From the NCBI GenBank assembly GCA_001789205.1, contig MFYT01000039.1:76233-140232 (forward strand): a stretch of 64,000 nt of DNA, read 5' to 3'. This stretch comes from Candidatus Raymondbacteria bacterium RIFOXYA2_FULL_49_16. Its GTDB lineage: Bacteria > Fibrobacterota > OXYB2-FULL-49-7 > XYB2-FULL-49-35. Below are positions 1 through 64,000 of the stretch, piece by piece. Positions within the stretch are counted from its first letter, which is position 1, and every line of letters begins with the position of its first letter. The position numbers were made by a program, and so were the translations under genes. Under the pieces are notes generated by a model. That model was given only the letters and a program-made list of their open reading frames with translations. It was not told the origin of the DNA and did no database searches.

Positions 1-1134
1 AGGTAAAATGGCTTTCCCATGTTTGGTCCTGATAAGCAGAATGACCGGACGGTCTGGTTTTTCCGGATCTACCTCAGCAACCACACCCTGATATCCCACC
101 TGTTCCCTGTTCACTGACGCGCTCACAAGGATGTGCGCGCCCACGGGAAAGAGCGGGATGCTTTTTATCAGCGTCTCTACGATCCGCTTGTTCAACTGGC
201 TCCCGGCCACTTTTATCAACTCTTCAACCGCCTGTGCCGGGCTTTTTACCTTTGCATGGGGACGTTCCGTGGTTATTGCATCGTATGCGTCGGCCACCGC
301 GGCGATTTCGGCAAACCGGTGGATGACCGCCTGGGTCTCAAACGTTGCGCGCTTGATGGGGATTTCATTGGTTCCCGTTAGTTTGCGGGGATAGCCAGCG
401 CCATCCTGGCGTTCGTGGTGCTGAAAGGAGATTGCGCTTACCACGGGTGAGAGGGCCGGGTTTTTCCCCAAAATGAGGAACCCGTAGTTGGGATGCTCGC
501 GCACCATGAGCATTTCTTCCTGTGAAAGCGGGCCCGGCTTTTCAAGCATTTGCTGGGGAAGCGCGATCATGCCGATGTCCATGAGCATGGTACCCATGCC
601 TAGAAGTTCGAGTTCGGGAAGCGTGAAGTTGTTGCGCAGTCCCAGGTACAAGGCAACTACTGTTGTGTTGATCGCATGCTGAAAGCGGTAGCTGCTCATG
701 TTCTTGATGGCAGAAAGGTTGAGCAGAGAACGGGGTGACGAGAGAATGTTTTCGATAATGCCGGAAAGACGTTCCTTGAGTACCGGGGCAAGAACAATAT
801 TTTTAAAGGCCCCTGATTTTTCCTCAACGATTTTTTTGACCTGATCGAGAGATTCTTCCCGGATGGCCAGGATGGCGGTGGCCTTATTCTGCATGGCCGA
901 CACTTCGGCCTCTGCTTCGCGGCGCACCTGCTCGGAAACAATGTCCTCGGGCACCACTTCATCCGTGCCGGGTTCGTGGATGTATATCTCGAAATACCTG
1001 AGTTGTTTGAGCCGTTCGATAATAGGGGCGGTGAGCCTGAAACCCGCGGCAAGAATGAGTTCGTTTTTTGGGCCGTAAATGGAGCGGCCCAGGACCATTC
1101 CCTCCTCAATGAAGTCAATACCGTATTTGATCAC
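1..1134 (-). CDS. HD-GYP domain protein with altered HD motif (3' end outside window)
   Basis: An open frame of 378 codons runs from a GTG at 1134 to the window edge without a stop, so the C-terminus is missing. The order is an N-terminal region of about 130 residues, partly helical, then an HD-GYP domain with HHERQDGAGYP and AVADAYDAIT. HD-GYP proteins hydrolyse cyclic di-GMP or bind it as receptors. The usual HDIGK is MDIGM here, so the metal-binding His is gone, although the His of QHAINT and the GYP motif remain. I infer reduced or lost hydrolysis. The start is uncertain: GTG 1134 has no clear ribosome site, and an ATG 12 codons downstream follows GAGGAGGGA. It lies about 50 bp downstream of the GH2 gene on the same strand. 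Confidence 0.85.
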   Translation of the reverse strand, partial: MIKYGIDFIEEGMVLGRSIYGPKNELILAAGFRLTAPIIERLKQLRYFEIYIHEPGTDEVVPEDIVSEQVRREAEAEVSAMQNKATAILAIREESLDQVKKIVEEKSGAFKNIVLAPVLKERLSGIIENILSSPRSLLNLSAIKNMSSYRFQHAINTTVVALYLGLRNNFTLPELELLGMGTMLMDIGMIALPQQMLEKPGPLSQEEMLMVREHPNYGFLILGKNPALSPVVSAISFQHHERQDGAGYPRKLTGTNEIPIKRATFETQAVIHRFAEIAAVADAYDAITTERPHAKVKSPAQAVEELIKVAGSQLNKRIVETLIKSIPLFPVGAHILVSASVNREQVGYQGVVAEVDPEKPDRPVILLIRTKHGKAILP

Positions 1135-1184
1135 GGATAAAAAATAAATTAATTGTACGGGTCGGGGACGAGATAAAAGTGAAT

Positions 1185-3617
1185 CTAGTACATGCCTGGC
1201 ATCAGGTTTTTTTTGTCCTTGTTCCAGTACGCGAGCAGGGGCGCATAGCACCCGGCAGGCAGACGGTTTTTTCCTGAAGCGCCTATGCCTAACCAGTAGC
1301 GGGTCGAAACAACCATGCGCGCGGTTTTCCATGAGACCGCAAGTTCGTATACTCCTCCGGCATCGTCCGGCAGTTTGATGGTAAAAGGGCCGGCGCAGAG
1401 TCTGGCCATGGATGCCACTGGGGCGATAGCGCGAGTCTTTTTGAAGAGCGCGTCATTGTTGTCAAGGGGCGTCAGTGAAAGCGCGATTGTTCCCGCGACA
1501 GCGTTGGCCATGGAGTCGTTGCAGCAGTGGACCTCAACCTGGGTCTCTTCGCCCGGCACAAGCACGAAATGCTGGAGCCGCGCTGAAACAGCCAGGGGCG
1601 CGTAGGTTTTCTGAATGGTGAAATAGGCCGGCTTTGGCACGTCGGGATAGGCCACAATATCGCTTCCCGCGACCGTTGTCCACGGGTAGTTGAAGCACCA
1701 GGGCATTGAGCCTGTGATGTTTGGCCAGCGACGCCGCAATTCCTCGCACAGGTACTGGAGGCCAATGGCCTGGAGAAACTGACTTGCCCTGCATAGGTCC
1801 GCAAGGTCCTTCAGTGGGCCAAAATATTTTTCGACCAGGGCAAGGCACATCCACGAATCGCCTTTTTGCCAGGCATTAAACCCTTTGTGAAACTCCCACG
1901 ACCCTTTGGGCGCCGGAGGCCATATCTCATCTTTGGGTAGGCATTTTTCAATGAGCCAGGCGTGTTCAGCGCCGCTGATCCCGCATTCGTTATACGCGCC
2001 GTTTGGCAGGTCGTTGCAGTATTGGACATGATCCACTGAACCTCCGTGAAGTCCAGCGCCGTGCATGTCAAATGTATAGGGGCCGTGCAATGCCCCGGGA
2101 TAGGGCGAAGAAGGGAAGAAAATGCGCTCAGGATCGCATTCATAGCTTATCGCGCCTAGCATGCGGATGATGCGGTCAAAAGGGGCCATGCCTGACTGGG
2201 GCTGGAAGAGCTCGTTGCCGCCGCACCAGAGGGCTATGCTGGGGTGGTGCCGAAGCTGTTTGATGATCGCGCCCGCCTCGTGCCCGAGGATGTCCCGGTA
2301 CTGCGGATTTCCTTCGTGGTCCGTGCAGCCAAGGGGAAATTCCTGCCAGATGAGAATGCCGTACTGGTCCGCCAATTCGTAAAAATAGTCGCGGTTTACA
2401 ATGCCGCCTCCCCATACGCGCAGAAGCTGGATGTTCGCGTCCTTCACCAGGTCCATCTGGGTCTTTATTCTTGCGTTGTCAATTCGGCCGAAGAGAATGT
2501 CCATGGGCACGAAGTTGACGCCTTTATAGAAAAATGCGCGTCCATTGACCGCCATCACGGTCTCGTTATTCAGGGCAGGGCTGGGCAGGGGCAGGGCTGC
2601 CTGACTGTCAGCAGGGCTCCGGATCATTTTAAAGGAGCGCAGGCCCACGTTGAACCTGATTGTGTCGACCTCTCCGCGGCGGTTGCGGATGGTCATTTCC
2701 GCGGTATAGAGAAAGGGTACGCCCATGTTTAGCGGCCACCAGAGTTTTGGTTTTTTAAAGGCGCCCGCAAGTTTTACTTCATTGTTAAAGGCGTTGAGCG
2801 AAACTGGCGCTTCAAGGCGGAGCGCTGGTTTCGGGCCGCCTGTTTTGCCGCGAGGCAGGGTGCCTTCGTACAGGGAAAGCCGGACCGTATAATCGTTGTG
2901 TTCAAAGACATCGGCGTCGGCCAGAAAGACAAGGTCAACGGACGAATGGTCGCTGTTGAACGTCATGTCCACTCGGGGAGAGTGCAGGCGCACGCCGTTT
3001 TTTCCTTCGAGCCGCACGTCTTTCCAGATGCCCGTGGGCACAAAGCGCGGGGCAAAGTCCCAATCAAAACTCATGAGCGATTTTGCCATCCACCGGCCGT
3101 CGTGGCGGTGCAGGCAGTATTTGTTTATATGGGCGCGCGAGGCGTGCGGCGCAAACGCAAGCGGGTGAATGACAACTTTGACCTCGTTACAGCCTGATGT
3201 GAGCGCATGGCCCACGGCGAGCCGCACCTCCGAGAACATGCCTTCGTGGCTGCCGATCTTCTCGTTGTTCAGGAAAAAATCGGCTTTGTAGTCTACGCTG
3301 TCAAACACCAGGAACCAGTTGAGCTCATTTTTCCCGGGCGCGAACATAAAGGCTTTTTTATAGGACCAGAATTTTTTCTCGGTATCGCGGTATTCAGCGG
3401 CGTTTTCGCCGAAGTAGGGGTCGGGTTTTTTATTGTTCCGCCAGAGGTCTTCCTGCACATTGCCAGGCACGCGCGCGGGCAGCCATGCGGTGGGATGCGC
3501 CCCTTCGCCAACATACCAGTCATCGCCGTTCAGGTCAATAATTGATACTGCAGGGACCTGGTTTTTCCGGCTCTTTTTCATAGAGGTAAAAATACTGTAT
3601 TTCAGGATGCAAGGCAA
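1185..3617 (-). CDS. GH2 family beta-mannosidase-like glycoside hydrolase
   Basis: The 810-residue protein has the GH2 order: sugar-binding jelly roll (WLPARVPGNVQEDLW), Ig-like domain, then a TIM barrel. The barrel shows WGGGIVNRDYFYELADQYG, the acid/base motif WCGGNE and the nucleophile-region motif YNECGISG. Length and motifs fit beta-mannosidases, which remove terminal beta-mannose from mannan oligosaccharides. No convincing signal peptide is seen, so cytoplasmic action on imported oligosaccharides is likely. The longest start is given; ATG at 3581 (residues MKKSRK) is a reasonable alternative because the first 12 residues look untranslated. Substrate is inferred from the family, not proven. 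Confidence 0.9.
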   Translation of the reverse strand: MPCILKYSIFTSMKKSRKNQVPAVSIIDLNGDDWYVGEGAHPTAWLPARVPGNVQEDLWRNNKKPDPYFGENAAEYRDTEKKFWSYKKAFMFAPGKNELNWFLVFDSVDYKADFFLNNEKIGSHEGMFSEVRLAVGHALTSGCNEVKVVIHPLAFAPHASRAHINKYCLHRHDGRWMAKSLMSFDWDFAPRFVPTGIWKDVRLEGKNGVRLHSPRVDMTFNSDHSSVDLVFLADADVFEHNDYTVRLSLYEGTLPRGKTGGPKPALRLEAPVSLNAFNNEVKLAGAFKKPKLWWPLNMGVPFLYTAEMTIRNRRGEVDTIRFNVGLRSFKMIRSPADSQAALPLPSPALNNETVMAVNGRAFFYKGVNFVPMDILFGRIDNARIKTQMDLVKDANIQLLRVWGGGIVNRDYFYELADQYGILIWQEFPLGCTDHEGNPQYRDILGHEAGAIIKQLRHHPSIALWCGGNELFQPQSGMAPFDRIIRMLGAISYECDPERIFFPSSPYPGALHGPYTFDMHGAGLHGGSVDHVQYCNDLPNGAYNECGISGAEHAWLIEKCLPKDEIWPPAPKGSWEFHKGFNAWQKGDSWMCLALVEKYFGPLKDLADLCRASQFLQAIGLQYLCEELRRRWPNITGSMPWCFNYPWTTVAGSDIVAYPDVPKPAYFTIQKTYAPLAVSARLQHFVLVPGEETQVEVHCCNDSMANAVAGTIALSLTPLDNNDALFKKTRAIAPVASMARLCAGPFTIKLPDDAGGVYELAVSWKTARMVVSTRYWLGIGASGKNRLPAGCYAPLLAYWNKDKKNLMPGMY

Positions 3618-3631
3618 ATGAGGAGAGAAAG

Positions 3632-3704
3632 AGCCGAAGACCGGAATTGAACCGGTGACCTATTCATTACGAATGAATTGCTCTACCGACTGAGCTACTT
3701 CGGC
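3632..3704 (-). tRNA. tRNA-Thr (anticodon CGU)
   Basis: A full cloverleaf folds on the minus strand: acceptor GCCGAAG with CTTCGGC, D arm GCTC/GAGC with GG in the loop, anticodon stem ATTCA/TGAAT with loop TTCGTAA, variable loop AGGTC, and T arm ACCGG/CCGGT with loop TTCAATT. The loop places CGT as anticodon, which reads ACG (Thr). CCA is not encoded; the discriminator is T. Confidence 0.95.
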
Positions 3705-3837
3705 TGGATTATCAAATAAGTCCAAATAAAATAAGTTGTTACAAGATTTGAAGACAAGGAATCAGAGAGAGTGTTAGGCCTCGTTTAATAGCAAGGGTAG
3801 TGTAGGGCCAAAAAGTAAAACGCAGGATGTTGTACGT

Positions 3838-3872
3838 GGCACCATTTTGGTGCCTGGTACCAAAATGGTGCC
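3838..3872. repeat. Perfect 14-bp inverted repeat (hairpin)
   Basis: Arms GGCACCATTTTGGT and ACCAAAATGGTGCC flank a 7-base loop GCCTGGT. The loop plus the right arm partly repeats in the following bases (GCCTGGCA). There is no T-run, so it is not an ordinary terminator. It lies between the tRNA gene and the 3' end of the small gene at 3886-4071 and resembles a dispersed REP-type palindrome, but only one copy was noticed here. Confidence 0.7.
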
Positions 3873-3885
3873 TGGCATTTAGGGC

Positions 3886-4071
3886 TTAATCGAGTCTGAA
3901 CTGCTGCGGCACGGTCATACGCGCCTTTTCCCGATCATATGATTCGCGGTCGAAGAACAATTCAAAATCCTCCTGTATCCATGCGTCGATTTCATCGAGG
4001 GACCTGGGTGTTGGCGGCAAGAGTACGCCAGGTCCTATATTTGGCAGATTTAAATCATCGGTTTCAGCCAT
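3886..4071 (-). CDS. Small hypothetical protein (61 aa) coupled to nucleotidyltransferase
   Basis: The 61-residue acidic protein (start MAETDDLNLPNIG) is not recognised. Its ATG overlaps the stop of the upstream nucleotidyltransferase gene as TAATG, which shows translational coupling and supports it as a real gene. The second half (DEIDAWIQEDFELFFDRESY) is likely helical. Its position suggests an accessory or antidote partner of the upstream protein, but nothing in the sequence proves that. Confidence 0.65.
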   Translation of the reverse strand: MAETDDLNLPNIGPGVLLPPTPRSLDEIDAWIQEDFELFFDRESYDREKARMTVPQQFRLD

Positions 4072-4628
4072 TATTTATCCATTGTGATTTGCTTAAATAA
4101 ATGTTCTAAACCGTATTTTTTGAATAACTTTTTGATCTCCGAAGATTTCGGATCAATGGAGTTCGATTCAATTAACTGAATTACATCCAGAAGATCTTTT
4201 TTTTCTCGCTCTGGATTATTCACTATGGCATGCAGCTTCATGGCGATTAAATGATCCGGACTTGGGATAATAAACGTTTCCCCGGCAATGATAACCTGTC
4301 TGCCGTTTTTAACGAGTTTTTGAAACGTATCCGCATCAGTAATGAGAAAATCCAGGTCTCGCAGGCCTTTTTTTTCGGCTTTAAATTGCACTGCCACGCC
4401 CTGGCGCTTCTTGATGGTATACCCGGTGCTTATGATGTCCGGTTCCAGCTTGGCTTCATCTTCACCAGTGACAATGAAATCGATATCAAAGGTTGAACGA
4501 ATGACTTTGCTTGCTATGAATGCGTATCCACCGATAAGAACCGGTTTTACTTCGTGTTTCCGGAAAATAGCCGCAAGAAGCGTGAATATCGAACCCTGAA
4601 AAGATTGGGATGGGTTGGCCTGCGTCAT
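4071..4628 (-). CDS. Nucleotidyltransferase-fold protein (AbiEii/DUF6036-like)
   Basis: About 185 residues. GGYAF near residues 30-35 followed by DIDFIV matches the GG...DxD nucleotide-binding core of minimal nucleotidyltransferases, and LRDLDFLITD gives a possible further acidic residue. The C-terminal part, with PSPDHLIAMKLHAI and KKDLLDVIQLI, is typical of AbiEii/DUF6036-type proteins. Such proteins occur as toxins of toxin-antitoxin and abortive-infection systems, but many are uncharacterised. ATG 4628 is preferred over the TTG at 4643. It forms a two-gene unit with the 61-residue protein downstream and is divergent from the secreted protein at 4781. Confidence 0.7.
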   Translation of the reverse strand: MTQANPSQSFQGSIFTLLAAIFRKHEVKPVLIGGYAFIASKVIRSTFDIDFIVTGEDEAKLEPDIISTGYTIKKRQGVAVQFKAEKKGLRDLDFLITDADTFQKLVKNGRQVIIAGETFIIPSPDHLIAMKLHAIVNNPEREKKDLLDVIQLIESNSIDPKSSEIKKLFKKYGLEHLFKQITMDK

Positions 4629-4780
4629 GGATAAAAAATACAATGCTGACTGGATGAAACGCCAATTAAGATTATTCCCTCGATTCTCTGGAATTTAAGA
4701 TGAGAAACAATAATAATTGTTGATATCGTAGAAGGAAAAATATAAATTACACTTGACAGGAAAAAATTGAAAGGGTTGGG

Positions 4781-6118
4781 ATGACGAGATCATTTTCAAC
4801 GTTTCTGATGAGCCTGATAGCTGGGCTTTGGTGTGCTGCTAATTCCCAACAACCACTGAATATTCTCCCGGATTCTACGGCAGCCAAATTAAAAATAGGG
4901 GTCATACAGGGCCAGCATTGGAGCTCTGGTTCTGCCACCCCATACTATATTCAAAAGTTTCAAAATCTTGGGTTTCGTCAGGTTGATTCAATCAGCGCAT
5001 ATACAGATACATCGTTTCTGAGGACATACGATATTTTCTATTTTCCCTTAGGATGGTGCTACGATACGAAAACGAGGGATTGGGTGTCGGAGATCGCCAC
5101 TTTTTTCAAATCATTCGTCTATGAGGGCGGATATATTGTCCTCGAACAGCCAAACTGCAGCGGACTTCTCACCATGCTGCCATACCCAATATATTTATCA
5201 ATCTGGTATGACACGAATGATTATCCGGAAATTGTTCTTGATTCAACACATTACATTACGCGGGGGTTCAGACGGACCCAGTTGTCCTTTCCCACAGACC
5301 AGGTCGATTCAATGGATAGCCGTTATATCCCTCTTACCAAGGGCCGTGTCACCTTTTCCCCGGATATGATCTGTGGCAGCTATGGAAAAGGCCACACTTT
5401 TCTCTATCTTGGTAATACTGCGGCGGATCCTTTGTTATATCGGATCATGACCTGGAACGCCTGGGAGAAACTGTTTTCCAGGAGGGTCTCGTTCACTCTT
5501 GTGTCATCATCCACGAATACTGTATCCGACGTGTATCTGCATTCTCCGATCAATACTATTTTGTTCGAGAATAATTTCGTTAACATCGGCAAGACTGTTG
5601 ATACAAACTATATCCTGGGAGACACGTTTGTTCTCAGTATTTATGTACACTCTCGGTACGGGGATTTTGAGTATTATTCGAATTCCGAGGCCGCACAGAC
5701 GATCCAGATTTCAAATAATGTTTGGGAATTCCGGTTTGAAGATACGCCTGAACCGGGCAAACATTGGGACTATAATGATGTCGTGGTTCGCATGACTCTG
5801 GCCGAGGACGATACCGTGACCACTGCCGCCAGTTCTGAACCTCTCGCAGCTGCTGATCGATTTTTACTCCAGCAGAACATGCCCAACCCCTTTAACCCAT
5901 CGACGAGTATTCACTACTGGGTCGCTGATCCTTCACGTGTGCGGCTGGAAGTGTACACTATAAAGGGGGATCTGGTTGAAGTACTCACGAACGAATACAA
6001 GCAGCCTGGAACATATACTGTGCAATGGAACGCGCAAAATCATGCTTCGGGCATATATTGTTTTAAGCTCTACGCAGGCCATTTCGTCTCCGGGAGAAGG
6101 GGCGTTTTGCTGAAGTAG
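4781..6118 (+). CDS. Secreted DUF4114-type protein with C-terminal sorting domain (paralog 1)
   Basis: A 445-residue secreted protein. It has an N-terminal signal peptide, an alpha/beta domain resembling class I amidotransferase-like ThuA folds (KLKIGVIQGQHW, DIFYFPLGWCYD, GGYIVLEQPN) and a DUF4114-type motif (FRFEDTPEPGKHWDYNDVV). DUF4114 acidic motifs are often calcium-binding. It ends in a PNPFNPST sorting domain, with KGRRGVLLK-type terminal residues. It is presumably exported across both membranes and retained at the surface or released. The start is supported by GAAAGGG upstream. A close paralog follows 16 bp downstream. Confidence 0.75.
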   Translation: MTRSFSTFLMSLIAGLWCAANSQQPLNILPDSTAAKLKIGVIQGQHWSSGSATPYYIQKFQNLGFRQVDSISAYTDTSFLRTYDIFYFPLGWCYDTKTRDWVSEIATFFKSFVYEGGYIVLEQPNCSGLLTMLPYPIYLSIWYDTNDYPEIVLDSTHYITRGFRRTQLSFPTDQVDSMDSRYIPLTKGRVTFSPDMICGSYGKGHTFLYLGNTAADPLLYRIMTWNAWEKLFSRRVSFTLVSSSTNTVSDVYLHSPINTILFENNFVNIGKTVDTNYILGDTFVLSIYVHSRYGDFEYYSNSEAAQTIQISNNVWEFRFEDTPEPGKHWDYNDVVVRMTLAEDDTVTTAASSEPLAAADRFLLQQNMPNPFNPSTSIHYWVADPSRVRLEVYTIKGDLVEVLTNEYKQPGTYTVQWNAQNHASGIYCFKLYAGHFVSGRRGVLLK

Positions 6119-6134
6119 GTCGTCGAGAAAGGGA

Positions 6135-7484
6135 ATGATGACTGGAATAATGCGATCCCTCATCAGTGCCGCATTTTTGATTGGTACGGTGTTTGCATTG
6201 GAAACAAACGCCCAGGCATATCTGACACGAATTCCCGATTCTGTAATGCAGACCTTGAAAGTGGGGGTAATCCGGGGTGAGCATTTCAGCAGTTTCTCTT
6301 CGACGCCTTATTTTATTACTAAATTCATTAACGTGGGATTTCGACAAGTCGATTCCATTTACCCCGGCATAGACACGTCGCTTCTGAGAACCTATGATAT
6401 CTTTTATTTTCCATTAGGATGGTGCTATGACCAGACCGTGGATGCCTGGGTTTCAGACAATGCTGGGTTCTTCAAGTCATTTGTTTATAACGGTGGATAT
6501 ATTGTGCTTGAGCAGCCGAATTGCGGAAAACCACTCGTCATGCTTCCCTATCCGGTCTATCTTTCAACGTGGTATGACCGGGGTGATTATCCAGAGATCA
6601 TTCTAGACTCAGCCCATTATATTACCAAAGGTATTGATGCTGATGATATTCCTATGGCCGCTGACCAGATCGATTCCATCGACAGTCACTATGCTTCCTT
6701 GGTAAAGGGCCGTGCTACCGATGTCCCTGATTTTAATTATGCAAGTTACGGGCAAGGACGGGTGTTTTTGTATCTGGGCAATACCGCGCGAGATACGCTG
6801 CTATACAGGATTATGACCTGGAATGCATGGGCAAGATTATATTCCAGGCGCGTGTCCTTCACTCTCGTATCATCGTCCACAAACCTTGTTTCCGATGTGT
6901 ACTTGCGTTCGCCGTTTAATACGATATTGTTCAGAAATAATTTTTCGAGCATTGGCAAGACCGTGGATACGACGTATGTTCTGGGAAATGATTTCGTTCT
7001 CAGCATCAATGTCTATACCCGCATGGGGAACTTTGAATACTTTTCAAATTCCGAGTGCGCGCAGATCATTCAAGTCTCAAAAACCATATGGGAGTTCCGT
7101 TTTGAAGATTCTCCAGAGCCCGGCAAGCACTGGGACTACAATGATGTTGTGATTCGCATGACTCTGGCCGATGACGATACGTTAACTACCGCGGTCAATG
7201 CCAGGCCAATTGGGGGATCACATGTATTTTCGCTTCAGCAGAATATCCCTAATCCCTTTAATCCATCAACAACCATAGAATACCGGATTTGCGATGCAGA
7301 CAATGTACAAGTGGATGTATGCGATGTTAAGGGCAAGATGGTCGATATACTCGTGCATGAGTTTAAAAAACCAGGTGTTTATACTGTAACATGGAATGCA
7401 TCACGTCATGCTTCAGGGGTATACTTCTTCCGGCTTCAGTCTGGTAAGTTTTTTGATGAAAAAAAGGGCATTTTGCTAAAATAG
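6135..7484 (+). CDS. Secreted DUF4114-type protein with C-terminal sorting domain (paralog 2)
   Basis: A 449-residue tandem paralog of the preceding gene with the same order: signal peptide, amidotransferase-like alpha/beta domain (LKVGVIRGEHF, DIFYFPLGWCYD, GGYIVLEQPN), DUF4114 motif (FRFEDSPEPGKHWDYNDVV) and sorting domain (PNPFNPSTT). By eye well over half of the residues match throughout, so this is a gene duplication with retained function. It starts 16 bp after the first copy, after GAGAAAGGG, so both are probably on one transcript. Function is unknown. Confidence 0.75.
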   Translation: MMTGIMRSLISAAFLIGTVFALETNAQAYLTRIPDSVMQTLKVGVIRGEHFSSFSSTPYFITKFINVGFRQVDSIYPGIDTSLLRTYDIFYFPLGWCYDQTVDAWVSDNAGFFKSFVYNGGYIVLEQPNCGKPLVMLPYPVYLSTWYDRGDYPEIILDSAHYITKGIDADDIPMAADQIDSIDSHYASLVKGRATDVPDFNYASYGQGRVFLYLGNTARDTLLYRIMTWNAWARLYSRRVSFTLVSSSTNLVSDVYLRSPFNTILFRNNFSSIGKTVDTTYVLGNDFVLSINVYTRMGNFEYFSNSECAQIIQVSKTIWEFRFEDSPEPGKHWDYNDVVIRMTLADDDTLTTAVNARPIGGSHVFSLQQNIPNPFNPSTTIEYRICDADNVQVDVCDVKGKMVDILVHEFKKPGVYTVTWNASRHASGVYFFRLQSGKFFDEKKGILLK

Positions 7485-7513
7485 TATGGCGCTGGTCAGC
7501 GTGTATCGCGAGG

Positions 7514-8773
7514 TCATAGAGCGCCAGGCAGAAAAAACGAGGCAATGCGATCGCCCAGCGCGCCAAACGATTGGCGCGGCAAGCGTCCATTTTGTTGTTC
7601 CCTGCCAATGCTCCGGTATATCTCCGTGACAATCCGTATCATGCGGTCGCTTTGCCCGCAGATTTCACGTATCACTTGTTCCGGTCCCTGTTCTTCACAA
7701 ATACGCACAATCTCCGCGTCGGGTTGGAAGGGTTTGTTGTCAGATCCTGGCGCCAGGAAATAGAGACCTGCTGCAAGCGCAATTGCCGTATAGGGCGCTG
7801 GCAAACCGCCGCGTTCGGCCTCTATGAGCGGACCTGCCACGCGGTCAATTGCCGAGAGCTTGCGTCTCAGGTCGCGTCCCACCCGGTGGATGGTGTCACC
7901 GAGGACTTTGTTGCCAAACCTTTGTAGCAGGTCCTCGATATGCTCCTCAAGCCCCTCCTGCGTAAATTCACCGGGATACATGGCCATGAGAGTGCGGCCA
8001 GATTCCCACATGGCGATCTTTACCCACGCGCGCAGTTCAGGGTCCTCGACCGCCTGATAGGTGTAGGTCATTTCCGGGGCCACAAGGTGGGCATAGTAGG
8101 CGAGTGCCGCGTGTCCCAAGTTGTGGATGAATGATTTGCGGTCAACGTAGGCCTTCATATTGTCTTTTGGCGCAAGACCGGGAACATCCGGCACCTCATT
8201 GATGAAGCCTTTGTGGTCGAGAATGAGCGTGTTGTATGCCTCGGCAAATACCATGAGCGGGTCGTGCTTGCGTACTTCATCCGGCATCATGGGAACCATT
8301 TTGCCAATGCTTGTTTCTACCAGGCCCATGTATGCGGCAAGAGGGAAGTCTCCGGGTAACAGTGGCTGCAGACCGCTGCGCACTGTCTCTGCCGCGTTCC
8401 TCAGATTCTCGCACAGGATAATGTCGATTGGTCCTGCGCCTGCTGCATGGCGCTCCTGAATACCCCGGGCAAGCACTGGGAAAAGCCGGGGCAGTACTGC
8501 CGGACCCACGGCTGTGCCCATGATGGAAGCGCTGGCAATTTCTCTGACAACGCTGTCCACGTCCACAGCGCTTATTGCGCGTACGTTTTTTACCTCAATG
8601 GTTTGGTTTTCTTGGTCGCGGATTTCGACTGTGTAAGAGTGCCGGGCGTTGAACGCGGAGATCAGGGTCTGGTCAACGTCGACAAAGACCACCTCATAGT
8701 CTGCGCGCGAAAAGAGCTGGCCAATAAAGGAACGGCCTATGTTACCTGCGCCGAATTGGAGAAGGTTTTTCAT
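7514..8773 (-). CDS. mtlD: Mannitol-1-phosphate 5-dehydrogenase
   Basis: Oxidises mannitol 1-phosphate to fructose 6-phosphate with NAD, the cytoplasmic entry of mannitol into glycolysis. The Rossmann motif LQFGAGNIGRSFIG is at the very N-terminus and the family active-site pattern KxxxxNxxH is present as KSFIHNLGH. ATG 8773 is chosen because the Rossmann strand normally starts at residue 3; the longer frame to 8851 would add 26 unrelated residues. At 419 residues it is somewhat longer than typical MtlD (about 380), with the extra length at the C-terminus. No mannitol PTS gene is visible nearby. Confidence 0.9.
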   Translation of the reverse strand: MKNLLQFGAGNIGRSFIGQLFSRADYEVVFVDVDQTLISAFNARHSYTVEIRDQENQTIEVKNVRAISAVDVDSVVREIASASIMGTAVGPAVLPRLFPVLARGIQERHAAGAGPIDIILCENLRNAAETVRSGLQPLLPGDFPLAAYMGLVETSIGKMVPMMPDEVRKHDPLMVFAEAYNTLILDHKGFINEVPDVPGLAPKDNMKAYVDRKSFIHNLGHAALAYYAHLVAPEMTYTYQAVEDPELRAWVKIAMWESGRTLMAMYPGEFTQEGLEEHIEDLLQRFGNKVLGDTIHRVGRDLRRKLSAIDRVAGPLIEAERGGLPAPYTAIALAAGLYFLAPGSDNKPFQPDAEIVRICEEQGPEQVIREICGQSDRMIRIVTEIYRSIGREQQNGRLPRQSFGALGDRIASFFLPGAL

Positions 8774-8900
8774 AAAAGAGTAAAATGCATAAAGAGGTAC
8801 GTAGGGGGCAAGAAGGAAAAAGAAACAATGTTTCCGATGAGCGATATGCAATTCATTGCATGCTATCCCTGGAACGTTTATTTTTTATGCGGAATATATC

Positions 8901-9614
8901 ATGCATATCAGCGCACTGACCATTCATCAAGACCGTTTTCCAGCCCACGACGTCTATCCATTCAGCGTGCCGTCCCTTGCCGTTACTCCGCGCATCGATT
9001 TTATCGCCCCAATCACTTTTTTCATTGGCGAGAACGGCAGCGGAAAGTCGACGCTTTTACAGGCAATTGCGCGGCGGTGCAATATCCATATTTGGCAGGA
9101 AATGGAACGCGGCCGGTTCCAGTACAACCGGTATGAGGAACGTTTTTGCGAATATATCGAAGTGGCGCAGGAAAAGCGGATGATTTTGGGGTCGTTTTTC
9201 TCGTCGGACAATTTCCGTCATTTTACGCAAAACCTCGACGAGTGGGCGTCCATGGACCCTGGCGTTCTCGACTATTTCGGCGGCAAATCGCTGTATACCA
9301 TGTCGCACGGCCAGTCGCTTATCTCGTTTTTCCGCACCCGCTATGCCATTGAGGGGCTTTACCTGCTTGACGAGCCCGAGACCGCGCTTTCACCGCGCCG
9401 CCTCATTGAACTGCTCGCCATTGTCCGCGATATGGCCACGGCAGGCCATGCCCAGTTCATTATTGCCACGCATTCACCCCTGCTGCTTGCCTGCCCTGGC
9501 GCGATCATCTATAATTTTGACACTGTTCCTGTTTCATCCTGCTCTTACGAGGAGACAGACTACTTCCGGGTGTACAAGGACTTCATGGAACATCGGGAAA
9601 AATACCTGGGGTAG
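8901..9614 (+). CDS. AAA/ABC-type predicted ATPase (COG3910-like)
   Basis: A soluble stand-alone ATPase of about 237 residues with Walker A GENGSGKST, a signature-like region (MSHGQSLISFF), Walker B YLLDEPETALSP and a switch His in IIATHSPLLL. This matches the small predicted ATPases of the COG3910 type, related to the nucleotide-binding domains of RecF/SMC-like proteins. ATG 8901 is preferred over 8856 since family members begin with MxISxLxI. It is divergent from mtlD and converges on motB with a 2-bp gap. The cellular role is unknown. Confidence 0.8.
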   Translation: MHISALTIHQDRFPAHDVYPFSVPSLAVTPRIDFIAPITFFIGENGSGKSTLLQAIARRCNIHIWQEMERGRFQYNRYEERFCEYIEVAQEKRMILGSFFSSDNFRHFTQNLDEWASMDPGVLDYFGGKSLYTMSHGQSLISFFRTRYAIEGLYLLDEPETALSPRRLIELLAIVRDMATAGHAQFIIATHSPLLLACPGAIIYNFDTVPVSSCSYEETDYFRVYKDFMEHREKYLG

Positions 9615-9616
9615 GG

Positions 9617-10393
9617 CTATTCGTCGTTTTCGCGGGCAGGTTCTTCGGCGGGTGCTGAATGACCCGCATTTTCAGCCTTGGGCTCGTATTTGTTGAACCC
9701 GCTTACCATAAGGACAATATCGACCCTGCGGTTCTGCGCCTTGTTCTCGGGGGTGTCGTTGGGGGCTTTTGGACGGTATTCGCCGTATCCAGCTGCCGAG
9801 AGCCGGTCTGGGGAAATACCGCCGGAATGGAGCAGGTATTGGAGTACGTTGGTGGCGCGGGATGTTGACAGCTCCCAGTTTGAATAGAACCTGGTATTGT
9901 GAATGCGGTCAGTATCTGTGTGTCCTTCAACGCGTATGAAATTGGGCATTGGCTGGAGAATCCGGGCAACCCTGCCAACAATCTCCATTGCCGGCCCCGA
10001 GAGCTCGCCTGATCCCGAATAGAACAGCACTGAATCCTTTATGCTAATGACTAGGCCCCTTTCCTCGCGCGAAACCGAGATTTTCCCCTGAAGGCCCATT
10101 TGCGCGATCATCCGGTTGATACGCTCCTGGGTGTTAGACATGGCCCGTCGTTCCTTGGAGACGCTGGGCCCGGGAACCAGGGACCTGCCGCCGTCGAGTA
10201 CGCCTGAACGGCCTACCCCGCCGAATGTGATGGCGAGCGATTCAGCCATTTCCTGGAATTTTTGGGTATCGGTCTGCGCCATGGAGTAGAGCACAATGAA
10301 GAGCACCAGGAGCAGGGTGATAAGATCAGCGTAGGTGAGCAGCCATCGTTCCGCGTTTTCTTTTTCCGCGGGCTTGTTCTTCTTGTGCGCCAT
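9617..10393 (-). CDS. motB: Flagellar motor stator protein MotB
   Basis: A 258-residue protein with one N-terminal membrane helix containing the proton-carrying Asp in TYADLITLL. A plug/linker follows, then an OmpA-type peptidoglycan-binding domain (VEGHTDTDRI, NWELSTSRA, GYGEYRPKAPN). It anchors the stator to the cell wall and, with MotA, converts ion flow to flagellar torque. It begins 13 bp after motA in the same operon. The C-terminal charged tail is unremarkable. A non-flagellar MotB-like role cannot be excluded, but the gene pair argues for motility. Confidence 0.9.
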   Translation of the reverse strand: MAHKKNKPAEKENAERWLLTYADLITLLLVLFIVLYSMAQTDTQKFQEMAESLAITFGGVGRSGVLDGGRSLVPGPSVSKERRAMSNTQERINRMIAQMGLQGKISVSREERGLVISIKDSVLFYSGSGELSGPAMEIVGRVARILQPMPNFIRVEGHTDTDRIHNTRFYSNWELSTSRATNVLQYLLHSGGISPDRLSAAGYGEYRPKAPNDTPENKAQNRRVDIVLMVSGFNKYEPKAENAGHSAPAEEPARENDE

Positions 10394-10406
10394 ACGGGCC
10401 TACGCC

Positions 10407-11186
10407 TTATTTGCCGCTGCTGACGTTGACGTTTTTGGCTTCGGACTGGGAGAGGAATGAAATAAGTTTTTGCGCCACAATGCGCGGGTTGTCGCCCGAC
10501 TCAATGGAGAGCACACCTTCGACAATAATGCTTTTTACCAGCACCTCTTTCTTGCTTTTATTTTTAAGCTTGGTGCCGATAGGTATCCAGATGACGTTTG
10601 CGGAAAACACGCCGTACAACGTGGCAATAAAGGCAAGGGCGATTGAGGCCGCAAGCGACGCGGCGTCGGAGATGTTTGACAGCACGTTGATGAGGCCAAG
10701 AACAGTGCCAATGATGCCCATGGTGGGAGCAAAACCGCCCGCAGCCTCAAATATTCCCGCGCCACTGTGGTGGCGTTCCTCAATAGTGGTTATTTTAGTT
10801 TCGAGAATGTCACGCACCAACGCGGGTTCAGTGCCATCTACAATGAGCTGGACGCCTTGTTTTAGAAAAGGATCGTTAATGTTTGTCAGTTCTACTTCAA
10901 GGCTCAGGATGCCTTCGCGCCGCGCTTTTTCGGAAAATCCCACAAGCATATTAATGGTTTTAGTGATGTCGTATTTTTGTTCGGTAAAAGCTATGATGAG
11001 CAGGCGGGGGGCTTTTGATAGAGTAGACAAGGGAAAACTGGTGATAACAGCACCAACGGTCCCGCAGGCGATGATGATGAAGGCTGATACGCCTACATAC
11101 GCGAGCAGGTTGCCGCCCTCTTCAAGGATACCGACGATCATTCCGCCGACCGCCAAACTAATCCCAAAAATGGTGGTAATATCCAT
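10407..11186 (-). CDS. motA: Flagellar motor stator protein MotA
   Basis: A 259-residue MotA/TolQ/ExbB-family inner-membrane protein with four membrane helices. It shows the conserved cytoplasmic loop (KYDITKTINMLVGFSEKARREG) and the family motif GGFAPTMGIIGTVLGLI before the third helix. It forms the ion channel with MotB. Spacing to motB is 13 bp, so they are co-transcribed, and the upstream 170-bp gap probably holds the promoter. It supports a motile organism. Confidence 0.9.
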   Translation of the reverse strand: MDITTIFGISLAVGGMIVGILEEGGNLLAYVGVSAFIIIACGTVGAVITSFPLSTLSKAPRLLIIAFTEQKYDITKTINMLVGFSEKARREGILSLEVELTNINDPFLKQGVQLIVDGTEPALVRDILETKITTIEERHHSGAGIFEAAGGFAPTMGIIGTVLGLINVLSNISDAASLAASIALAFIATLYGVFSANVIWIPIGTKLKNKSKKEVLVKSIIVEGVLSIESGDNPRIVAQKLISFLSQSEAKNVNVSSGK

Positions 11187-11356
11187 ACGGGTCCTTTTCC
11201 TTTATTTCAGCTTAAAAGATTTACAAAAAAAATACACTCAACCTCCGTATATTGGCAATAGTAATTATCGGCATATTCATTTAGAGTATTTAATGATATC
11301 TGGCGTAAGATGTTTAAAAATAAGGAAATACTTGAATCGATCCTTGAAGTTTAGCT

Positions 11357-12631
11357 TCAGCAACCGTTGTTTTTCAAAAGTTTTGCTGTTACTTTTTCCT
11401 GCTTTTCCCATTGGCCAAAAAGTGCCCCTTTGGGAAGGAGTTCCCTTTCAACAATTTTTCGTATGGCAGGATTGATTGCGCCACATGGCTCATGTTCAAA
11501 CCCAGTCCCGGGAAGGGGCATGAATGTATGGGCATGGATTGTCGCCCCCATTTTCACCAAGGCTTGCATCATACGGACTGTGTGCAGGGCATCGTCCTCG
11601 GTTTCACCCGGAAGACCGAAAATGAAGTCCACAAAGGGTTTGAGGCTAGCGGAGCAGGCAATGTCAATGGCCTGGTACACGTCATTAACTGTATGACCCC
11701 GGTTGCACAGGTCCAGAAGGCGCTGGCTTCCTGTTTGCGCACCCACCACGATGTTCTTGTTGCACGCGTATTTCAGCACAAGCGCCACAGTGTCAGTTGT
11801 AACATGTTCGGGCCGCACCTCAGCTGGAAAATTGCCGAAGAATACACGGCCTTTTTTTCCAATGGCCTGGTTTACGCCGGTCAGCAGTTCCTCCATGGCG
11901 TGCAGGTTAATGCCAAGGCCGTCCGGCGATCCATACGCAAATGCATCAGCCGAAACAAACCGTATGTTGTACATGTCCCGTTTGCGCATTTCAGCCACTG
12001 CTGCCACAATGGCCTCGCTTTTGCGGTGACGCACTGTGCCTCGCGTCAGCTGTGTTGCCTGGCAGAAATGGCAGCTGAAGGGGCAGCCGCGGGTGATTTC
12101 AATAGAGCCCAATTTATCGTACCGTAGTGAAAAGGGAGGGAATGCGTCAAGATCAACAAGTCCTGCAGGACCGGTATGCATATATCCGGCTCCTGGCTGG
12201 TAAAAGGCAATGCCTTTGATTGCGGTCACATCCCCATCTTCCAGCAATTGTTCCGCAAGCGCGGGAAAAGTTTCTTCGGCCTCTCCCAGCACAGCATAGT
12301 CAAACCCCATTGCCAGGGTGCCTTTTGGATCGCCTGTGGCATGGGGGCCGCCTGCAATGAGCGTGATCCGGTTTCCATAGGCCATTCGCAGCTGCGCCAC
12401 CAGCTCCTGGGTCTCCCATTTTTGTGGAGTGCAAAATGAAAAGCAGAGCAGCGCTTTGTCATGTGTTTCGAGAATACGGCCGGTTTCGGGGAGCAGGGCG
12501 TGGGCATAGTAGAAAAAACAGACATGCGCCTTTGTCGCCACAGGATGGTTTTCGAGCGCGCCTGCGAGCGCGTTAACGCTGTTTCGATTGAGCGAAGTGT
12601 AGAAAAAGGCCAAGCCCGTGCGCATAGGCAT
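11357..12631 (-). CDS. B12-binding/radical SAM domain protein (MJ_1487-like)
   Basis: A 424-residue protein with an N-terminal cobalamin-binding-like Rossmann domain (LLCFSFCTPQKWE, LIAGGPHATGDP) and a radical SAM domain with CPFSCHFC supplying the iron-sulfur ligands. The sequence TRGCPFSCHFCQATQLTRG and overall plan resemble the TIGR04013 (MJ_1487) family, whose substrates are unknown. The protein is cytoplasmic. It ends 2 bp from the PAP2 gene upstream on the same strand, suggesting co-transcription. Nothing links it to the radical SAM peptide system at 55-63 kb. Confidence 0.8.
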   Translation of the reverse strand: MPMRTGLAFFYTSLNRNSVNALAGALENHPVATKAHVCFFYYAHALLPETGRILETHDKALLCFSFCTPQKWETQELVAQLRMAYGNRITLIAGGPHATGDPKGTLAMGFDYAVLGEAEETFPALAEQLLEDGDVTAIKGIAFYQPGAGYMHTGPAGLVDLDAFPPFSLRYDKLGSIEITRGCPFSCHFCQATQLTRGTVRHRKSEAIVAAVAEMRKRDMYNIRFVSADAFAYGSPDGLGINLHAMEELLTGVNQAIGKKGRVFFGNFPAEVRPEHVTTDTVALVLKYACNKNIVVGAQTGSQRLLDLCNRGHTVNDVYQAIDIACSASLKPFVDFIFGLPGETEDDALHTVRMMQALVKMGATIHAHTFMPLPGTGFEHEPCGAINPAIRKIVERELLPKGALFGQWEKQEKVTAKLLKNNGC

Positions 12632-12633
12632 TA

Positions 12634-13359
12634 TTAAAATGACCAGGAAGCCCGTATGCCCCCGGGCGCAGGAGCGATTGCCGAGTCAGTGGAAGGCGTT
12701 TTGTACAGACGGTATACCAGGTATGTGATCGCAGTGCTCACACACGCGCCTGTGACAATATCAGACAGGTGGTGCCAGTGCTCGTTGTACCTCGTGTATC
12801 CCACATAACCTGCCCATCCGTAGAACGCAATTGGCAGACTGTATTTCAACGCCGGCTGTTTTACATGGTCAAGCCAGTAGAGGCTCATATATGTTGCGGA
12901 ACAGAAACTCATTGATGTATGGCCTGAATAAAAGCTTCTTCGCTGGCCTTCGTACCCATGGGCAATGGCATCGTCGTAATTGGGACGTTTGCGGCCCACG
13001 GTCGATGAAACCGCGCTGTAGATGCCAAAATTTACGGAAAAAGCTGTCATAAACCCCCGGAAATTCCTGAGCGCGTCGTTTTTATCAACAGCAAAAGGCG
13101 TTGCCGCGTATCCGAGGTGGACAAGGGGGATGACCCAGCAGGGGATGCTTTCGTCGCGATAGGTTTTTACATCAGAACTGATGAACGGGTGGTCTGGGTT
13201 CAAGAGCACTGTCTGGAATAGAGCGCCGGCCGAGAGACCCGCAACATCGATGAGAACATCGGTGTATTGATGATTAAAAGGCGTACTCGAATTTTGTATG
13301 ACAGCCTGAGACTGCGGCACATACAAGAGCAACCCCAGGAAGACCAAGGTCAATCGCAT
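12634..13359 (-). CDS. PAP2 superfamily phosphatase
   Basis: A 241-residue membrane-associated phosphatase with an N-terminal signal or helix. The three PAP2 motifs are present in order: GRKRPNYD (KxxxxxxRP-like), FYSGHTS (PSGH-like) and YNEHWHHLSDIVTG (SRxxxxxHxxxD-like). Such enzymes dephosphorylate lipid phosphates, including undecaprenyl pyrophosphate or phosphatidate, on the periplasmic side. The catalytic His residues of motifs 2 and 3 are present. It precedes the B12/radical SAM gene by 2 bp. Substrate cannot be told from sequence. Confidence 0.85.
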   Translation of the reverse strand: MRLTLVFLGLLLYVPQSQAVIQNSSTPFNHQYTDVLIDVAGLSAGALFQTVLLNPDHPFISSDVKTYRDESIPCWVIPLVHLGYAATPFAVDKNDALRNFRGFMTAFSVNFGIYSAVSSTVGRKRPNYDDAIAHGYEGQRRSFYSGHTSMSFCSATYMSLYWLDHVKQPALKYSLPIAFYGWAGYVGYTRYNEHWHHLSDIVTGACVSTAITYLVYRLYKTPSTDSAIAPAPGGIRASWSF

Positions 13360-13425
13360 GGTGAAGAATATAATTTAATCGGACAATACGCTTCGACTGT
13401 GGAGATTGCGCCCACAGCGAGGGGT

Positions 13426-15681
13426 TTATCGCAGCAGCAAGGCCTTTGCTGAATAAAACGCGTCACCCGCCCGTAACCTGAACAGATAGAGGCCGCTGGA
13501 CACCCCGACAGCCTTCCAAACAACGCCGTTGCGGCTGATTTTAGCCACTGTGGTTTCCACTGTGGCGACAGACGAGCCGTTTACCCTGAATATCTCAACC
13601 GTGACCAGACCGTCTTTTCCCGGTATTTTGCCGCATTGTATGGTCACCGCAGGGTTGAACGGATTGGGAAAAACCATCAGCGATTTTTCTGGTACTTGAG
13701 CGGCGGGAATCGAGTATGGACCGCTGGTGCATGATTCAATGCTGTCGGGCTCACGACCGATATCCGAATAGCGCCATTGACCTTTTCTGGCAACCAGTGT
13801 ATCTGTACCGGAAACAAGGGCAAGATCAAAGGAGATGTCCGAACTACCCGATCCCTCTTGGTGGACTTGGGCCGCGATACTGTTCTGACCATCGTGGAGC
13901 AGTGGCAGGCCCTGAGCGGTAATATCAACGGTCGTATAGGTTCCGCCTTCGTGCGCAGTCGAGGCCCAGGTGTCGTATCCGACCTGACTTGCGGGCATGC
14001 CAAGGCGGGCGACCTCGGCGCCATTGAGATAGACAATCACGCCATCGTCGTAATTGAGCTCGAGCGCAAGTGAAGAGAGGGGTGCCGGATTGGAGACGGA
14101 CATGCTCTTTCTGAAGTATGCGGTATAGACCCTCGCAATGGTTGTGGCCTCATTCCCATCGCCGTAACCGAACTCGGCCAGGCCGAGAGGCCAGGAAGAA
14201 TCGTCATACCCAGGATCTTTCCAGGACATCGAAGTACAGGTTGTGTCCACTGTGAAACTGATTACCGCGGAAGTGTCCATGGAGTTTCCGGAATCATCAA
14301 TGGCGCGCACATAGAAGACATAGGTCTGCCCATGCACACCTGCCACGACCATGGAATGGTTGAAACCGCCTTCTCCTGACGGAAATTGGGTTGTCATGGT
14401 TTCGTAGGGTTGGTCGACAAGACCCCAGCGAACGTACGCAGGCTCGTTTGTTTTCAGTGTTACAAGAACAGAGGCAGTGCGAACAGTCCCAGACGGCCCG
14501 CTTTCCCTGAAGAACGGCGCGGTCGTGTCAGGTCCCTGCGGCCGCTTGATAATGGTAAGACTGTCGAGTAGCAGCCCATATGGATCAAGGACGTCCATAT
14601 GCAAGGTGTCGCCGTGAATCCGGCATTTGCCATAGTTGAGCGCCCACGCGCCTTTTTCCACAAACCAGTCGGTATTCGAGAAATAGCTGGGGGTCCCGTC
14701 ATATCCCCCGGAACCCCAGTTGCCCAGGACCATCTCCAGCCTGCCCTGGCCAGGCCCGCTCCCATACTCTTCCACCGGTGTTTCAGCATTGACGTTTAAA
14801 TTTATCGGCTTTGAACGCATGTAATAATGAATGTGTCCATTCAACACAAGATCAACGCCGTAGTCGTCGAACGCCTTCCACCAGGTTTCGCGGTATGCGT
14901 CCATGTCCTGCTGATGGACCACGGTTACGAAAAAGGGTTTGTGGAAATAGACGATTTTCCACTTTTTTGCCGTGTTCCGGAGCTGGTCAACAAGCCATGC
15001 GTACTGGGCCGCGAAGTCGCGTTCGCTATTCAGGGAAATGAACAGCGCATCCCCAAATTCGAACGAGTACCATTTCTCTTCACCCGGGAGCACAAATTGA
15101 TTGTAATAGATGCTGTAATTGTAATCGTGATTGCTGACCGCGTAATAGATCAGGGCTTTTTCGAAAAGGGAGGCGCCATAGGAATAGATTTCGTCCCAGT
15201 CAGTCGCTGAGTTGCCATCGGTCGCTTTGTCTCCCATATGAATGAAAAAGTCGGCGTCCTGCTGCGCCAGCGTCTCAGCCATGGTCCTCCATCCGGGCAG
15301 ATTGTAATCGTGGATGTCACCACCAGTGATGAAAGTAAGTCTGTCCGCAATCGTGTCGCAGGAGGTCTGGAATGTCTTTTCAACGCCCCAAGTTCCGTCG
15401 TATATGGAGTAATGGATGGTTGCAGACGGCTGAACCGCGGGAAAGGCGTAATCATAGAGATATCCGGAATAATCCGCGCGCTGGGTTCCAGCAAATGTTC
15501 CCTGTTCGTACAAGTCCGTATACCCCCAGCGGATACTGTCAGCAGGGCCATAGCTTTGCCAGGTAACAGTCAGCCCGTTCAATGGATTGTTCTTTGAGCC
15601 CCAGTGGATATGCGTGACCGTGCTCCAAAGGAGTGAGGCGCCGCATAAGAGAATTCCCATGGAAAGTGGTATGCTTTTCAT
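13426..15681 (-). CDS. Secreted calcineurin-like metallophosphatase with C-terminal sorting domain
   Basis: A 751-residue exported protein. After a signal peptide comes a purple-acid-phosphatase-type FN3 domain, then a metallophosphatase domain with GGDIHD, HMGDKATD, SNHDYN, YFHKPFF and NGHIHYY. An FN3-like stretch and a galactose-binding-like beta domain (LELNYDDGVIVYLNG) follow, and the chain ends in a PNPFNPAVT sorting domain. The metal ligands look intact, so hydrolysis of phosphoesters outside the cell is expected. A strong AGGAGG site precedes ATG 15681. The galactose-binding-like plus tail module closely matches the truncated protein at 63225-64000. Confidence 0.85.
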   Translation of the reverse strand: MKSIPLSMGILLCGASLLWSTVTHIHWGSKNNPLNGLTVTWQSYGPADSIRWGYTDLYEQGTFAGTQRADYSGYLYDYAFPAVQPSATIHYSIYDGTWGVEKTFQTSCDTIADRLTFITGGDIHDYNLPGWRTMAETLAQQDADFFIHMGDKATDGNSATDWDEIYSYGASLFEKALIYYAVSNHDYNYSIYYNQFVLPGEEKWYSFEFGDALFISLNSERDFAAQYAWLVDQLRNTAKKWKIVYFHKPFFVTVVHQQDMDAYRETWWKAFDDYGVDLVLNGHIHYYMRSKPINLNVNAETPVEEYGSGPGQGRLEMVLGNWGSGGYDGTPSYFSNTDWFVEKGAWALNYGKCRIHGDTLHMDVLDPYGLLLDSLTIIKRPQGPDTTAPFFRESGPSGTVRTASVLVTLKTNEPAYVRWGLVDQPYETMTTQFPSGEGGFNHSMVVAGVHGQTYVFYVRAIDDSGNSMDTSAVISFTVDTTCTSMSWKDPGYDDSSWPLGLAEFGYGDGNEATTIARVYTAYFRKSMSVSNPAPLSSLALELNYDDGVIVYLNGAEVARLGMPASQVGYDTWASTAHEGGTYTTVDITAQGLPLLHDGQNSIAAQVHQEGSGSSDISFDLALVSGTDTLVARKGQWRYSDIGREPDSIESCTSGPYSIPAAQVPEKSLMVFPNPFNPAVTIQCGKIPGKDGLVTVEIFRVNGSSVATVETTVAKISRNGVVWKAVGVSSGLYLFRLRAGDAFYSAKALLLR

Positions 15682-15849
15682 TTTTTATTCCTCCTGATAG
15701 CATATGCCGGTATTATCCGCTGACATTAAATAAGATACAATGGGAAATAGAAATCGCCCCAACTATTTGGCAATAATGACCGATTTTTCAGGAAAAAACG
15801 CCACTTTTTCGGAAATCATAGCTGGTAATGGGGAATATCCAGGCCAGCC

Positions 15850-17682
15850 TCAACCGGTTCTGTATTTACTGGGGCTTTTTCCGGTCATTTTCTTGAAATT
15901 TCTAAGAAAAATGTCAGGATCTGAGTACCCGACCTTATACGATATCTCTGTAATTGAATCATTGGAAGAACGAAGCATGTCGCACGCTTTTTCTATCCTG
16001 ACCTCCCGCAGTTGTTCCATCGGCGACTTGCCGGTGACTGTCTGATATATGGTAAGCAGGCGCCTGGGGCTTAGTCTGACAGTCCGGGCAATGGACTTGC
16101 TGCCCAGTTCCTCGTGGAAATGGGCGGATAAGAAGCTGTCTACTTCAGTGACAATGCTTTTCCAGTTATCGGGTACAATCCTGAATCTCTTTCTCCATGC
16201 CCTGGCCCCCAGGAGTGCGATGGCAACAGCCAGCACACTAGCGCCAACGAAGATCCGAGCCTTGGAATTGTCCCTGATCGTGAATTCGGTTTTGGGAAAA
16301 TCAAGCACTTCGCCATTTTCACGCACCAGATATCCTTCAAAGGACCACCCGCCTTTCACCATTTTATCATTCAGGACCAGGGGGAGGAGTATTTCACCGG
16401 ATCCAGGGGAGAGGTCAAGCATGCTGACTGCTATTGCCGAGGTGAAAAAACGATCAGCCAGACTATCTTTTTTTAACGCGATGAACTCATTGCTCCCCCG
16501 TCTATATTTGAAATAGAGGTCTTGGGTCTCGCTGTTGATGCTGAAGGTAAGGTTGGAGGTTTCGTCAAAAGGGCCGAACCGGTTGCCGCGATCTCCCGTA
16601 AAAATGTCCGCGTGCGCGTTCAGGTCAATGTAGCATTTTTTGGACACCGGAGGTAAGCGCAGGCGCAGGAACACGGTGTCTCCGCGGCGGAATTCGTGGT
16701 TGTCCTGCCGCGGGCGGACAATGTCCATTGCAAGCCCTTCGTGGACACGGCGGGCAGATGATATGATGAAATGGTCGATATCCATGGAAGCAATGCCGAA
16801 TTCCCGAGCTGTTTTTTTACAGCGGAATTCGATGTACTGATAGTGGCCCACGGGCCGACTCAGTTCAATTTTCCGGTTTCCGGCCGGGAGCCCATCGATA
16901 AAAAGCGAGTCCTCGATTGTTGCGCCGTCCACGCGGATGAATATATCAATGGATATCCATTGGGAAAGACGCACCAGCGCCAGGCCTGTGTCGGGAATGG
17001 TCCAGGTGCGTCCTTTTCCATTGGGCCGCATGAGCAGGAGAAGTCCCGGGGTCCCGTCCGCGGTTTTCCGCAGGACAAGGCCAGGCGTGGTAAAGGGACT
17101 GTCGATTTTGCTTACCACGCGGAACCCCAGAAGGGTCAGGTGCGATGCAGTCGTCTGCGCTGGCAGTGTGCCGTTTGCCCGGTTCAGACGCATGGCAAAA
17201 TGACAATACAGGCCCTTGACAAGCTCCGGAGAGGAACCGGTAAGCATGAGCGTCCGTGCCGCGACCCAGTCTGAATCGGCGCTGATGCGAAGTCCGGACG
17301 TGCCCCTGAATGCGGCCTTTTTTGTCACGGCAACGTTCCCCTGGGCCCAGCCGTTGATGGTGAAACCAGCCGAAACTTCCACGGAATCTTCGAAGTCTTC
17401 GGAGAAATAGACAGTGTCCGCGGCATGAGGAAGCGCGGTGAAGAAAAGAACCATCAGAAGGGCCGCGAGGATTTTTAACTTAGTTGAACAATAAGGACAC
17501 ACGAGTCTCTCAAAGAAAGAATCAATATGTTTCCAACGAAACGACTTACTTTTACTGGAAATATTGCTCCCAGCGTTGTATGTGGTGGTTATCAAATGAT
17601 CACAAAGGGGCATTTGATTAGGTTCAACATTCAGGAGATCCCTTACCTCATTCCAATGCACAAAACTTCTCCTTGCTATCAA
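15850..17682 (-). CDS. Membrane-anchored AraC-family regulator with jelly-roll-like ectodomain
   Basis: The order is an N-terminal hydrophobic helix (ILAALLMVLFFTALPHA), a large extracytoplasmic region of about 390 residues with a jelly-roll/LamG-like start (YFSEDFEDSVE...FRGTSGLRI), a second membrane helix near residue 490 and a C-terminal AraC double HTH (SITEISYKVGYSDPDIFLRNFKKMTGKSP). I infer a one-component sensor that binds a ligand, perhaps a glycan, outside and regulates DNA inside. The longest frame is given, but its first 60 residues look untranslated; GTG 17502 gives a natural signal anchor. The divergent or adjacent target is unknown. It is one of three such proteins in the window. 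Confidence 0.75.
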   Translation of the reverse strand: MIARRSFVHWNEVRDLLNVEPNQMPLCDHLITTTYNAGSNISSKSKSFRWKHIDSFFERLVCPYCSTKLKILAALLMVLFFTALPHAADTVYFSEDFEDSVEVSAGFTINGWAQGNVAVTKKAAFRGTSGLRISADSDWVAARTLMLTGSSPELVKGLYCHFAMRLNRANGTLPAQTTASHLTLLGFRVVSKIDSPFTTPGLVLRKTADGTPGLLLLMRPNGKGRTWTIPDTGLALVRLSQWISIDIFIRVDGATIEDSLFIDGLPAGNRKIELSRPVGHYQYIEFRCKKTAREFGIASMDIDHFIISSARRVHEGLAMDIVRPRQDNHEFRRGDTVFLRLRLPPVSKKCYIDLNAHADIFTGDRGNRFGPFDETSNLTFSINSETQDLYFKYRRGSNEFIALKKDSLADRFFTSAIAVSMLDLSPGSGEILLPLVLNDKMVKGGWSFEGYLVRENGEVLDFPKTEFTIRDNSKARIFVGASVLAVAIALLGARAWRKRFRIVPDNWKSIVTEVDSFLSAHFHEELGSKSIARTVRLSPRRLLTIYQTVTGKSPMEQLREVRIEKACDMLRSSNDSITEISYKVGYSDPDIFLRNFKKMTGKSPSKYRTG

Positions 17683-17743
17683 AGGCCTTTAAAAGAGAAC
17701 TATGACATCAATCCTTATTTCTTTTCATCAGTTGAACTGTATC

Positions 17744-17836
17744 CTACAAATCCACGATACTCAACTTCCCTTCCCGCCACAACCCAATCCTGTTTCTGAC
17801 TATTTTTTTTGCATGATACAGCGCCTTGTCCGCCCT
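17744..17836 (-). pseudogene. Relic of a GGDEF-domain C-terminus
   Basis: The minus strand encodes ADKALYHAKKIVRNRIGL and a short tail before a TAG. This matches the conserved C-terminal helix of diguanylate cyclase domains (ADxALYxAKxxGRNR). A stop codon lies just upstream in the same frame, so the rest of the gene is lost. It sits between an AraC gene and the HigA-type antitoxin. Only about 30 residues remain; I see no matching N-terminal half on the other side of the toxin gene. Confidence 0.6.
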
Positions 17837-17882
17837 TTAGAGCGCAACAGCACAACTCCTCCCTTAGAGTAATAGTATGGTT

Positions 17883-18263
17883 TTATGCTGCCTGTGCGCG
17901 TGAATGCCGTACTCTGCGTGACCTCCCCCGCGAATGCCGAGACGCGGGTGGATGCACTGTCCCTGTCCGTTTTATGCTTATCGCGACTTTATGCCCGGTT
18001 GCATTGGCGACCTTCCAAAGCGTGGAAAGCCGGATATCTTCGCCATGGTTTTCTAATTTGCTGACCGCTTGTTTGGTAATATGAATGAAATCTGCAAGCT
18101 GTTCTTGATTTAATCCTGAATCTTCCCGGAATTGCTTCAGTAAAACGGATATTTTGAAGGTCTGGAGGCCTATGTCATAATTTTTCCATCCTTCAGGATC
18201 TTTTGCCTTCAATTCTTCAAGGTGCGCCAAGGCGTCATCATTGTAATGGAGATTCTTTTTCAT
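17883..18263 (-). CDS. HTH-type antitoxin (HigA-like)
   Basis: A 126-residue XRE-family protein; the HTH covers about residues 40-90 (LNQEQLADFIHITKQAVSKLE). It follows the HigB-like toxin by 15 bp, the reversed order typical of higBA, and should neutralise the toxin and repress the operon. The last 27 residues (starting TGTVHPPASRH, Arg-rich) look unlike the family and may come from read-through into decayed DNA beside the GGDEF relic, so the original C-terminus could be altered. Confidence 0.75.
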   Translation of the reverse strand: MKKNLHYNDDALAHLEELKAKDPEGWKNYDIGLQTFKISVLLKQFREDSGLNQEQLADFIHITKQAVSKLENHGEDIRLSTLWKVANATGHKVAISIKRTGTVHPPASRHSRGRSRRVRHSRAQAA

Positions 18264-18278
18264 ATTTGCTCCCGCTAT

Positions 18279-18590
18279 TTATTTCTGTTTCCTCAACAAA
18301 TGGTCTTTCTTTCTCTGTTCCGCAGTCTCGATTTCCTTAACAGGTGTTTTCTGAGTCTTCTTGGTAAAAGCATGCGCTAATACAAGAAAGTTTCCCGCTT
18401 CGAAAAAGCCCAGGAAACGGAAAATATCTCCTCCATATTCTACCCGAACCTCCCATAAACCACTAGTCCCTTCCATTTTCTCAAAAAATTTGCCGGGAAC
18501 CCTTTCGAAATTACGGACAATGTCAAACACATAAAGGCACTTTTCCTGTTGTTCACGGTGTAAGCTGTCAATAAAAATCTTGACCGGCAT
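18279..18590 (-). CDS. RelE/HigB-type toxin (phage Gp49-like)
   Basis: A 103-residue basic protein with the Gp49/HigB pattern: GLWEVRVEYGGDIFRFLGF, then LAHAFTKKTQKTP and a Lys-rich helix. These toxins are ribosome-dependent mRNA interferases. The gene lies immediately upstream of an XRE antitoxin on the same strand. All parts of the family core are present, so it is probably active. It starts at ATG 18590 or slightly downstream. Confidence 0.8.
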   Translation of the reverse strand: MPVKIFIDSLHREQQEKCLYVFDIVRNFERVPGKFFEKMEGTSGLWEVRVEYGGDIFRFLGFFEAGNFLVLAHAFTKKTQKTPVKEIETAEQRKKDHLLRKQK

Positions 18591-18803
18591 TTCCCCGGTT
18601 CTCGTTCTATATTACAGGACATCCTCGAATGCTCGTACCAGTAATATACGTTATCTCATGACATCTAGCAAATATCACCCTGGCTAATTACTGGGAAAAC
18701 CGATTGAACAAGACTGTAAGAGTCTGATATTTAGAAATTATTATCCGTCCCGGGGCTTTCCTGTGATGACCCAGGGAGATTTCTGTGTGCAGGAGGAAAA
18801 TCC

Positions 18804-19781
18804 CTATTTTTTTCGCGCAACCTCGGACGGGAGCATGCCGAACCGGTGCCTGAAGAGTTTGGCGAAATACGATGAATGGTTGATGCCAACGCGATAGTGG
18901 ACCTCGGTCACATTCATGTCCGTGGTCTTCAGTAATTCCATGGCCTTGTCGATCCGGAAATCATTCAAATATTGGATGAAATTCGTTCCCGTGTCTTTCT
19001 TGAAAATCTTGCCCACGTAATCCTCGCTTAGGCCCGCGAAGCGCGCAAGGTCAGAGAGGGAAATTTCCTCGGCATAATGGTCGCGGATGCAGGCCATGGC
19101 CTTGTTGGTCACAGCGCTGAACTGCTTTGGCACAACAGGGACTTGTTTTTTTCTTTTCCAGCGCAGCAAAATAGCAATGAACGCAATGACTGTGGCTGCC
19201 ACAGGTATGGCCTTTGACCAGGGGATTTTGTGCTGTTTGGGCGCAGTTGTTAGAGGCGCCAGGGAGTCTCCTGGTACACTATCCGAAGTCTTGAGCGCGA
19301 TCATGTCTATTTTAGCGCCAACCTCTTTGACTCTAAGAGAAAGCAGATGTTTTCCAAGTTTTTCAACAATGAAATATGGGGTATTTTTATGGCAGCCGTC
19401 GCCGCAGCTTACCTTGGTGGCCCATTGCCATGAGTCCTTTTTATAAAAATAGAGCCCATCTGTGTAATCTGGATTGTCCGGATTTTTGTTATCAAGCGTG
19501 ACAAATACCCCGTTATCTCCTGGATTTGTTGCCCAAGTCCTTAAAAAAAGGTAATAGGTGTCAGCCACAGGCATATCGATGGTGTATTCAATTCTGCCCC
19601 TGCTTTCGTAGATGCCGGCAGAAACAATGTATTTTCCTGACGAGGCGTTTTTATACGCGCGTTCAATGGCCCACCCTGAATTATCGATTCGATTGTAGGT
19701 TTCAGCTTCAATGAACAGAGAATTTGTGTCCACGGCATGCAAGACACTGCAAGCAATGAAAACGCAGGAAATTACCTTCAT
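18804..19781 (-). CDS. Membrane-anchored AraC regulator with CBM6/malectin-like ectodomain
   Basis: A 325-residue protein: signal peptide or first helix (MKVISCVFIACSVLHA), carbohydrate-binding beta-sandwich at about 22-165 (LFIEAETYNRIDNSGW opening typical of CBM6-like modules, GRIEYTIDM, YYLFLRTWA), a membrane helix at about 191-207 and an AraC double HTH at about 225-325. It should sense a sugar-type ligand outside and act on DNA inside. AGAGGA sits 9 bases before the ATG. The first 24 codons and 25 upstream bases lie in the 97-bp repeat shared with 34292-34388, and an IS element begins directly upstream, probably cutting the gene from its original promoter. Confidence 0.85.
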   Translation of the reverse strand: MKVISCVFIACSVLHAVDTNSLFIEAETYNRIDNSGWAIERAYKNASSGKYIVSAGIYESRGRIEYTIDMPVADTYYLFLRTWATNPGDNGVFVTLDNKNPDNPDYTDGLYFYKKDSWQWATKVSCGDGCHKNTPYFIVEKLGKHLLSLRVKEVGAKIDMIALKTSDSVPGDSLAPLTTAPKQHKIPWSKAIPVAATVIAFIAILLRWKRKKQVPVVPKQFSAVTNKAMACIRDHYAEEISLSDLARFAGLSEDYVGKIFKKDTGTNFIQYLNDFRIDKAMELLKTTDMNVTEVHYRVGINHSSYFAKLFRHRFGMLPSEVARKK

Positions 19782-19806
19782 CCTGGAATTTCCTCTATTA
19801 ATTCAT
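19710..19806 (+). repeat. 97-bp direct repeat, left copy (island boundary)
   Basis: Matches 34292-34388 in the same orientation with four mismatches in 97 positions (at 19717, in ATTACC/ATTGCC, in CATCC/CATTC and in ATTCAT/ATCCAT). It covers the 5' end and ribosome site of the AraC gene and ends exactly where the IS left end starts. Confidence 0.9.
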
Positions 19807-19825
19807 CCTCAAAAATGCGTGAAAA
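19807..19825 (+). repeat. IS left terminal inverted repeat
   Basis: The 19 bases starting CCTCAAAAATGCG are the exact reverse complement of 21037-21055. Confidence 0.9.
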
Positions 19826-19933
19826 AATGCCTTTTCCCTTCTTAAAAATAATATTTCTCCTCTGGAACCATGTATAAAGAAAAGAATAAAATCTTCTCCG
19901 TGAATACCGCCCTAAAAGTATATTATTCACGGG

Positions 19934-21033
19934 ATGCCGAAATCGATTCAAAAAGTACGGTTTTCATTCGAGGAAACGGGCCTAACCCACTTTGGCGGGA
20001 TGTGGCTTATTCAGAGTTTTTGCAAGTTGCTCGGTTTACGCCAGCGTCTTTACGATTATGTTCGACGTCCCCAAAGAAACCACTTTTACAGTTCCACCGA
20101 GTTCATTCTGGCGTTGCTTTATTCCATAATCATGGGACTTCGACGTATCAACAAGACTGATATTCGATTTGGACTCTACGGTTATAGTCATTTACGGGGA
20201 GCAGCAGAAAGGGGCTGTTGGATACAATCCGAAGAAGCCCGGACGGAGGTCCTATCATCCGCTTCTATGTTTCGAGGCAAATTTTCAGGAATTCTGGCAC
20301 GGCAGTCTTCGTCCTGGGAACACAGTGGCCATGACAGGAGCGATACCGTTCATTCGGCGGTGTCTGGAGAAAGTTTCTTCCACGATATCACGGAGCCGGA
20401 TACGGTTTCGTATGGACTCTGGTTTTTATTCCAACCGCATCACCAACTATCTGGACGCGCTGGGATGCGGTTATGTCATTGTCGCCAAGGAATACGCGAC
20501 CATCAAAGCGCCATGCGTACGCATGCCGGTTCAAAAAGCTCGGCAATGGGTGGGAGGCCGGAGAATTCTGGGAGAAAGTTCGGCATGTGGACAAGAAAGA
20601 GCGCCGTTTCGTTGTGGTGCGACGTCCCATTCCTTCCGACGAGGAGGAGAACCGGCAACTGACCTTGTTTAAGCACCAGAAATATGTGTATCATGTTTTC
20701 GTGACCAATCTACCGATCAGTCCATGGCGAGTGTATCTGTTTTACAGTCCGCGAGCAACCATCGAGAAAAACATACGGGAACTCATGTACGATTACCCCT
20801 TGGGCAAGATACCGACGAAAGATTGGACGGCAAATGTGGCGTTCTTCCAGTTGGTTTTGTTTGCGGCAAATATCGCTCACTGGTTCAAACGCCTGTGTTT
20901 GCCCGAGGATTATCACTACCAGAAGGAATTTCTTCAGGCATTCAAAACAATCGAAGGGTTACGGTTACCAGGAAATTTTCGAATTTGCAAAAGACCCGAG
21001 AGGTCTCTCTCTATGAAAGACCCGAGAAAATAA
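19934..21033 (+). pseudogene. IS1380-family transposase, frameshifted and internally deleted
   Basis: The N-terminal part runs in frame from 19934 to about 20162 (LTHFGGMWLIQSF..., SSTEFILALLYSI). The DDE core then continues in another frame from about 20163 (FDLDSTVIVIYGEQ, YNPKKPGRRSYHPLL, FRMDSGFYS), and the C-terminal part in a third frame from about 20510 (RRFVVVRRPI, FVTNLPISPW, NIAHWFKRLCLP). The junction near 20162 also lacks roughly 80 residues expected between the N-terminal region and LDLDST. At least two frameshifts make transposition in cis impossible. The catalytic Asp-rich motifs still readable identify the family. Confidence 0.85.
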
Positions 21034-21036
21034 GTG

Positions 21037-21055
21037 TTTTCACGCATTTTTGAGG
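21037..21055 (+). repeat. IS right terminal inverted repeat
   Basis: Ends with GCATTTTTGAGG; its reverse complement equals 19807-19825 over 19 bases without mismatch. Confidence 0.9.
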
Positions 21056-21369
21056 TTGATATGATGTGACACGGTTGAGCGGGAAAGTTTCAATTGGTTG
21101 CATGCGCACGTAAAGGCCTTTTCAATCCCTTGGCAGCAGGATTCGCCAGCCTTTTTTTTCTCAAATCAGGGGTCTTTGCACCGTAAGAAATAATACGTGT
21201 GCAGCGCATCATGCACGATCGCAACAGGGATGAAGCCCTTGATTTCATTATCGGCTGTATCGGCACGAAGGTAAGGGAGATACTTAACAAACCCCCCTGA
21301 AAGCCCGTGTTCAAGCTTCCCGCTTCGGGAAGGAGAATCAGAAGGCCGATGCAGTAACGGCGTCTAACA
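21056..21369 (-). other. Gene-free stretch with a possible coding relic
   Basis: No intact gene. On the minus strand a start-less frame ending at a TGA near 21170 reads EHGLSGGFVKYLPYLRAD and then GFIPVAIVHDALHTYYFL. It looks protein-like and may be the 3' remnant of a lost gene between the ABC ATPase and the IS. I do not recognise the family. Confidence 0.35.
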
Positions 21370-22032
21370 TTAGGAACATGTTAAATTTCCATCCACAATT
21401 TTCACCGTTCGTTGCGCCAATTTCGCAATATTAGGGTCATGGGTTATCATTACAACAGTCGTGCCTGCCGCATGCTGGAGCTGTATGATATGCATCACCT
21501 CTTTCCCGGTATCAGGGTCGAGATTTCCCGTCGGCTCATCAGCGAGAATAAGCCGCGGCTTTTTGACCAGGGCACGCGCAAGAGCGACCCGTTGTTGCTG
21601 CCCTATGCTTAACTCGGACGGCAGATGGTCTTTTCTGTCGGTCAGGTCGACTTCCTCAAGAATACTCTCGATGCTTTGTGTACTCGTCAATTCTTTGTTT
21701 GCAAGAGAAAGTCCTACGCTGACATTTTCGAACACTGTCAAATAGGGTACCAGATTAAACGATTGAAAAACGAACCCGACGCTAGACCCACGCCACTGAG
21801 AGCGCTTTGTAATTTTCCAATCATAAATGGATTGATTTTGCCACATGACGGCGCCTTCATCGGGATGGCTCATTCCGCCAAGGGCAAGAAGAAGCGTGCT
21901 TTTGCCGCTTCCACTGGGGCCTACTATGGCCACAAATTCGCCTTCCTTTATTTCGAGGGAAGCTTTATCGAGCGCTTTTACCGTGCCATGTTTGCGTTTG
22001 AATATTCTGGATACGGATGCTGCTTTAAGCAT
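21370..22032 (-). CDS. ABC transporter ATP-binding protein (MacB/LolD type)
   Basis: A 220-residue nucleotide-binding subunit with Walker A GPSGSGKST, Q-loop FQSFNLVPY, signature LSIGQQQRVALARAL, Walker B LILADEPTGNLD and switch His in MITHD. This is the LolD/MacB/FtsE class that powers non-canonical ABC machines acting on periplasmic substrates. It follows its FtsX-type permease by 4 bp. It is the last gene of the arsM-led operon, next to the arsenic genes, so it may serve an export or stress role there. Confidence 0.9.
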   Translation of the reverse strand: MLKAASVSRIFKRKHGTVKALDKASLEIKEGEFVAIVGPSGSGKSTLLLALGGMSHPDEGAVMWQNQSIYDWKITKRSQWRGSSVGFVFQSFNLVPYLTVFENVSVGLSLANKELTSTQSIESILEEVDLTDRKDHLPSELSIGQQQRVALARALVKKPRLILADEPTGNLDPDTGKEVMHIIQLQHAAGTTVVMITHDPNIAKLAQRTVKIVDGNLTCS

Positions 22033-22036
22033 TGGT

Positions 22037-23254
22037 TTAGTCCTCTTTCATGATGAGTGATGGATCTACCTTTGTGGCGCTGATAGCCGGAACGGCGCTG
22101 GCCAACAAAGCGATTACCGTTGAAATTATCATACTGTAAACAGCATATACGGGCAGGGGTAAAACGGGTACGCCGGCAATTCGAGGGCCGAGGATCGTTG
22201 CCATGGAGGAACCGAGAATGTATCCGATGATTCCACCGATAAGACCGATTATCAAAGCTTTAAGCAGGAACAATTTCAGAATCCATTGTGAGTTCGCACC
22301 CATGGCCATATAGATGCCTATTTCTCTGCGCCGCTCATACACGTTCGCGAACATATAGTTGGCAATGCTTGCGCCGCCCACCACCAGAATCACCACGAGC
22401 ATGATAAGGGAAATACGTTTCATGACCGTGTTTGCTCTGATTTGCGTTGAAACAATCTGGCTGATTGTGACCACTTTGGCATCGGGAAGCAGTTTATTTA
22501 TCTGCTGGATCAGCCCTGTTGAAATAGCCGAACAGCAGCCCACAATTTCGATGGAATGCAAAACAGAATCTTTTCCGGAGAGTTTCTGTACGGTATGCAA
22601 ATGAGCGAAAAGACGGCCGTCATCGACTGTCCCGGTAATCGGCAATATGGCTTCTGCGACAAACCTCTTGCCGAGTACGGTCAATGAATCACCCTCTTTG
22701 ATGGCAAGCGACCTGGCGATGTCTGCGCCTACAAGCATGGCATTGAGGGCAAGGTCTTCGATGACTCGTTTGCGGACAAGAGTTTTTGTCGTGTCTGTAA
22801 TACCAGGGATATTCGCAGTAATTCCGCAGCTTTGCGGCTTTGCAAATACCCCAAGGGTCGTTTGCCATGTCGCCTTTGACTTAAACTCGTTTCGAGGCAG
22901 AATTCCGGTTAGTGTGGCCTTCCGGGCTCCAACTTCAACTGGCATGCTGAATTTTGGCGAGAGGTTGTCAAGTCCCTGTATGCCTGAACTGGTCAGGATT
23001 GACACATAGCTTTCTGGGATTTCCGACTGTTGGAAATCCGCGCTATAGTAATCCTGCACAGTAGCATCCTTGGCCAGCAGTAGAATGTTCGCGCCCAGCG
23101 CGTCAAGTTCACCGGCAACGGCCTTTTCGGAATAATACGTGGTGCTTTGAATGGCGACCATAACCGCAATACCGAGCGAGACCGCTGCCAGGCTTGATAT
23201 CAATTGATTGTTGCGCTGGAATATCTCTCGCAAGACCAGCTGTTTAATATTCAT
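22037..23254 (-). CDS. FtsX/MacB-type ABC transporter permease
   Basis: About 405 residues: one N-terminal membrane helix (AAVSLGIAVMVAIQS), a large periplasmic MacB-PCD-like domain (about 50-270), then three helices of the FtsX domain (LIMLVVILVVGGASIANY, ERRREIGIYMAMGAN, ALIIGLIGGIIGYILG). Such permeases act as mechanotransmission units rather than pores. ATG 23254 is chosen with an AAAAGGA site upstream; the longer frame overlaps the previous gene. Paired with the ATPase at 21370-22032. Substrate unknown; the ars context hints at stress-related export. Confidence 0.85.
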   Translation of the reverse strand: MNIKQLVLREIFQRNNQLISSLAAVSLGIAVMVAIQSTTYYSEKAVAGELDALGANILLLAKDATVQDYYSADFQQSEIPESYVSILTSSGIQGLDNLSPKFSMPVEVGARKATLTGILPRNEFKSKATWQTTLGVFAKPQSCGITANIPGITDTTKTLVRKRVIEDLALNAMLVGADIARSLAIKEGDSLTVLGKRFVAEAILPITGTVDDGRLFAHLHTVQKLSGKDSVLHSIEIVGCCSAISTGLIQQINKLLPDAKVVTISQIVSTQIRANTVMKRISLIMLVVILVVGGASIANYMFANVYERRREIGIYMAMGANSQWILKLFLLKALIIGLIGGIIGYILGSSMATILGPRIAGVPVLPLPVYAVYSMIISTVIALLASAVPAISATKVDPSLIMKED

Positions 23255-23276
23255 CTTGTGAAATTCCTTTTCAGGG

Positions 23277-24011
23277 TTATTTTTTCGGGCAGCAACTGCC
23301 GCCAGCGCATGATTGAAGGGCGGCAAGTATGTCCGTCTTAATTACTTTTCCCGTAAGAACTTTTCCTATTCTGCCGGGCGGTAACAAAACAACAACAGTT
23401 GCTTCAGCCAAAGGGGAAATCAATTGACACTGTTTTATGAATTCCTGGCTCCCTTGGGCCGATGGGTCGGCCTTTATTGCAGCAACGAATTGCTTGTATT
23501 GGGGATCATTTGCAAATTCATTGACTCCTGCCCACGATTCTGCGCTGAATCTGGTTGATGCGTTTTGAAGCGCCACGAGCGTCACTTTTTGTTTCTGAAG
23601 AGGTTTAAGCGTTTTAAGCATCAGGTCCGATACACCCATGCTTTGCTTTAGCTGTTCGGCGGTTATGGTTTTGGGGAAGCCGCCGGTAACGACGCCATTC
23701 GGAGCAAGAACGAGCACTAAGGGCAGGTCACCGCCACTTTTGATGCCATAATTATCCGCAATCTGCTTATTGGCCGGATCGCCCAATTTTGCTTTGTAAA
23801 CAGATGCCTTTTTCGCAGATGATTTATTGAATGTTGTGATGGCGGAAGACATACTCGTGAGTGCTGCATTCTGCGCTTCGTAAAAGATCAGGCATAGAAA
23901 TTTGCCTGCAGCAGCTGCCTCGCTGATGGCTGCATTCGCATTGGTAGGTACCGCATAGGAAACGGTCCCAAGCATGCATAACACAAATAGTTTGAACATC
24001 AACTTTTTCAT
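23277..24011 (-). CDS. Exported thioredoxin-fold-like protein with Cys tail
   Basis: A 244-residue protein with a signal peptide (MKKLMFKLFVLCMLGTVSYA). The middle resembles a thioredoxin-like fold (KFLCLIFYEAQNAA, ADNYGIKSGGDLPLVLVLAPNG), but the CxxC position is replaced by EAQNAA, so the usual active site is absent. A second alpha/beta segment (VVVLLPPGRIGKVLTGKV) follows, and the tail ends GGSCCPKK with adjacent cysteines that could bind As(III). It lies between acr3 and the ABC permease with gaps of 16 and 22 bp, so it belongs to the arsenic operon. Function is inferred only from context. Confidence 0.6.
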   Translation of the reverse strand: MKKLMFKLFVLCMLGTVSYAVPTNANAAISEAAAAGKFLCLIFYEAQNAALTSMSSAITTFNKSSAKKASVYKAKLGDPANKQIADNYGIKSGGDLPLVLVLAPNGVVTGGFPKTITAEQLKQSMGVSDLMLKTLKPLQKQKVTLVALQNASTRFSAESWAGVNEFANDPQYKQFVAAIKADPSAQGSQEFIKQCQLISPLAEATVVVLLPPGRIGKVLTGKVIKTDILAALQSCAGGSCCPKK

Positions 24012-24027
24012 GAATTTTCCTTTTCTT

Positions 24028-25083
24028 TTAATTATTTGCTGATGGAAACCAGTGGGTTGTACGGTTTGCTATTCTCACCAGAGTCAACATGACCGGGACC
24101 TCAACCAGGACGCCAACGATTGTCGCCAACACCACAGGAGACGAGGTACCGAATAAAGATATAGCTACGGCAACAGAAAGCTCAAAAAAATTGGACGCGC
24201 CAATCATACCGGCCGGTGCGGCTATATTGTGGCACAGTTTTAATTTTTTGCTACCAAGGTAAGCGATGAAGAAAATCAGGAAAGTCTGGATTGTCAACGG
24301 AATAGCGATTAGAACAATATGCAAGGGCTTGTTTACAATAACATTCCCCTGGAAAGAGAAAATGATAATTAGGGTCAGCAGGAGACCGCCAATCGTCGCA
24401 TTGTTGAACTTTTTAATAAATATGTTGATGAAATACTCTTCTCCTTTTGCCTTAATGACGCTTGTCCTGGTCAGTATTCCTCCCACCAACGGAATCACTA
24501 CAAAAAGCAGAACAGACATTAATAATGTGGCCCAGGGAATGGTTATTCCACCGATTCCAAGCAGCAGTGCAACGATCGGGGTGAATGCAAACAAAATAAT
24601 GAGATCGTTGGTTGCCACCTGAACAACCGTATAGGCTGGATTTCCCCTTGTCAAATGACTCCACACGAAAACCATGGCCGTGCACGGCGCTGCACCCAGA
24701 AGAATTGCTCCTGCAAGATATTCCTTGGCAAGATAGGCCGGAATCAATGCCTTAAAAATTACAAAAAAGAAGAACCAGGCTATTGCATACATGGTAAAGG
24801 GCTTGATTAACCAATTAGTCACCCACGTTATATACAGCCCCTTTGGATTTTTTCCCACATTCTTTATGCTAGCAAAATCGACCTTCATCATCATGGGATA
24901 AATCATAAGCCAAATCAGGATCGCAATCGGAATGGAGACATTAGCATATTCAAATTGGCCTAGAAAGGCGGGGATGCCCGGTAAAAACTTGCCGATGAGC
25001 ACACCGGTTATCATGCAAAGGATGACCCAAAGTGTCAGATACTTTTCAAAGAAACCAATACCCACGGTTTTATTTTCCGCCAT
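24028..25083 (-). CDS. acr3: Arsenite efflux transporter of the ACR3 family
   Basis: About 351 residues with ten predicted membrane helices. It shows the ACR3 landmarks: KVDFASIKNVGKNPKGL, the GAAPCTAMVFVWS segment with the essential Cys, and APAGMIGASNFFELSVAVA near helix 9. It exports As(OH)3 from the cytoplasm by proton exchange. ATG 25083 is preferred over the TTG at 25092 because an AAGGAG lies 11 bases upstream. It follows arsC by 25 bp. ArsC-made arsenite would be its substrate. Confidence 0.95.
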   Translation of the reverse strand: MAENKTVGIGFFEKYLTLWVILCMITGVLIGKFLPGIPAFLGQFEYANVSIPIAILIWLMIYPMMMKVDFASIKNVGKNPKGLYITWVTNWLIKPFTMYAIAWFFFFVIFKALIPAYLAKEYLAGAILLGAAPCTAMVFVWSHLTRGNPAYTVVQVATNDLIILFAFTPIVALLLGIGGITIPWATLLMSVLLFVVIPLVGGILTRTSVIKAKGEEYFINIFIKKFNNATIGGLLLTLIIIFSFQGNVIVNKPLHIVLIAIPLTIQTFLIFFIAYLGSKKLKLCHNIAAPAGMIGASNFFELSVAVAISLFGTSSPVVLATIVGVLVEVPVMLTLVRIANRTTHWFPSANN

Positions 25084-25108
25084 ACGTTTCAAGACTCCTT
25101 TCCACGGT

Positions 25109-25552
25109 TTATAGGGTATTCAAAATATCCGGAAGCTTTTCCACAAATCCTCGAATCTCGTCCCGGACCCTGCTATAATGGATGAGCGCTTCCTCTTCTG
25201 TTTTGGCGTTTTTGGCCAGGGAAGGGGGATCGTCAAACCCCATGTGCATATGTCTGGCTTTACCGGGAAAAAAGGGGCACGCCTCGCGCGCATTATCACA
25301 CAAGGTAATTACGTAATCAAAGGGGACAGACATAACTTCGGTCATGTCCTTTGACCGTTGAAGCGATATGTCAATTCCATTTTCCGCCATTGCACGAACG
25401 GCACGGGGATCGAGGCCGTGTGCCACGACGCCAGCGGAATAGGGTTCAATTGACTCTCCTTTCAGGTGGCGCGCAAGACCTTCTGCCATCTGGCTCCGGC
25501 AGGAATTTCCAGTACAGAGAAACAGTATTTTTATCTTTTTGGTTTCGGGCAT
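25109..25552 (-). CDS. arsC: Arsenate reductase (LMW phosphatase type)
   Basis: Reduces arsenate to arsenite in the cytoplasm. The 147-residue protein opens with the P-loop CTGNSCRSQMAEG, keeps the redox cysteines downstream (LCDNAREACPFF) and the conserved DDPPSLA. This is the thioredoxin-coupled class related to low-molecular-weight tyrosine phosphatases. ATG 25552 is used; the frame extends upstream to 25594 but those residues are shadows of arsR. It overlaps the arsR end by 22 bp and precedes acr3, the transporter for its product. Confidence 0.95.
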   Translation of the reverse strand: MPETKKIKILFLCTGNSCRSQMAEGLARHLKGESIEPYSAGVVAHGLDPRAVRAMAENGIDISLQRSKDMTEVMSVPFDYVITLCDNAREACPFFPGKARHMHMGFDDPPSLAKNAKTEEEALIHYSRVRDEIRGFVEKLPDILNTL

Positions 25553-25887
25553 ATGTTGTCCTTGATACTTTTTGGAATGCGCACCCCGCAGCACGAATCC
25601 TTGTCAACGCAGCGGCCAAGATGGTTTGAAAGCCATTCCAGGATACTTTTGACAGCCGGGGTTGTTCCCTTCTTTGCCAGTTTATAGTAAATCCATTTTT
25701 CATCCCTGCGGCTTTCCACCAGACCTGCGGCCTTAAGTATGCTCATGTGCTTTGATACGGTCGAAGGCGCAAGCTTCAGGAACTCCACAATCTGGCACAC
25801 GCACACTTCACGGCCACAAAGCACCATCAGGGCCTTGATCCTGTTTTCATCAGAGAGCGCTTTGGCTATTGAAACAATTTCTTTCAT
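25531..25887 (-). CDS. arsR: ArsR-family As(III)-responsive repressor (copy 1)
   Basis: A 118-residue winged-helix repressor. The As-binding pair is in the alpha-3 region as EVCVCQI, followed by the recognition helix APSTVSKHMSILKAAGLV and the wing RRDEKWIYYKL. An extra C-terminal Cys cluster (CVDKDSCCGV) may add metal ligands. Binding of As(III) should release it from the operator upstream of arsM. It lies between arsM and arsC, with an 8-bp gap after arsM and a 22-bp overlap with arsC. Confidence 0.9.
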   Translation of the reverse strand: MKEIVSIAKALSDENRIKALMVLCGREVCVCQIVEFLKLAPSTVSKHMSILKAAGLVESRRDEKWIYYKLAKKGTTPAVKSILEWLSNHLGRCVDKDSCCGVRIPKSIKDNICPKPKR

Positions 25888-25895
25888 AAATATCC

Positions 25896-26699
25896 TTATG
25901 ATTTCTCTCCGTACACGGTAATACTTACTATCTTGGCGCTGCTGCGGACCTCTTTCAGGTCCTTTTCATTCATATATTGAAGCAACAAATCGTCTGGAAT
26001 ATCAATGTTCTTTTCGCTGCTTATGGATATATTTCCGAAACCGGCGTCTTTTATGATTTGAAGATATTCTTTCTTTGAAACCGCTCCTGAGATGCAACCC
26101 GCATACAGTTCCGCAACTGTTCTCAACTTTGCCGGAAGCTCACCTTCAATGACAATATCGGAAATGTTGAAATGCCCGTCTTTTTTTAATACCCGAATAA
26201 TTTCTCCAAAGGCCTTCCTTTTATCGGGAACCAGGTTGAGCACGCAGTTACTGATCACCACATCGGCGACAGCATCATCAACCGGAAGCTTTTCTATTTC
26301 ACCCAGACGGAATTCAACATTATCATAGCCCATCTTTGCATTATTCTTTTTGGCTTTGCCTATCATTTCTTCGGTCATGTCTATGCCAATCACATAGCCC
26401 GTCTCGCCGACCATGCGGCGAACGATAAAGCAGTCGTTTCCGGCGCCCGAACCAAGGTCAATGACCGTTGCGCCCTTTTTGATTTTTGCCGATTCCACGG
26501 GTATGCCGCATCCAAGTCCAAGGTCCGCCTCGGGAACATACCCGTCGAGCTTTGAGTAATCCTGGCTGAACACGGTGTAATCAACCTCTCCGGATCCGCA
26601 ACACCCCGAAGAGCAGCAGGAACTTTTCTTTGTTTCCGAGGCTTTTGCGATAGTGCCGTATTTTTCCCGTACCATTGTTTTGATTGAATCAGAACTCAT
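25896..26699 (-). CDS. arsM: Arsenite S-adenosylmethionine methyltransferase
   Basis: Methylates As(III), giving MAs(III) and further methylated species. The 267-residue protein has an N-terminal cysteine cluster (SSCCSSGCCGSGE), the SAM-binding motif VIDLGSGAGNDCF, a conserved NCVLNL motif containing a Cys, and the later Cys in YAGCISGAVSKKEY, matching the As-binding cysteines of ArsM. ATG 26699 is chosen because GGGGG lies 4 bases upstream; the ATG at 26711 would be inside that site. It is the first gene after the operator-promoter at 26716-26770. Confidence 0.95.
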   Translation of the reverse strand: MSSDSIKTMVREKYGTIAKASETKKSSCCSSGCCGSGEVDYTVFSQDYSKLDGYVPEADLGLGCGIPVESAKIKKGATVIDLGSGAGNDCFIVRRMVGETGYVIGIDMTEEMIGKAKKNNAKMGYDNVEFRLGEIEKLPVDDAVADVVISNCVLNLVPDKRKAFGEIIRVLKKDGHFNISDIVIEGELPAKLRTVAELYAGCISGAVSKKEYLQIIKDAGFGNISISSEKNIDIPDDLLLQYMNEKDLKEVRSSAKIVSITVYGEKS

Positions 26700-26715
26700 T
26701 TTTACCCCCATTTAT

Positions 26716-26770
26716 TATTTCGTTATTTCGACACATAACGAAATATACAAGATTCGGAAAGCAAAATCAA
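26716..26770 (-). promoter_or_regulatory. Promoter and ArsR operator of the arsM operon
   Basis: On the minus strand, -35 TTGATT (26770-26765) and -10 TATATT (26747-26742) are 17 bases apart. An 11-base inverted repeat (TATTTCGTTAT and ATAACGAAATA, 8-base spacer, 26716-26745) overlaps the -10. This is the placement expected for a repressor site; ArsR encoded in the operon is the natural candidate. Confidence 0.8.
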
Positions 26771-26782
26771 GCTCTCTGGTTC

Positions 26783-27943
26783 TTAGAACATTGCTTTCAC
26801 CCTGAATTCAACCTTGTGCTTCGCAAGTTTTGAACCGTATTCGCTCTCCACGTCTCCGGCAAGGATGATATATCGGGCAGTGAAACCCATGTGCCGGAAC
26901 CTCGTGTACGTTGCTTCTGCTCCGGCCATCAGGCTGCCATCCTGGATGTTCACAATAGCGTAGGCAGAGGGCGTCAGATAAACGATTGTGAACGGATCGG
27001 GGTGCGATGCTTTCAGATATAAATAGTTTGTCCTGGAAAACTGACCGCTTTCTCCGGCATGCAGATATTCCATGATGAATGTAGTGTTGAATGAGGCAAG
27101 ATACCGTGTCCCTGCAACAGCCTCCCACTCAGCCCCTTCTTTAAGCGTCCTGGCATACTCGCCATGCACCTCCCATTCAGGCGATATGTTGCGGGAAAAA
27201 TCCACCCCTGCTCTATAGGCAGACCTGCTGTCCCCGTACAAGCACACATCAATGTCCGTATTGAGCAGGAGAAAATACGCCTGCATTATTCCAGCAAAAT
27301 TCTTATCCGGCAGGTAACCCTCATTAATCTGCCCGTACACCGGCAGTGCAGCCCCAGTGAACGCAGCAGTGGCAAGTGATCCATCATAACTGCGGATGAA
27401 CTCTGCTTCCGCAGCCCAGTACCCTTCAAGAGACGCGTCAATATCGTTAAGGTCCTTTGGTCTTCCTGCAAATGCAACCGGGTTGAATGCATACCCCTTG
27501 CCCCACTTGAACAGCTTCTTCCCGCCCATCACCGAGAACGCAGGCGCCGGGGAGTATTTTGCATAGCACTCATACAAACGCGCGTCGTGGGTTAGGCTAG
27601 CGCTGGGACGCACATATCCGCTGCTCAGGACTCCGGCAGCTGTAGCAAGAAGTGCTGTGCGCTGAAACCGTGCCGAGCCCTCGGCCTTCATGTTGTATGC
27701 ATCGGAATATCTCACATTGTCCTGTCCGTACTTCAATGCGTATATCGACGACTGCTGGTTGTACTGGATGAGCGACGGCCAAAGTTCAATGCTTGCCGCC
27801 ATTTCCAGGGGCTTTTTTTCCATTGCCGGAATATCGAATGAGTAGTCGTCCGAAGTCAGGGTATCACCGGAAACTATGCCGCTCGTAAAAGTACAGGCCA
27901 ATGCGCCGCACGTGGCAATTAAGCGCCAGAAGTCCCGGTTCAT
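26783..27943 (-). CDS. Outer-membrane beta-barrel protein in the ars island
   Basis: A 386-residue protein with a signal peptide and alternating beta strands, ending in Phe (KVEFRVKAMF), the normal outer-membrane insertion signal. The sequence (YAKYSPAPAFSVMGGKKLFKWGKGYAFNPVAF) looks like a DUF1302-like or porin-type barrel. It begins 7 bp after the LolA-like gene (end 27951), so it is part of the ABC-LolA-barrel unit. It probably forms the outer-membrane exit of that system. The substrate is unknown. Confidence 0.7.
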   Translation of the reverse strand: MNRDFWRLIATCGALACTFTSGIVSGDTLTSDDYSFDIPAMEKKPLEMAASIELWPSLIQYNQQSSIYALKYGQDNVRYSDAYNMKAEGSARFQRTALLATAAGVLSSGYVRPSASLTHDARLYECYAKYSPAPAFSVMGGKKLFKWGKGYAFNPVAFAGRPKDLNDIDASLEGYWAAEAEFIRSYDGSLATAAFTGAALPVYGQINEGYLPDKNFAGIMQAYFLLLNTDIDVCLYGDSRSAYRAGVDFSRNISPEWEVHGEYARTLKEGAEWEAVAGTRYLASFNTTFIMEYLHAGESGQFSRTNYLYLKASHPDPFTIVYLTPSAYAIVNIQDGSLMAGAEATYTRFRHMGFTARYIILAGDVESEYGSKLAKHKVEFRVKAMF

Positions 27944-27950
27944 CCCCTGT

Positions 27951-28688
27951 TTACTCCCTCAGTTCGCCGATCTTTGACATGTAGTTAATGCTGAATACCT
28001 CGTCGCTGAATTTCTTTCGCTTGATCTTCGCGTAGACCATTATAGATTTGTATCCCTTATACAGCGGGCTGTCTGTTTCAATAACCGACGGCCGTTTAAT
28101 GCCTGCGCCGAAATCCTTTGTTTCCTTGAAATACAGCGTTTTAATCAGCATGCCCGCTTCGGTCATGCACTCAATTTTAATTGGTAGCAATTCCTTTTTC
28201 GCAGCCCATAACCGTAATCGGTCATACGCAACGCTTCTTGTCCTCGCCTTTAGGGTAAACAAATAGGTCCCTGCCGTATCCAGCATTTGCGCAACCTCGT
28301 ACTCGGCTGAAAAATCGATACGCAGGATATCCGCGTTGTTGAACACGCCGCCGGTCGCGGACTGCAGGCTTGTGATCCGCACGGGTTTTCCCACATTCGG
28401 GATATAGAGCCACATATTGTCGCCAAGCCGGAGCATGGAACGATCCTTGTCCGCAGGCGGCGAAAGAAAGACCCCGGCCACCTTGTCGTTGCCTTTTCTT
28501 ACCATATAAAGCAAAAATTCTTTCTTTTTTCCATCAGGCTCCACATTGATCAGTTTCCGGTACATTTCATATGAATCCGGTTCGAGGTTTCTGTCTATTT
28601 TCTGGAGCAATGCGGCCGGATCTTCTGCAAAAATAAGAATTGCGGGTAACAAAACAGCGATGATGGTTATTGCATAACGTTGGATCAT
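27951..28688 (-). CDS. LolA-like outer-membrane lipoprotein-sorting protein (copy 1)
   Basis: A 245-residue periplasmic protein with a signal peptide (MIQRYAITIIAVLLPAILIFA). The core has DNMWLYIPNVGKPVRI and GGVFNNADILRIDFS, as in COG2834-type proteins related to LolA, which carry lipids or lipoproteins on an open beta-half-barrel. The same core recurs in the protein at 38916-39707. It lies between the FtsX permease and the barrel, so a periplasmic carrier between them is the obvious model. SD AAAAGGA precedes ATG 28688. Confidence 0.8.
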   Translation of the reverse strand: MIQRYAITIIAVLLPAILIFAEDPAALLQKIDRNLEPDSYEMYRKLINVEPDGKKKEFLLYMVRKGNDKVAGVFLSPPADKDRSMLRLGDNMWLYIPNVGKPVRITSLQSATGGVFNNADILRIDFSAEYEVAQMLDTAGTYLFTLKARTRSVAYDRLRLWAAKKELLPIKIECMTEAGMLIKTLYFKETKDFGAGIKRPSVIETDSPLYKGYKSIMVYAKIKRKKFSDEVFSINYMSKIGELRE

Positions 28689-28704
28689 GGTCTATTCCTT
28701 TTCC

Positions 28705-29943
28705 TTACACGCTTTTCAGCGCTTTGATGGGTTCCAGTCTTGAAGCTTTATACGCCGGGTGAAGGCTGCCGAGAATGGAAACAACAATCACCACAAGAGA
28801 GACCACCACAACATCTTTAGGCGTCATGTGGGGTGAAAGGACAAAACCTTCCTTCATGCCAAAAGAGAATGTATAATGGGATACGCGGATGGCATTAACC
28901 GCCACAACACTTAGAATGGTACCGGCAAGAACACCAAACAGGCCAAGCAACCCTCCCTCGACAATGAACATGGCGAGAATACGGCCCGGCAATGTACCAA
29001 TGGCCGCCAGCGTCCCTATCTCACGGGTCCGCTCATAAACGGACATTATCATGACATCCATGATGCTTATAAGAACTATCGCAATGAGCATTATCCGTAT
29101 AAACACGGTCATGAGGTCGATCATTTTAGCAATATTGGCGAACGGAGAGAGTTTTTCCCAGGTGTGCAGTTCAAATTTCGGCATGCCTTTCGTGTTCTTT
29201 TCCTTATTTAAACGCTCTGTCAGCTGCTCAAAGACCTGATCCAGCCGGTTGAAATCCTTCACATGGACGGCAATCTCGCTGACTTCCGGTTCTTCCATGC
29301 GCAACAGTTCTGCTGCGTCCGTGATATGTATGTACCCATCACGCCCGCCCGGTCCGGGTGCACTCTCAACAATGCCGCCCACGATGAATTGTTGGCCATT
29401 AACGGAACCATCTTTATTAGTCGCAATAATAACAACTGGAGCGCCGACAGTGATGTTTAAACCTTTAGCCAAAAACTGAGGCACAAGTATTTGTCCCCGT
29501 CTAAGCTCTGAGCTGCCTTCCATGATGCGCTTTTGAAGGAGCGGGACCGTCTTAAATTCCTTCTCCGGGTCAATGCCGTAAAGCCGGAGGTTGGTAGTTT
29601 CGGTAAAGTTGCTTATTACGCCGCCCAATCTGATGCGTGTTGAGTAGGCCTCAACCTCCGGTATTCCCTTGAGAATGTCCTCAATGATACCAACGCCATG
29701 CGGCATCATGTTCAGGTTCATGGGCACATTTTCAATAGAAACCACATACCCTTTTTTGTGTATTTGCATCTGACCGAGCATGGCATCCGTTATCTGACCC
29801 ACGATGAGCGACTTGTATGAACCGGAAGCGGCCATAAAAACCTGTACGGCGATGACGCCAAGCGCTATGAGTGCTCCGACAAGCAGTGTCCGGCGTTTGT
29901 AGCGCATTAAATTACGGGCTGCTATCTTGATGATTTCAAGCAT
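28705..29943 (-). CDS. FtsX/LolCE-type ABC transporter permease
   Basis: A 412-residue inner-membrane protein: N-terminal helix (ARNLMRYKRRTLLVGALIALGV), periplasmic domain (about 45-270), then three helices (MLIAIVLISIMDVMIMSV, ILAMFIVEGGLLGLFGVLAGTI, VVVVSLVVIVVSILGSLHPAY) with the motif ERTREIGTLAAIGT. The ending ASRLEPIKALKSV is typical of LolC/E and MacB permeases. It overlaps the ATPase gene by 8 bp and precedes the LolA-like and barrel genes, which supports a lipid or lipoprotein trafficking role. Confidence 0.85.
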   Translation of the reverse strand: MLEIIKIAARNLMRYKRRTLLVGALIALGVIAVQVFMAASGSYKSLIVGQITDAMLGQMQIHKKGYVVSIENVPMNLNMMPHGVGIIEDILKGIPEVEAYSTRIRLGGVISNFTETTNLRLYGIDPEKEFKTVPLLQKRIMEGSSELRRGQILVPQFLAKGLNITVGAPVVIIATNKDGSVNGQQFIVGGIVESAPGPGGRDGYIHITDAAELLRMEEPEVSEIAVHVKDFNRLDQVFEQLTERLNKEKNTKGMPKFELHTWEKLSPFANIAKMIDLMTVFIRIMLIAIVLISIMDVMIMSVYERTREIGTLAAIGTLPGRILAMFIVEGGLLGLFGVLAGTILSVVAVNAIRVSHYTFSFGMKEGFVLSPHMTPKDVVVVSLVVIVVSILGSLHPAYKASRLEPIKALKSV

Positions 29944-30640
29944 GGTTTGCAGCCCCTTTCTCCTGCTGGCCGGTCAGGATGCCGTCCTCTATGGTGTAAA
30001 TGCATTCAGCCTCTCCGACGATTTTAGGGTCGTGGGTCGAAAAAATGAAGGTCGTGCTGAGTTCGTCGCGCATCTTTTTCATGAGGCTTAGAATCATATA
30101 CGCGGTTTTATGGTCCAGATTGGCCGTGGGCTCATCCGCCAACACCAGCTTGGGGCTCGTCACAAGCGCCCGCGCGATGGCCACCCGCTGTTTCTGCCCG
30201 CCGGATATCTGGTCCGGATATTTTTCGCTTTGATCGGCCATTTCAACAGCTTCCAGAAGGTTCAGCACAAGCTTCCGCCGTTCCGCCGCCGGAGTGTCCC
30301 GCACCATGACGAGTGGGTATTCCACATTCTCGTACACAGTGAGGATGGGCACCAGGTTAAAATCCTGAAAAATGAATCCTATGTTGCCCCCCCTGAATTT
30401 AGCACTGTTGGTTCTATCAAGTGCCAAAACATTGGACCCGCCTACGTCGAGTCTTCCAGACGATGGTTTGTCCAGACAACCGATAAGATTAAGAAGTGTC
30501 GTCTTCCCGCTTCCGGACGGCCCAATAAACGAGGTGATGGTTCCTGCCTCTATTGAGAAGCTGACGTCTTTCAGCGCCTGGACTGTTACTGTTCCAGTCT
30601 CATAAAATTTTCCCACGTTCTCAGCCTTAACTATTGTCAT
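29936..30640 (-). CDS. ABC transporter ATP-binding protein (LolD type)
   Basis: A 234-residue ATPase with Walker A GPSGSGKTT, Q-loop FQDFNLVPI, signature ISGGQKQRVAIARAL, Walker B LVLADEPTANLD and switch His in STHDP. The start is supported by AAAGGAAATATTTC before ATG 30640. It overlaps its permease by 8 bp. It belongs to the four-gene unit ATPase, FtsX permease, LolA-like protein and barrel. This unit is separate from, but parallel to, the ABC pair at 21370-23254. Confidence 0.9.
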   Translation of the reverse strand: MTIVKAENVGKFYETGTVTVQALKDVSFSIEAGTITSFIGPSGSGKTTLLNLIGCLDKPSSGRLDVGGSNVLALDRTNSAKFRGGNIGFIFQDFNLVPILTVYENVEYPLVMVRDTPAAERRKLVLNLLEAVEMADQSEKYPDQISGGQKQRVAIARALVTSPKLVLADEPTANLDHKTAYMILSLMKKMRDELSTTFIFSTHDPKIVGEAECIYTIEDGILTGQQEKGAANHA

Positions 30641-30693
30641 GAAATATTTCCTTTTGTGTTAAACATAATGCCGTTCATTTTGTTTCTTTAAGT

Positions 30694-31392
30694 TCAAAAT
30701 CCAAAATACAACCCGAAATTATTTGTCAGCACCAGATAAACCCCGACCAGTATAAACAATACCGCTGTCACTCGCCTCACCCACAATTCAATGATCGTCA
30801 GCTTGTTGAAAACAGAACCTACAAGGTGTGCTCCGAACGCCAACAACAGCGAAAAACCAATTACCGGCAAGGCCGTGCCCACGCCATAAAGCACAGGCAT
30901 TACAAGCGCTGAATTGTTTTTAATCGCAAGCGGGATAAGCCCTCCAAAGAAAAGACCGGCGGAAGTTGGACAAAAGGCCATTGCAAAAAGGACCCCCAGA
31001 ATACCTGCGCCCCACACGCCGGTATTATCTATCCGCGCCTGGAGCCCCTGTGTCATCCCCTTTCCACCAAAGCCAAATCTGAACAGGTCGAGCAGAAGCA
31101 CCCCCACTGCAAGGCAAACCGGCCCAATAATCTTACTCATGTTGTTCTGGAGAAAATTCGATACACCGGGAATTGTGAGCAGGCTTTTTATAACCAGCAT
31201 GCCCACCGTAAGATAGGCAAGCGCACGGCCAAGCGTATAGAGCAATCCCGCGAAAAGGACTGTCCGCGTGGATCCCACACGCCTGCCCACATACGATATT
31301 GCCGCGATGTTCGTGGCAAGCGGGCAGGGGCTGATGGAGGTCAGTATCCCCAACCAGAGAGCGGCCCCCATGGCCACAAACGTTTCATTCAT
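30694..31392 (-). CDS. ArsG-like organoarsenical efflux permease (CcdA/TauE fold)
   Basis: A 232-residue membrane protein with six to seven helices and cysteines in SPCPLATNIA and AFCPTSAGLFFGG, as in DsbD/CcdA-related permeases. Its neighbours (ArsF-like protein directly upstream, thioredoxin, PF03773 permease) match ArsEFG clusters, where ArsG exports aromatic aminoarsenicals. ATG 31392 overlaps the ArsF stop by 4 bp, so the two are coupled. The assignment to ArsG rests on context as much as sequence. Confidence 0.7.
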   Translation of the reverse strand: MNETFVAMGAALWLGILTSISPCPLATNIAAISYVGRRVGSTRTVLFAGLLYTLGRALAYLTVGMLVIKSLLTIPGVSNFLQNNMSKIIGPVCLAVGVLLLDLFRFGFGGKGMTQGLQARIDNTGVWGAGILGVLFAMAFCPTSAGLFFGGLIPLAIKNNSALVMPVLYGVGTALPVIGFSLLLAFGAHLVGSVFNKLTIIELWVRRVTAVLFILVGVYLVLTNNFGLYFGF

Positions 31393-31928
31393 GACTTAAA
31401 TTCCTTTTCAAACGCTTTAATCTCTTCACGGATGTATACCCTGAAAGCGTTCTCATCTCCCAGGAGTTCCCATATTTTTGCACAATTTTTCCAGCCCATC
31501 TCCTTCCCGTCTTTAACGCAAGAAAGAACAACGGACTTTGAATATAAGCTGTAATCCTTGGCAAAATGTTCGTTCTGCTTATCCTGAATGTTCAGCATCT
31601 TCCATTCCATGCTACCGCTCTTCAGTTCGTCCTTGAACGAAGCTTCGACCTCTGCGCGGGTATATTTTTCAATCTTCTGGCACGAAGGGCACCGGTAACT
31701 TGTCATGAAATAATAGACGTATATCTTCCCGCCATTTTTCACCTGCTGTTTGGCAGATGCCGTATCGGTCTTTGCGGGGGTACTCTGCACGATCTTTTGT
31801 TTTGCCTGCGGCGCTGCGGTTTTGGGCGCTTCGGCAAACCCGTTGCTGCAACTGCAATTGGGAAGGCTGAACATCGTAATGCCGATAAGCATGATTGCAA
31901 CCATTAGACTTTTTTCACTGTTGAACAT
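31389..31928 (-). CDS. ArsF-like thioredoxin-fold subunit (exported)
   Basis: About 179 residues with a signal peptide/lipobox-like start (LPNCSCSNG) and a thioredoxin-like domain: YVYYFMTSYRCPSCQKIEKYT with CPSC, then VLSCVKDGKEMGWKNCAKIWELLGDE. This pattern matches proteins named nitrophenyl compound nitroreductase subunit ArsF. ATG 31928 is chosen because AAAGGA lies 6 bases upstream; the longer frame intrudes into the permease gene. Coupled to the ArsG-like permease. Its substrate, possibly an aromatic arsenical, is inferred. Confidence 0.7.
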   Translation of the reverse strand: MFNSEKSLMVAIMLIGITMFSLPNCSCSNGFAEAPKTAAPQAKQKIVQSTPAKTDTASAKQQVKNGGKIYVYYFMTSYRCPSCQKIEKYTRAEVEASFKDELKSGSMEWKMLNIQDKQNEHFAKDYSLYSKSVVLSCVKDGKEMGWKNCAKIWELLGDENAFRVYIREEIKAFEKEFKS

Positions 31929-31956
31929 ACCATATCCTTTCATTATTTTTAAAACC

Positions 31957-33252
31957 CTACAAGGTTCCATATATTAATCCGGAAATCGTCGCCATTATAA
32001 CTACCAGCGAAATGTACGCCATGGTCTTTTTGATTCCCATTATGCTGTTCAGCACCAGCATGTTCTGCAGCGAAAGTGCCGGGCCTGCCAGCAATAGGGC
32101 CAATGCAGGGCCTTTGCCCATTCCGGCAGCCATGAGTCCCTGGAGAATGGGAACTTCGGTGAGCGTTGCAAAATACATGAACGCACCCACAACCGACGCA
32201 AGGAGATTTGCCCGCAGAGAATTGCCGCCAACGGCCGCGGTTATCCATTCGGAAGGAATGATGCCTTCGTGACCAACGCGGCCGAGTGCAAATCCGGCAA
32301 CGAGAACGCCGAAAAGCAGAAGTGGAAAGATCTGTTTTACAAATCCCCAGGTTGCAGAGAGCCAGTCACCAGCCTCGCCCTTGTCTGTACCTGTAATTAC
32401 TGTAAGGCCCAGAATACCGGCAATAAACGCAATTATTGGTTGATGCGGGAACAAGAATGCGAGGACCACGGGTGATATTGTTGCTACTGCGACCTTCCAC
32501 CATGGTATTTTCAGCCATGCTATTAAGGCCATGCCCAAACCAAGGGCAAAAAGGCCGGTGATGGGCCACTTCAGCCCATAAATAAAGTGCCACGGGCCTG
32601 TTTCCTGGACTGGTTTGCCCCAGTTTGCAAAAACAAGTATGCCGATCATGGACGCAAAATAAAGCGCTGTCTGCCACAGGGGCCGGCCAGCTTCTGCGTC
32701 CGGCATGGCCATCTGGGCCGCGTTCTTCTGCGCTTCTTCTTTCCTGAAAATGAACTGCATTATCAACCCAATGACAACGCTGAACCCGATTGCGCCAACC
32801 GCACGGGCCACTCCCATCTCAAGGCCAAGAATGCGGGCAGTTAAAATGATGGCCAGGACATTGATGGCGGGTCCGGAATACAGAAATGCTGTTGCCGGGC
32901 CAATGCCAGCGCCCATCCGGTATATGCCTGCGAAGAGAGGCAGCACGGTGCATGAACAGACCGCCAGTACTGTGCCTGAAACCGAGGCCACTCCATAGGC
33001 CAGGACCTTGTTCGCCTTTGCGCCCAGATACTTCATCACCGATGCCTGGCTCACAAAAACGCCTATTGCACCAGCTATGAAAAAGGCCGGCACCAGACAT
33101 AGCAACACATGTTCGCGCGCATACCATTTTACAAGGTTCAGCGCCTCGGATATTGCATTGTTGAACCGGGGTGCATCAACAGGCAAATAATAGATGCCTA
33201 TGAACAGCGCAACTACCCAGAATAGCGGTTTTAATTCCTTTTTCAGCAGCAT
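31957..33252 (-). CDS. PF03773-type permease (ArsP/SO_0444-like)
   Basis: A 431-residue polytopic membrane protein with about 10 helices. The segment AVCSCTVLPLFAGIYRMGAG with its paired cysteines and the later LLAGPALSLQNMLVL are characteristic of the PF03773 permeases. Members include ArsP, which exports trivalent organoarsenicals such as MAs(III), and Cu/Zn transporters. With arsM in the same island, MAs(III) export is plausible. SD AAAGGAA precedes ATG 33252. It sits between the small thioredoxin (45 bp upstream) and ArsF-like genes. Confidence 0.75.
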   Translation of the reverse strand: MLLKKELKPLFWVVALFIGIYYLPVDAPRFNNAISEALNLVKWYAREHVLLCLVPAFFIAGAIGVFVSQASVMKYLGAKANKVLAYGVASVSGTVLAVCSCTVLPLFAGIYRMGAGIGPATAFLYSGPAINVLAIILTARILGLEMGVARAVGAIGFSVVIGLIMQFIFRKEEAQKNAAQMAMPDAEAGRPLWQTALYFASMIGILVFANWGKPVQETGPWHFIYGLKWPITGLFALGLGMALIAWLKIPWWKVAVATISPVVLAFLFPHQPIIAFIAGILGLTVITGTDKGEAGDWLSATWGFVKQIFPLLLFGVLVAGFALGRVGHEGIIPSEWITAAVGGNSLRANLLASVVGAFMYFATLTEVPILQGLMAAGMGKGPALALLLAGPALSLQNMLVLNSIMGIKKTMAYISLVVIMATISGLIYGTL

Positions 33253-33297
33253 GCGAGCAACTCTTTTCCTTTTGTTGCAACAGCGGCAATAGCTTCT

Positions 33298-33543
33298 TCA
33301 GTAATCTGAAATTGCAATAACCTTCTTTGCTTCTTCGAGCGATGGCACTTTGCCTGTTAATTTAACCACACCGTCGACAGCCAGGGCAGGGGTCATCATT
33401 ACATTGAAGGCCATGATCTCGTTAATGTCCGTGACTTTGACCAGTTCATACTCGATCCCAAGCTCTTTTGCCGCCTGCTCCGCAACTTCTGCCAGTTTTT
33501 TGCATTTTGGGCACCCGGTGCCCAGAATTGATAGTTTTTTCAT
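33298..33543 (-). CDS. Small thioredoxin-like redox protein (MTH895/TM0996 type)
   Basis: An 81-residue protein with the active site GTGCPKCKKL close to the N-terminus and the cis-Pro region VMMTPALAVDG. It is a glutaredoxin/thioredoxin-fold protein that probably passes electrons to a membrane partner. In ars operons such proteins accompany PF03773 permeases and ArsF/ArsG-like genes. It follows the ferredoxin-like gene by 19 bp and precedes the permease. Cytoplasmic. Confidence 0.85.
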   Translation of the reverse strand: MKKLSILGTGCPKCKKLAEVAEQAAKELGIEYELVKVTDINEIMAFNVMMTPALAVDGVVKLTGKVPSLEEAKKVIAISDY

Positions 33544-33562
33544 GAAAACCTCTTTCTGTTAT

Positions 33563-33787
33563 TTACCAGCCCAGTTTTTCCTGGCCATTGCATGGCTGAA
33601 CGATCTCCTCAACAGCTTTGTTCTTGCATAAGAGCTTGCATTTCAGGCAGCCTGAACAAAAATAGAAATCAACCCAGGGCTTGTCTGTTTTATCCTCTTT
33701 GAAAACCGCCTTCTTTTCGCATAGTTCCAATACGTCGCACAGGTCGCAATTTGAACATATCCGGGGATTAATCATCGCGCGTTTCAT
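33563..33787 (-). CDS. Small ferredoxin-like Fe-S protein
   Basis: A 74-residue protein with two cysteine sets, C-x2-C-x2-C-x5-C (CSNCDLCDVLELC) and C-x2-C-x2-C-x3-C (CSGCLKCKLLC). It probably binds two iron-sulfur clusters, though the usual Pro after the last Cys is missing. It is the second gene of the operon that starts with the second arsR and could donate electrons to the downstream redox proteins. Exact partners are unknown. Confidence 0.75.
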   Translation of the reverse strand: MKRAMINPRICSNCDLCDVLELCEKKAVFKEDKTDKPWVDFYFCSGCLKCKLLCKNKAVEEIVQPCNGQEKLGW

Positions 33788-33792
33788 GGTAT

Positions 33793-34110
33793 TTATCCTA
33801 CTGATGCGAGCTGCTCTTTTGCCCTGTCATGGATGACCTTTTCAATGCACCCAAGAAACTGAAGGATGCACGGCACTTTGAGATGGTAAAAAACCATGGT
33901 CCCACGTTTGTCGTCAGTCACAATACCGGCGTTCTTGAGAACAGAAAGATGCTTGGATACTGTCGAGATATCATCCCCGACAAAGTCCGTCAGTTCGCAA
34001 ACGCAATGCTCTCTCTCCACCAGCTTCTCAATTATAAGCAGGCGGGTAGGATGAGCCATAGCCTTTATAATATTCGCCCTGGCCTCGTATTTGTACATTA
34101 CTGATGGCAT
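33793..34110 (-). CDS. ArsR-family repressor (copy 2)
   Basis: A 105-residue winged-helix regulator with the As-type thiol pair in EHCVCELTDF, recognition helix DISTVSKHLSVLKNAGIV and wing DDKRGTMVFYHL. A further Cys pair (VPCILQFLGCIEKV) lies in the C-terminal helix. It has a strong AAAGGAG site before ATG 34110 and leads the operon ferredoxin, thioredoxin, permease, ArsF, ArsG. No clear palindrome was seen upstream, so its operator is not located. Confidence 0.85.
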   Translation of the reverse strand: MPSVMYKYEARANIIKAMAHPTRLLIIEKLVEREHCVCELTDFVGDDISTVSKHLSVLKNAGIVTDDKRGTMVFYHLKVPCILQFLGCIEKVIHDRAKEQLASVG

Positions 34111-34279
34111 AAGACTCCTTTGTTGGTTATTTGGTAAAATAGTAAAACAAGCAATTCATAAGCAAGTTTTTTGGTTCGCCGATACGTATTATATTACGGA
34201 AATGTTTAAACAGAACTTACAAATATTTAGCTTTTAAAATGAGGGCCTTGCCTTGGTGACCGACCGGCAACTTTCATTT

Positions 34280-34363
34280 TCATAAGTAATTAATGAACGG
34301 AGAATTTGTGTCCACGGCATGCAAGACACTGCAAGCAATGAAAACGCAGGAAATTGCCTTCAT
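34280..34363 (-). pseudogene. Truncated 5' copy of the AraC/CBM6 regulator gene
   Basis: Encodes MKAISCVFIACSVLHAVDT and then stops after residue 27 at TGA (34282-34280). It matches the first 24 codons of the regulator at 18804-19781, with its ribosome site kept. The rest of the gene is absent here because the repeat ends. Confidence 0.75.
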
Positions 34364-34388
34364 TCTGGAATTTCCTCTATTAATCCAT
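34292..34388 (+). repeat. 97-bp direct repeat, right copy (island boundary)
   Basis: Same orientation as 19710-19806, about 96% identical, 14,582 bp away. Left and right copies enclose the IS and the arsenic genes. Confidence 0.9.
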
Positions 34389-34485
34389 TAATTGTGATAA
34401 TTGTGAAAGTCATTAATAATTTAAAAATACAATAAAAGGCAGAAGGATTAAAACTTGCATTTTATTGATCGTGTGATTATATTTA

Positions 34486-34513
34486 TACTGATCGATGAGT
34501 ATGTAAGTCACTA
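34486..34513 (+). promoter_or_regulatory. Operator-like site in the tetR leader
   Basis: TACTGATC at 34486 and GTCACTA at its far end resemble the longer palindrome at 35172-35201 (TACTGACC...GGTCAGTA), including the internal GTATGTA. The position just before the tetR start suggests autoregulation and supports the start at 34515. Confidence 0.55.
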
Positions 34514-34514
34514 T

Positions 34515-35141
34515 ATGCGAAAAACCAAGGAAAATACAGAGATCTCGAAACTGCGTATTCTTATGGCAGCGGATAAGGAATTCTGCCAGCGAGGATTTAT
34601 TGCTGCCAATATGGATGCCATTGCCGCGGCCGCGGGTATGACAAAAGGCGCCATATTCTGGCACTATGAAAGTAAAATCGGGCTTTTTCGTGCCATTATA
34701 AAGCGCGCGATCCAAAGGATACAGGCCATTTTCCAGGAGACATTATCAGCCTCTGAACCTGTGGCAATCCTTGAAAAGTTCAGGGAACTCTTCAAACGAA
34801 TCAAAAAGGACAATGCTTTTAATGTACTCTTGGTATTGAGCGATGCGGACAAAACAAAGGACATTCCAAAGGACGTGCTTGTTGAGTGCAACAAAGACAT
34901 AGCAGAAATCATGACAGAGGTGGACCGCATACTATTAGAAGCGAAAAAAAGCGGTGAATTGCGTGCAGACACAGATGTTCAAAACATCCTTATTACCATG
35001 GTCCTTGTTATGAGCGGGTTTGCCAAAATCAAAGAATTTAGGAGTCTGATTGATCCCTTTGGCAGGAATATTGACGATGAATCTGTTATAAATACTCTGT
35101 TCAATGGGTTGCTTTCATTTCAGAAAAAAGGACAAAAATAA
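34515..35141 (+). CDS. TetR-family transcriptional repressor
   Basis: About 208 residues. The N-terminal HTH reads GFIAANMDAIAAAAGMTKGAIFWHYESK, typical of TetR regulators of efflux genes, and the helical C-terminal domain binds the ligand. ATG 34515 is chosen since TetR proteins have about 10-20 residues before the HTH and an operator-like site lies just upstream. It precedes the barrel-RND-LolA operon on the same strand by 86 bp, with a second operator-like palindrome in between, so it most likely represses that operon. Confidence 0.9.
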   Translation: MRKTKENTEISKLRILMAADKEFCQRGFIAANMDAIAAAAGMTKGAIFWHYESKIGLFRAIIKRAIQRIQAIFQETLSASEPVAILEKFRELFKRIKKDNAFNVLLVLSDADKTKDIPKDVLVECNKDIAEIMTEVDRILLEAKKSGELRADTDVQNILITMVLVMSGFAKIKEFRSLIDPFGRNIDDESVINTLFNGLLSFQKKGQK

Positions 35142-35171
35142 CAGAAAGCCCATTTTTATGTACTTTTAACA

Positions 35172-35201
35172 TACTGACCAATATGTATGTATAGGTCAGT
35201 A
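35172..35201 (+). promoter_or_regulatory. TetR-type operator palindrome before the RND operon
   Basis: Perfect 8-base arms TACTGACC and GGTCAGTA with a 14-base spacer. It lies between tetR and the efflux operon. A similar shorter version sits in front of tetR. Confidence 0.75.
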
Positions 35202-35227
35202 AATGTTTCACACCAGGAGAGGAGTGT

Positions 35228-36586
35228 ATGCGATTTTTAACCGTGGTTTTCAGCATGGTCTTTTTCCTTATGGTGCAAACCTTCCTTTTTGCGCAAGGGT
35301 TATTTGAAAGCGCTGGCCAGGAGGCTTCCAGTGCTGGAAACGAAGAGGCAAATCCGCTTTCTTTAAGCGGGTATTTAAAAGGTTCTCTCTGTGGCGGGCA
35401 AGACAACAACCATGTAATAGTTTCTTCAGGTAATGCCCAGGTATCGCTGAAACTTACGGCTGAAAGATCCGGATTGGCCAAGGCCTTTTCCGAAGTCCGT
35501 CTCAATGGCGGAAAAATCCGTGATTCATCGTCAATTGCGTGTGATGTTCGTGAAGCCTGGGCTTCTGCTTCTCCAGGGCCCTTTGATATCAAATTGGGGC
35601 GGCAAATTATCTCCTGGGGGCGGGCAGATGGCATCAATCCGACCAACACAATTACTCCAAAGGACGAAACCGCCCTTTCCTCTGAATTGGACGATACGCG
35701 ACTTGGCAACGAGCTTCTTCAGGTCAGGGCGAAAATAGGGTCTGCAAGCATCCAGGGAATTTGGGTCCCCTATTTTAGGCCCGATGTATTACCCCTTTCA
35801 GGCGCACAAATTCCCTCTGGAATAACATTGGCAGCACCTGCATATCCTGATTCGCGGGTGAATCATGCGGGTTATGCACTTCGCATGGAATACGCCTTTC
35901 CCTTAGTCGATGGCTCTGTTTCGTATTTCAATGGCTATCCAACGCTTCCGGGTTTTGATTTTTCAATAGGCCAGAGCGGCCTTTTACTCATGCCGCGCGC
36001 GTATCGCATCCATTCTATTGGCGCTGATTTTTCAACAACAATCAACGCAATTGGCCTGCGAGGCGAGGCAGCCATTAAATACCCTTACGATAACTATGAA
36101 AAGTATACCTATGTACCCAATCCCTATGCGCAATATGTCGCAGGGCTCGATAAATCCATTGGTAATTGGAATATTCTGCTCCAATATTCAGGCCTCTACG
36201 TTGTTGATTATCAGAAAATCGCTGACCCTGTGCTGTCCGACCCGTTTAATCCCATGGTCCAGGCGTTCTATGCCTTTGAATTGGCGCGTGCCAATATCAT
36301 CCAGATGAACAGGTTGTTTACCGGAACTGCGGACAAATTTAGCCATGCATGCACAGGCAACGTGCAGTGGAACACGCTCTACGAAACCCTGCATTTCAGA
36401 TTGGCAGGCATGTATAATTTTACCACAAAAGACTATGCGATCAATCCAAGCGTTTCCTACGATATCGCTGATGCCGTCACTCTGGTCGCGGGCGGCCGCT
36501 ACCTCAATGGGCCCGATGGAAATCTGAATGCCATGATCACCAATCTGATGAGTTTTGTATATACTGAACTCAAGGTATCGTTCTAG
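35228..36586 (+). CDS. Outer-membrane beta-barrel protein (DUF1302-like)
   Basis: A 452-residue exported protein with a signal peptide (MVFFLMVQTFLFAQG) and alternating strands, ending ELKVSF with terminal Phe. The segment LGRQIISWGRADGINPTNTI resembles DUF1302/OM barrel proteins that pair with RND-type exporters. GGAG sits ahead of ATG 35228. It is the first gene of the operon and probably the outer-membrane part of the pathway with the MMPL pump and LolA-like protein. Confidence 0.8.
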   Translation: MRFLTVVFSMVFFLMVQTFLFAQGLFESAGQEASSAGNEEANPLSLSGYLKGSLCGGQDNNHVIVSSGNAQVSLKLTAERSGLAKAFSEVRLNGGKIRDSSSIACDVREAWASASPGPFDIKLGRQIISWGRADGINPTNTITPKDETALSSELDDTRLGNELLQVRAKIGSASIQGIWVPYFRPDVLPLSGAQIPSGITLAAPAYPDSRVNHAGYALRMEYAFPLVDGSVSYFNGYPTLPGFDFSIGQSGLLLMPRAYRIHSIGADFSTTINAIGLRGEAAIKYPYDNYEKYTYVPNPYAQYVAGLDKSIGNWNILLQYSGLYVVDYQKIADPVLSDPFNPMVQAFYAFELARANIIQMNRLFTGTADKFSHACTGNVQWNTLYETLHFRLAGMYNFTTKDYAINPSVSYDIADAVTLVAGGRYLNGPDGNLNAMITNLMSFVYTELKVSF

Positions 36587-36620
36587 CCTTCTATGCAATA
36601 GAAAGAGAGGATTGTGCGCC

Positions 36621-38903
36621 ATGGATAAAGAATTCTTCGTCATACGTCATAGAGCGCCCATTATCGCTGCATGCCTGCTTTTAGCAGGCATAATGGGGTT
36701 TCAATTGAGAAAATTGGAAATTAACGCTGACTTTCTTTTCATGTTTTCTCCGACCATGCAGTCGCGTGTGAATACCGAAAAAATTGAGAAAATATTCGGT
36801 TCAAATGACATGCTTTTTGTTCTTCTTGAAACGCAGGATGTGCTGGACCAGGCAACGCTGGTGCGTGTGAAAAATATTGGTCAGGAACTTAAGAAGGTCC
36901 CTGGAATCAAAAATGTAATATCATTGTTCGACACAAAGGACATTCGCGGTGAAAACGGTTCAATGATTGTTGAACCAGCGGTTACGGCAATCCCAACGAC
37001 CGATGTAGAGCGTCGGGCCTTGAGGCAATCCCTGCTGGCCAATGAACTTGCCAAGGAAGTGGTGGTGTCAAAAGACTTCAAAGTGACTGCCATGCTCATG
37101 AGCCTTGATCTCAATGCTTCAAAAAAAGACATATACCAGGCTGTCAAAAACACGGTCCAGGCGTTTCCAGGCAATGAAAAGACGCTTATTGGCGGCATAC
37201 CTGCTTTTCAAACAGTGATCATTGACAATATAATCCACGATATCCTCATCCTGCTCCCAGGAGCGCTGCTTATCATTCTCTTTATTTTATATGCTTTTTT
37301 CCGGCAGATGCGCGGCATTGTGCTTCCCTTATGTGTTGTATTATTATCAACAATCTTTGGCATGGGCATTTTACCGCTCATGGGCTGGAAAATGACGGTT
37401 TTGTCCGCGATCCTTCCAATTATGGTTATCGCCTTTTCCAATAATTACGGTATATACCTGATTGCGCGATACCAGGACCTGTGCGCCAGCTCCGGTAGCC
37501 TGACAAAAAAACAGATTGCAGTTGATGTGTTCAGGGTTCTGTATAAGCCTATCCTGTTTTCAGGAATCACCACCATGGTTGGGCTGCTGGGCATGCTTTT
37601 CCACGCCATTATACCAGCCAAACAAATCGGTGTAGCAGCGTCCATTGCCATAGGTTTTTCACTTGTGGTCAGTTTGGGGGGAATCCCGGCTATTTTATCC
37701 ATGTTGAAATTGCCCAAAAAAAAGACCAGGAGCGCTGGGCTTGGTTCTGTACCGCTTTTGGATTCGGGCCTGCATAAAACAGCGGAAGTAGTTGTGCGGC
37801 GCCCTGGAATGGTATTGCTTGCAGCGGCAATCATAGCTGCCGTGGGAATCGGATCAGCAACACACGTAATCGTGGACGCAAACCAGGAGAACCTGTTTGG
37901 GAAAAACCACCCAATCACCACATGCACACGGCTCATAAACCGACATTTCGGCGGTTCGCAAAATGTTTCAGTGCTTTTTGAAGGTGATATAAAAGATCCG
38001 CAGCTGCTACGTTTAATGGAGAGCTACAAGGACACGCTGCAGAAGCTGCCTGGAGTGGGACAGGTCACCTCAATAGCGGACATTATCCGGATCATGAGCA
38101 AGGCGCTGAACGATTCGGGCACACCCGGGTACAATAGCATTCCCGATACCCGTGATGCAATTGCGCAATATCTTGAACTCTATTCCATGAGCGGAAGTCC
38201 TGAAGATTTTGAACGCCTAGTTGACTTTAATTACGAAAAGGCCCAATTTATCGTGCGTATTACCAATGGCGCAACGCCAATAATCAATACCATTATACGC
38301 AAAATAGACACCATGCGTAAAAAGGACAAATCCATAGCGTTTGTAGGCGGTTGGGCAGCCATGTTTGCGGAATTGGCAGCAGTCATGTTAAAGGGACAAA
38401 TCATGTCCATTGTATCTGCTTTGTGCGCCATTGTCATTTTAGTCATGTTCATGTTCCGTTCAGTGGTTGCCGGGTTGCTATCCGCAATTCCCCTGGTATT
38501 TGCCATTGTCGTTGGGTTTGGCACCATGGGTGCGTTTGGCATTTATTTGGATGTTGCCACAGCGCTTATCACCTCAATTATAATAGGCACTGGCGTTGAT
38601 TTTACTTTGCAGTTTCTCTGGAGATACCGCAGCATACGCCAAAGCGGCATGTCCTATGGAGAGGCCATAAAAGAAACCTATGCGACCATTGGAAGGGCCA
38701 TTGTCTTCAATGCTTTTTGCGTGGCTTCGGGTCTGGGCGTTATGATTTTTTCGTCCATACCGCCGCTTCGGTATTTTGCCATACTTTTTGGCGTGCTTAC
38801 CCTTGCGTGCATGTGCGGGGCGCTGATTGTGATACCAGCGCTGTGCCTGGTCTGCAAGCCCAAGTTTTTAGAACCAATACAAGCGGATAACACTCATTCT
38901 TGA
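36621..38903 (+). CDS. RND/MMPL-superfamily exporter
   Basis: About 761 residues with the RND layout in two halves, each with a large periplasmic loop and a helix bundle. First half: helix near the N-terminus and a bundle around residues 210-360 (LLPGALLIILFILYAFF, LPIMVIAFSNNYGIYLIARYQDL). Second half: residues 390-760 (SIVSALCAIVILVMFMFRSVVAG, TSIIIGTGVDFTLQFLWRY). This is the lipid- or hopanoid-exporter-like MMPL type rather than the tripartite multidrug type. ATG 36621 is preferred over 36555, which overlaps the barrel gene. It is flanked by a barrel and a LolA-like gene. Confidence 0.85.
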   Translation: MDKEFFVIRHRAPIIAACLLLAGIMGFQLRKLEINADFLFMFSPTMQSRVNTEKIEKIFGSNDMLFVLLETQDVLDQATLVRVKNIGQELKKVPGIKNVISLFDTKDIRGENGSMIVEPAVTAIPTTDVERRALRQSLLANELAKEVVVSKDFKVTAMLMSLDLNASKKDIYQAVKNTVQAFPGNEKTLIGGIPAFQTVIIDNIIHDILILLPGALLIILFILYAFFRQMRGIVLPLCVVLLSTIFGMGILPLMGWKMTVLSAILPIMVIAFSNNYGIYLIARYQDLCASSGSLTKKQIAVDVFRVLYKPILFSGITTMVGLLGMLFHAIIPAKQIGVAASIAIGFSLVVSLGGIPAILSMLKLPKKKTRSAGLGSVPLLDSGLHKTAEVVVRRPGMVLLAAAIIAAVGIGSATHVIVDANQENLFGKNHPITTCTRLINRHFGGSQNVSVLFEGDIKDPQLLRLMESYKDTLQKLPGVGQVTSIADIIRIMSKALNDSGTPGYNSIPDTRDAIAQYLELYSMSGSPEDFERLVDFNYEKAQFIVRITNGATPIINTIIRKIDTMRKKDKSIAFVGGWAAMFAELAAVMLKGQIMSIVSALCAIVILVMFMFRSVVAGLLSAIPLVFAIVVGFGTMGAFGIYLDVATALITSIIIGTGVDFTLQFLWRYRSIRQSGMSYGEAIKETYATIGRAIVFNAFCVASGLGVMIFSSIPPLRYFAILFGVLTLACMCGALIVIPALCLVCKPKFLEPIQADNTHS

Positions 38904-38915
38904 AGGAGGTAATAT

Positions 38916-39707
38916 ATGCGCAGGTCTCTCATGAGTATTTCCCTGGCTGCAATACTGGCCTTGGCTGCGATTGTGTTTTCACAGGAAAATCCCAAACAGA
39001 TTGTGCAAAAGTCGCAGGATGCCATGACTGTTGCAGGTTCAGAATCCATCAGTACCCTTACTATCAATGATGGTAAAGGCAATCAGCGGGTGCGGAAGTT
39101 CTCGTCCGCGCAAAAGGCCGATGCTTCCAAGCAGGTGACAAAGATGGTCATGAGGTTTCTTGAACCAGCGGATGTAAAAGGCACGGGCATACTCACGTTC
39201 GACTATGACAACAAGGACGATGATATGTGGCTGTATATGCCCGCGCTCAGAAAGGTCCGCCGAATTGTGAGCGGGGAGAAGACAAAAAGCTTTATGGGTT
39301 CTGAATTTTCCAATGCTGATATTACCAAGCCGTCGATGTCGGATTTTACCTATGCAATGCTGGGCAGTGAAACACTTAATGATGTTGCGTGCTGGAAAAT
39401 AGAGATGACACCCGCGTCTTCGGCCATAGGCGATGCATGCGGATATTCCAAAAAAATCGCCTGGATTGGGAAAGAGGATTATACTACACGAAAAACGGAG
39501 TTCTTTGACCTGGCCGGGTCGCTGACAAAGGTGATGATAACAGACAAAATCACGTGTCTCGATGAAAAGCACAAGAAATACCAGCCAGTGGACATTACCA
39601 TGCAGAACAAGCAGAATGGCCGTTCGTCCAGGTTTGTGATAGAAAAAGTGGTTTTTAATCCGAATGTTAAAGATGCATATTTTACCACAGATTATTTGGA
39701 GAAATAG
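38916..39707 (+). CDS. LolA-like outer-membrane lipoprotein-sorting protein (copy 2)
   Basis: A 263-residue periplasmic protein with a signal peptide (LAAILALAAIVFSQ). It has the COG2834 core DDMWLYMPALRKVRRI and SFMGSEFSNADITKPSM, homologous to the protein at 27951-28688. It should carry a hydrophobic cargo between the MMPL pump and the outer membrane. A strong GGAGG site precedes ATG 38916, 12 bp after the pump gene. Confidence 0.85.
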   Translation: MRRSLMSISLAAILALAAIVFSQENPKQIVQKSQDAMTVAGSESISTLTINDGKGNQRVRKFSSAQKADASKQVTKMVMRFLEPADVKGTGILTFDYDNKDDDMWLYMPALRKVRRIVSGEKTKSFMGSEFSNADITKPSMSDFTYAMLGSETLNDVACWKIEMTPASSAIGDACGYSKKIAWIGKEDYTTRKTEFFDLAGSLTKVMITDKITCLDEKHKKYQPVDITMQNKQNGRSSRFVIEKVVFNPNVKDAYFTTDYLEK

Positions 39708-39712
39708 ATTGT

Positions 39713-40183
39713 ATGAAGGGAAATAGCAGTCTGCGTCTTAATGCGTGCAGTGTAATCCTGAGACTGGTTTTGTTCTGCTTTTCCTGCGTCTGCGCGCAGT
39801 CAGAGGGCGATAGTATTCTTGGGCAATGGTATACTGAAAAATGCCAGGCTGCGTTTCATTTTTACTGTTCTGGTCAGGAATACAAAGCAAAGATGGTTCC
39901 TCTTGAAAAACCTGATATGGTGGACACAAAAAATCCGGTTGATTCCCTTAAGACGCGAAAGTTGAATGGCACAACGACTATTTATGGCCTTGTATACAAT
40001 TCCAAGAAAAAGCAATGGGAAAATGGGAAAGTGTATAATCCTGAAGACGGGAGAACGTATTCCTGTTATTGTTTTCTGAAAAAGGGCGGAACTCAGTTGT
40101 TTTTCAAGGGGTATCTTGGTGTAAGTGTTTTAGGTGGAAGCCAAATATGGACACGGGAGAAATGCACAAAGGGCCGAAGGTAA
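39713..40183 (+). CDS. DUF2147 family secreted protein
   Basis: A 156-residue protein with a signal peptide. The family pattern is visible: ILGQWYTEKCQAAFHFYCSG, KNPVDSLKTRKLNGTTTIYGL and KVYNPEDGRTYSCYCFLKKG. DUF2147 proteins are small periplasmic or surface beta proteins of unknown function. It follows the LolA-like gene by 5 bp, so it is the last gene of the TetR-controlled operon. Confidence 0.75.
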   Translation: MKGNSSLRLNACSVILRLVLFCFSCVCAQSEGDSILGQWYTEKCQAAFHFYCSGQEYKAKMVPLEKPDMVDTKNPVDSLKTRKLNGTTTIYGLVYNSKKKQWENGKVYNPEDGRTYSCYCFLKKGGTQLFFKGYLGVSVLGGSQIWTREKCTKGRR

Positions 40184-40472
40184 TTACTTAGGTTTCTAAC
40201 GCATGCGCTACCAGAGCCTAGTGGTAAGTGCAGGCTTTCTAAGATGGTATTTAAAACACCTGGACAAGCTCAAAAAAGCCCTTAATGTGTAAGATGCTGA
40301 GAATAAGAAAGATAGCTATCGTGGGCATTTTGCATTATCGGAATAGTGCGAGTCAGTGCGGAATTATGCCGGATTTTTCCTGAAATTTGTCACTGTTTTT
40401 CAGCCTTTTTTATATCGCCAGAAGGTTTTTCCTGGTATCTTAAAGATGTAATAATCGAAGGAGATATAACCA
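40184..40472. other. Intergenic region, no clear gene
   Basis: 289 bp between the RND operon and the next secreted-protein gene. A 29-codon frame at 40203-40292 (ending LKHLDKLKKALNV) lacks a ribosome site and is probably a relic or chance. No terminator with a T-run was found. The promoter of the gene at 40473 must lie here. Confidence 0.4.
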
Positions 40473-42494
40473 ATGCTGAAAACAATGCTCATGATCGCGG
40501 CGATTTTTCTTCCGGTAATTGTAATGGGTATACCCCAACAGGGTCAGATTGTTGTTGATCCAGACCATCCTGGCCGCATGGTTTATAATGATGTGTACGA
40601 GAACAGCCGCCTTAAACCCTGTTTTTTCGCTGGTCCGGGCGATCCTGAGGATTTTTTCTACAACAATACTCAGGCCAATATCGATCTGCTTGTGGCAAAA
40701 GGCGCACGCTGCACATATATTACAGCGTATCTGGGTGATTTTGGCGGCGGCGATCCTGGCACTGGAACCACACTTGATGCAACCTTGAATACCTGGGAAA
40801 CATACATAACAGCGCTCGAGAATGCGGAAATCATCACGGTTTTTTTCTTCTACGACGACAGCAAGGCGCGTCCTTCAACCTGGCAGACAGACGTGGACAA
40901 AATTGTAGCAAAATTCAAGCATCACAAGCTGCTTGTCTGGTCTATTGCCGAGGAATACAGCGAAGAGCTTACAATATCGCAAGTATCGGAAGTGGCCGCG
41001 AGAATCAAATCACAGGATGAATACGGCCATGTTGTTGGCGTGCACCAGCTAAATGGCACCAGCTTCAATTTCAACAACGATGCCAATCTTGAGATGTTCC
41101 TGATCCAATACAATGTTTCAACGCCAGACGCCATACATACGGGCATGGTCAATGCGTGGAACAATACAGGCGGGAACAAAATCATCAACATGTCTGAGAT
41201 AGCCAACCACGCAACGCAAACCAGGGCAATGGTACGTAAATGGAACTGGGCCGCGGCCATGGGCGGCGCCTCGGCCATTCAAATACTTGGCATGGGAAGG
41301 GCAAGCGATCCCTCTGCCAACAATGAACAAGGCAAATACGATGACTGCGTTGCGCTCATGGATTTCTTTGAAGGTACTGATGTCAATGCCATGGCGCCGC
41401 GTGATGACCTCAAATCAGGCGCAACCAAGTGGCTGCTCGCATATCCGGGGCATTCGTATATTGCTTACACTGACAATCTGAATGGAAACATGGGCGTTGC
41501 AGACATGACCGCAGGGTCGTATTCACTGCAATGGCTCGACATCACGACCGGAACCGTTTCGCAGACACAGGCAACGCTAACAGCCAGCGCAAACACGGTT
41601 ATTGCTCCGGTTGGTTTTTCCGGGCATGAAGTCGCAGTATGGATCACCAACGGGTCCACTGGAGCAACCCCAATACTCACATCAGTCGTGGTGAGCCCTC
41701 CTGCTGACACAATCCTTGTCAATGGGTCAGCGACATTCATTGGCCAGGCAAAGGACCAGTATGGCGCAAATTTCAGTGAAACCCTGGTCTGGTCGGTAAA
41801 TGGCGGCGGTTCTGTCAGCAATGGAACGTTTACCAGCAATGGAACAGCAGGAACATACCTGGTAATCGCCCGGGCAGCGTCTGACGCGGGTGTCCGTGAT
41901 ACAGCCATGGTCGTGGCGCGTCAAGAATACCCGGCGCCAGTCGCGGACAACGCGGACCTGACCACGCAGGCAAACACCCTAGTGGGAATCTCGCTGCCGT
42001 TTCACAGTATTTCCCAGGGCCCATTTTCATTTATTATTATACAGCAGCCCGTCCATGGGACAGCGACGGCAACAGGTAATGACGCAGAGTATACTCCTGA
42101 AAACGGTTTTATGGGTCTGGATACGTTTACGTGGAAGGTGACTGATCTTTCCAATGGCAAGGAATCAGACACAGCCGTGGTCACCATTACCGTGGAAGGT
42201 ATGGGAAATGTTTCCCACTATAATGATTTCCCGGAAAATTCTTTACGGATAAGCGCCTGTCCCAATCCGTTCAATCCTTCAGTGATCATTTCAGTCCCGG
42301 GTTTAATATCGCTTCAGCAGCCTTCCCGCGTATGCATATTTGACACTGGGAGCCGTCTGGTCGCTGATTTGAGCGCGCAGGTTGTGGACGATACGGTATC
42401 GTGGAACGCGTCGAATGTACCCTCGGGAATTTATTTTATAAAAGTTACTTATGGCGGGACTGTGTTCGCAAAGAAGATATCGTTAATCCGGTAA
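40473..42494 (+). CDS. Secreted TIM-barrel hydrolase-like protein with Ig-like and sorting domains
   Basis: A 673-residue exported protein with a signal peptide. Residues about 20-330 look like a glycoside-hydrolase-type barrel (VYENSRLKPCFFAGPGDPEDFF, HHKLLVWSIAEEYSEE). A beta module reads DMTAGSYSLQWLDITTGTV, as in PF12904-type domains next to collagenase/apiosidase-like barrels. An Ig-like (ADTILVNGSATFIGQAKDQYGA) and a cadherin-like repeat follow, then a PNPFNPSV sorting domain. The enzyme activity is not known. SD AAGGAG precedes ATG 40473. Confidence 0.7.
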   Translation: MLKTMLMIAAIFLPVIVMGIPQQGQIVVDPDHPGRMVYNDVYENSRLKPCFFAGPGDPEDFFYNNTQANIDLLVAKGARCTYITAYLGDFGGGDPGTGTTLDATLNTWETYITALENAEIITVFFFYDDSKARPSTWQTDVDKIVAKFKHHKLLVWSIAEEYSEELTISQVSEVAARIKSQDEYGHVVGVHQLNGTSFNFNNDANLEMFLIQYNVSTPDAIHTGMVNAWNNTGGNKIINMSEIANHATQTRAMVRKWNWAAAMGGASAIQILGMGRASDPSANNEQGKYDDCVALMDFFEGTDVNAMAPRDDLKSGATKWLLAYPGHSYIAYTDNLNGNMGVADMTAGSYSLQWLDITTGTVSQTQATLTASANTVIAPVGFSGHEVAVWITNGSTGATPILTSVVVSPPADTILVNGSATFIGQAKDQYGANFSETLVWSVNGGGSVSNGTFTSNGTAGTYLVIARAASDAGVRDTAMVVARQEYPAPVADNADLTTQANTLVGISLPFHSISQGPFSFIIIQQPVHGTATATGNDAEYTPENGFMGLDTFTWKVTDLSNGKESDTAVVTITVEGMGNVSHYNDFPENSLRISACPNPFNPSVIISVPGLISLQQPSRVCIFDTGSRLVADLSAQVVDDTVSWNASNVPSGIYFIKVTYGGTVFAKKISLIR

Positions 42495-42509
42495 CGCAAG
42501 GAGTTGCAC

Positions 42510-43874
42510 ATGAAAACCATCCTCATTATTCTGGTTCTGGTCCTGTCTCAGGCCGCCTTGTGCGCGGGCGTTTTCCCTGGAAGCGCGTGGCAATCCAGGC
42601 GTCCGATCGACGCGGGCCTCGACTCTCTGAAGCTAGTCCAAATCCAAAACTATTTGGGCGGCAGGGGCTGCATTGTCCGCAACGGGTACATGGTCTATAC
42701 CTGGGGAAACCAGTCGCAGCGGACCGATGTCGCCTCGGCCTGTAAACCGTGGTTCAGCACTTTCCTGTTCAAGGCCGTGGAGGACGGAAAACTTTCCAGC
42801 GTTGATGAAAAGGTCGTTAACTACTGGTCCTGCCTCAATGATCTGAACGCGTCCCTGGGGTACAAGGACCGGAACATAACCTTCCGGCACATGGCCAACC
42901 AGATTTCATGCTACGGCGTACATGAGGCGCCCGGCACGGCCTTTGATTATAACGACTGGCAGATGGCCTTGTTCTGGGACATACTCTTTACGCATGTTTA
43001 TGGCGCTACGTATAGTACCGTTGACGCCACCGTATTACACCCCCTTCTCACTGATATCATGCAGTGTCAGGACAACCCCACGATGATGGCGTTCGGCACT
43101 GGTGATCGTCCGGGCAGGGTGGGCGTTTCAGTGCGCGACTTTGCCAGGTTCGGACTTCTTTATCTCAACAAGGGCAACTGGAACGGAACGCAGATCATGA
43201 GCGAGGCCAATGCCGTAAAGGCCGTGACCGAACCGCTTCCGAATTCCATTCCGCGGACCACCGGACAGGCCGCATCCATGTGTTCGGACCGGCGGACCAT
43301 CGGTTCCGGGACCATTCCTGACAATCAGACAGACCACAATGGTAGTTATTCCTGGCTCTGGTGGCTCAATGGGACCGATAGAAACGGCTATAAGGTGTGG
43401 CCTGACGCGCCTGATGATGTCGCTGCCTGCCTGGGCCATGCCAACGGTAAGCGCGGCATGTGCTTTATTCCCAGCATGGGCATAGTGATGTCGTGGAACG
43501 ACACCAAACTTGACCAGTATCCGGCCGGCCCGCCCCATCCGCTGAACACGGCCCTGGAATACCTGGTGCAGGCTGATGCCAACTCAACCGCGCCTGGCAC
43601 GCCGCAGGGTTTTGGCGCAATATCTTCAGAAACACCCGCCATCCATATCTTTCCCAATCCATTCAATCCTGAGGTCACAATTGTTACAAGGATCCAAAGT
43701 AATCTTCCCGCGCGTGTTGAAATGTGCGATATCGCGGGCCGATACATTGCGACGCTGCGGCTGGAAAATAATACGGCTGTCTGGAATGCGGGAGACAACC
43801 CATCCGGCACGTATATCGCCCGCATGGTACAGGGCGGAAACAGCGTTTCGAGAATGGTCACCCTCAGAAAATAG
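42510..43874 (+). CDS. Secreted serine beta-lactamase-family hydrolase with sorting domain
   Basis: A 454-residue exported protein. The SxxK motif is SACK in TDVASACKPWF and the second motif is YND in AFDYNDWQMALF, so it is a class C beta-lactamase/esterase-like domain; these often act as esterases or peptidases rather than on antibiotics. The sorting domain ends it (FPNPFNPEVTI). ATG 42510 is used because AAGGAG lies 6 bases upstream; TTG 42504 is unlikely. It follows the preceding gene by 15 bp and may be co-transcribed with it. Confidence 0.8.
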   Translation: MKTILIILVLVLSQAALCAGVFPGSAWQSRRPIDAGLDSLKLVQIQNYLGGRGCIVRNGYMVYTWGNQSQRTDVASACKPWFSTFLFKAVEDGKLSSVDEKVVNYWSCLNDLNASLGYKDRNITFRHMANQISCYGVHEAPGTAFDYNDWQMALFWDILFTHVYGATYSTVDATVLHPLLTDIMQCQDNPTMMAFGTGDRPGRVGVSVRDFARFGLLYLNKGNWNGTQIMSEANAVKAVTEPLPNSIPRTTGQAASMCSDRRTIGSGTIPDNQTDHNGSYSWLWWLNGTDRNGYKVWPDAPDDVAACLGHANGKRGMCFIPSMGIVMSWNDTKLDQYPAGPPHPLNTALEYLVQADANSTAPGTPQGFGAISSETPAIHIFPNPFNPEVTIVTRIQSNLPARVEMCDIAGRYIATLRLENNTAVWNAGDNPSGTYIARMVQGGNSVSRMVTLRK

Positions 43875-43891
43875 GCCACTGAAAAAAAGTA

Positions 43892-43926
43892 TTGACTTTC
43901 CTTTGTAATGTTGCTATATTAGCAAC
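43892..43926 (+). promoter_or_regulatory. iclR promoter with operator over the -10
   Basis: -35 TTGACT (43892-43897), 17-base spacer and -10 TATATT (43915-43920). The palindrome GTTGCTA-TAT-TAGCAAC (43910-43926) covers the -10. Transcription should start about 43927, two bases before the ATG at 43929, so the message is nearly leaderless and the operator is likely autoregulatory. Confidence 0.75.
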
Positions 43927-43928
43927 AA

Positions 43929-44657
43929 ATGCTTCCGGCACAACCCAACCAGAGCCTCATCGACGGCCTTACTGTTATCCAGGCACTTGCCATGCGCGAC
44001 GCGCCGGTCGGGTGCCGCGAACTGGCCAGGGAGACAGGCATCGAGCTTACCAAAGTCAACAGGCTGCTTAAAACCCTGGCGCATATTGGCCTGGCCCGCC
44101 AGAATCCGGGACGCAAATATATCACTGGCCCGGGAATTCATGTGCTTGCCTCCCAGGCGCTCCATGGTTCAGGGCTTTTAAAGACCGCTTTTGATCCTCT
44201 GGAAAAGCTATCACAGCTCAACCTTATCGTGGCGCTGGGTGTGCTCTGGCGCGACCAGGTGAGTTATCTCTATTTCCGCACACCCGGCACCAGCGCTGCA
44301 CAGGCCATTGGCAGCCTGGGGCTGTTTCCTGCGTCGCAGTCAAGCATAGGCATGGTCACGCTTGCGGGTATGGAAATGGAAGAGGTGAAGTCATTATATG
44401 CGGGCAAAGTCATCCCAGGGTACGAGAATTCGCAGGCACTTTTTTTCAAGGAAGTGCAAAAGACCCGGGAACAGGGTTATGGTTTGGTGTACCGCGATGA
44501 TACAAAAGAGACCAGCATGGCAGTGGCAGTGGGAATGCCTCTGGTGGGTGCCATTGCACTTTCCGGCAGAATGAAAAACAACGAACAGAATACGTATCTG
44601 AAAATACTGAAAAACATTGCAAAGGAAATAACAGAAAGGCTGGAAAAAAACTTATGA
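43929..44657 (+). CDS. IclR-family transcriptional regulator
   Basis: A 242-residue protein with an N-terminal winged HTH (VGCRELARETGIELTKVNRLLKTLAHIGLA) and a C-terminal effector domain of the IclR type (LFPASQSSIGMVTLAG, GYGLVYRDDTKETSMAVAVGMPLVGAIALSG). It probably controls the two downstream FAD oxidoreductase genes, which overlap it by 4 bp at the first junction. The palindrome over its promoter suggests autorepression. The ligand is unknown, perhaps a sugar-derived acid. Confidence 0.85.
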   Translation: MLPAQPNQSLIDGLTVIQALAMRDAPVGCRELARETGIELTKVNRLLKTLAHIGLARQNPGRKYITGPGIHVLASQALHGSGLLKTAFDPLEKLSQLNLIVALGVLWRDQVSYLYFRTPGTSAAQAIGSLGLFPASQSSIGMVTLAGMEMEEVKSLYAGKVIPGYENSQALFFKEVQKTREQGYGLVYRDDTKETSMAVAVGMPLVGAIALSGRMKNNEQNTYLKILKNIAKEITERLEKNL

Positions 44658-46042
44658 TGACTCTTGAACAAGTAAAAGGATTTCCGGTTTTCTATGAAAC
44701 GGATGTTCTTGTGGTTGGAGGCGGGCCAGCAGGCACGGCCGCTGGGCTTGCCGCGTCTCGCAATGGTGCGCAGACGTTGATTGTGGAACAGTTCAACTGT
44801 CTTGGCGGCGTAGCCACCGCAGGCGGCCACGGTCATATCTCCCGGTTCGATGAAAACGATACAGGACGTAGAATCGCGGGCGGTATCGCCCATGAGATCG
44901 GGCAGCGAATCGCGCAAAACGGTTTCGGAAATTATGATTCTTACGGGACTTGGTTTGAAGTTGAAGGACTCAAGCTGATCCTTGAACGGATGGCGGAAGA
45001 GTCAAATGTTAATCTGCTGTATCACACTTTTTTCTGTGATGCTGTTGTTGAACATGGTATTGTCACCGGCGCCGTTGTCCAGAACAAGAACGGCCGCCGG
45101 GTGATTCGTGCAAAACGGATCATTGACTGCACCGGGGATGGCGATGCCGCTTTTCATGCGGGATGCCCGAATGAAACGGGCAGGCCTTCAGACGGCAAAT
45201 GCCAACCCGTGACCTTGATGTTTACCATGGGCGGTGTTGATTGGAAGCGGGTGGAAAAATATCGGGAGGAATACCGCAAAAAATATCCTGATGATAAAAA
45301 TCCGTGGAAACTTGAACGCGTATATGCTGAGGCAGCAGCCAAGGGGGACATGCGGCCGTTCCAGACGGGAAACATGGGATGGTGGTGGACTCCAACGCGT
45401 CCAGACCAGGTGGGAGTTAATTTTACGCATATTATCCATATTGATTCCACCAGGGCGGAGGATCTTACACGGGCCACTATTGAAGGACGAAAGCAGGCCT
45501 TTGAAACCATTGAGGTATATAAAAAATACATACCTGGCATGGCGCACTGTCACATGGTTTCAACACCCTGTACTATTGGCGTCCGGGAATCGCGGCGAAT
45601 TATGGGGGACTATGTCCTTACGGAAGACGACATAAAAAACCAGCGGGAATTTGAAGATGGGATCTGCTATAGTTCTTTTTTTGTGGATATTCACCGCATC
45701 GATGGTCCGGGTATGGATCCGACTACATGGAATCCGCCCAAAGGATTCAAGTACCAGATTCCCTATCGTTCGCTTATTCCCCGGGAGGCGGAGAATATCC
45801 TGACTGCCGGCAGGTGTGTAAGTTGTACTCATATTGCGCTAGGTTCCATACGGGTCATGGTGCCGTGCATGGGCATGGGCGAGGCTGCGGGAACTGCGGC
45901 GGCGCTTTCATTGAAATATAACGCCAGTCCAAGGGTCCTTGATATATCGGAACTAAAAAAACAACTTTGCACGCAGGGCTGTATACTCAGCGAAGAAGAT
46001 ATTGTTAAAGCGGAACAGGACCGCAAAAGGAGAAAGCTTTGA
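44654..46042 (+). CDS. FAD-dependent oxidoreductase (PF12831-like) 1
   Basis: A 462-residue soluble protein with the Rossmann FAD motif LVVGGGPAGTAAGLAASRNGA, the family segment NCLGGVATAGGHGH and a C-terminal ILTAGRCVSCTHIALGSIRVM. These FAD_oxidored proteins probably oxidise sugars, polyols or inositol-type compounds, but most are uncharacterised. It overlaps the IclR stop by 4 bp and the next gene by 1 bp (46042), so the three are one operon. Confidence 0.8.
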   Translation: MMTLEQVKGFPVFYETDVLVVGGGPAGTAAGLAASRNGAQTLIVEQFNCLGGVATAGGHGHISRFDENDTGRRIAGGIAHEIGQRIAQNGFGNYDSYGTWFEVEGLKLILERMAEESNVNLLYHTFFCDAVVEHGIVTGAVVQNKNGRRVIRAKRIIDCTGDGDAAFHAGCPNETGRPSDGKCQPVTLMFTMGGVDWKRVEKYREEYRKKYPDDKNPWKLERVYAEAAAKGDMRPFQTGNMGWWWTPTRPDQVGVNFTHIIHIDSTRAEDLTRATIEGRKQAFETIEVYKKYIPGMAHCHMVSTPCTIGVRESRRIMGDYVLTEDDIKNQREFEDGICYSSFFVDIHRIDGPGMDPTTWNPPKGFKYQIPYRSLIPREAENILTAGRCVSCTHIALGSIRVMVPCMGMGEAAGTAAALSLKYNASPRVLDISELKKQLCTQGCILSEEDIVKAEQDRKRRKL

Positions 46043-47781
46043 TGAATATACAGAAACATACGGCCGATGTCTGCGTTATCGGCGGCGGCATGGCCGGCTT
46101 GTGCGCGGCAATTGCCGCTGCGCGGAACGGTGCTGTTACAGTGCTTATGCACGACAGGCCGGTCCTTGGCGGTAATGCTTCAAGCGAAATGCGCATTCAT
46201 ATCTGCGGTGCGGACAGGCAAGGCGATATTATTAACATGCGCGAAACCGGAATATTAGAAGAGATACGCCTTGAAAACCTGTACCGCAATCCCAACAGGA
46301 ACTTTTCAATCTGGGACACGGTGCTTTATGAAAAGGCCATGCTCCAGCCCAATCTCACGACCCTGTTCAATTGCAGTTGTGTCAATGCAGGCATGGAGGG
46401 GATCACGATAAAATCCGTTACCGGCTGGCAGCTCAATACCTATACCCATCATGAAATTTCAGCAAAGATATTTATCGATTGCTCAGGCGACAGTGTTCTT
46501 GCGTCATTATCCGGGGCCATGTACCGGCAGGGGAGAGAAGGTAATAATGAATTCAACGAGTCAGTCGCGCCAGAGAAGGCCGATGAAAAGACCATGGGCA
46601 TGACCTGCCTTTTTCACAGCAGAAAATATGATACGGCCCAGGTGTTTAAGCCTTATGCGTGGGCCTATACCTTTGAAAAGGACGATGAGTTGCCCTATGG
46701 CGCCAAAGGGCATGGCTGGTTTGAGATGGGTTATTGGTGGGTGGAATTGGGCGGTGAGGCTGATACTATCCGGGATACGGAAAAACTTCGGCATGAGCTA
46801 CTGCGCATTGTTTTTGGACTATGGGATCATATTAAAAATCGCGGGGATCACGGAGCTGACAATTGGGCCCTTGACTGGGTCCAGTTTCTGCCTGCAAAGC
46901 GCGAGAACAGGCGATACATTGGCGATCATATACTCAATCAGAACGATGTTGAGGCTGAGGGCCGTTTTGACGACCTGGTTGCCTATGGCGGCTGGCCAAT
47001 GGACGACCACCATCCGGCCGGGTTTTGCGCTGTGAAACTGAGCAACCCTGCCACAATTTTCCATTCCGCGCCCAGTCCATTCGGGATTCCCTACAGGTGT
47101 CTGTATTCTAAAAATATTTCCAATCTCATGTTTGCGGGCAGGAACGTGAGTTGTACGCATTTGGCCATGAGCGCAACCCGCGTCATGGGCACAGGCTGTT
47201 CCATGGGCCAGGCAGCGGGCACGGCCGCGGCACTTGCGGCAAAGTCCTCACAGACACCGCGCGACATTCTGGGCCGGATCAGGGAATTGCAGCAGGTTCT
47301 TATTCGGGACGATTGTTATTTACCATGGGTAAAACAGGAATTCTCGCAACTCACTAAAGATGCGGTCATCGAGTCCTCATCGGGCAGTGGTGAGAGTGTT
47401 CGTGACGGGATAAACCGGCCAGTGGGTCAGGAGCAGCATGGCTGGTCCTGCAGGCCGGGCGAGTCACTGACACTTACTTTTTCCCAAGAGCATAGCGTGG
47501 AGCAGGCGACCATGCTTCTGGACAGTGCGCTCCACAGGCTCAATGCGCTCAGCTATCATCAGGGCGATGAGCAGCTTACCAGCGTTCCTCCGGAAATGAC
47601 CAAGTCATACACCCTTGAAGGGCTTTTTAATGGAACATGGACTGTGATAACCCGAGTGGAGAATAATTACCAGCGACTAGTGCGTGTTCCCATACAAAAA
47701 AATATTCAGGGTGTTCGATTCACGCTTCATGAAACATGGGGAAGCGATCAGAGCACTGTTTATTCGTTCAATGTTGAATAA
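46042..47781 (+). CDS. FAD-dependent oxidoreductase (PF12831-like) 2 with C-terminal beta domain
   Basis: About 579 residues. The FAD motif CVIGGGMAGLCAAIAAARNG, VLGGNASSEMRIHICGADR and the C-terminal MFAGRNVSCTHLAMSATRVMG match gene 1, so the two are related. A galactose-binding-like beta module of about 140 residues is added at the C-terminus (HGWSCRPGESLTLTFS, GVRFTLHETWG). ATG 46042 is used, after AAGGAG; the TTG at 46039 is unlikely. Substrate unknown. Confidence 0.8.
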   Translation: MNIQKHTADVCVIGGGMAGLCAAIAAARNGAVTVLMHDRPVLGGNASSEMRIHICGADRQGDIINMRETGILEEIRLENLYRNPNRNFSIWDTVLYEKAMLQPNLTTLFNCSCVNAGMEGITIKSVTGWQLNTYTHHEISAKIFIDCSGDSVLASLSGAMYRQGREGNNEFNESVAPEKADEKTMGMTCLFHSRKYDTAQVFKPYAWAYTFEKDDELPYGAKGHGWFEMGYWWVELGGEADTIRDTEKLRHELLRIVFGLWDHIKNRGDHGADNWALDWVQFLPAKRENRRYIGDHILNQNDVEAEGRFDDLVAYGGWPMDDHHPAGFCAVKLSNPATIFHSAPSPFGIPYRCLYSKNISNLMFAGRNVSCTHLAMSATRVMGTGCSMGQAAGTAAALAAKSSQTPRDILGRIRELQQVLIRDDCYLPWVKQEFSQLTKDAVIESSSGSGESVRDGINRPVGQEQHGWSCRPGESLTLTFSQEHSVEQATMLLDSALHRLNALSYHQGDEQLTSVPPEMTKSYTLEGLFNGTWTVITRVENNYQRLVRVPIQKNIQGVRFTLHETWGSDQSTVYSFNVE

Positions 47782-47817
47782 AGACAGGTTGTGCGCGATT
47801 CTTAGCGGTTGGTAATA

Positions 47818-49167
47818 CTACAGGTTTGCGCCGTTTTGTTCAATAACCGTCCGGTACCAGTGCGCTGAATCCTTGAGGATCCGTTTCTGGGTACAATAAT
47901 CGACAAAAATAAGGCCAAACCGTTCCTTGTATCCTTTTGCCCACTCAAAATTATCCATCACAGACCATTGGAAATACCCAAGAATTTCAGCACCATCCTT
48001 TTGGGCGCGTTTAAGCTCCTTCAAATAGCGGGTAAGGAAGTCAATGCGCTGCGGATCGTGCACCTTGCCATCCAGAGAAACAATGTCCCGGTTTGACATG
48101 CCATTTTCAGTGATATAGATGGGCAATTTGTAGGTGTCGTAAATAAACTTGGGGCCATAATACAGTGCTGAGGGAAGAACGAGCCAGTCTATGCCGGTGA
48201 GAGGATGGCCTGCGGGAACACGCGTCTCTTCCAGCTCGCCTTTGCTATTTAGAGTGGTCGGTTCAGCGCTGTAAATATTCAGCCCGAGAAAATCTATGGG
48301 CTGTGCAATGGTTTTCATTTCATCGGCAGAAGGCCGCAACGCCTCCAGCTTCATGGTACTCCAGAGCTGCTCAGGATAGGCGCCTTTAACTATGGGAGCT
48401 GCCCAGTAATGGTGGCTGAAGATGTTGGTAAGCGTATCAACGCCAAAATTGCCATTCATGGCCTTGAGTGTTGCAGGGTCTTCGTTGTACGGGACCCTGA
48501 ATTCCATGGCAAGCGCGCTGCCAATGCTGCTCTTTTGCGCGTGCGCACGGAGCGCCTGCACTGCCTTGCCGTGCGAGAGATTCACATTGTGTATTATGGT
48601 AAACAATTGGGGGAATTCAAGTTTGTCGCCGGGCGCATGCTCTCCGATCTGATGGCCGATGCAGGTAAAGACCGCTGGTTCGTTAAAGGTCATCCAGTTT
48701 GAGACATGGTCTCCCAGCTGTTTGGCAACTGTGGTTGCGTATTCAGCAAACCAGTCTGACGACTCTTTTCTGAGCCATCCGCCTTTGGCATAAAGATCGA
48801 GCGGATAGTCCCAGTGGAAAAGCGTAACATAGGGCGTGATACCCGCTGCACGGAGTTCATCAATAAGGCGTTTGTAGAAATCAATTCCCTTGGTATTGAC
48901 TTTGCCAATGCCTTCGGATAAAATACGGGGCCAGGAAAGGGAAAGGCGATATGCCTGTATGCCGATCTCCTTCATAAGCGCAATATCTTCTTTATAGCGG
49001 TGGTAATGGTCGCAGGCAATGTCACCGGTATGGCCCTTGTAGATTTTCCCTGGTTTTTTGCAGAACGCGTCCCAGACCGAGAGGCCTTTGCCATCCTCGT
49101 TTGCGGCGCCTTCTATCTGGTACGAGGCTGCTGCAACGCCCCAGATGAAATTTTTAGAGAATGACAT
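47818..49167 (-). CDS. GH1 family beta-glucosidase
   Basis: A 449-residue protein with the GH1 landmarks: N-terminal FIWGVAAASYQIEGA, acid/base TFNEP, nucleophile ITENG in PIYITENGMSNRD and the C-terminal SVMDNFEWAKGYKERFGL. It hydrolyses beta-glucosides or beta-galactosides, probably cytoplasmic cellobiose-type sugars, as no signal peptide is seen. It converges with the FAD oxidoreductase gene. The exact sugar specificity cannot be told. Confidence 0.95.
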   Translation of the reverse strand: MSFSKNFIWGVAAASYQIEGAANEDGKGLSVWDAFCKKPGKIYKGHTGDIACDHYHRYKEDIALMKEIGIQAYRLSLSWPRILSEGIGKVNTKGIDFYKRLIDELRAAGITPYVTLFHWDYPLDLYAKGGWLRKESSDWFAEYATTVAKQLGDHVSNWMTFNEPAVFTCIGHQIGEHAPGDKLEFPQLFTIIHNVNLSHGKAVQALRAHAQKSSIGSALAMEFRVPYNEDPATLKAMNGNFGVDTLTNIFSHHYWAAPIVKGAYPEQLWSTMKLEALRPSADEMKTIAQPIDFLGLNIYSAEPTTLNSKGELEETRVPAGHPLTGIDWLVLPSALYYGPKFIYDTYKLPIYITENGMSNRDIVSLDGKVHDPQRIDFLTRYLKELKRAQKDGAEILGYFQWSVMDNFEWAKGYKERFGLIFVDYCTQKRILKDSAHWYRTVIEQNGANL

Positions 49168-49260
49168 GAGAGAGAAAATAATCGATGATAAAGATACTGT
49201 GCCAGCTCTTCCCGTAATTGCCTAATTGAATCACGGAAAACACTGCAACTTTGAGCAGGA

Positions 49261-50820
49261 TTATCTGACCAGCGCGACCTTTTTGGAAAACCGTTTCCCC
49301 TTGGCAAGACAATTCAGAATGTATACGCCTGGAGATATGTCTCGCGCATCCCACACAATAGTATTCCGAGGTTTTAATGCTGCGCATTTGATCACTTGTC
49401 CCCGTAGGTTTGATAACTTCACTTGAGCATTGGATTCGCAATTCGATAGTGAAACGGTCATACTGGCGTTACATGGGTTTGGGGAGACCGCCAGTTCCGT
49501 TTCCCGCCCTGTAATTGCTTCTTCAACAGCATCCGGAGAGAACTGGTACGCGCCTGCGGTTGCTAGGGCGGGCCGCGTCCGGCCTTCAAGGTCATAGACT
49601 GCTTCAGCAATGCTCGGTACCTGAAAATCACGCGTGGGATGAAAATCATAGACATCAGAAACGCTGTTGAACGCGGACGGGGCCTGCACCCGCACATTAT
49701 CAGCGTCATAGCACCCGCTGGAAAACGCTCCCCCAAAATACACATTGTTCCGTGCGGGAACCTGGTTGAAACATGTGCCCAGAGAGCCATCACCCTCCGG
49801 GTTCCATATGGTGTTGTGATATATCCATCCATTGGTCACGCTGCTGCCGATCTCAAAACTGACATTGTATCTGAACCGCGGATCAGGGTCGTCGGCAACG
49901 ACGATATTATTCAACGCCCACATGAAATTGCCGCCCGAACCCATGATGGCCATGCGCGCTCCCATATTGCAATTGATTATCAGATTGCCTTCGGTCAGCA
50001 CTGAGTCGGTATGGTCCCACATAAGGATTGCGTCTGAATTGCCGCTGCCACCCTGCCTGAAGTTCCTGAAGAGGTTGTACCTGATGATCCAATTGACGCC
50101 CTTGTGGACATCCACACCCTGTGTTTCATACGTGCTTTCCGCGAAAAGCGCGTCGGTATAATGCAGGTAGCTGCATTCGACAATGCAGTCCCTACTGCTG
50201 ATCCCTGTGCCTGCCGCCACTTTTACCATCTGGCTGCCGCAGTCGTGCAGTTCAATGTTGTGCATGATGATATTCCGCCCCGAGTACCCTGTATTGCCGT
50301 CGATCTTGATCATTTTACCGGGGAAATTGCGTATGGTGAGGTCGGCAATGACAAAATGCTGCACATCCTGCGTCTGGATGAACGACGCGATGCCGCACGG
50401 GCTGGGGCCACCGTATTCACTTGACTTCCAGAAGTTTGGGCTGGTCCTTGGGTCGAGTCCGGCCAAAACAACGTCTTCCCGGCGGCCGGTTTCGCCGCGT
50501 ACCATGATGCAGCGCCGCGGTTCGGTGCTGCCGCCAATCGTGATGTTCCGGCAGCCAAGTATGTACGGGGCAGTGTCCGCGGCGATCACGTAGGTTGTAC
50601 TGTCGTCCTTGTTGAGCTGGTTGAGGAACTGCATGAAACTGATGGACCCATTGCCGCCAAACCGCGTGACGCGCACGATGCTGTTCTCCGCGCATGGCGC
50701 GTAGGATTCAACATGTTCCTGGTGCCATTCGGCGCATCCGCAGGATGCCGGAGGCCAGGATACTTGGGCGCTAGCGAACGCACAAGCGCTTGTGACCATT
50801 ACTGCTGCAATTTTCCCCAA
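49261..50820 (-). CDS. Secreted right-handed beta-helix (pectate-lyase-like) protein
   Basis: A 519-residue exported protein from a TTG start with GGGGG 4 bases upstream; the signal peptide spans KIAAVMVTSACAFASA. The middle is a parallel beta-helix with repeated short turns (NITIGGSTEP, HFVIADLTIRNFPGKM, NIIMHNIELHDCGSQM, WIIRYNLFRNF), as in PL1/PL9-like or pectate lyase-like proteins. The sorting domain is a variant, SPNPCNASM instead of PNPFNPS. Catalytic residues cannot be assigned with certainty. Confidence 0.75.
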   Translation of the reverse strand: MGKIAAVMVTSACAFASAQVSWPPASCGCAEWHQEHVESYAPCAENSIVRVTRFGGNGSISFMQFLNQLNKDDSTTYVIAADTAPYILGCRNITIGGSTEPRRCIMVRGETGRREDVVLAGLDPRTSPNFWKSSEYGGPSPCGIASFIQTQDVQHFVIADLTIRNFPGKMIKIDGNTGYSGRNIIMHNIELHDCGSQMVKVAAGTGISSRDCIVECSYLHYTDALFAESTYETQGVDVHKGVNWIIRYNLFRNFRQGGSGNSDAILMWDHTDSVLTEGNLIINCNMGARMAIMGSGGNFMWALNNIVVADDPDPRFRYNVSFEIGSSVTNGWIYHNTIWNPEGDGSLGTCFNQVPARNNVYFGGAFSSGCYDADNVRVQAPSAFNSVSDVYDFHPTRDFQVPSIAEAVYDLEGRTRPALATAGAYQFSPDAVEEAITGRETELAVSPNPCNASMTVSLSNCESNAQVKLSNLRGQVIKCAALKPRNTIVWDARDISPGVYILNCLAKGKRFSKKVALVR

Positions 50821-50937
50821 TTTTCCCCCTTAAATCCATTTTAAAAATAGCCCTTCCTGCCGGGGAAAACAAGTAAAAAAGGCGGCGTGGCAGGTATTTA
50901 AGCCCTGGGACTGTAGGAAAAATTATATTTGAGAAAC

Positions 50938-52023
50938 ATGGCTTCTCCGACTGCAAAGCGAATTCTGGTCGCGCCCCTGGATTGGGGGCTGGGCCATGCC
51001 ACCCGGTGCATACCCATAATCCGGCTGCTGCTCTCGCGCGGCCACGAAGTAATGGTTGCCGGCGACACTGGTCTTCTCAGCGAGACCTTTCCCGGACTTG
51101 CCTCGTTTTCCCTGGTGCGTTACAATATGACGTACGCGGCCACGCCTTTTGGCATGGCGCTGAAATTCCCTGCCATGGTATTGCGCGTTCTGAGAAAATC
51201 GCGGCAGGAGCATCGCGAACTTGAGGCATTGATCGAAAAACACCGCATTGATGTTGTTATTTCCGACCAGCGGTTCGGCTGTTATTCGGCCAAGGCTAGG
51301 TCAATTTACCTTACGCACCAGTTGTGCGTAAAAATGCCCAATGGGTTTGGCTTTTTCGAGGCCTTGGTTGCCCGCAGCCTGCGGTATGCGGCCAACAGGT
51401 TCCATGAAGTATGGGTCCCGGATGTTCCGGGTCAGGATAACCTTACCGGAGACCTTACGCAAAAATATCCAGCGCCAAACCATCGCCGTTTCATCGGCGT
51501 GCTTTCGCGTTTTGGGACCCAAGCCCCTGCTATCGGTGATGGTGAACGGATCGACCTTCTGGTCATGCTTTCCGGACCCGAACCCCAGCGGACCATGTTT
51601 GAGCGGAAAGTGCTGTCGCATTTACGGGCTTTTTCAGGCGCGGCAATTGTTTTGCTCGGCCGTCCAAATACAATTCTGGCTGAGAAGTATCCGCACAATA
51701 TCCAGGTTTTTGCCCACTTGCCATCAGCGGACATTGAACGTTTTATCAGGGGAGCGAACGCTATTGTGTGCAGAGGCGGATACACGACAATCATGGATCT
51801 GGTTTCGCTGAAGAAAAAGGCGCTGCTGGTGCCCACACCCGGTCAGAGTGAACAGGAATATCTGTGCGCCCGGCTTTCGCGCAGCAGCATGTTCGCGTCA
51901 ATGGACCAGGAGACGTTTGATTTGCGCAAGGGAATGGACATGCTTCAGCGATACAGCCACTCTTCTTTGCCTAAGAGCGATACAACCCTTCTTATCGAGG
52001 CTTTTGAAGCCAATGGGCTTTAG
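50938..52023 (+). CDS. MurG/GT28-like glycosyltransferase
   Basis: A 361-residue cytoplasmic protein starting RILVAPLDWGLGHATRCIPIIRLL, with the second domain holding LLVMLSGPEPQR and the donor-site region GANAIVCRGGYTTIMDLVSLKKKALLVPTPGQSEQEY. It fits GT28/PF13528-type UDP-sugar transferases. ATG 50938 is preferred to TTG 50929. It is divergent from the beta-helix gene and convergent with the DUF1593 gene. Acceptor unknown. Confidence 0.85.
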   Translation: MASPTAKRILVAPLDWGLGHATRCIPIIRLLLSRGHEVMVAGDTGLLSETFPGLASFSLVRYNMTYAATPFGMALKFPAMVLRVLRKSRQEHRELEALIEKHRIDVVISDQRFGCYSAKARSIYLTHQLCVKMPNGFGFFEALVARSLRYAANRFHEVWVPDVPGQDNLTGDLTQKYPAPNHRRFIGVLSRFGTQAPAIGDGERIDLLVMLSGPEPQRTMFERKVLSHLRAFSGAAIVLLGRPNTILAEKYPHNIQVFAHLPSADIERFIRGANAIVCRGGYTTIMDLVSLKKKALLVPTPGQSEQEYLCARLSRSSMFASMDQETFDLRKGMDMLQRYSHSSLPKSDTTLLIEAFEANGL

Positions 52024-52044
52024 CGCGACCGCATATATTTTAAC

Positions 52045-53700
52045 TTATTTCATCAATATCAGACGTTTTTCCATGGTCTGAGCGCCTATTTGCGCTCTGG
52101 CAATGTACATGCCCGAGGGAAGATGAGATGCGTCCCAGGTAATACACGTTGGCAACTGGCAGTTGGCCCGCGAAGCGAGGCGAGCAGCTGACAGCTTCTG
52201 GAGACGCTTCCCATGTATGTTCAAAATATTTATTTCTATCATCTCTTCACCTGCAATCACCCGCCCGTGTATCGTTATTCTTGTGCTTGGATTAAGGGGA
52301 TTGGGGCATGCTTCCATAATGGGACAATCCCATTCCGGCGAGGCGGGCGCTGGTGCGGCGCGGGTATGAGACTGCTTGACAATAAGTACTCGGCGATACC
52401 GCGTCAGGGCAGGACTGCCGTTGTCTGTCACGATGAGCACCACGTGGATTGTGTCAGTATCGTCAATATCTGACGGTACGAGTACATTCGCCGTCTGCGC
52501 GGTTGAATCCGCTATATGGACCAGGCCATTGTATGTCCCGGCTTCCCGGTAGTACTCCCAAACGTACGATAGCGCATTGCCGTCAGGATCGCTGGAGCCT
52601 GCGGCGCTGAGCGGCACCGTGCTTCCCGGAGAAGCCTCAATGGTCAGATGGGTAAGGTCATCACTGCCGTTCACCACGGGAACGGGTTCATGATTGGCTT
52701 GGGAAAATCCTTTTACGCACCAGTCCATGCGCGCCTTGAAATCGTTCTGCAAATGGACTGCCCAGCGTTTGAGCGTGTTGTCGCGGTTGGTGCTCCCCTG
52801 CCAGGCGTCCTGCTGGTCCGGCCACGTATATTGAGGACCCCTCGCATAGGGTCCATTGTCAGTGGCACTGTACCGTCCTGCCCATCCTCCCCATTGCGGG
52901 CGCATGGGCTCGCACAGTCCGTTGGGAATGACCAGCAGAAATTCATGCGTGTCTCCCTCCTTCTGGATCGTATATAACGCACCAAGAGGACCATGGTTCG
53001 TCAGGACATCCGCGGTAATATTGAACCCGCCCGCGTTATAGGTAAGCGGCTCGAACCGGTGATACCATCTGGAGCCGAACGCTTCGCACGGATAGGTCCC
53101 GCATTTTGTGTATGTTAGAATTCGCCAGAGCGGTATTATTGAAGTATCATGGGCCCCGAATTTGGGATCGCCGTTTATCCTGATTTTGTTCTTGAACGCT
53201 TCATATCCGGCCTGACCGCGTTCCGCAAGGACCTTGTCGAGTGCGCGCCACAAGCTGGATTTTGTTCCGTCGTCCGCACCCCAGTTGGAGAACCACACGG
53301 GACGCGGGTCAGCCTTATCCACGGCCGCTATGATCAGATTAACGCCGTCGTCAACAGTATTGTATCCGGCAACGGTACGGTCCCAGAGAAACTGTTTAGC
53401 GGGAAAATCCGCCTTATGCTGTTTCAGTGAATCGTACACCTCTCCGTAGGCGTTCACATAGCTTTGCACAATCGCCAGACCGGTTGGTAGCGGATTGGGA
53501 TTGTCCGACCGGGTAACAGGCCGCGTGGCAATAATGCCCTCAATGTCCCATTCATTGGCATACAAGAACCAGCGTACCAGAGAAGCTTCATCATCAGGGT
53601 CGCCACCAGCATCGGTTTCAATAATACAACGAATTTTTTCAGCATAACCGGTTGCCGCGAAAACAGTTATGCAAAAAATAATACATATTTTCTTCAGCAT
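52045..53700 (-). CDS. Secreted DUF1593 (Sde182-type) nucleoside-hydrolase-like protein
   Basis: A 551-residue exported protein with a signal peptide. The N-terminal domain starts IIETDAGGDPDDEASLVRW, the acidic motif of nucleoside hydrolase folds, and continues in the style of DUF1593/Sde182 cellulose-binding proteins (WGGWAGRYSATDNGPYARG). An Ig-like domain with SDPDGNALSYVWEYYREAG and a sorting tail (CPNPLNPSTR) follow. Carbohydrate-related function is likely but unproven. Strong AAGGAGG precedes ATG 53700. The AraC/CBM9 gene lies 93 bp upstream on the same strand. Confidence 0.85.
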   Translation of the reverse strand: MLKKICIIFCITVFAATGYAEKIRCIIETDAGGDPDDEASLVRWFLYANEWDIEGIIATRPVTRSDNPNPLPTGLAIVQSYVNAYGEVYDSLKQHKADFPAKQFLWDRTVAGYNTVDDGVNLIIAAVDKADPRPVWFSNWGADDGTKSSLWRALDKVLAERGQAGYEAFKNKIRINGDPKFGAHDTSIIPLWRILTYTKCGTYPCEAFGSRWYHRFEPLTYNAGGFNITADVLTNHGPLGALYTIQKEGDTHEFLLVIPNGLCEPMRPQWGGWAGRYSATDNGPYARGPQYTWPDQQDAWQGSTNRDNTLKRWAVHLQNDFKARMDWCVKGFSQANHEPVPVVNGSDDLTHLTIEASPGSTVPLSAAGSSDPDGNALSYVWEYYREAGTYNGLVHIADSTAQTANVLVPSDIDDTDTIHVVLIVTDNGSPALTRYRRVLIVKQSHTRAAPAPASPEWDCPIMEACPNPLNPSTRITIHGRVIAGEEMIEINILNIHGKRLQKLSAARLASRANCQLPTCITWDASHLPSGMYIARAQIGAQTMEKRLILMK

Positions 53701-53793
53701 AGTACCTCCTTACCTCTTCAAACAAATTATCATAATCCATGGTGAAAAGCTTGAGAATTCACATTTTTATACTGTGAATTCGCCGGGAAAATC

Positions 53794-55305
53794 CTAAGAT
53801 AGGCTTTTTTCCTTCTTCCGATAGTCAGAGGGGGTTGTTCCAACGGCCTTTTTAAATACCGTGGAGAAGTGTTCCAGGGAATTATACCCAGCTTCCATGG
53901 ATATTTCCGTTATGGACTTTTCTGTACCGGAAAGAAGGCATTGGGCCAGCGTAATCCGTTCCGTGTTGAGGTATTGGGGAAAGGTCATGCCGGTTTTCTG
54001 GTTGAAGAGTATGGAGAACTTTCCCTTGTTAACCGCAATAATCCTGGCTGCATCCTCAATGCGCAAATCAGCGTTTCCGAGGTTTTCTTTAATGTGCAGC
54101 AATACCGCATCCAGGGGGTCTCCGATCGGGTGCATCTTGGGTGCGCTACGGACCTTCCGCAGTATTACTATAAACGCAAAAAGGACGATACCCGCGCAGA
54201 TGAGGAGTACAAGCATGCATGGTCGGTTGTGGTTTCTGACGAAAACCAAGTTTCCCCATTCAGAGGGAAAATCGTTGGCCGCAATTGAAACGCCGCTCCA
54301 GGTGGTCCGTATGCATTTGCCGTCTTCGCGTTCCCAGTTTCCATTGAAAAAATCAAACCCAATAGTATCATTGTTTCGGGGAATTGGCATGCGCAATTCG
54401 GTCCAGGGAATGAACAACTCAACGGTATATCCGGAATCCCGGTCTGAATAGTTGTTCACGGTCCCGAGTATTTGAACCGCTTTCCGGACACCTGTTCCCC
54501 AGATATACACCTGCCCGTTTTGGTAATCGAAAACATTCCCCTGGGTCGAATCCACAGATATGATTATCTCGCAGTCACCGGTGTCGCGATATACGTTCCG
54601 GTCGTGGACCCGGTCAAAACACAGTTCAATGTTATCGTCGTACCACAGCGGAATAATCCGTGTCGCCGACCCTTCGAATTCTTCTGAAAGCGGCAGCCGC
54701 GGTGAGATTGCCGTGAGGTGGCGGTCGTGGACCATGCTTGCGAAGTAAAGCCCGGTTTCGTTCCAGAAAGACCAGAGCGATATCAGGTTGTCGGTTGAGA
54801 GCGTCAGTACCGGCGCCAGTTGCCGCCACTCATCGAGTACGCCGTCTATGCGAATATTTTTTTTCAGATACGGGACGTTTAGGGCAATGGTTTTATATTC
54901 CTGGTTCCGGTCAAAAAAGAGGGGGCGTGATGATTCGGGAAAAACCGTGTCTGTCCCAGACCCCTGCAAAAAAATGACCGCCATAAGCCACTTTTGTTTA
55001 AGGTATTGGTCGGGTATGCCGTGGCAGTCCCAGGCAAATTCGTAGGGTGGAACAGCAACCGGGCCGATCCGTAAAAAAGGGCTGCTCTGCGCGTTGAATG
55101 TATTGAAATTTTTTGTTTCGGCCATGCGATAATAAAAGACCACGGAATCGGCCTTCAGGGTATCGATATCCACCTCAAGCCTGACCCGGTCGCCTGTAAC
55201 CACGGAAAACGGTGCGGGTTTAATGAATCGGGGTGCGGCGCAGAGTGTAAGCGCAAAAAGAGGAATACCGAGGACCCGCAGATATGGCATACGGGTAAAA
55301 TACAT
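53794..55305 (-). CDS. Membrane-anchored AraC regulator with CBM9-like ectodomain
   Basis: A 503-residue protein: signal helix (LRVLGIPLFALTLCAAP), FN3-like region to about 140, a CBM9-like domain at about 145-355 (KNIRIDGVLDEWRQLAP, VELFIPWTEL, GFDFFNGNWERED, FPSEWGNLVF), membrane helix (LVLLICAGIVLFAFIVIL) and a C-terminal AraC HTH (SITEISMEAGYNSLEHFSTVFKKAVGTTPSDY). I infer a transmembrane sensor of glycans or their fragments. A 16-base palindrome lies 2 bases before the start and a divergent radical SAM operon follows, so it may control either side. Confidence 0.85.
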   Translation of the reverse strand: MYFTRMPYLRVLGIPLFALTLCAAPRFIKPAPFSVVTGDRVRLEVDIDTLKADSVVFYYRMAETKNFNTFNAQSSPFLRIGPVAVPPYEFAWDCHGIPDQYLKQKWLMAVIFLQGSGTDTVFPESSRPLFFDRNQEYKTIALNVPYLKKNIRIDGVLDEWRQLAPVLTLSTDNLISLWSFWNETGLYFASMVHDRHLTAISPRLPLSEEFEGSATRIIPLWYDDNIELCFDRVHDRNVYRDTGDCEIIISVDSTQGNVFDYQNGQVYIWGTGVRKAVQILGTVNNYSDRDSGYTVELFIPWTELRMPIPRNNDTIGFDFFNGNWEREDGKCIRTTWSGVSIAANDFPSEWGNLVFVRNHNRPCMLVLLICAGIVLFAFIVILRKVRSAPKMHPIGDPLDAVLLHIKENLGNADLRIEDAARIIAVNKGKFSILFNQKTGMTFPQYLNTERITLAQCLLSGTEKSITEISMEAGYNSLEHFSTVFKKAVGTTPSDYRKKEKSLS

Positions 55306-55306
55306 G

Positions 55307-55344
55307 TTTCAATGCATTGAAAAAAATGACAATAAGTATATGAT
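55307..55344 (+). promoter_or_regulatory. Perfect palindrome and probable promoter of the radical SAM operon
   Basis: TTTCAATGCATTGAAA (55307-55322) is a perfect 16-base palindrome. Its right end forms -35 TTGAAA (55317-55322), followed 16 bases later by -10 TATGAT (55339-55344). A regulator bound there would affect both the AraC gene start and the operon at 55448. Confidence 0.5.
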
Positions 55345-55447
55345 TTTAACCAATCGTTGTATGTATATGTTCTTACTGAACTGGCTTTTTTTCCCTTGTT
55401 ATCGTGGTCCAGGAGGGTTATTTTTTTAAAGAAGAGGACGAATTTAC

Positions 55448-56647
55448 ATGCGGAATATGGAAAGCGTGGGCCTGTCTCGCCATCGTGTCCGCTACGAATC
55501 TTTCGGAGGAATACTTTCTTCAACCGACCCGCCTTTTCTTGCATGGGTTGATCGCACATTTCTCAGAGACGCCGGCTACGAAGAAAGTCCTTTATGGCAT
55601 ACAGATGACCCAGGGTATCTTTCGGCCCCCACTGAAGCGCATTTCTCAATAACAGAAAAGTGCAGCAGCGGATGTGCGGGGTGCTACATGGATTCTTGCG
55701 GAGAGACTGCCGTTGATCTTTCCCTTGAAGAGGTAAAGGCCGTTCTTGATACCTTGCGTGCCATGGGCGTCTTTCATGTGGCGTTAGGGGGTGGGGAGGC
55801 TTTTGAACGGCCGGACTTTGAGGACATTGCCGCCTACTGCCGCGAAATCGGCCTGGTCCCAAATCTTACCACCAATGGACAGCGAATGGGTGACCGCGAA
55901 ATCGGCATATGCAGAATGATGGGTCAGGTAAATGTGTCCCTGGACGGGCTGGAAAGCCACTATGGAGTAAACGGAAGAGCCGGGAGCTTTGAGCGGGCAG
56001 ACCAGGCGTTGCGGAAACTCCGCGCCGCTGGCATTGCGGCAGGTATAAATTGTGTTGTATCTGTGAAAAATTATTCCCATATCAAAGATATAGCGGAATA
56101 CGCCTGCACCCGCGGACTGGCGGAAATTGAATTCCTTAAATACAAGCCCTCGGGCAGAGGAAAAGACCGGTACCCGGATTTCGCGCTCAGCCAGGAGATG
56201 ATCCGTTCTTTTTATCCGCGTATCCAGGAAATCGCCGCATCCCTGCCTGTGGAAATTAAAATTGACTGTTCCTTTATTCCGGCAATGATGTACCATCACC
56301 CTCCTCTTGAAGAACTGGAGAAATGGGCGGTGGCTGGCTGTGACGGAGGAAACATGCTTTTGGGAATACGAAGCAGCGGTGTTTTTTCCGCCTGTTCTTT
56401 TATTTCAAACAATGACGCCGAAAGCGCTTTATCCCTTAAAACACACTGGCACACCTCAGCGCACCTTTCACGATTCAGACGATGGACACAAAACCCTCCC
56501 GAACCCTGCGCGTCGTGCACCTATCTAACCATCTGCAGGGGTGGATGCCGGGCAGTGGCATTATATTATAACCATGATTTCTCCTCGCCCGACCCTGAAT
56601 GTCCGTTCGTATACGATTATATGTGCTGTAAAGGAGCCCTTAAATGA
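55448..56647 (+). CDS. Radical SAM/SPASM peptide maturase (RiPP-like)
   Basis: A 399-residue protein. Residues 72-79 hold the radical SAM cluster motif CSSGCAGC (Cx3Cx2C), and the core has LGGGEAFERPDF and VNVSLDGLESHYG. The C-terminal SPASM region carries many cysteines (AVAGCDGGN, FSACSF, EPCASCTYLTICRGGC, PECPFVYDYMCC) that should bind auxiliary clusters, as in peptide-modifying enzymes of RiPP pathways. The N-terminal RYESFGGILSS segment is also common in such proteins. GAGGA lies 9 bases before ATG 55448. The last codons overlap peptide A by 4 bp, so enzyme and substrate are coupled. It is the first of eight genes. Confidence 0.85.
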   Translation: MRNMESVGLSRHRVRYESFGGILSSTDPPFLAWVDRTFLRDAGYEESPLWHTDDPGYLSAPTEAHFSITEKCSSGCAGCYMDSCGETAVDLSLEEVKAVLDTLRAMGVFHVALGGGEAFERPDFEDIAAYCREIGLVPNLTTNGQRMGDREIGICRMMGQVNVSLDGLESHYGVNGRAGSFERADQALRKLRAAGIAAGINCVVSVKNYSHIKDIAEYACTRGLAEIEFLKYKPSGRGKDRYPDFALSQEMIRSFYPRIQEIAASLPVEIKIDCSFIPAMMYHHPPLEELEKWAVAGCDGGNMLLGIRSSGVFSACSFISNNDAESALSLKTHWHTSAHLSRFRRWTQNPPEPCASCTYLTICRGGCRAVALYYNHDFSSPDPECPFVYDYMCCKGALK

Positions 56648-56817
56648 ATAAACCAGTCATTCTGCCTGAAGGCGTCTTAAAAATTAAAAGAGGATATAAT
56701 CCCAACTCAAGCAGTATCGGCAGCGTTGTATACAGTTTTCCCTATGCCTTTATAGCTTTAAGCGCGGTTCTCGCCGTGATCGCGCTTTTAAAAAAGAAGA
56801 AAGATAAAACCCCATGA
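56644..56817 (+). CDS. Candidate RiPP precursor A (57 aa)
   Basis: Sequence features in order: short N-terminus, conserved LKIKRGYNPNSSSIG (about residues 12-26), a membrane helix (YAFIALSAVLAVIALL, about 34-49) and a basic tail (KKKKDKTP). It has no cysteine, so thioether-type modification is excluded. AAAGGAG lies 7 bases before the ATG, inside the maturase gene. ATGA overlaps connect it to the maturase upstream and the membrane protein downstream. A second copy of the motif is at 60045-60218. Function as a modified peptide is inferred from position and conservation. Confidence 0.8.
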   Translation: MNKPVILPEGVLKIKRGYNPNSSSIGSVVYSFPYAFIALSAVLAVIALLKKKKDKTP

Positions 56818-58241
56818 GTCTTCCAAACGCCGCGGCAATTGCCGCGTGCCTTTTCTGCGGGGTATACGCTCAGCCTTTTTCAGCCCTCAGCCAGGGGACC
56901 GCGAAAGACGTGTTTTCTTTTCAAAAGGAACTGCGCACTGCTCTGGAAAACCCATACAAATATTTTCATACCGGCGCTTTTATTGCTCTCATAGATCCGG
57001 TCATCAGCGATAGTACCGCCATTGTGAGCGATATTCCAGCCGATTCCATAAAGACGCTGCTGGAACAGGCCCGCGCCCGGCACTCCTATCCCCTTGTATT
57101 TGTCTTTAGTCTTCTGTATGCGTCGGCCAGCGCTGGTACGTCCTCTAAAACCGAATGCGCCTGTTTAAACGAAGCGGCAAGCCTCGCCTTCCGACGGCTC
57201 AGCAGGCCCCATGAAGCGCTTCGCATTTTCAAAGCAGCTTCTTTACGGGGATGCGAAGGGTCGTATGATTCAGCCGAAACGGTTGACCGCTATATCGAAA
57301 GCGATATGAGCATTGACGCCCTGTTAAAGGAAAAGTTCTACCGGAAGGACAGTGTGGAAAAAGAGCGGTATGTATCAGCCCTCATCGCCGATCTCACCGC
57401 CCATCCGCATTCCTCTCTCCGAATGGAAGCGATGAAACGGCTGGGCGATGTCTATTTTGATCTTAAAAATTATCCGAAAATGAAACGATGGTATTTGAAA
57501 GTCCTGCAGACCGACCCGTCCCTGCGCAAGACTACGCCAATCGGATACCGGCTTACTATCGGAGACAGCCATATCAAACGCACTACCATACTGTATTTAT
57601 TTTACGCATCCTACCTGTTTCTGGGATTTTTTCTTTTACGGCGCATACGGAGCGGGGGTGGCATTGATACAGCCTTTCTGTTCAAACGCTTCTCCCTATT
57701 CGCCCTAGCGCTACTACTGTTCGGCATAGTGCTGTTCTTGGCCGACCTGATACTTTTTAAGCGGACAATCGGCGAACTGCTCAAGCAGGAGTCGTTCGCC
57801 TTGCGCTTCACCGATCCGGTAGTCCCGCTGAGCTTTCTTGATGTTGTTCCGCGAATCCTCCTGATAAAAATATTCTGTATTGGCCTGGCACCGCTTCTGT
57901 TCGCCACGCTCTGCAGCGCCACGAACAAATCCCGCTCCCGGCTTACCGGAAGTGCGGCGCTGCTGGTTTTCACCGCTGTACTATGGGGGCATTTTACCGT
58001 CGCCAGTTTCTATAACGAATACCTGTATAATGACGGCATCATCCTCAAGAGCCGCTACCTCTACTCAGGCGAAATTGAATCGCTGCTGATGAACGACCTG
58101 GATAAAGTGATTAAAGCAAACCCGGATTTTTTCTTTAAAAGCAAAAATTCCGATCTTCGGGTTTTTATACGCAAGAACTTTTCAGAAGAGATGCGCAGCA
58201 AAACGCCCATGGGAGACTATTATCGTGAACAGAGACGCTGA
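56814..58241 (+). CDS. Membrane protein with extracytoplasmic helical (TPR-like) domain
   Basis: A 475-residue protein: N-terminal signal or first helix, a helical repeat region of about 220 residues with TPR-like pairs (ACLNEAASLAFRRLSRPHEALRIFKAAS, HSSLRMEAMKRLGDVYFDLKNYPKMKRWYLKVLQ), then four membrane helices (YLFYASYLFLGFFLL, LFALALLLFGIVLFLADLIL, ILLIKIFCIGLAPLLF, LLVFTAVLWGHFTV) and a C-terminal cytoplasmic or periplasmic tail. No enzyme motif is seen. The start overlaps peptide A by ATGA. It probably handles or exports the peptide; this is inference. Confidence 0.65.
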   Translation: MSLPNAAAIAACLFCGVYAQPFSALSQGTAKDVFSFQKELRTALENPYKYFHTGAFIALIDPVISDSTAIVSDIPADSIKTLLEQARARHSYPLVFVFSLLYASASAGTSSKTECACLNEAASLAFRRLSRPHEALRIFKAASLRGCEGSYDSAETVDRYIESDMSIDALLKEKFYRKDSVEKERYVSALIADLTAHPHSSLRMEAMKRLGDVYFDLKNYPKMKRWYLKVLQTDPSLRKTTPIGYRLTIGDSHIKRTTILYLFYASYLFLGFFLLRRIRSGGGIDTAFLFKRFSLFALALLLFGIVLFLADLILFKRTIGELLKQESFALRFTDPVVPLSFLDVVPRILLIKIFCIGLAPLLFATLCSATNKSRSRLTGSAALLVFTAVLWGHFTVASFYNEYLYNDGIILKSRYLYSGEIESLLMNDLDKVIKANPDFFFKSKNSDLRVFIRKNFSEEMRSKTPMGDYYREQRR

Positions 58242-58242
58242 T

Positions 58243-60048
58243 ATGCGATTCCTGCCGCTTTTGGCCTGTTTTCTTCTGCTTGTCTGCGGACCGCAAAGGC
58301 ACGGGGGTACGCTGCCTGAACTCACCGTCATCGACCGCTTTTCCGCCAGCATAGAATGGAGCACGGCAAACGCGATCCGGGGTATGCTGTTGTATGCCGC
58401 GGAAGGCGAGACCGAACGGACCATAACCGAAGAAACCCGGACAACGTTTCATCACATAACCATATCAGGCCTGCTTCCCGATAAAGTGCATACCTACCGG
58501 ATCAACAGTGGTCCTGATCATACATACCGTTTCCGCACTGCTCCGGGAGCCACATCGTCTTTCAGGTTCGCGCTTATTGAGACATATGAGAAAACCCTGC
58601 AACAGGCATATCCCGATTTTGTCATTATTACTAGCGCCGATTCACACGTCTGCCGTGAAATCATAAAAAAATATGCGGACCTCCATACCGGAACCGCCTT
58701 TTATTATGGAACGTTTGCCTTTACCTGGGGAAACAGCACATTTTCTTCAGATACAATAATCGACTCAAAAAGTGAAAATCGTTTTTTGCTGGCTGCCACA
58801 CAGTTGCCCGAATCCGCTGACAGCAATACGGCCTTGATTGTCCTTGATAAAAAAGCCCCATTGGGGATTGATACAACAGACCAGGCAATAACGGTGCATA
58901 CCGCCGGGACAGCGTTGCTGTTTGAAGTGCAGGGTCCTGAAATTATCGCATCATTGATTAACACTGCATCCAACAACCCTGCCGAACTTACTGTGCGCCG
59001 GGGAAGCCTCGATTATAAGAAAAGCTGCGTCTATTGCCGCCGTCTTCTTGAAGACCGGAAATACCATGAAAGCATCAGGTGGTATCGGCGGTTCATGGAG
59101 AACGATACCGCTACTTCGCGTATCGACGATGCGTTATACCAGGTAGCCTATATATACGATCATTATCTCTTTGATTATCCCAATGCGGTTTCTTCCTATC
59201 AGGAACTGGTGGACCGGTTTCCAGAAAGCAGCAAGGTCCGTACCGCCAGGTTCAGGATATCTTATATCAGCACTCATGCTGACCACGGATTTGAACCGCT
59301 TAAAGTGTTTGAGCGCGCCCGGCTTTCCCGTTTTCAGATAAATAGTGAGGAGTCTGCCCGTGAAGTAGAGGAACTTTTATCGAAATATCCGGGGACCTCC
59401 CTTGAAAAGGACATTCTTTTCTGGCTTGGTAATGTCTATGCTCCGGCGCATTCTGAGAAAGCGCTTTCCTGCTTTCTCCGCCTGGCCAAAGACAGCAATG
59501 CGGAGACCGCGTGGCGCGGAGGAATGGCCGCAGCAGACCTGTATTATCGCGACAGCAGATATACAGAAGCGCGACAGCAGTATATATTGCTCAGGTCTTA
59601 CGCCGGCCAGGACCGGGCGGCCCTGGAAATAAAAATCAGCAGGTGCATACGAAATGCCCGTAGAGAAGTTGTCAGAATAGTTTTCCTGATATTCACCCTT
59701 GCCGTCATGCTCGCGTCACTTTGTATAAAGCCCCGTCCCGCGGCTGCCGCTCTATGTACGCGGTTCCTCGCTTTTCTTGCGGTTTACGCTGTGGCAGCAG
59801 CGCTGCCCTTTTTGATCTGGAAAGACTTTCTCATGCAAGCAAAGAACTTTACCCTCGCGGCAATACCCGTACTGGCGTTTTCCTCAACGCTGATCAAAGA
59901 ACGGTTTCCGCTTTTTTTTGCTGGAATAGACAACACGGTTTTACGCCTTTGCGTATCTCTTGCCGCGGCGTGTATGTTTACGCTGGGTATAATATACCTT
60001 TTGTTGTATTATTTTCATTATCTCTTTATTGTTGAAGGCATAGTATGA
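58243..60048 (+). CDS. FN3/pseudo-phosphatase-TPR lipoprotein-like membrane protein
   Basis: About 601 residues starting at ATG 58243 (the GTG at 58225 would overlap the previous gene). The signal has a lipobox-like LLVC. The N-terminal FN3 and following segment parallel the purple-acid-phosphatase layout of the operon's metallophosphatase, but the metal motifs are missing (IET for GDT, TSADSH for TGDVV), so it is a likely dead phosphatase. A TPR region (DDALYQVAYIYDHYLFDYPNAV, YQELVDRFPESSKVRTAR) and four to five membrane helices follow. It overlaps peptide B by ATGA. Confidence 0.6.
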   Translation: MRFLPLLACFLLLVCGPQRHGGTLPELTVIDRFSASIEWSTANAIRGMLLYAAEGETERTITEETRTTFHHITISGLLPDKVHTYRINSGPDHTYRFRTAPGATSSFRFALIETYEKTLQQAYPDFVIITSADSHVCREIIKKYADLHTGTAFYYGTFAFTWGNSTFSSDTIIDSKSENRFLLAATQLPESADSNTALIVLDKKAPLGIDTTDQAITVHTAGTALLFEVQGPEIIASLINTASNNPAELTVRRGSLDYKKSCVYCRRLLEDRKYHESIRWYRRFMENDTATSRIDDALYQVAYIYDHYLFDYPNAVSSYQELVDRFPESSKVRTARFRISYISTHADHGFEPLKVFERARLSRFQINSEESAREVEELLSKYPGTSLEKDILFWLGNVYAPAHSEKALSCFLRLAKDSNAETAWRGGMAAADLYYRDSRYTEARQQYILLRSYAGQDRAALEIKISRCIRNARREVVRIVFLIFTLAVMLASLCIKPRPAAAALCTRFLAFLAVYAVAAALPFLIWKDFLMQAKNFTLAAIPVLAFSSTLIKERFPLFFAGIDNTVLRLCVSLAAACMFTLGIIYLLLYYFHYLFIVEGIV

Positions 60049-60218
60049 ATCATTCCAAAGGCCGCATTCTTAAAATTAAAACCGGGTATAACCCGAATTC
60101 CAGTTCAATAGGAACGCATGTTTCTTATTTTATAAAAGGCATGTCCGCGTTCGCGGTACTCATTAACGGCATCATGGCCGTTCTGTACACGTTCCGCGAG
60201 AAAAGGAAAAAGAAATAG
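60045..60218 (+). CDS. Candidate RiPP precursor B (57 aa)
   Basis: Same length and plan as peptide A: ILKIKTGYNPNSSSIG at about residues 8-23, a membrane helix (FAVLINGIMAVLYTF) and a basic tail (REKRKKK), no cysteine. GAAGG lies 6 bases before the ATG. ATGA overlap with the gene before, 5-bp gap to the thioredoxin gene after. The shared motif is kept exactly while nine of its ten core codons differ from copy A (for example AAT/AAC, CCC/CCG, AGC/AGT). Confidence 0.8.
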   Translation: MNHSKGRILKIKTGYNPNSSSIGTHVSYFIKGMSAFAVLINGIMAVLYTFREKRKKK

Positions 60219-60223
60219 CCGCT

Positions 60224-60730
60224 ATGAGCTTTTTTAAGATCATGAGTGTCTTTGCTATCTGCGCCGGCTGCATAGGCTGCGCCGGCCGCCGGGAACAAAC
60301 AGTGGCCCCTGATTTTCTTCTGAATGATCTGCAGGACCGGAGATTTTATCTGAGCAGCTGCAAAGGAAAGGCCGTGCTTCTGAATTTCTGGTCTACTCAT
60401 TGCGCACCCTGCATGGAAGAAATGCCCCATTTGGAAAAACTCTATGGGGAATTCTCGAAACAGGGAGTGGTGTTTGCGGGAATATGCATTGATCCGGCGG
60501 AAGCAGGATATCTGGAAACGCTGGTACATGGTCTTGGCGTCACGTATCCTGTGCTTGCCGATATTTCAGGCCGGACAGCGGCGCTGTATGCGGTAACAGC
60601 CGTACCCGTAACCATTATCATCTCTCCGGAGGGTATGATACACAGCAGAACAACAGGATATAGGGAAGCGTATATACAGCGTTTCAGAGAACAGCTTGCC
60701 TCTCTGACAGGCGCATCCGGGACACCATGA
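60224..60730 (+). CDS. TlpA/ResA-like periplasmic thioredoxin lipoprotein
   Basis: A 168-residue protein with a short N-terminal hydrophobic segment and lipobox-like CIGC or CAGC, then a thioredoxin fold with active site CAPC in FWSTHCAPCMEEMP and the cis-Pro region VTAVPVTIIISPEG. It is the TlpA/ResA family that reduces or oxidises periplasmic disulfides. It overlaps the metallophosphatase gene by 4 bp. In this operon it may keep the thioredoxin-like domain of its neighbour or the SPASM product in the right redox state; that is inference. Confidence 0.8.
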   Translation: MSFFKIMSVFAICAGCIGCAGRREQTVAPDFLLNDLQDRRFYLSSCKGKAVLLNFWSTHCAPCMEEMPHLEKLYGEFSKQGVVFAGICIDPAEAGYLETLVHGLGVTYPVLADISGRTAALYAVTAVPVTIIISPEGMIHSRTTGYREAYIQRFREQLASLTGASGTP

Positions 60731-62295
60731 AGCGTTTCATTGTAACCAGTGCCCTTGCATGCGTCCTTGTCGCCGGACCCAAAGCCGCATCTGAATTTCT
60801 TATCAGGCCTTTTGTCCAATCCATAACCAAGGAGTCCGCCGCTATCTGCTTCTCTCTGCCGAACGATGCTGTTTCGCGCACGGTAATCGGCACGGCCGAC
60901 AACGCTGAAACAGCCGTTTATACGGCGCATGAATCCTTAGTAAAAGCGCGTTTCACCGGTCTTAACCCGGAAACGAAATATTATTATACTGTTTCAGTCA
61001 ATGGTACAGAACTTCTATCGCCGCCAGGAGAGTACTATTTTTTTACCGGATCCGCGGCATTGGAAACGCCGGTGACCATCGCGGTATATGGTGATACGCG
61101 CAGCGGCGAGGAAAGTTTTGATCTTGACCATCGGTCGGTCGTGGAAAGCATACGTCATTATTCGTCTCCCGATCTTCTCCTGCATACCGGAGATGTGGTC
61201 AATACGCAGGATCCCGAAGGGTGGAACCGGTTTTTTCACATCGAACATGAGCTTTTAAAAAACACGCCGCTATATCCGGTACGGGGCAACAGTGACGGCG
61301 ACCGGACTGATATCCTGCATATGTTCGCGCTTCCCGGAGATACCACCTGGTATTCCTTCTCCGCGGGACCGGTATACTGCATCGCCCTTGATCTGCAGAA
61401 TAATATGACCGACAGCTATTATGCAAAACATATCGGCCCCGCAAGCGATCAGTGGAACTGGCTGACTCGCATGCTGGCCTCTGATGAACGGAAACGCTGC
61501 CCGTTTACACTGGTCTATTTTCACGCCCCGCTTTTCCCTCCGGATGACGAAACCAGCCCGGCAATGAAAGACCATCTTGTTTCACTGTTTGAAAAAAGCA
61601 ATGTGGACCTTGTAATCAACGGCCAGCACTATTTTTCGTATGCCCAGCGGAATGGCGTAACCTATATGATAAGCGGCGGCGGGGGCGCCCTCCTTGACCG
61701 GTATCAGGCCAAACGATCAGCGTCGGTACGGGTGTATGAACCTGTTTTTCACCATCTGCGGATCACGGCAAACTATCCCGCGCTCACCATAGAAGCGGTA
61801 GACAATGCGGGAACCGTCTTCTTCTCGCATTCCATTATCGCCTCTTCGCCTTCCCCGGGAAAAGAACAACCCCAGCCGGGCCTCACCGAAAACAGGATAC
61901 CACTGCATATTTTCGGCAGTAGTGGCTGCGCCGAATGTGATTTACTTAAAAACGTGCTGCTTCCTGAAATTGAAAAGTCGCTCGCGCCCTATACCTTCTC
62001 CATTACTTTCTATGACACTGATATTCCCGAACACTATGAGCGGTTTCTCGTGTACGAGTCCCGTCTGGGCGACCGTAAGCACACCCTTCCTGCACTGTTA
62101 TATGCCGACAGAATCCTGAGCGGCCCTGAACTTGACCTGCTTTCCCTGAAAGAGTTTTTTAAAAGCCGCGTCATGAGACAGGATAAAAACAGCGTCAAAT
62201 CCCTTGGTTCCGAGAGGTATCCGATGTATCTTTATTTTATATTGGTTGCCGCAGGCATAGGGTTGTTCGTGTTTATTAAGAAAAGGAACGGATAA
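60727..62295 (+). CDS. Metallophosphatase-like protein fused to a thioredoxin-like domain and membrane anchor
   Basis: A 522-residue exported protein. FN3-type N-terminus, then metallophosphatase motifs VYGDTRSG, HTGDVVN, RGNSDGD, YFHAPLF and NGQHYFSY. The usual GNH and GHxH motifs are changed to GNS and GQHY, so activity may differ or be weak. From about residue 395 a thioredoxin/glutaredoxin-like domain follows with CAEC (IFGSSGCAECDLLK), then a C-terminal membrane helix (LYFILVAAGIGLFVFI). This fusion is unusual. It overlaps both neighbours (4 bp with the thioredoxin, 1 bp with the lipoprotein). Confidence 0.7.
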   Translation: MKRFIVTSALACVLVAGPKAASEFLIRPFVQSITKESAAICFSLPNDAVSRTVIGTADNAETAVYTAHESLVKARFTGLNPETKYYYTVSVNGTELLSPPGEYYFFTGSAALETPVTIAVYGDTRSGEESFDLDHRSVVESIRHYSSPDLLLHTGDVVNTQDPEGWNRFFHIEHELLKNTPLYPVRGNSDGDRTDILHMFALPGDTTWYSFSAGPVYCIALDLQNNMTDSYYAKHIGPASDQWNWLTRMLASDERKRCPFTLVYFHAPLFPPDDETSPAMKDHLVSLFEKSNVDLVINGQHYFSYAQRNGVTYMISGGGGALLDRYQAKRSASVRVYEPVFHHLRITANYPALTIEAVDNAGTVFFSHSIIASSPSPGKEQPQPGLTENRIPLHIFGSSGCAECDLLKNVLLPEIEKSLAPYTFSITFYDTDIPEHYERFLVYESRLGDRKHTLPALLYADRILSGPELDLLSLKEFFKSRVMRQDKNSVKSLGSERYPMYLYFILVAAGIGLFVFIKKRNG

Positions 62296-63185
62296 TGAAA
62301 TCACGAAACGTTTCATCAATAGCGGAAACACGGACTGTTTTTGTTGATCTGAAATGGATAAAGGGAATATTGTTTGGAATTCTTTTTATGTTTATTGTCC
62401 CGCTGGCGCTATCATGCTCAAAAGAAACTTCCGGTACATTCAATCCCGCAGACCATTATTTAAAAATAGAAGAACTCAGGGCCGCTAAACCGCTGGACTT
62501 GCACAAAATTGAAAGCATATACACCACACAACTTGCACCGCGATATCACACGGCCTATCCCGCTATTCACGCATCCATCCTTGAAGCTATGAGGAAAGGG
62601 GAGGCCGGAGAAAACGTGCGTGTGCAATCGCAGACCATAAGCAAGGAGCTGCAGAAGATTTTCTACCGGGAGCTTGCCGCCTCGCTCAGCGCGCTTGAAG
62701 CGGAAGCAGACCCTGCGATGTATGCGCAGGAACTTGAAAGGGCGAAATCCGCGTATGCGTGTTTAAAACCGCTGTCTAAGCGCAGGAGCGAATGGCTGAA
62801 GAACGGCACAGCGTTTGACGACCTTTTCGCGTCAGCCTTCAGCACTTTGGCCTCAATGCCTGGCAAAGAAACCGTAAAAAAAACATGTGATCGGATCATT
62901 TTATTATTTCGCGACATTTTCATTTACTCTGTTTTTTATGAACTGTTCGGCATAGAGACGTCACGGGGAACAGATAACATCACATGCGAAGAGAAAATGG
63001 CTGAAGCAAGGATCTTTCTGGAATCAGCTCTGCCATTCTGCAGGCAACAGCAGTTCTGCGTGCCGCTGGCAACAGCGTTTCATAAGGACTATAGGGACCT
63101 GGATATTGAAAAAACCAGGGAAGACTTGTTTGCCGCGTTCCCAGGGCTGGATACGCACGCAGTGTTGAAAGCGTCCGGGAAATAA
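62295..63185 (+). CDS. Lipoprotein of unknown function, last gene of the RiPP-like operon
   Basis: A 296-residue protein with a long N-terminal segment, a hydrophobic stretch and a lipobox (LALSC around residues 37-41). The rest is mainly helical with scattered cysteines (YACLKPL, TCDRIILL, CEEKMAE, FCRQQQFC). No family was recognised. TAATG overlap with the metallophosphatase gene shows tight coupling. It could be an outer- or inner-membrane partner of the peptide system. Confidence 0.65.
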   Translation: MKSRNVSSIAETRTVFVDLKWIKGILFGILFMFIVPLALSCSKETSGTFNPADHYLKIEELRAAKPLDLHKIESIYTTQLAPRYHTAYPAIHASILEAMRKGEAGENVRVQSQTISKELQKIFYRELAASLSALEAEADPAMYAQELERAKSAYACLKPLSKRRSEWLKNGTAFDDLFASAFSTLASMPGKETVKKTCDRIILLFRDIFIYSVFYELFGIETSRGTDNITCEEKMAEARIFLESALPFCRQQQFCVPLATAFHKDYRDLDIEKTREDLFAAFPGLDTHAVLKASGK

Positions 63186-63200
63186 ACCGCCTGGTTCGAA

Positions 63201-63215
63201 AAAACCCCCGGTTTT
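63201..63215. terminator. Weak bidirectional terminator-like hairpin
   Basis: AAAACC and GGTTTT pair around a CCC loop between the convergent operon end and the next gene. The A- and T-rich arms would act on either strand. The stem is short. Confidence 0.35.
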
Positions 63216-63224
63216 CTCCACACA

Positions 63225-64000
63225 TTATCTTAGCAGCACCGCGCGCTTGGTATACACAATTCCATTGACGCATATGCGGATTATGTACGTTCCGGATGGC
63301 ATGTTTCGGGCGTTCCAGGTGTATGCGTGCGTACAAGCGGTATTCACAGTACGTTTATTGTACAGGAACGAGGTCCCCGCATTGTGTACGCATACGCCTT
63401 GCACATTATAAATGCGCAAGGTTGGGCTGGTTGCGGCGGGTAATCCATTTGTTGGATCAGGTGATAAACCCGCCCCAATAAATATGGATATCACCATAAC
63501 TGGATTAAACGGGTTTGGTTCCACTGTTACAGCCATATCATTCTGCGTTGAGGCCGATATGCCCGCTCCGGTTGTTCCTCCGCACGAGCTTTTGTCTTCG
63601 GGCGTATTATAATCGGCAGAATAAAACCACACTTCCTGTGGAGCAACAAGCGTATCATTACCTGAATAGAGTTCAAGATCAAAGGACAGGTCAGAGCTTG
63701 TAGAGCTCACCTGATGGACCTCTGCCGCAATGACATTCCCGCCATTCCGGAAATGCGATATAAAAGAGGTGATGTCGTTGACCGCGAATGCCGATCCCTC
63801 GTGATCTCCGGAAGCAAAAGTGCTGTACGTCACTTCACCCGGAAGCATGGATCTGCGGGCGATCTCGTATCCATTCAAATAGACCACAACACCATCATCA
63901 TATTTTACTCCTAGCGAACAGGACGAAAAGGCGGACGCATCATCAATAAAAAAACTTTTCCTGAAATAGGCCGCATCCACATGAGGTATCACGGTGTTTT
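63225..64000 (-). CDS. C-terminal part of a secreted protein with galactose-binding-like and sorting domains
   Basis: The frame is open to the window end, so the N-terminus is missing; the GTG at 63992 is probably an internal Val. The readable 258 codons have a beta module (VKYDDGVVVYLNGYEIARR, NVIAAEVHQVSSTSSDLSFDLEL) followed by a PNPFNPVMV sorting tail. The module and tail match the C-terminal third of the metallophosphatase at 13426-15681 (VYTAYFRKSMSV against VDAAYFRKSFFI), so this is likely a related secreted hydrolase. Its catalytic domain lies outside the window. Confidence 0.75.
   Translation of the reverse strand, partial: NTVIPHVDAAYFRKSFFIDDASAFSSCSLGVKYDDGVVVYLNGYEIARRSMLPGEVTYSTFASGDHEGSAFAVNDITSFISHFRNGGNVIAAEVHQVSSTSSDLSFDLELYSGNDTLVAPQEVWFYSADYNTPEDKSSCGGTTGAGISASTQNDMAVTVEPNPFNPVMVISIFIGAGLSPDPTNGLPAATSPTLRIYNVQGVCVHNAGTSFLYNKRTVNTACTHAYTWNARNMPSGTYIIRICVNGIVYTKRAVLLR

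Follow-up and report, generated by a model that had tools for sequence, protein, structure and literature searches.

In the anaerobic sulfatase-maturating enzyme (anSME), which carries eight SPASM cysteines, a Ser or Cys of the substrate is converted to formylglycine by oxidation (PMC5682303). SuiB, the streptide cyclase, crosslinks Lys to Trp. Other systems taken into account are the mycofactocin (MftC) and GeoRSP enzymes, FibroRumin (TIGR04136), by name a radical SAM peptide system of Fibrobacterota, and the SynChlorMet cassette, which features a SPASM pair (ScmE/ScmF). The window analyzed here, a stretch of 64,000 nucleotides from Candidatus Raymondbacteria bacterium RIFOXYA2_FULL_49_16, hosts a radical SAM/SPASM maturase gene followed by genes for short membrane peptides and partner proteins. 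We favor a peptide-maturation system, in which the maturase would oxidise Ser or Cys, and the peptide would remain a functional membrane component alongside its partners. The probability of this reading is set at about 0.62.

The operon and its peptides

Eight genes reside in tandem on the + strand, and all the ORFs are found where a sequence-only reading had placed them. The maturase (399 aa, 55448..56647; Pfam Radical_SAM, 61.8 bits) is followed by peptide A (56644..56817), whose 57 residues include one TM helix (31-49), and, adjoining it, by a TPR protein (TPR1) with C-terminal TM helices and a weak TPR match (56814..58241). Next are a protein with purple-acid-phosphatase-N/FN3-like, TPR and C-terminal TM regions (FN3-TPR; 58225..60048; TPR_6 match) and peptide B (60045..60218), also of 57 residues with one TM helix (29-47). 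The run ends with a TlpA/ResA-like lipoprotein thioredoxin featuring a CAPC motif (60224..60730; AhpC-TSA, 84 bits), a calcineurin-like metallophosphoesterase with a PAP-N domain, a CxxC thioredoxin-like region and a C-terminal TM segment (60727..62295; Metallophos, 46.9 bits), and a lipoprotein, a conserved partner in the peptide B module (62295..63185). The TlpA-like protein scores 102 bits against the ResA family of NCBIfam (cut-off 170). Junctions measure, in gene order, -4, -4, -17, -4, +5, -4 and -1 bp; the -17 value depends on the GTG start chosen for the FN3-TPR gene, an ATG being located 18 nt downstream. The operon is a fusion of two modules found apart elsewhere, one made by maturase, peptide A and TPR protein, the other by FN3-TPR protein, peptide B, TlpA-like protein, metallophosphatase and lipoprotein. 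As the sequence-only reading had held, the gene set matched no known family, and no description of motif or gene set was found in the literature searched.

The peptide A motif, LKIKRGYNPNSSSIG, spans 56677..56721 (+), the first Ser of its triplet being encoded at 56707-56709. In peptide B the motif is LKIKTGYNPNSSSIG (60069..60113, +), with the codon of the leading triplet Ser at 60099-60101. LKIKxGYNPNSSSIG is common to both. Ten of the 15 motif codons differ synonymously between the two peptides, one differs non-synonymously and four are identical, which argues that the motif is under purifying selection and is not a recent DNA copy; a recent duplication of the peptide genes was rejected on the same grounds. 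The motif is present in exactly two copies in the 5.4-Mb genome, along with one maturase of the family. Among the matches listed, 108 peptides belonging to about ten phyla, NPNSSS is invariant, the DNA search pattern having permitted other residues at the Ser positions. The K, G, N and P residues of the motif are also invariant in serine-type peptides. The Tyr is variable, Met, Leu, Phe, Ser and Val being also seen. The peptides end in KTP/KKK. The peptide family found no match in NCBIfam, Pfam or PDB; peptide A gave none in NCBIfam and a single sub-threshold match in Pfam (E 0.28).

The maturase and its occurrence with the peptides

The CxxxCxxC of the radical SAM cluster and a cysteine-rich SPASM region had been noted from the sequence; both are present, and the SPASM pattern is complete. 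The former (C72, C76, C79; 55661..55684, +) is invariant in 27 aligned homologues, and is kept in the cysteine-type clade described below. The SPASM domain (56267..56602, +) includes C274, C298, C316, C354, C357, C363, C367 and C385. The spacing (C298-x12-G311-x4-C316; C354xxC357x5C363xxxC367; C385; plus C274) fits the 7-Cys pattern CX9-15GX4C...CX2CX5CX3C...C, and C274 and the seven SPASM cysteines are invariant in the serine-type alignment and kept in the sister clade. The enzyme shares with anSME a SPASM domain with eight auxiliary cysteines, and its predicted fold matches that of anSME with Z 24.6 over 313 residues.

In the AF2 model (pLDDT 92.6) the best solved folds are SuiB, SkfB, PqqE, CteB and anSME. 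SuiB is the closest (Z 31.5 over 372 residues, N-terminal element included), and a linker Cys that may complete Aux I adds to the likeness; identity, in contrast, is 18%. The N-terminal element, which may resemble the peptide-binding RRE domain though it is short, comprises three predicted strands (residues 12-17, 20-26 and 29-35) and a helix (36-41) within residues 12-41 (55481..55570, +), and is shorter than in SuiB. The structural alignment with SuiB begins at maturase residue 6, and an HMM match reaches SuiB residues 28-40. The window peptides differ from the SuiB substrate by a TM helix and by the absence of a Lys-Trp core.

The best NCBIfam matches, MftC (133.4 bits) and GeoRSP rSAM (132 bits), fall well below the respective cut-offs of 265 and 400, and membership in either family was rejected. 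The window peptides also lack an MftA-type C-terminus, and the operon an MftB/PqqD-like gene. A relation to FibroRumin, which the sequence-only reading had raised, did not hold: the TIGR04136 matches of the genome do not include the window maturase, and the best score elsewhere is 18 bits, for a cut-off of 400.

A genome scan revealed at least ~100 related peptides, spread over about ten phyla; Fibrobacterota are not the only carriers of the system, and Geomesophilobacter sediminis is one carrier in culture. Short genes do occur beside maturase homologues. In Planctomycetota, maturase and motif reside in the identical 6 of 294 genomes (Fisher p 1e-12, or 6e-11 once the centre genome is left out). 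In Myxococcota (235 genomes) the motif was found in 10/10 maturase genomes (p 1e-13; 2e-8 without motif-derived genomes), the peptides being identified by pattern in nine and by translation in one. The same holds for 7/7 maturase genomes among 167 Fibrobacterota. The maturase is single-copy in nearly all the genomes examined. Peptides vary from one to three, as in a Fibrobacterota genome (G154) in which three coexist with one maturase, and are sometimes far from it with separate partner sets; several Myxococcota peptides are located away from the maturase. The two families, absent from the family libraries searched, are tightly co-inherited over about ten phyla. Matches dropped as chance include scan rows L044, L052, L089 and L110 (NPNRRW in long ORFs), as well as L051, L071 and L115; motif matches in Myxococcota G511 and G634 (PNPNSST, GPNPNSSS) are probably due to chance as well. 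Phage or mobile carriage was rejected, a scan of viral contigs giving one unrelated match. Matches in a plasmid search were all <60% identical, the top ones showing ~24-29% identity to MftC and other rSAMs.

Ser/Cys exchange and the candidate reaction

The cognate peptides of a single, nested clade of Myxococcota maturases have Cys in place of the first Ser (NCSS/NCSA). A cysteine-type peptide lies upstream of 16/20 maturases of the clade; none was found for the other 4/20 in the DNA read. Two enzyme residues differ between the groups. E228 (56129..56131, +) is Glu in 83/84 enzymes with serine-type peptides (Asp in one), and Gln in 20/20 of the cysteine-type clade; S275, beside C274, is Ser in 83/83 and Ala in 20/20, respectively. 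Judging from the alignments, E228 to Q and S275 to A are fixed on the cysteine-type branch. Since Ser/Cys exchange and enzyme changes fall on the same branch, the Ser/Cys at the first triplet position is probably the target of the maturase. In cysteine-type peptides the motif Lys is changed to Arg and Asn4 to Ala or Gly, while N6-[S/C]7-S8 is kept. The Ser to Cys change is one evolutionary event, and other motif positions changed too, so that the E228 and S275 changes may follow the Lys to Arg and Asn to Ala/Gly changes instead.

According to the favored reading, the dedicated maturase would recognise the N-terminal GRILxVKxGYNPNSSSxG of small single-TM peptides and modify this segment in the cytoplasm. 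The likeliest target would be the leading residue of the Ser triplet, within a [P/A]-N-[S/C]-S core. The likeliest chemistry would take the C-beta hydrogen from the Ser/Cys and oxidise the residue by two electrons to a formylglycine-type aldehyde, electrons leaving via the two auxiliary clusters, as in anSME. The anSME substrate residue may be Ser or Cys, and the cognate peptides show a Ser/Cys exchange at the putative target. In contrast, no sulfatase is found near the window operon, and the putative substrate is a membrane peptide of ~60 residues with an N-[S/C]-S core. The base proposed for anSME is the Asp that follows the second Cys of CX9-15GX4C; the position is occupied by Ser317 in the window maturase, and by Ser in both serine- and cysteine-type clades. 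The natural exchange with matching enzyme residues provides a sharp, testable hypothesis on site and chemistry.

The fold does not fix the chemistry, as the nearest one, SuiB, makes a C-C crosslink. The maturase could alter the motif by another SPASM reaction (a crosslink at Lys, Tyr, Asn or Pro, a backbone change or epimerisation), Ser/Cys serving for recognition only. The Lys-Trp crosslinking by SuiB, the likewise invariant K, G, N and P of serine-type peptides, and the shift of several motif positions on the cysteine-type branch fit this explanation, which we consider possible though somewhat unlikely. The motif Tyr is not conserved, and N6-[S/C]7-S8 stay in the sister clade where Asn4 and Lys are replaced. 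A free Cys serves as hydrogen donor in epimerases of the EpeE kind; in the maturase all 11 invariant cysteines are accounted for as cluster ligands.

That the peptide merely anchors or assists a maturase acting on a small molecule is improbable. HMM similarity to heme-d1/heme-b and mycofactocin enzymes, with NirJ, AhbD and MftC among the best sub-threshold matches, points that way, but the best solved folds are peptide-modifying enzymes, enzyme residues switch together with the peptide motif, and peptides numbering one to three, some distant from the single maturase and with partners of their own, are as expected of substrates.

Membrane peptides and their partners

The sequence-only reading had called the operon RiPP-like, a term that fits in part. 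The pairing of a radical SAM/SPASM enzyme with conserved short peptides stands; a leader/core organization and a Cys/aromatic-rich core were not found, nor, by Pfam/NCBIfam, a maturation protease or an exporter. A conventional RiPP cluster, releasing a diffusible two-peptide antimicrobial or signal, would suit two peptides, a SPASM enzyme and a compact operon, but is improbable, as the motif is nearly invariant over about ten phyla and runs straight into the TM helix with no leader/core boundary, the partner proteins are of TPR, redox and phosphatase types, and neither a protease nor an ABC exporter or immunity protein was recognised among the eight proteins (Pfam/NCBIfam).

In the maturation system favored here, the peptide would remain anchored in the inner membrane as a functional component, rather than being trimmed to a diffusible product, and would act with the TPR protein; the peptide B module would add the TlpA-like, metallophosphoesterase-thioredoxin and lipoprotein partners. 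If so, this would be an unusual use of a RiPP-type enzyme, yielding a built-in membrane cofactor rather than a secreted natural product. More tentatively, and rather doubtful at present, the peptides may form an undescribed class of gene-encoded, membrane-anchored cofactors of about ten phyla, the aldehyde at N-[S/C]-S serving TPR, redox and phosphatase partners in the periplasm as a fixed group for catalysis or covalent capture.

TPR protein, peptide and maturase make the conserved core. TPR partner proteins carry four TM helices at the C-terminus. None of the matches listed was a solved structural relative of the TM region of the TPR protein. Relatives of TPR1 and of the metallophosphoesterase adjoin peptides in other phyla. 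Relatives of the FN3-TPR protein reside in Desulfobacteria, Elusimicrobiota, Myxococcota and Planctomycetota, those of the lipoprotein beside peptide B in Fibrobacterota, Planctomycetota, Desulfobacteria and Elusimicrobiota. In one Desulfobacterota genome (L090) the SynChlorMet cassette abuts a peptide B module; its enzymes are distinct, and the adjacency is a single case.

Genes of the operon and features of the peptides

The operon (window 55448-63185, + strand) encodes a radical SAM/SPASM maturase (55448..56647, 399 aa), peptide A, a TPR protein, an FN3-TPR protein, peptide B, a TlpA-like protein, a metallophosphatase-thioredoxin fusion and a lipoprotein. All eight genes, claimed as one run by the sequence-only reading, are in place; junctions range from -17 to +5 bp. 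The host, a 5.4-Mb Fibrobacterota genome (contig C39), contains the peptide motif exactly twice, and one maturase of the family. Peptides A and B have the stretch LKIKxGYNPNSSSIG in common; a TM helix and then a basic tail come after it. Codons of the shared motif differ by ten synonymous changes versus one non-synonymous change; the protein sequence is thus what is kept.

Scanning one genome per species with a DNA pattern identified at least 107 stretches. Among the matches listed, hosts include Myxococcota, Planctomycetota, Thermodesulfobacteriota, Spirochaetota, Fibrobacterota, Kiritimatiellota, Bacteroidota, Elusimicrobiota and others, single labels being possibly wrong because most hosts are metagenome-assembled genomes. 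SSS is found in all true relatives listed, although the pattern would have accepted residues other than Ser in the triplet. The consensus of 108 peptides (scan matches listed, minus about eight chance ones, plus copies from the window and other Fibrobacterota) is [RK]G[RK][IV]L-x-[VIL]-K-x-G-[Y/M/F/L]-N-P-N-S-S-S-[LIVM]-G. Peptides A, B and 29 relatives belong to no NCBIfam or Pfam family, scattered matches (E 0.003 or worse) being confined to one or two members apiece, and zero PDB matches were obtained. SPASM enzymes with cognate peptides are a known kind; this peptide and gene set are not described in the family libraries and mostly open-access papers searched, and may be named elsewhere.

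A divergent gene (53794-55305, - strand), 142 bp from the maturase, encodes a CBM9-like domain, a probable TM segment and a C-terminal AraC-type HTH in one protein, which may serve as a membrane-bound regulator. The flanking genes, an Sde182 protein (cellulose-binding, nucleoside-hydrolase-like; 52045-53700, - strand) and a fragment (63225-63998, - strand), both weakly match the Por secretion tail.

Association of maturase and peptide

Maturase and motif were searched independently, so that pairing was tested both ways. In Fibrobacterota, the maturase (E <= 1e-30) occurs in 7/167 genomes, each of which also carries the peptide, as the strict motif pattern in five and an SSSIA variant in two. 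Either search identified the same six of 294 Planctomycetota genomes. The motif is present in all ten of the 235 Myxococcota genomes with maturases at E < 1e-120, nine by pattern and one (G566) by translation. Fisher p values are 2e-8, 1e-12 and 1e-13, respectively; without genomes first found through the motif, they are 6e-11 in Planctomycetota and 2e-8 in Myxococcota. The family is well separated from other radical SAM proteins, orthologues scoring E <= 1e-135 versus E >= 1e-52 for the next ones (25 genomes). The pairing is rated at about 0.9.

The core module consists of the peptide, the maturase and a TPR protein, whose repeats are preceded by a signal-like segment at the N-terminus and followed by about four TM helices at the C-terminus. 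In Planctomycetota, Desulfobacteria, Bacteroidota and other groups it adjoins a second module, with FN3-TPR, a lipoprotein, peptide B, a TlpA-like protein and a metallophosphoesterase that is at times fused to thioredoxin; the window operon is the junction of the two. Another Fibrobacterota genome (G154), with a single maturase, has about 10 kb between the modules and a third peptide at another site. The peptide is separate from the maturase in some Myxococcota; in three cases it neighbors TAtT and DctP genes. These, a TRAP-type transport set with a TPR component, replace the usual TPR-TM gene at loci L039, L083 (by gene clustering) and L117.

Other neighbors vary. A DUF2950-like protein is usually downstream of the maturase in loci of the Planctomycetota/Bacteroidota/Spirochaetota type (L053, 4208-4837; L121, 1329-1946), and phosphoenolpyruvate-synthase-regulator-like genes (MKxVxxISDATGETAE) follow it in several Myxococcota (L040, L063, L206, L208-L210). 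In a Desulfobacterota chromosome, a SynChlorMet cassette (L090, 2342-5106; ScmD, ScmE over the cut-off, ScmF just under it) adjoins a peptide B module.

Maturase fold and putative target

The AlphaFold2 model of the maturase is confident (pLDDT 92.6), and its best solved folds, SuiB (Z 31.5), SkfB (27.3), PqqE (25.9), CteB (25.1) and anSME (24.6), are all peptide-modifying enzymes. Serine-type maturases, whose peptides have Ser at the first position of the triplet, feature eleven invariant cysteines: three serve the radical SAM cluster, and the other eight suit two auxiliary clusters with complete ligation. As every invariant Cys is thereby assigned to a cluster, an epimerase mechanism with a Cys donor is unlikely. 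In anSME, an Asp comes directly after the second SPASM Cys; the window maturase has Ser317 instead, which counts against strict homology. Estimates are therefore graded: high for pairing, lower for an N-[S/C]-S core as target, which is probable, and lowest for formylglycine-type chemistry, a tentative analogy. The likeness to anSME lies in the eight auxiliary cysteines, which there ligate two full clusters, and anSME oxidises Ser and Cys interchangeably to formylglycine (PMC5682303); the maturase may similarly oxidise the first Ser/Cys. The finished peptide would stay in the membrane, as suggested by its TM helix and by the lack of a recognised protease or exporter.

Some Myxococcota maturases (E 1e-83 to 1e-117) lack the NPNSSS motif; they have their own upstream TM peptide, identified for 16 of the 20, with G-x-[A/G/S]-[P/A]-N-C-S-[S/A]-x-G. 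Given such cysteine-type peptides, and an NPNSSG variant in two Planctomycetota, the core that stays invariant is N-[S/C]-S. All 20 enzymes fall into a single clade (SH-aLRT 97), which is nested within the serine-type ones. Position 228 is E in 83/84 serine-type maturases (Asp in one) versus Q in 20/20 cysteine-type, and position 275, next to the cluster ligand C274, is S in 83/83 versus A in 20/20. Such co-switching is expected if the first Ser/Cys sits in the active site, and is suggestive, no proof, since the Ser/Cys switch is a single event. A conserved membrane protein of ~150 aa (YPxYRxxVKPxL...FETKEHLA) is found near most cysteine-type maturases (L185-L204).
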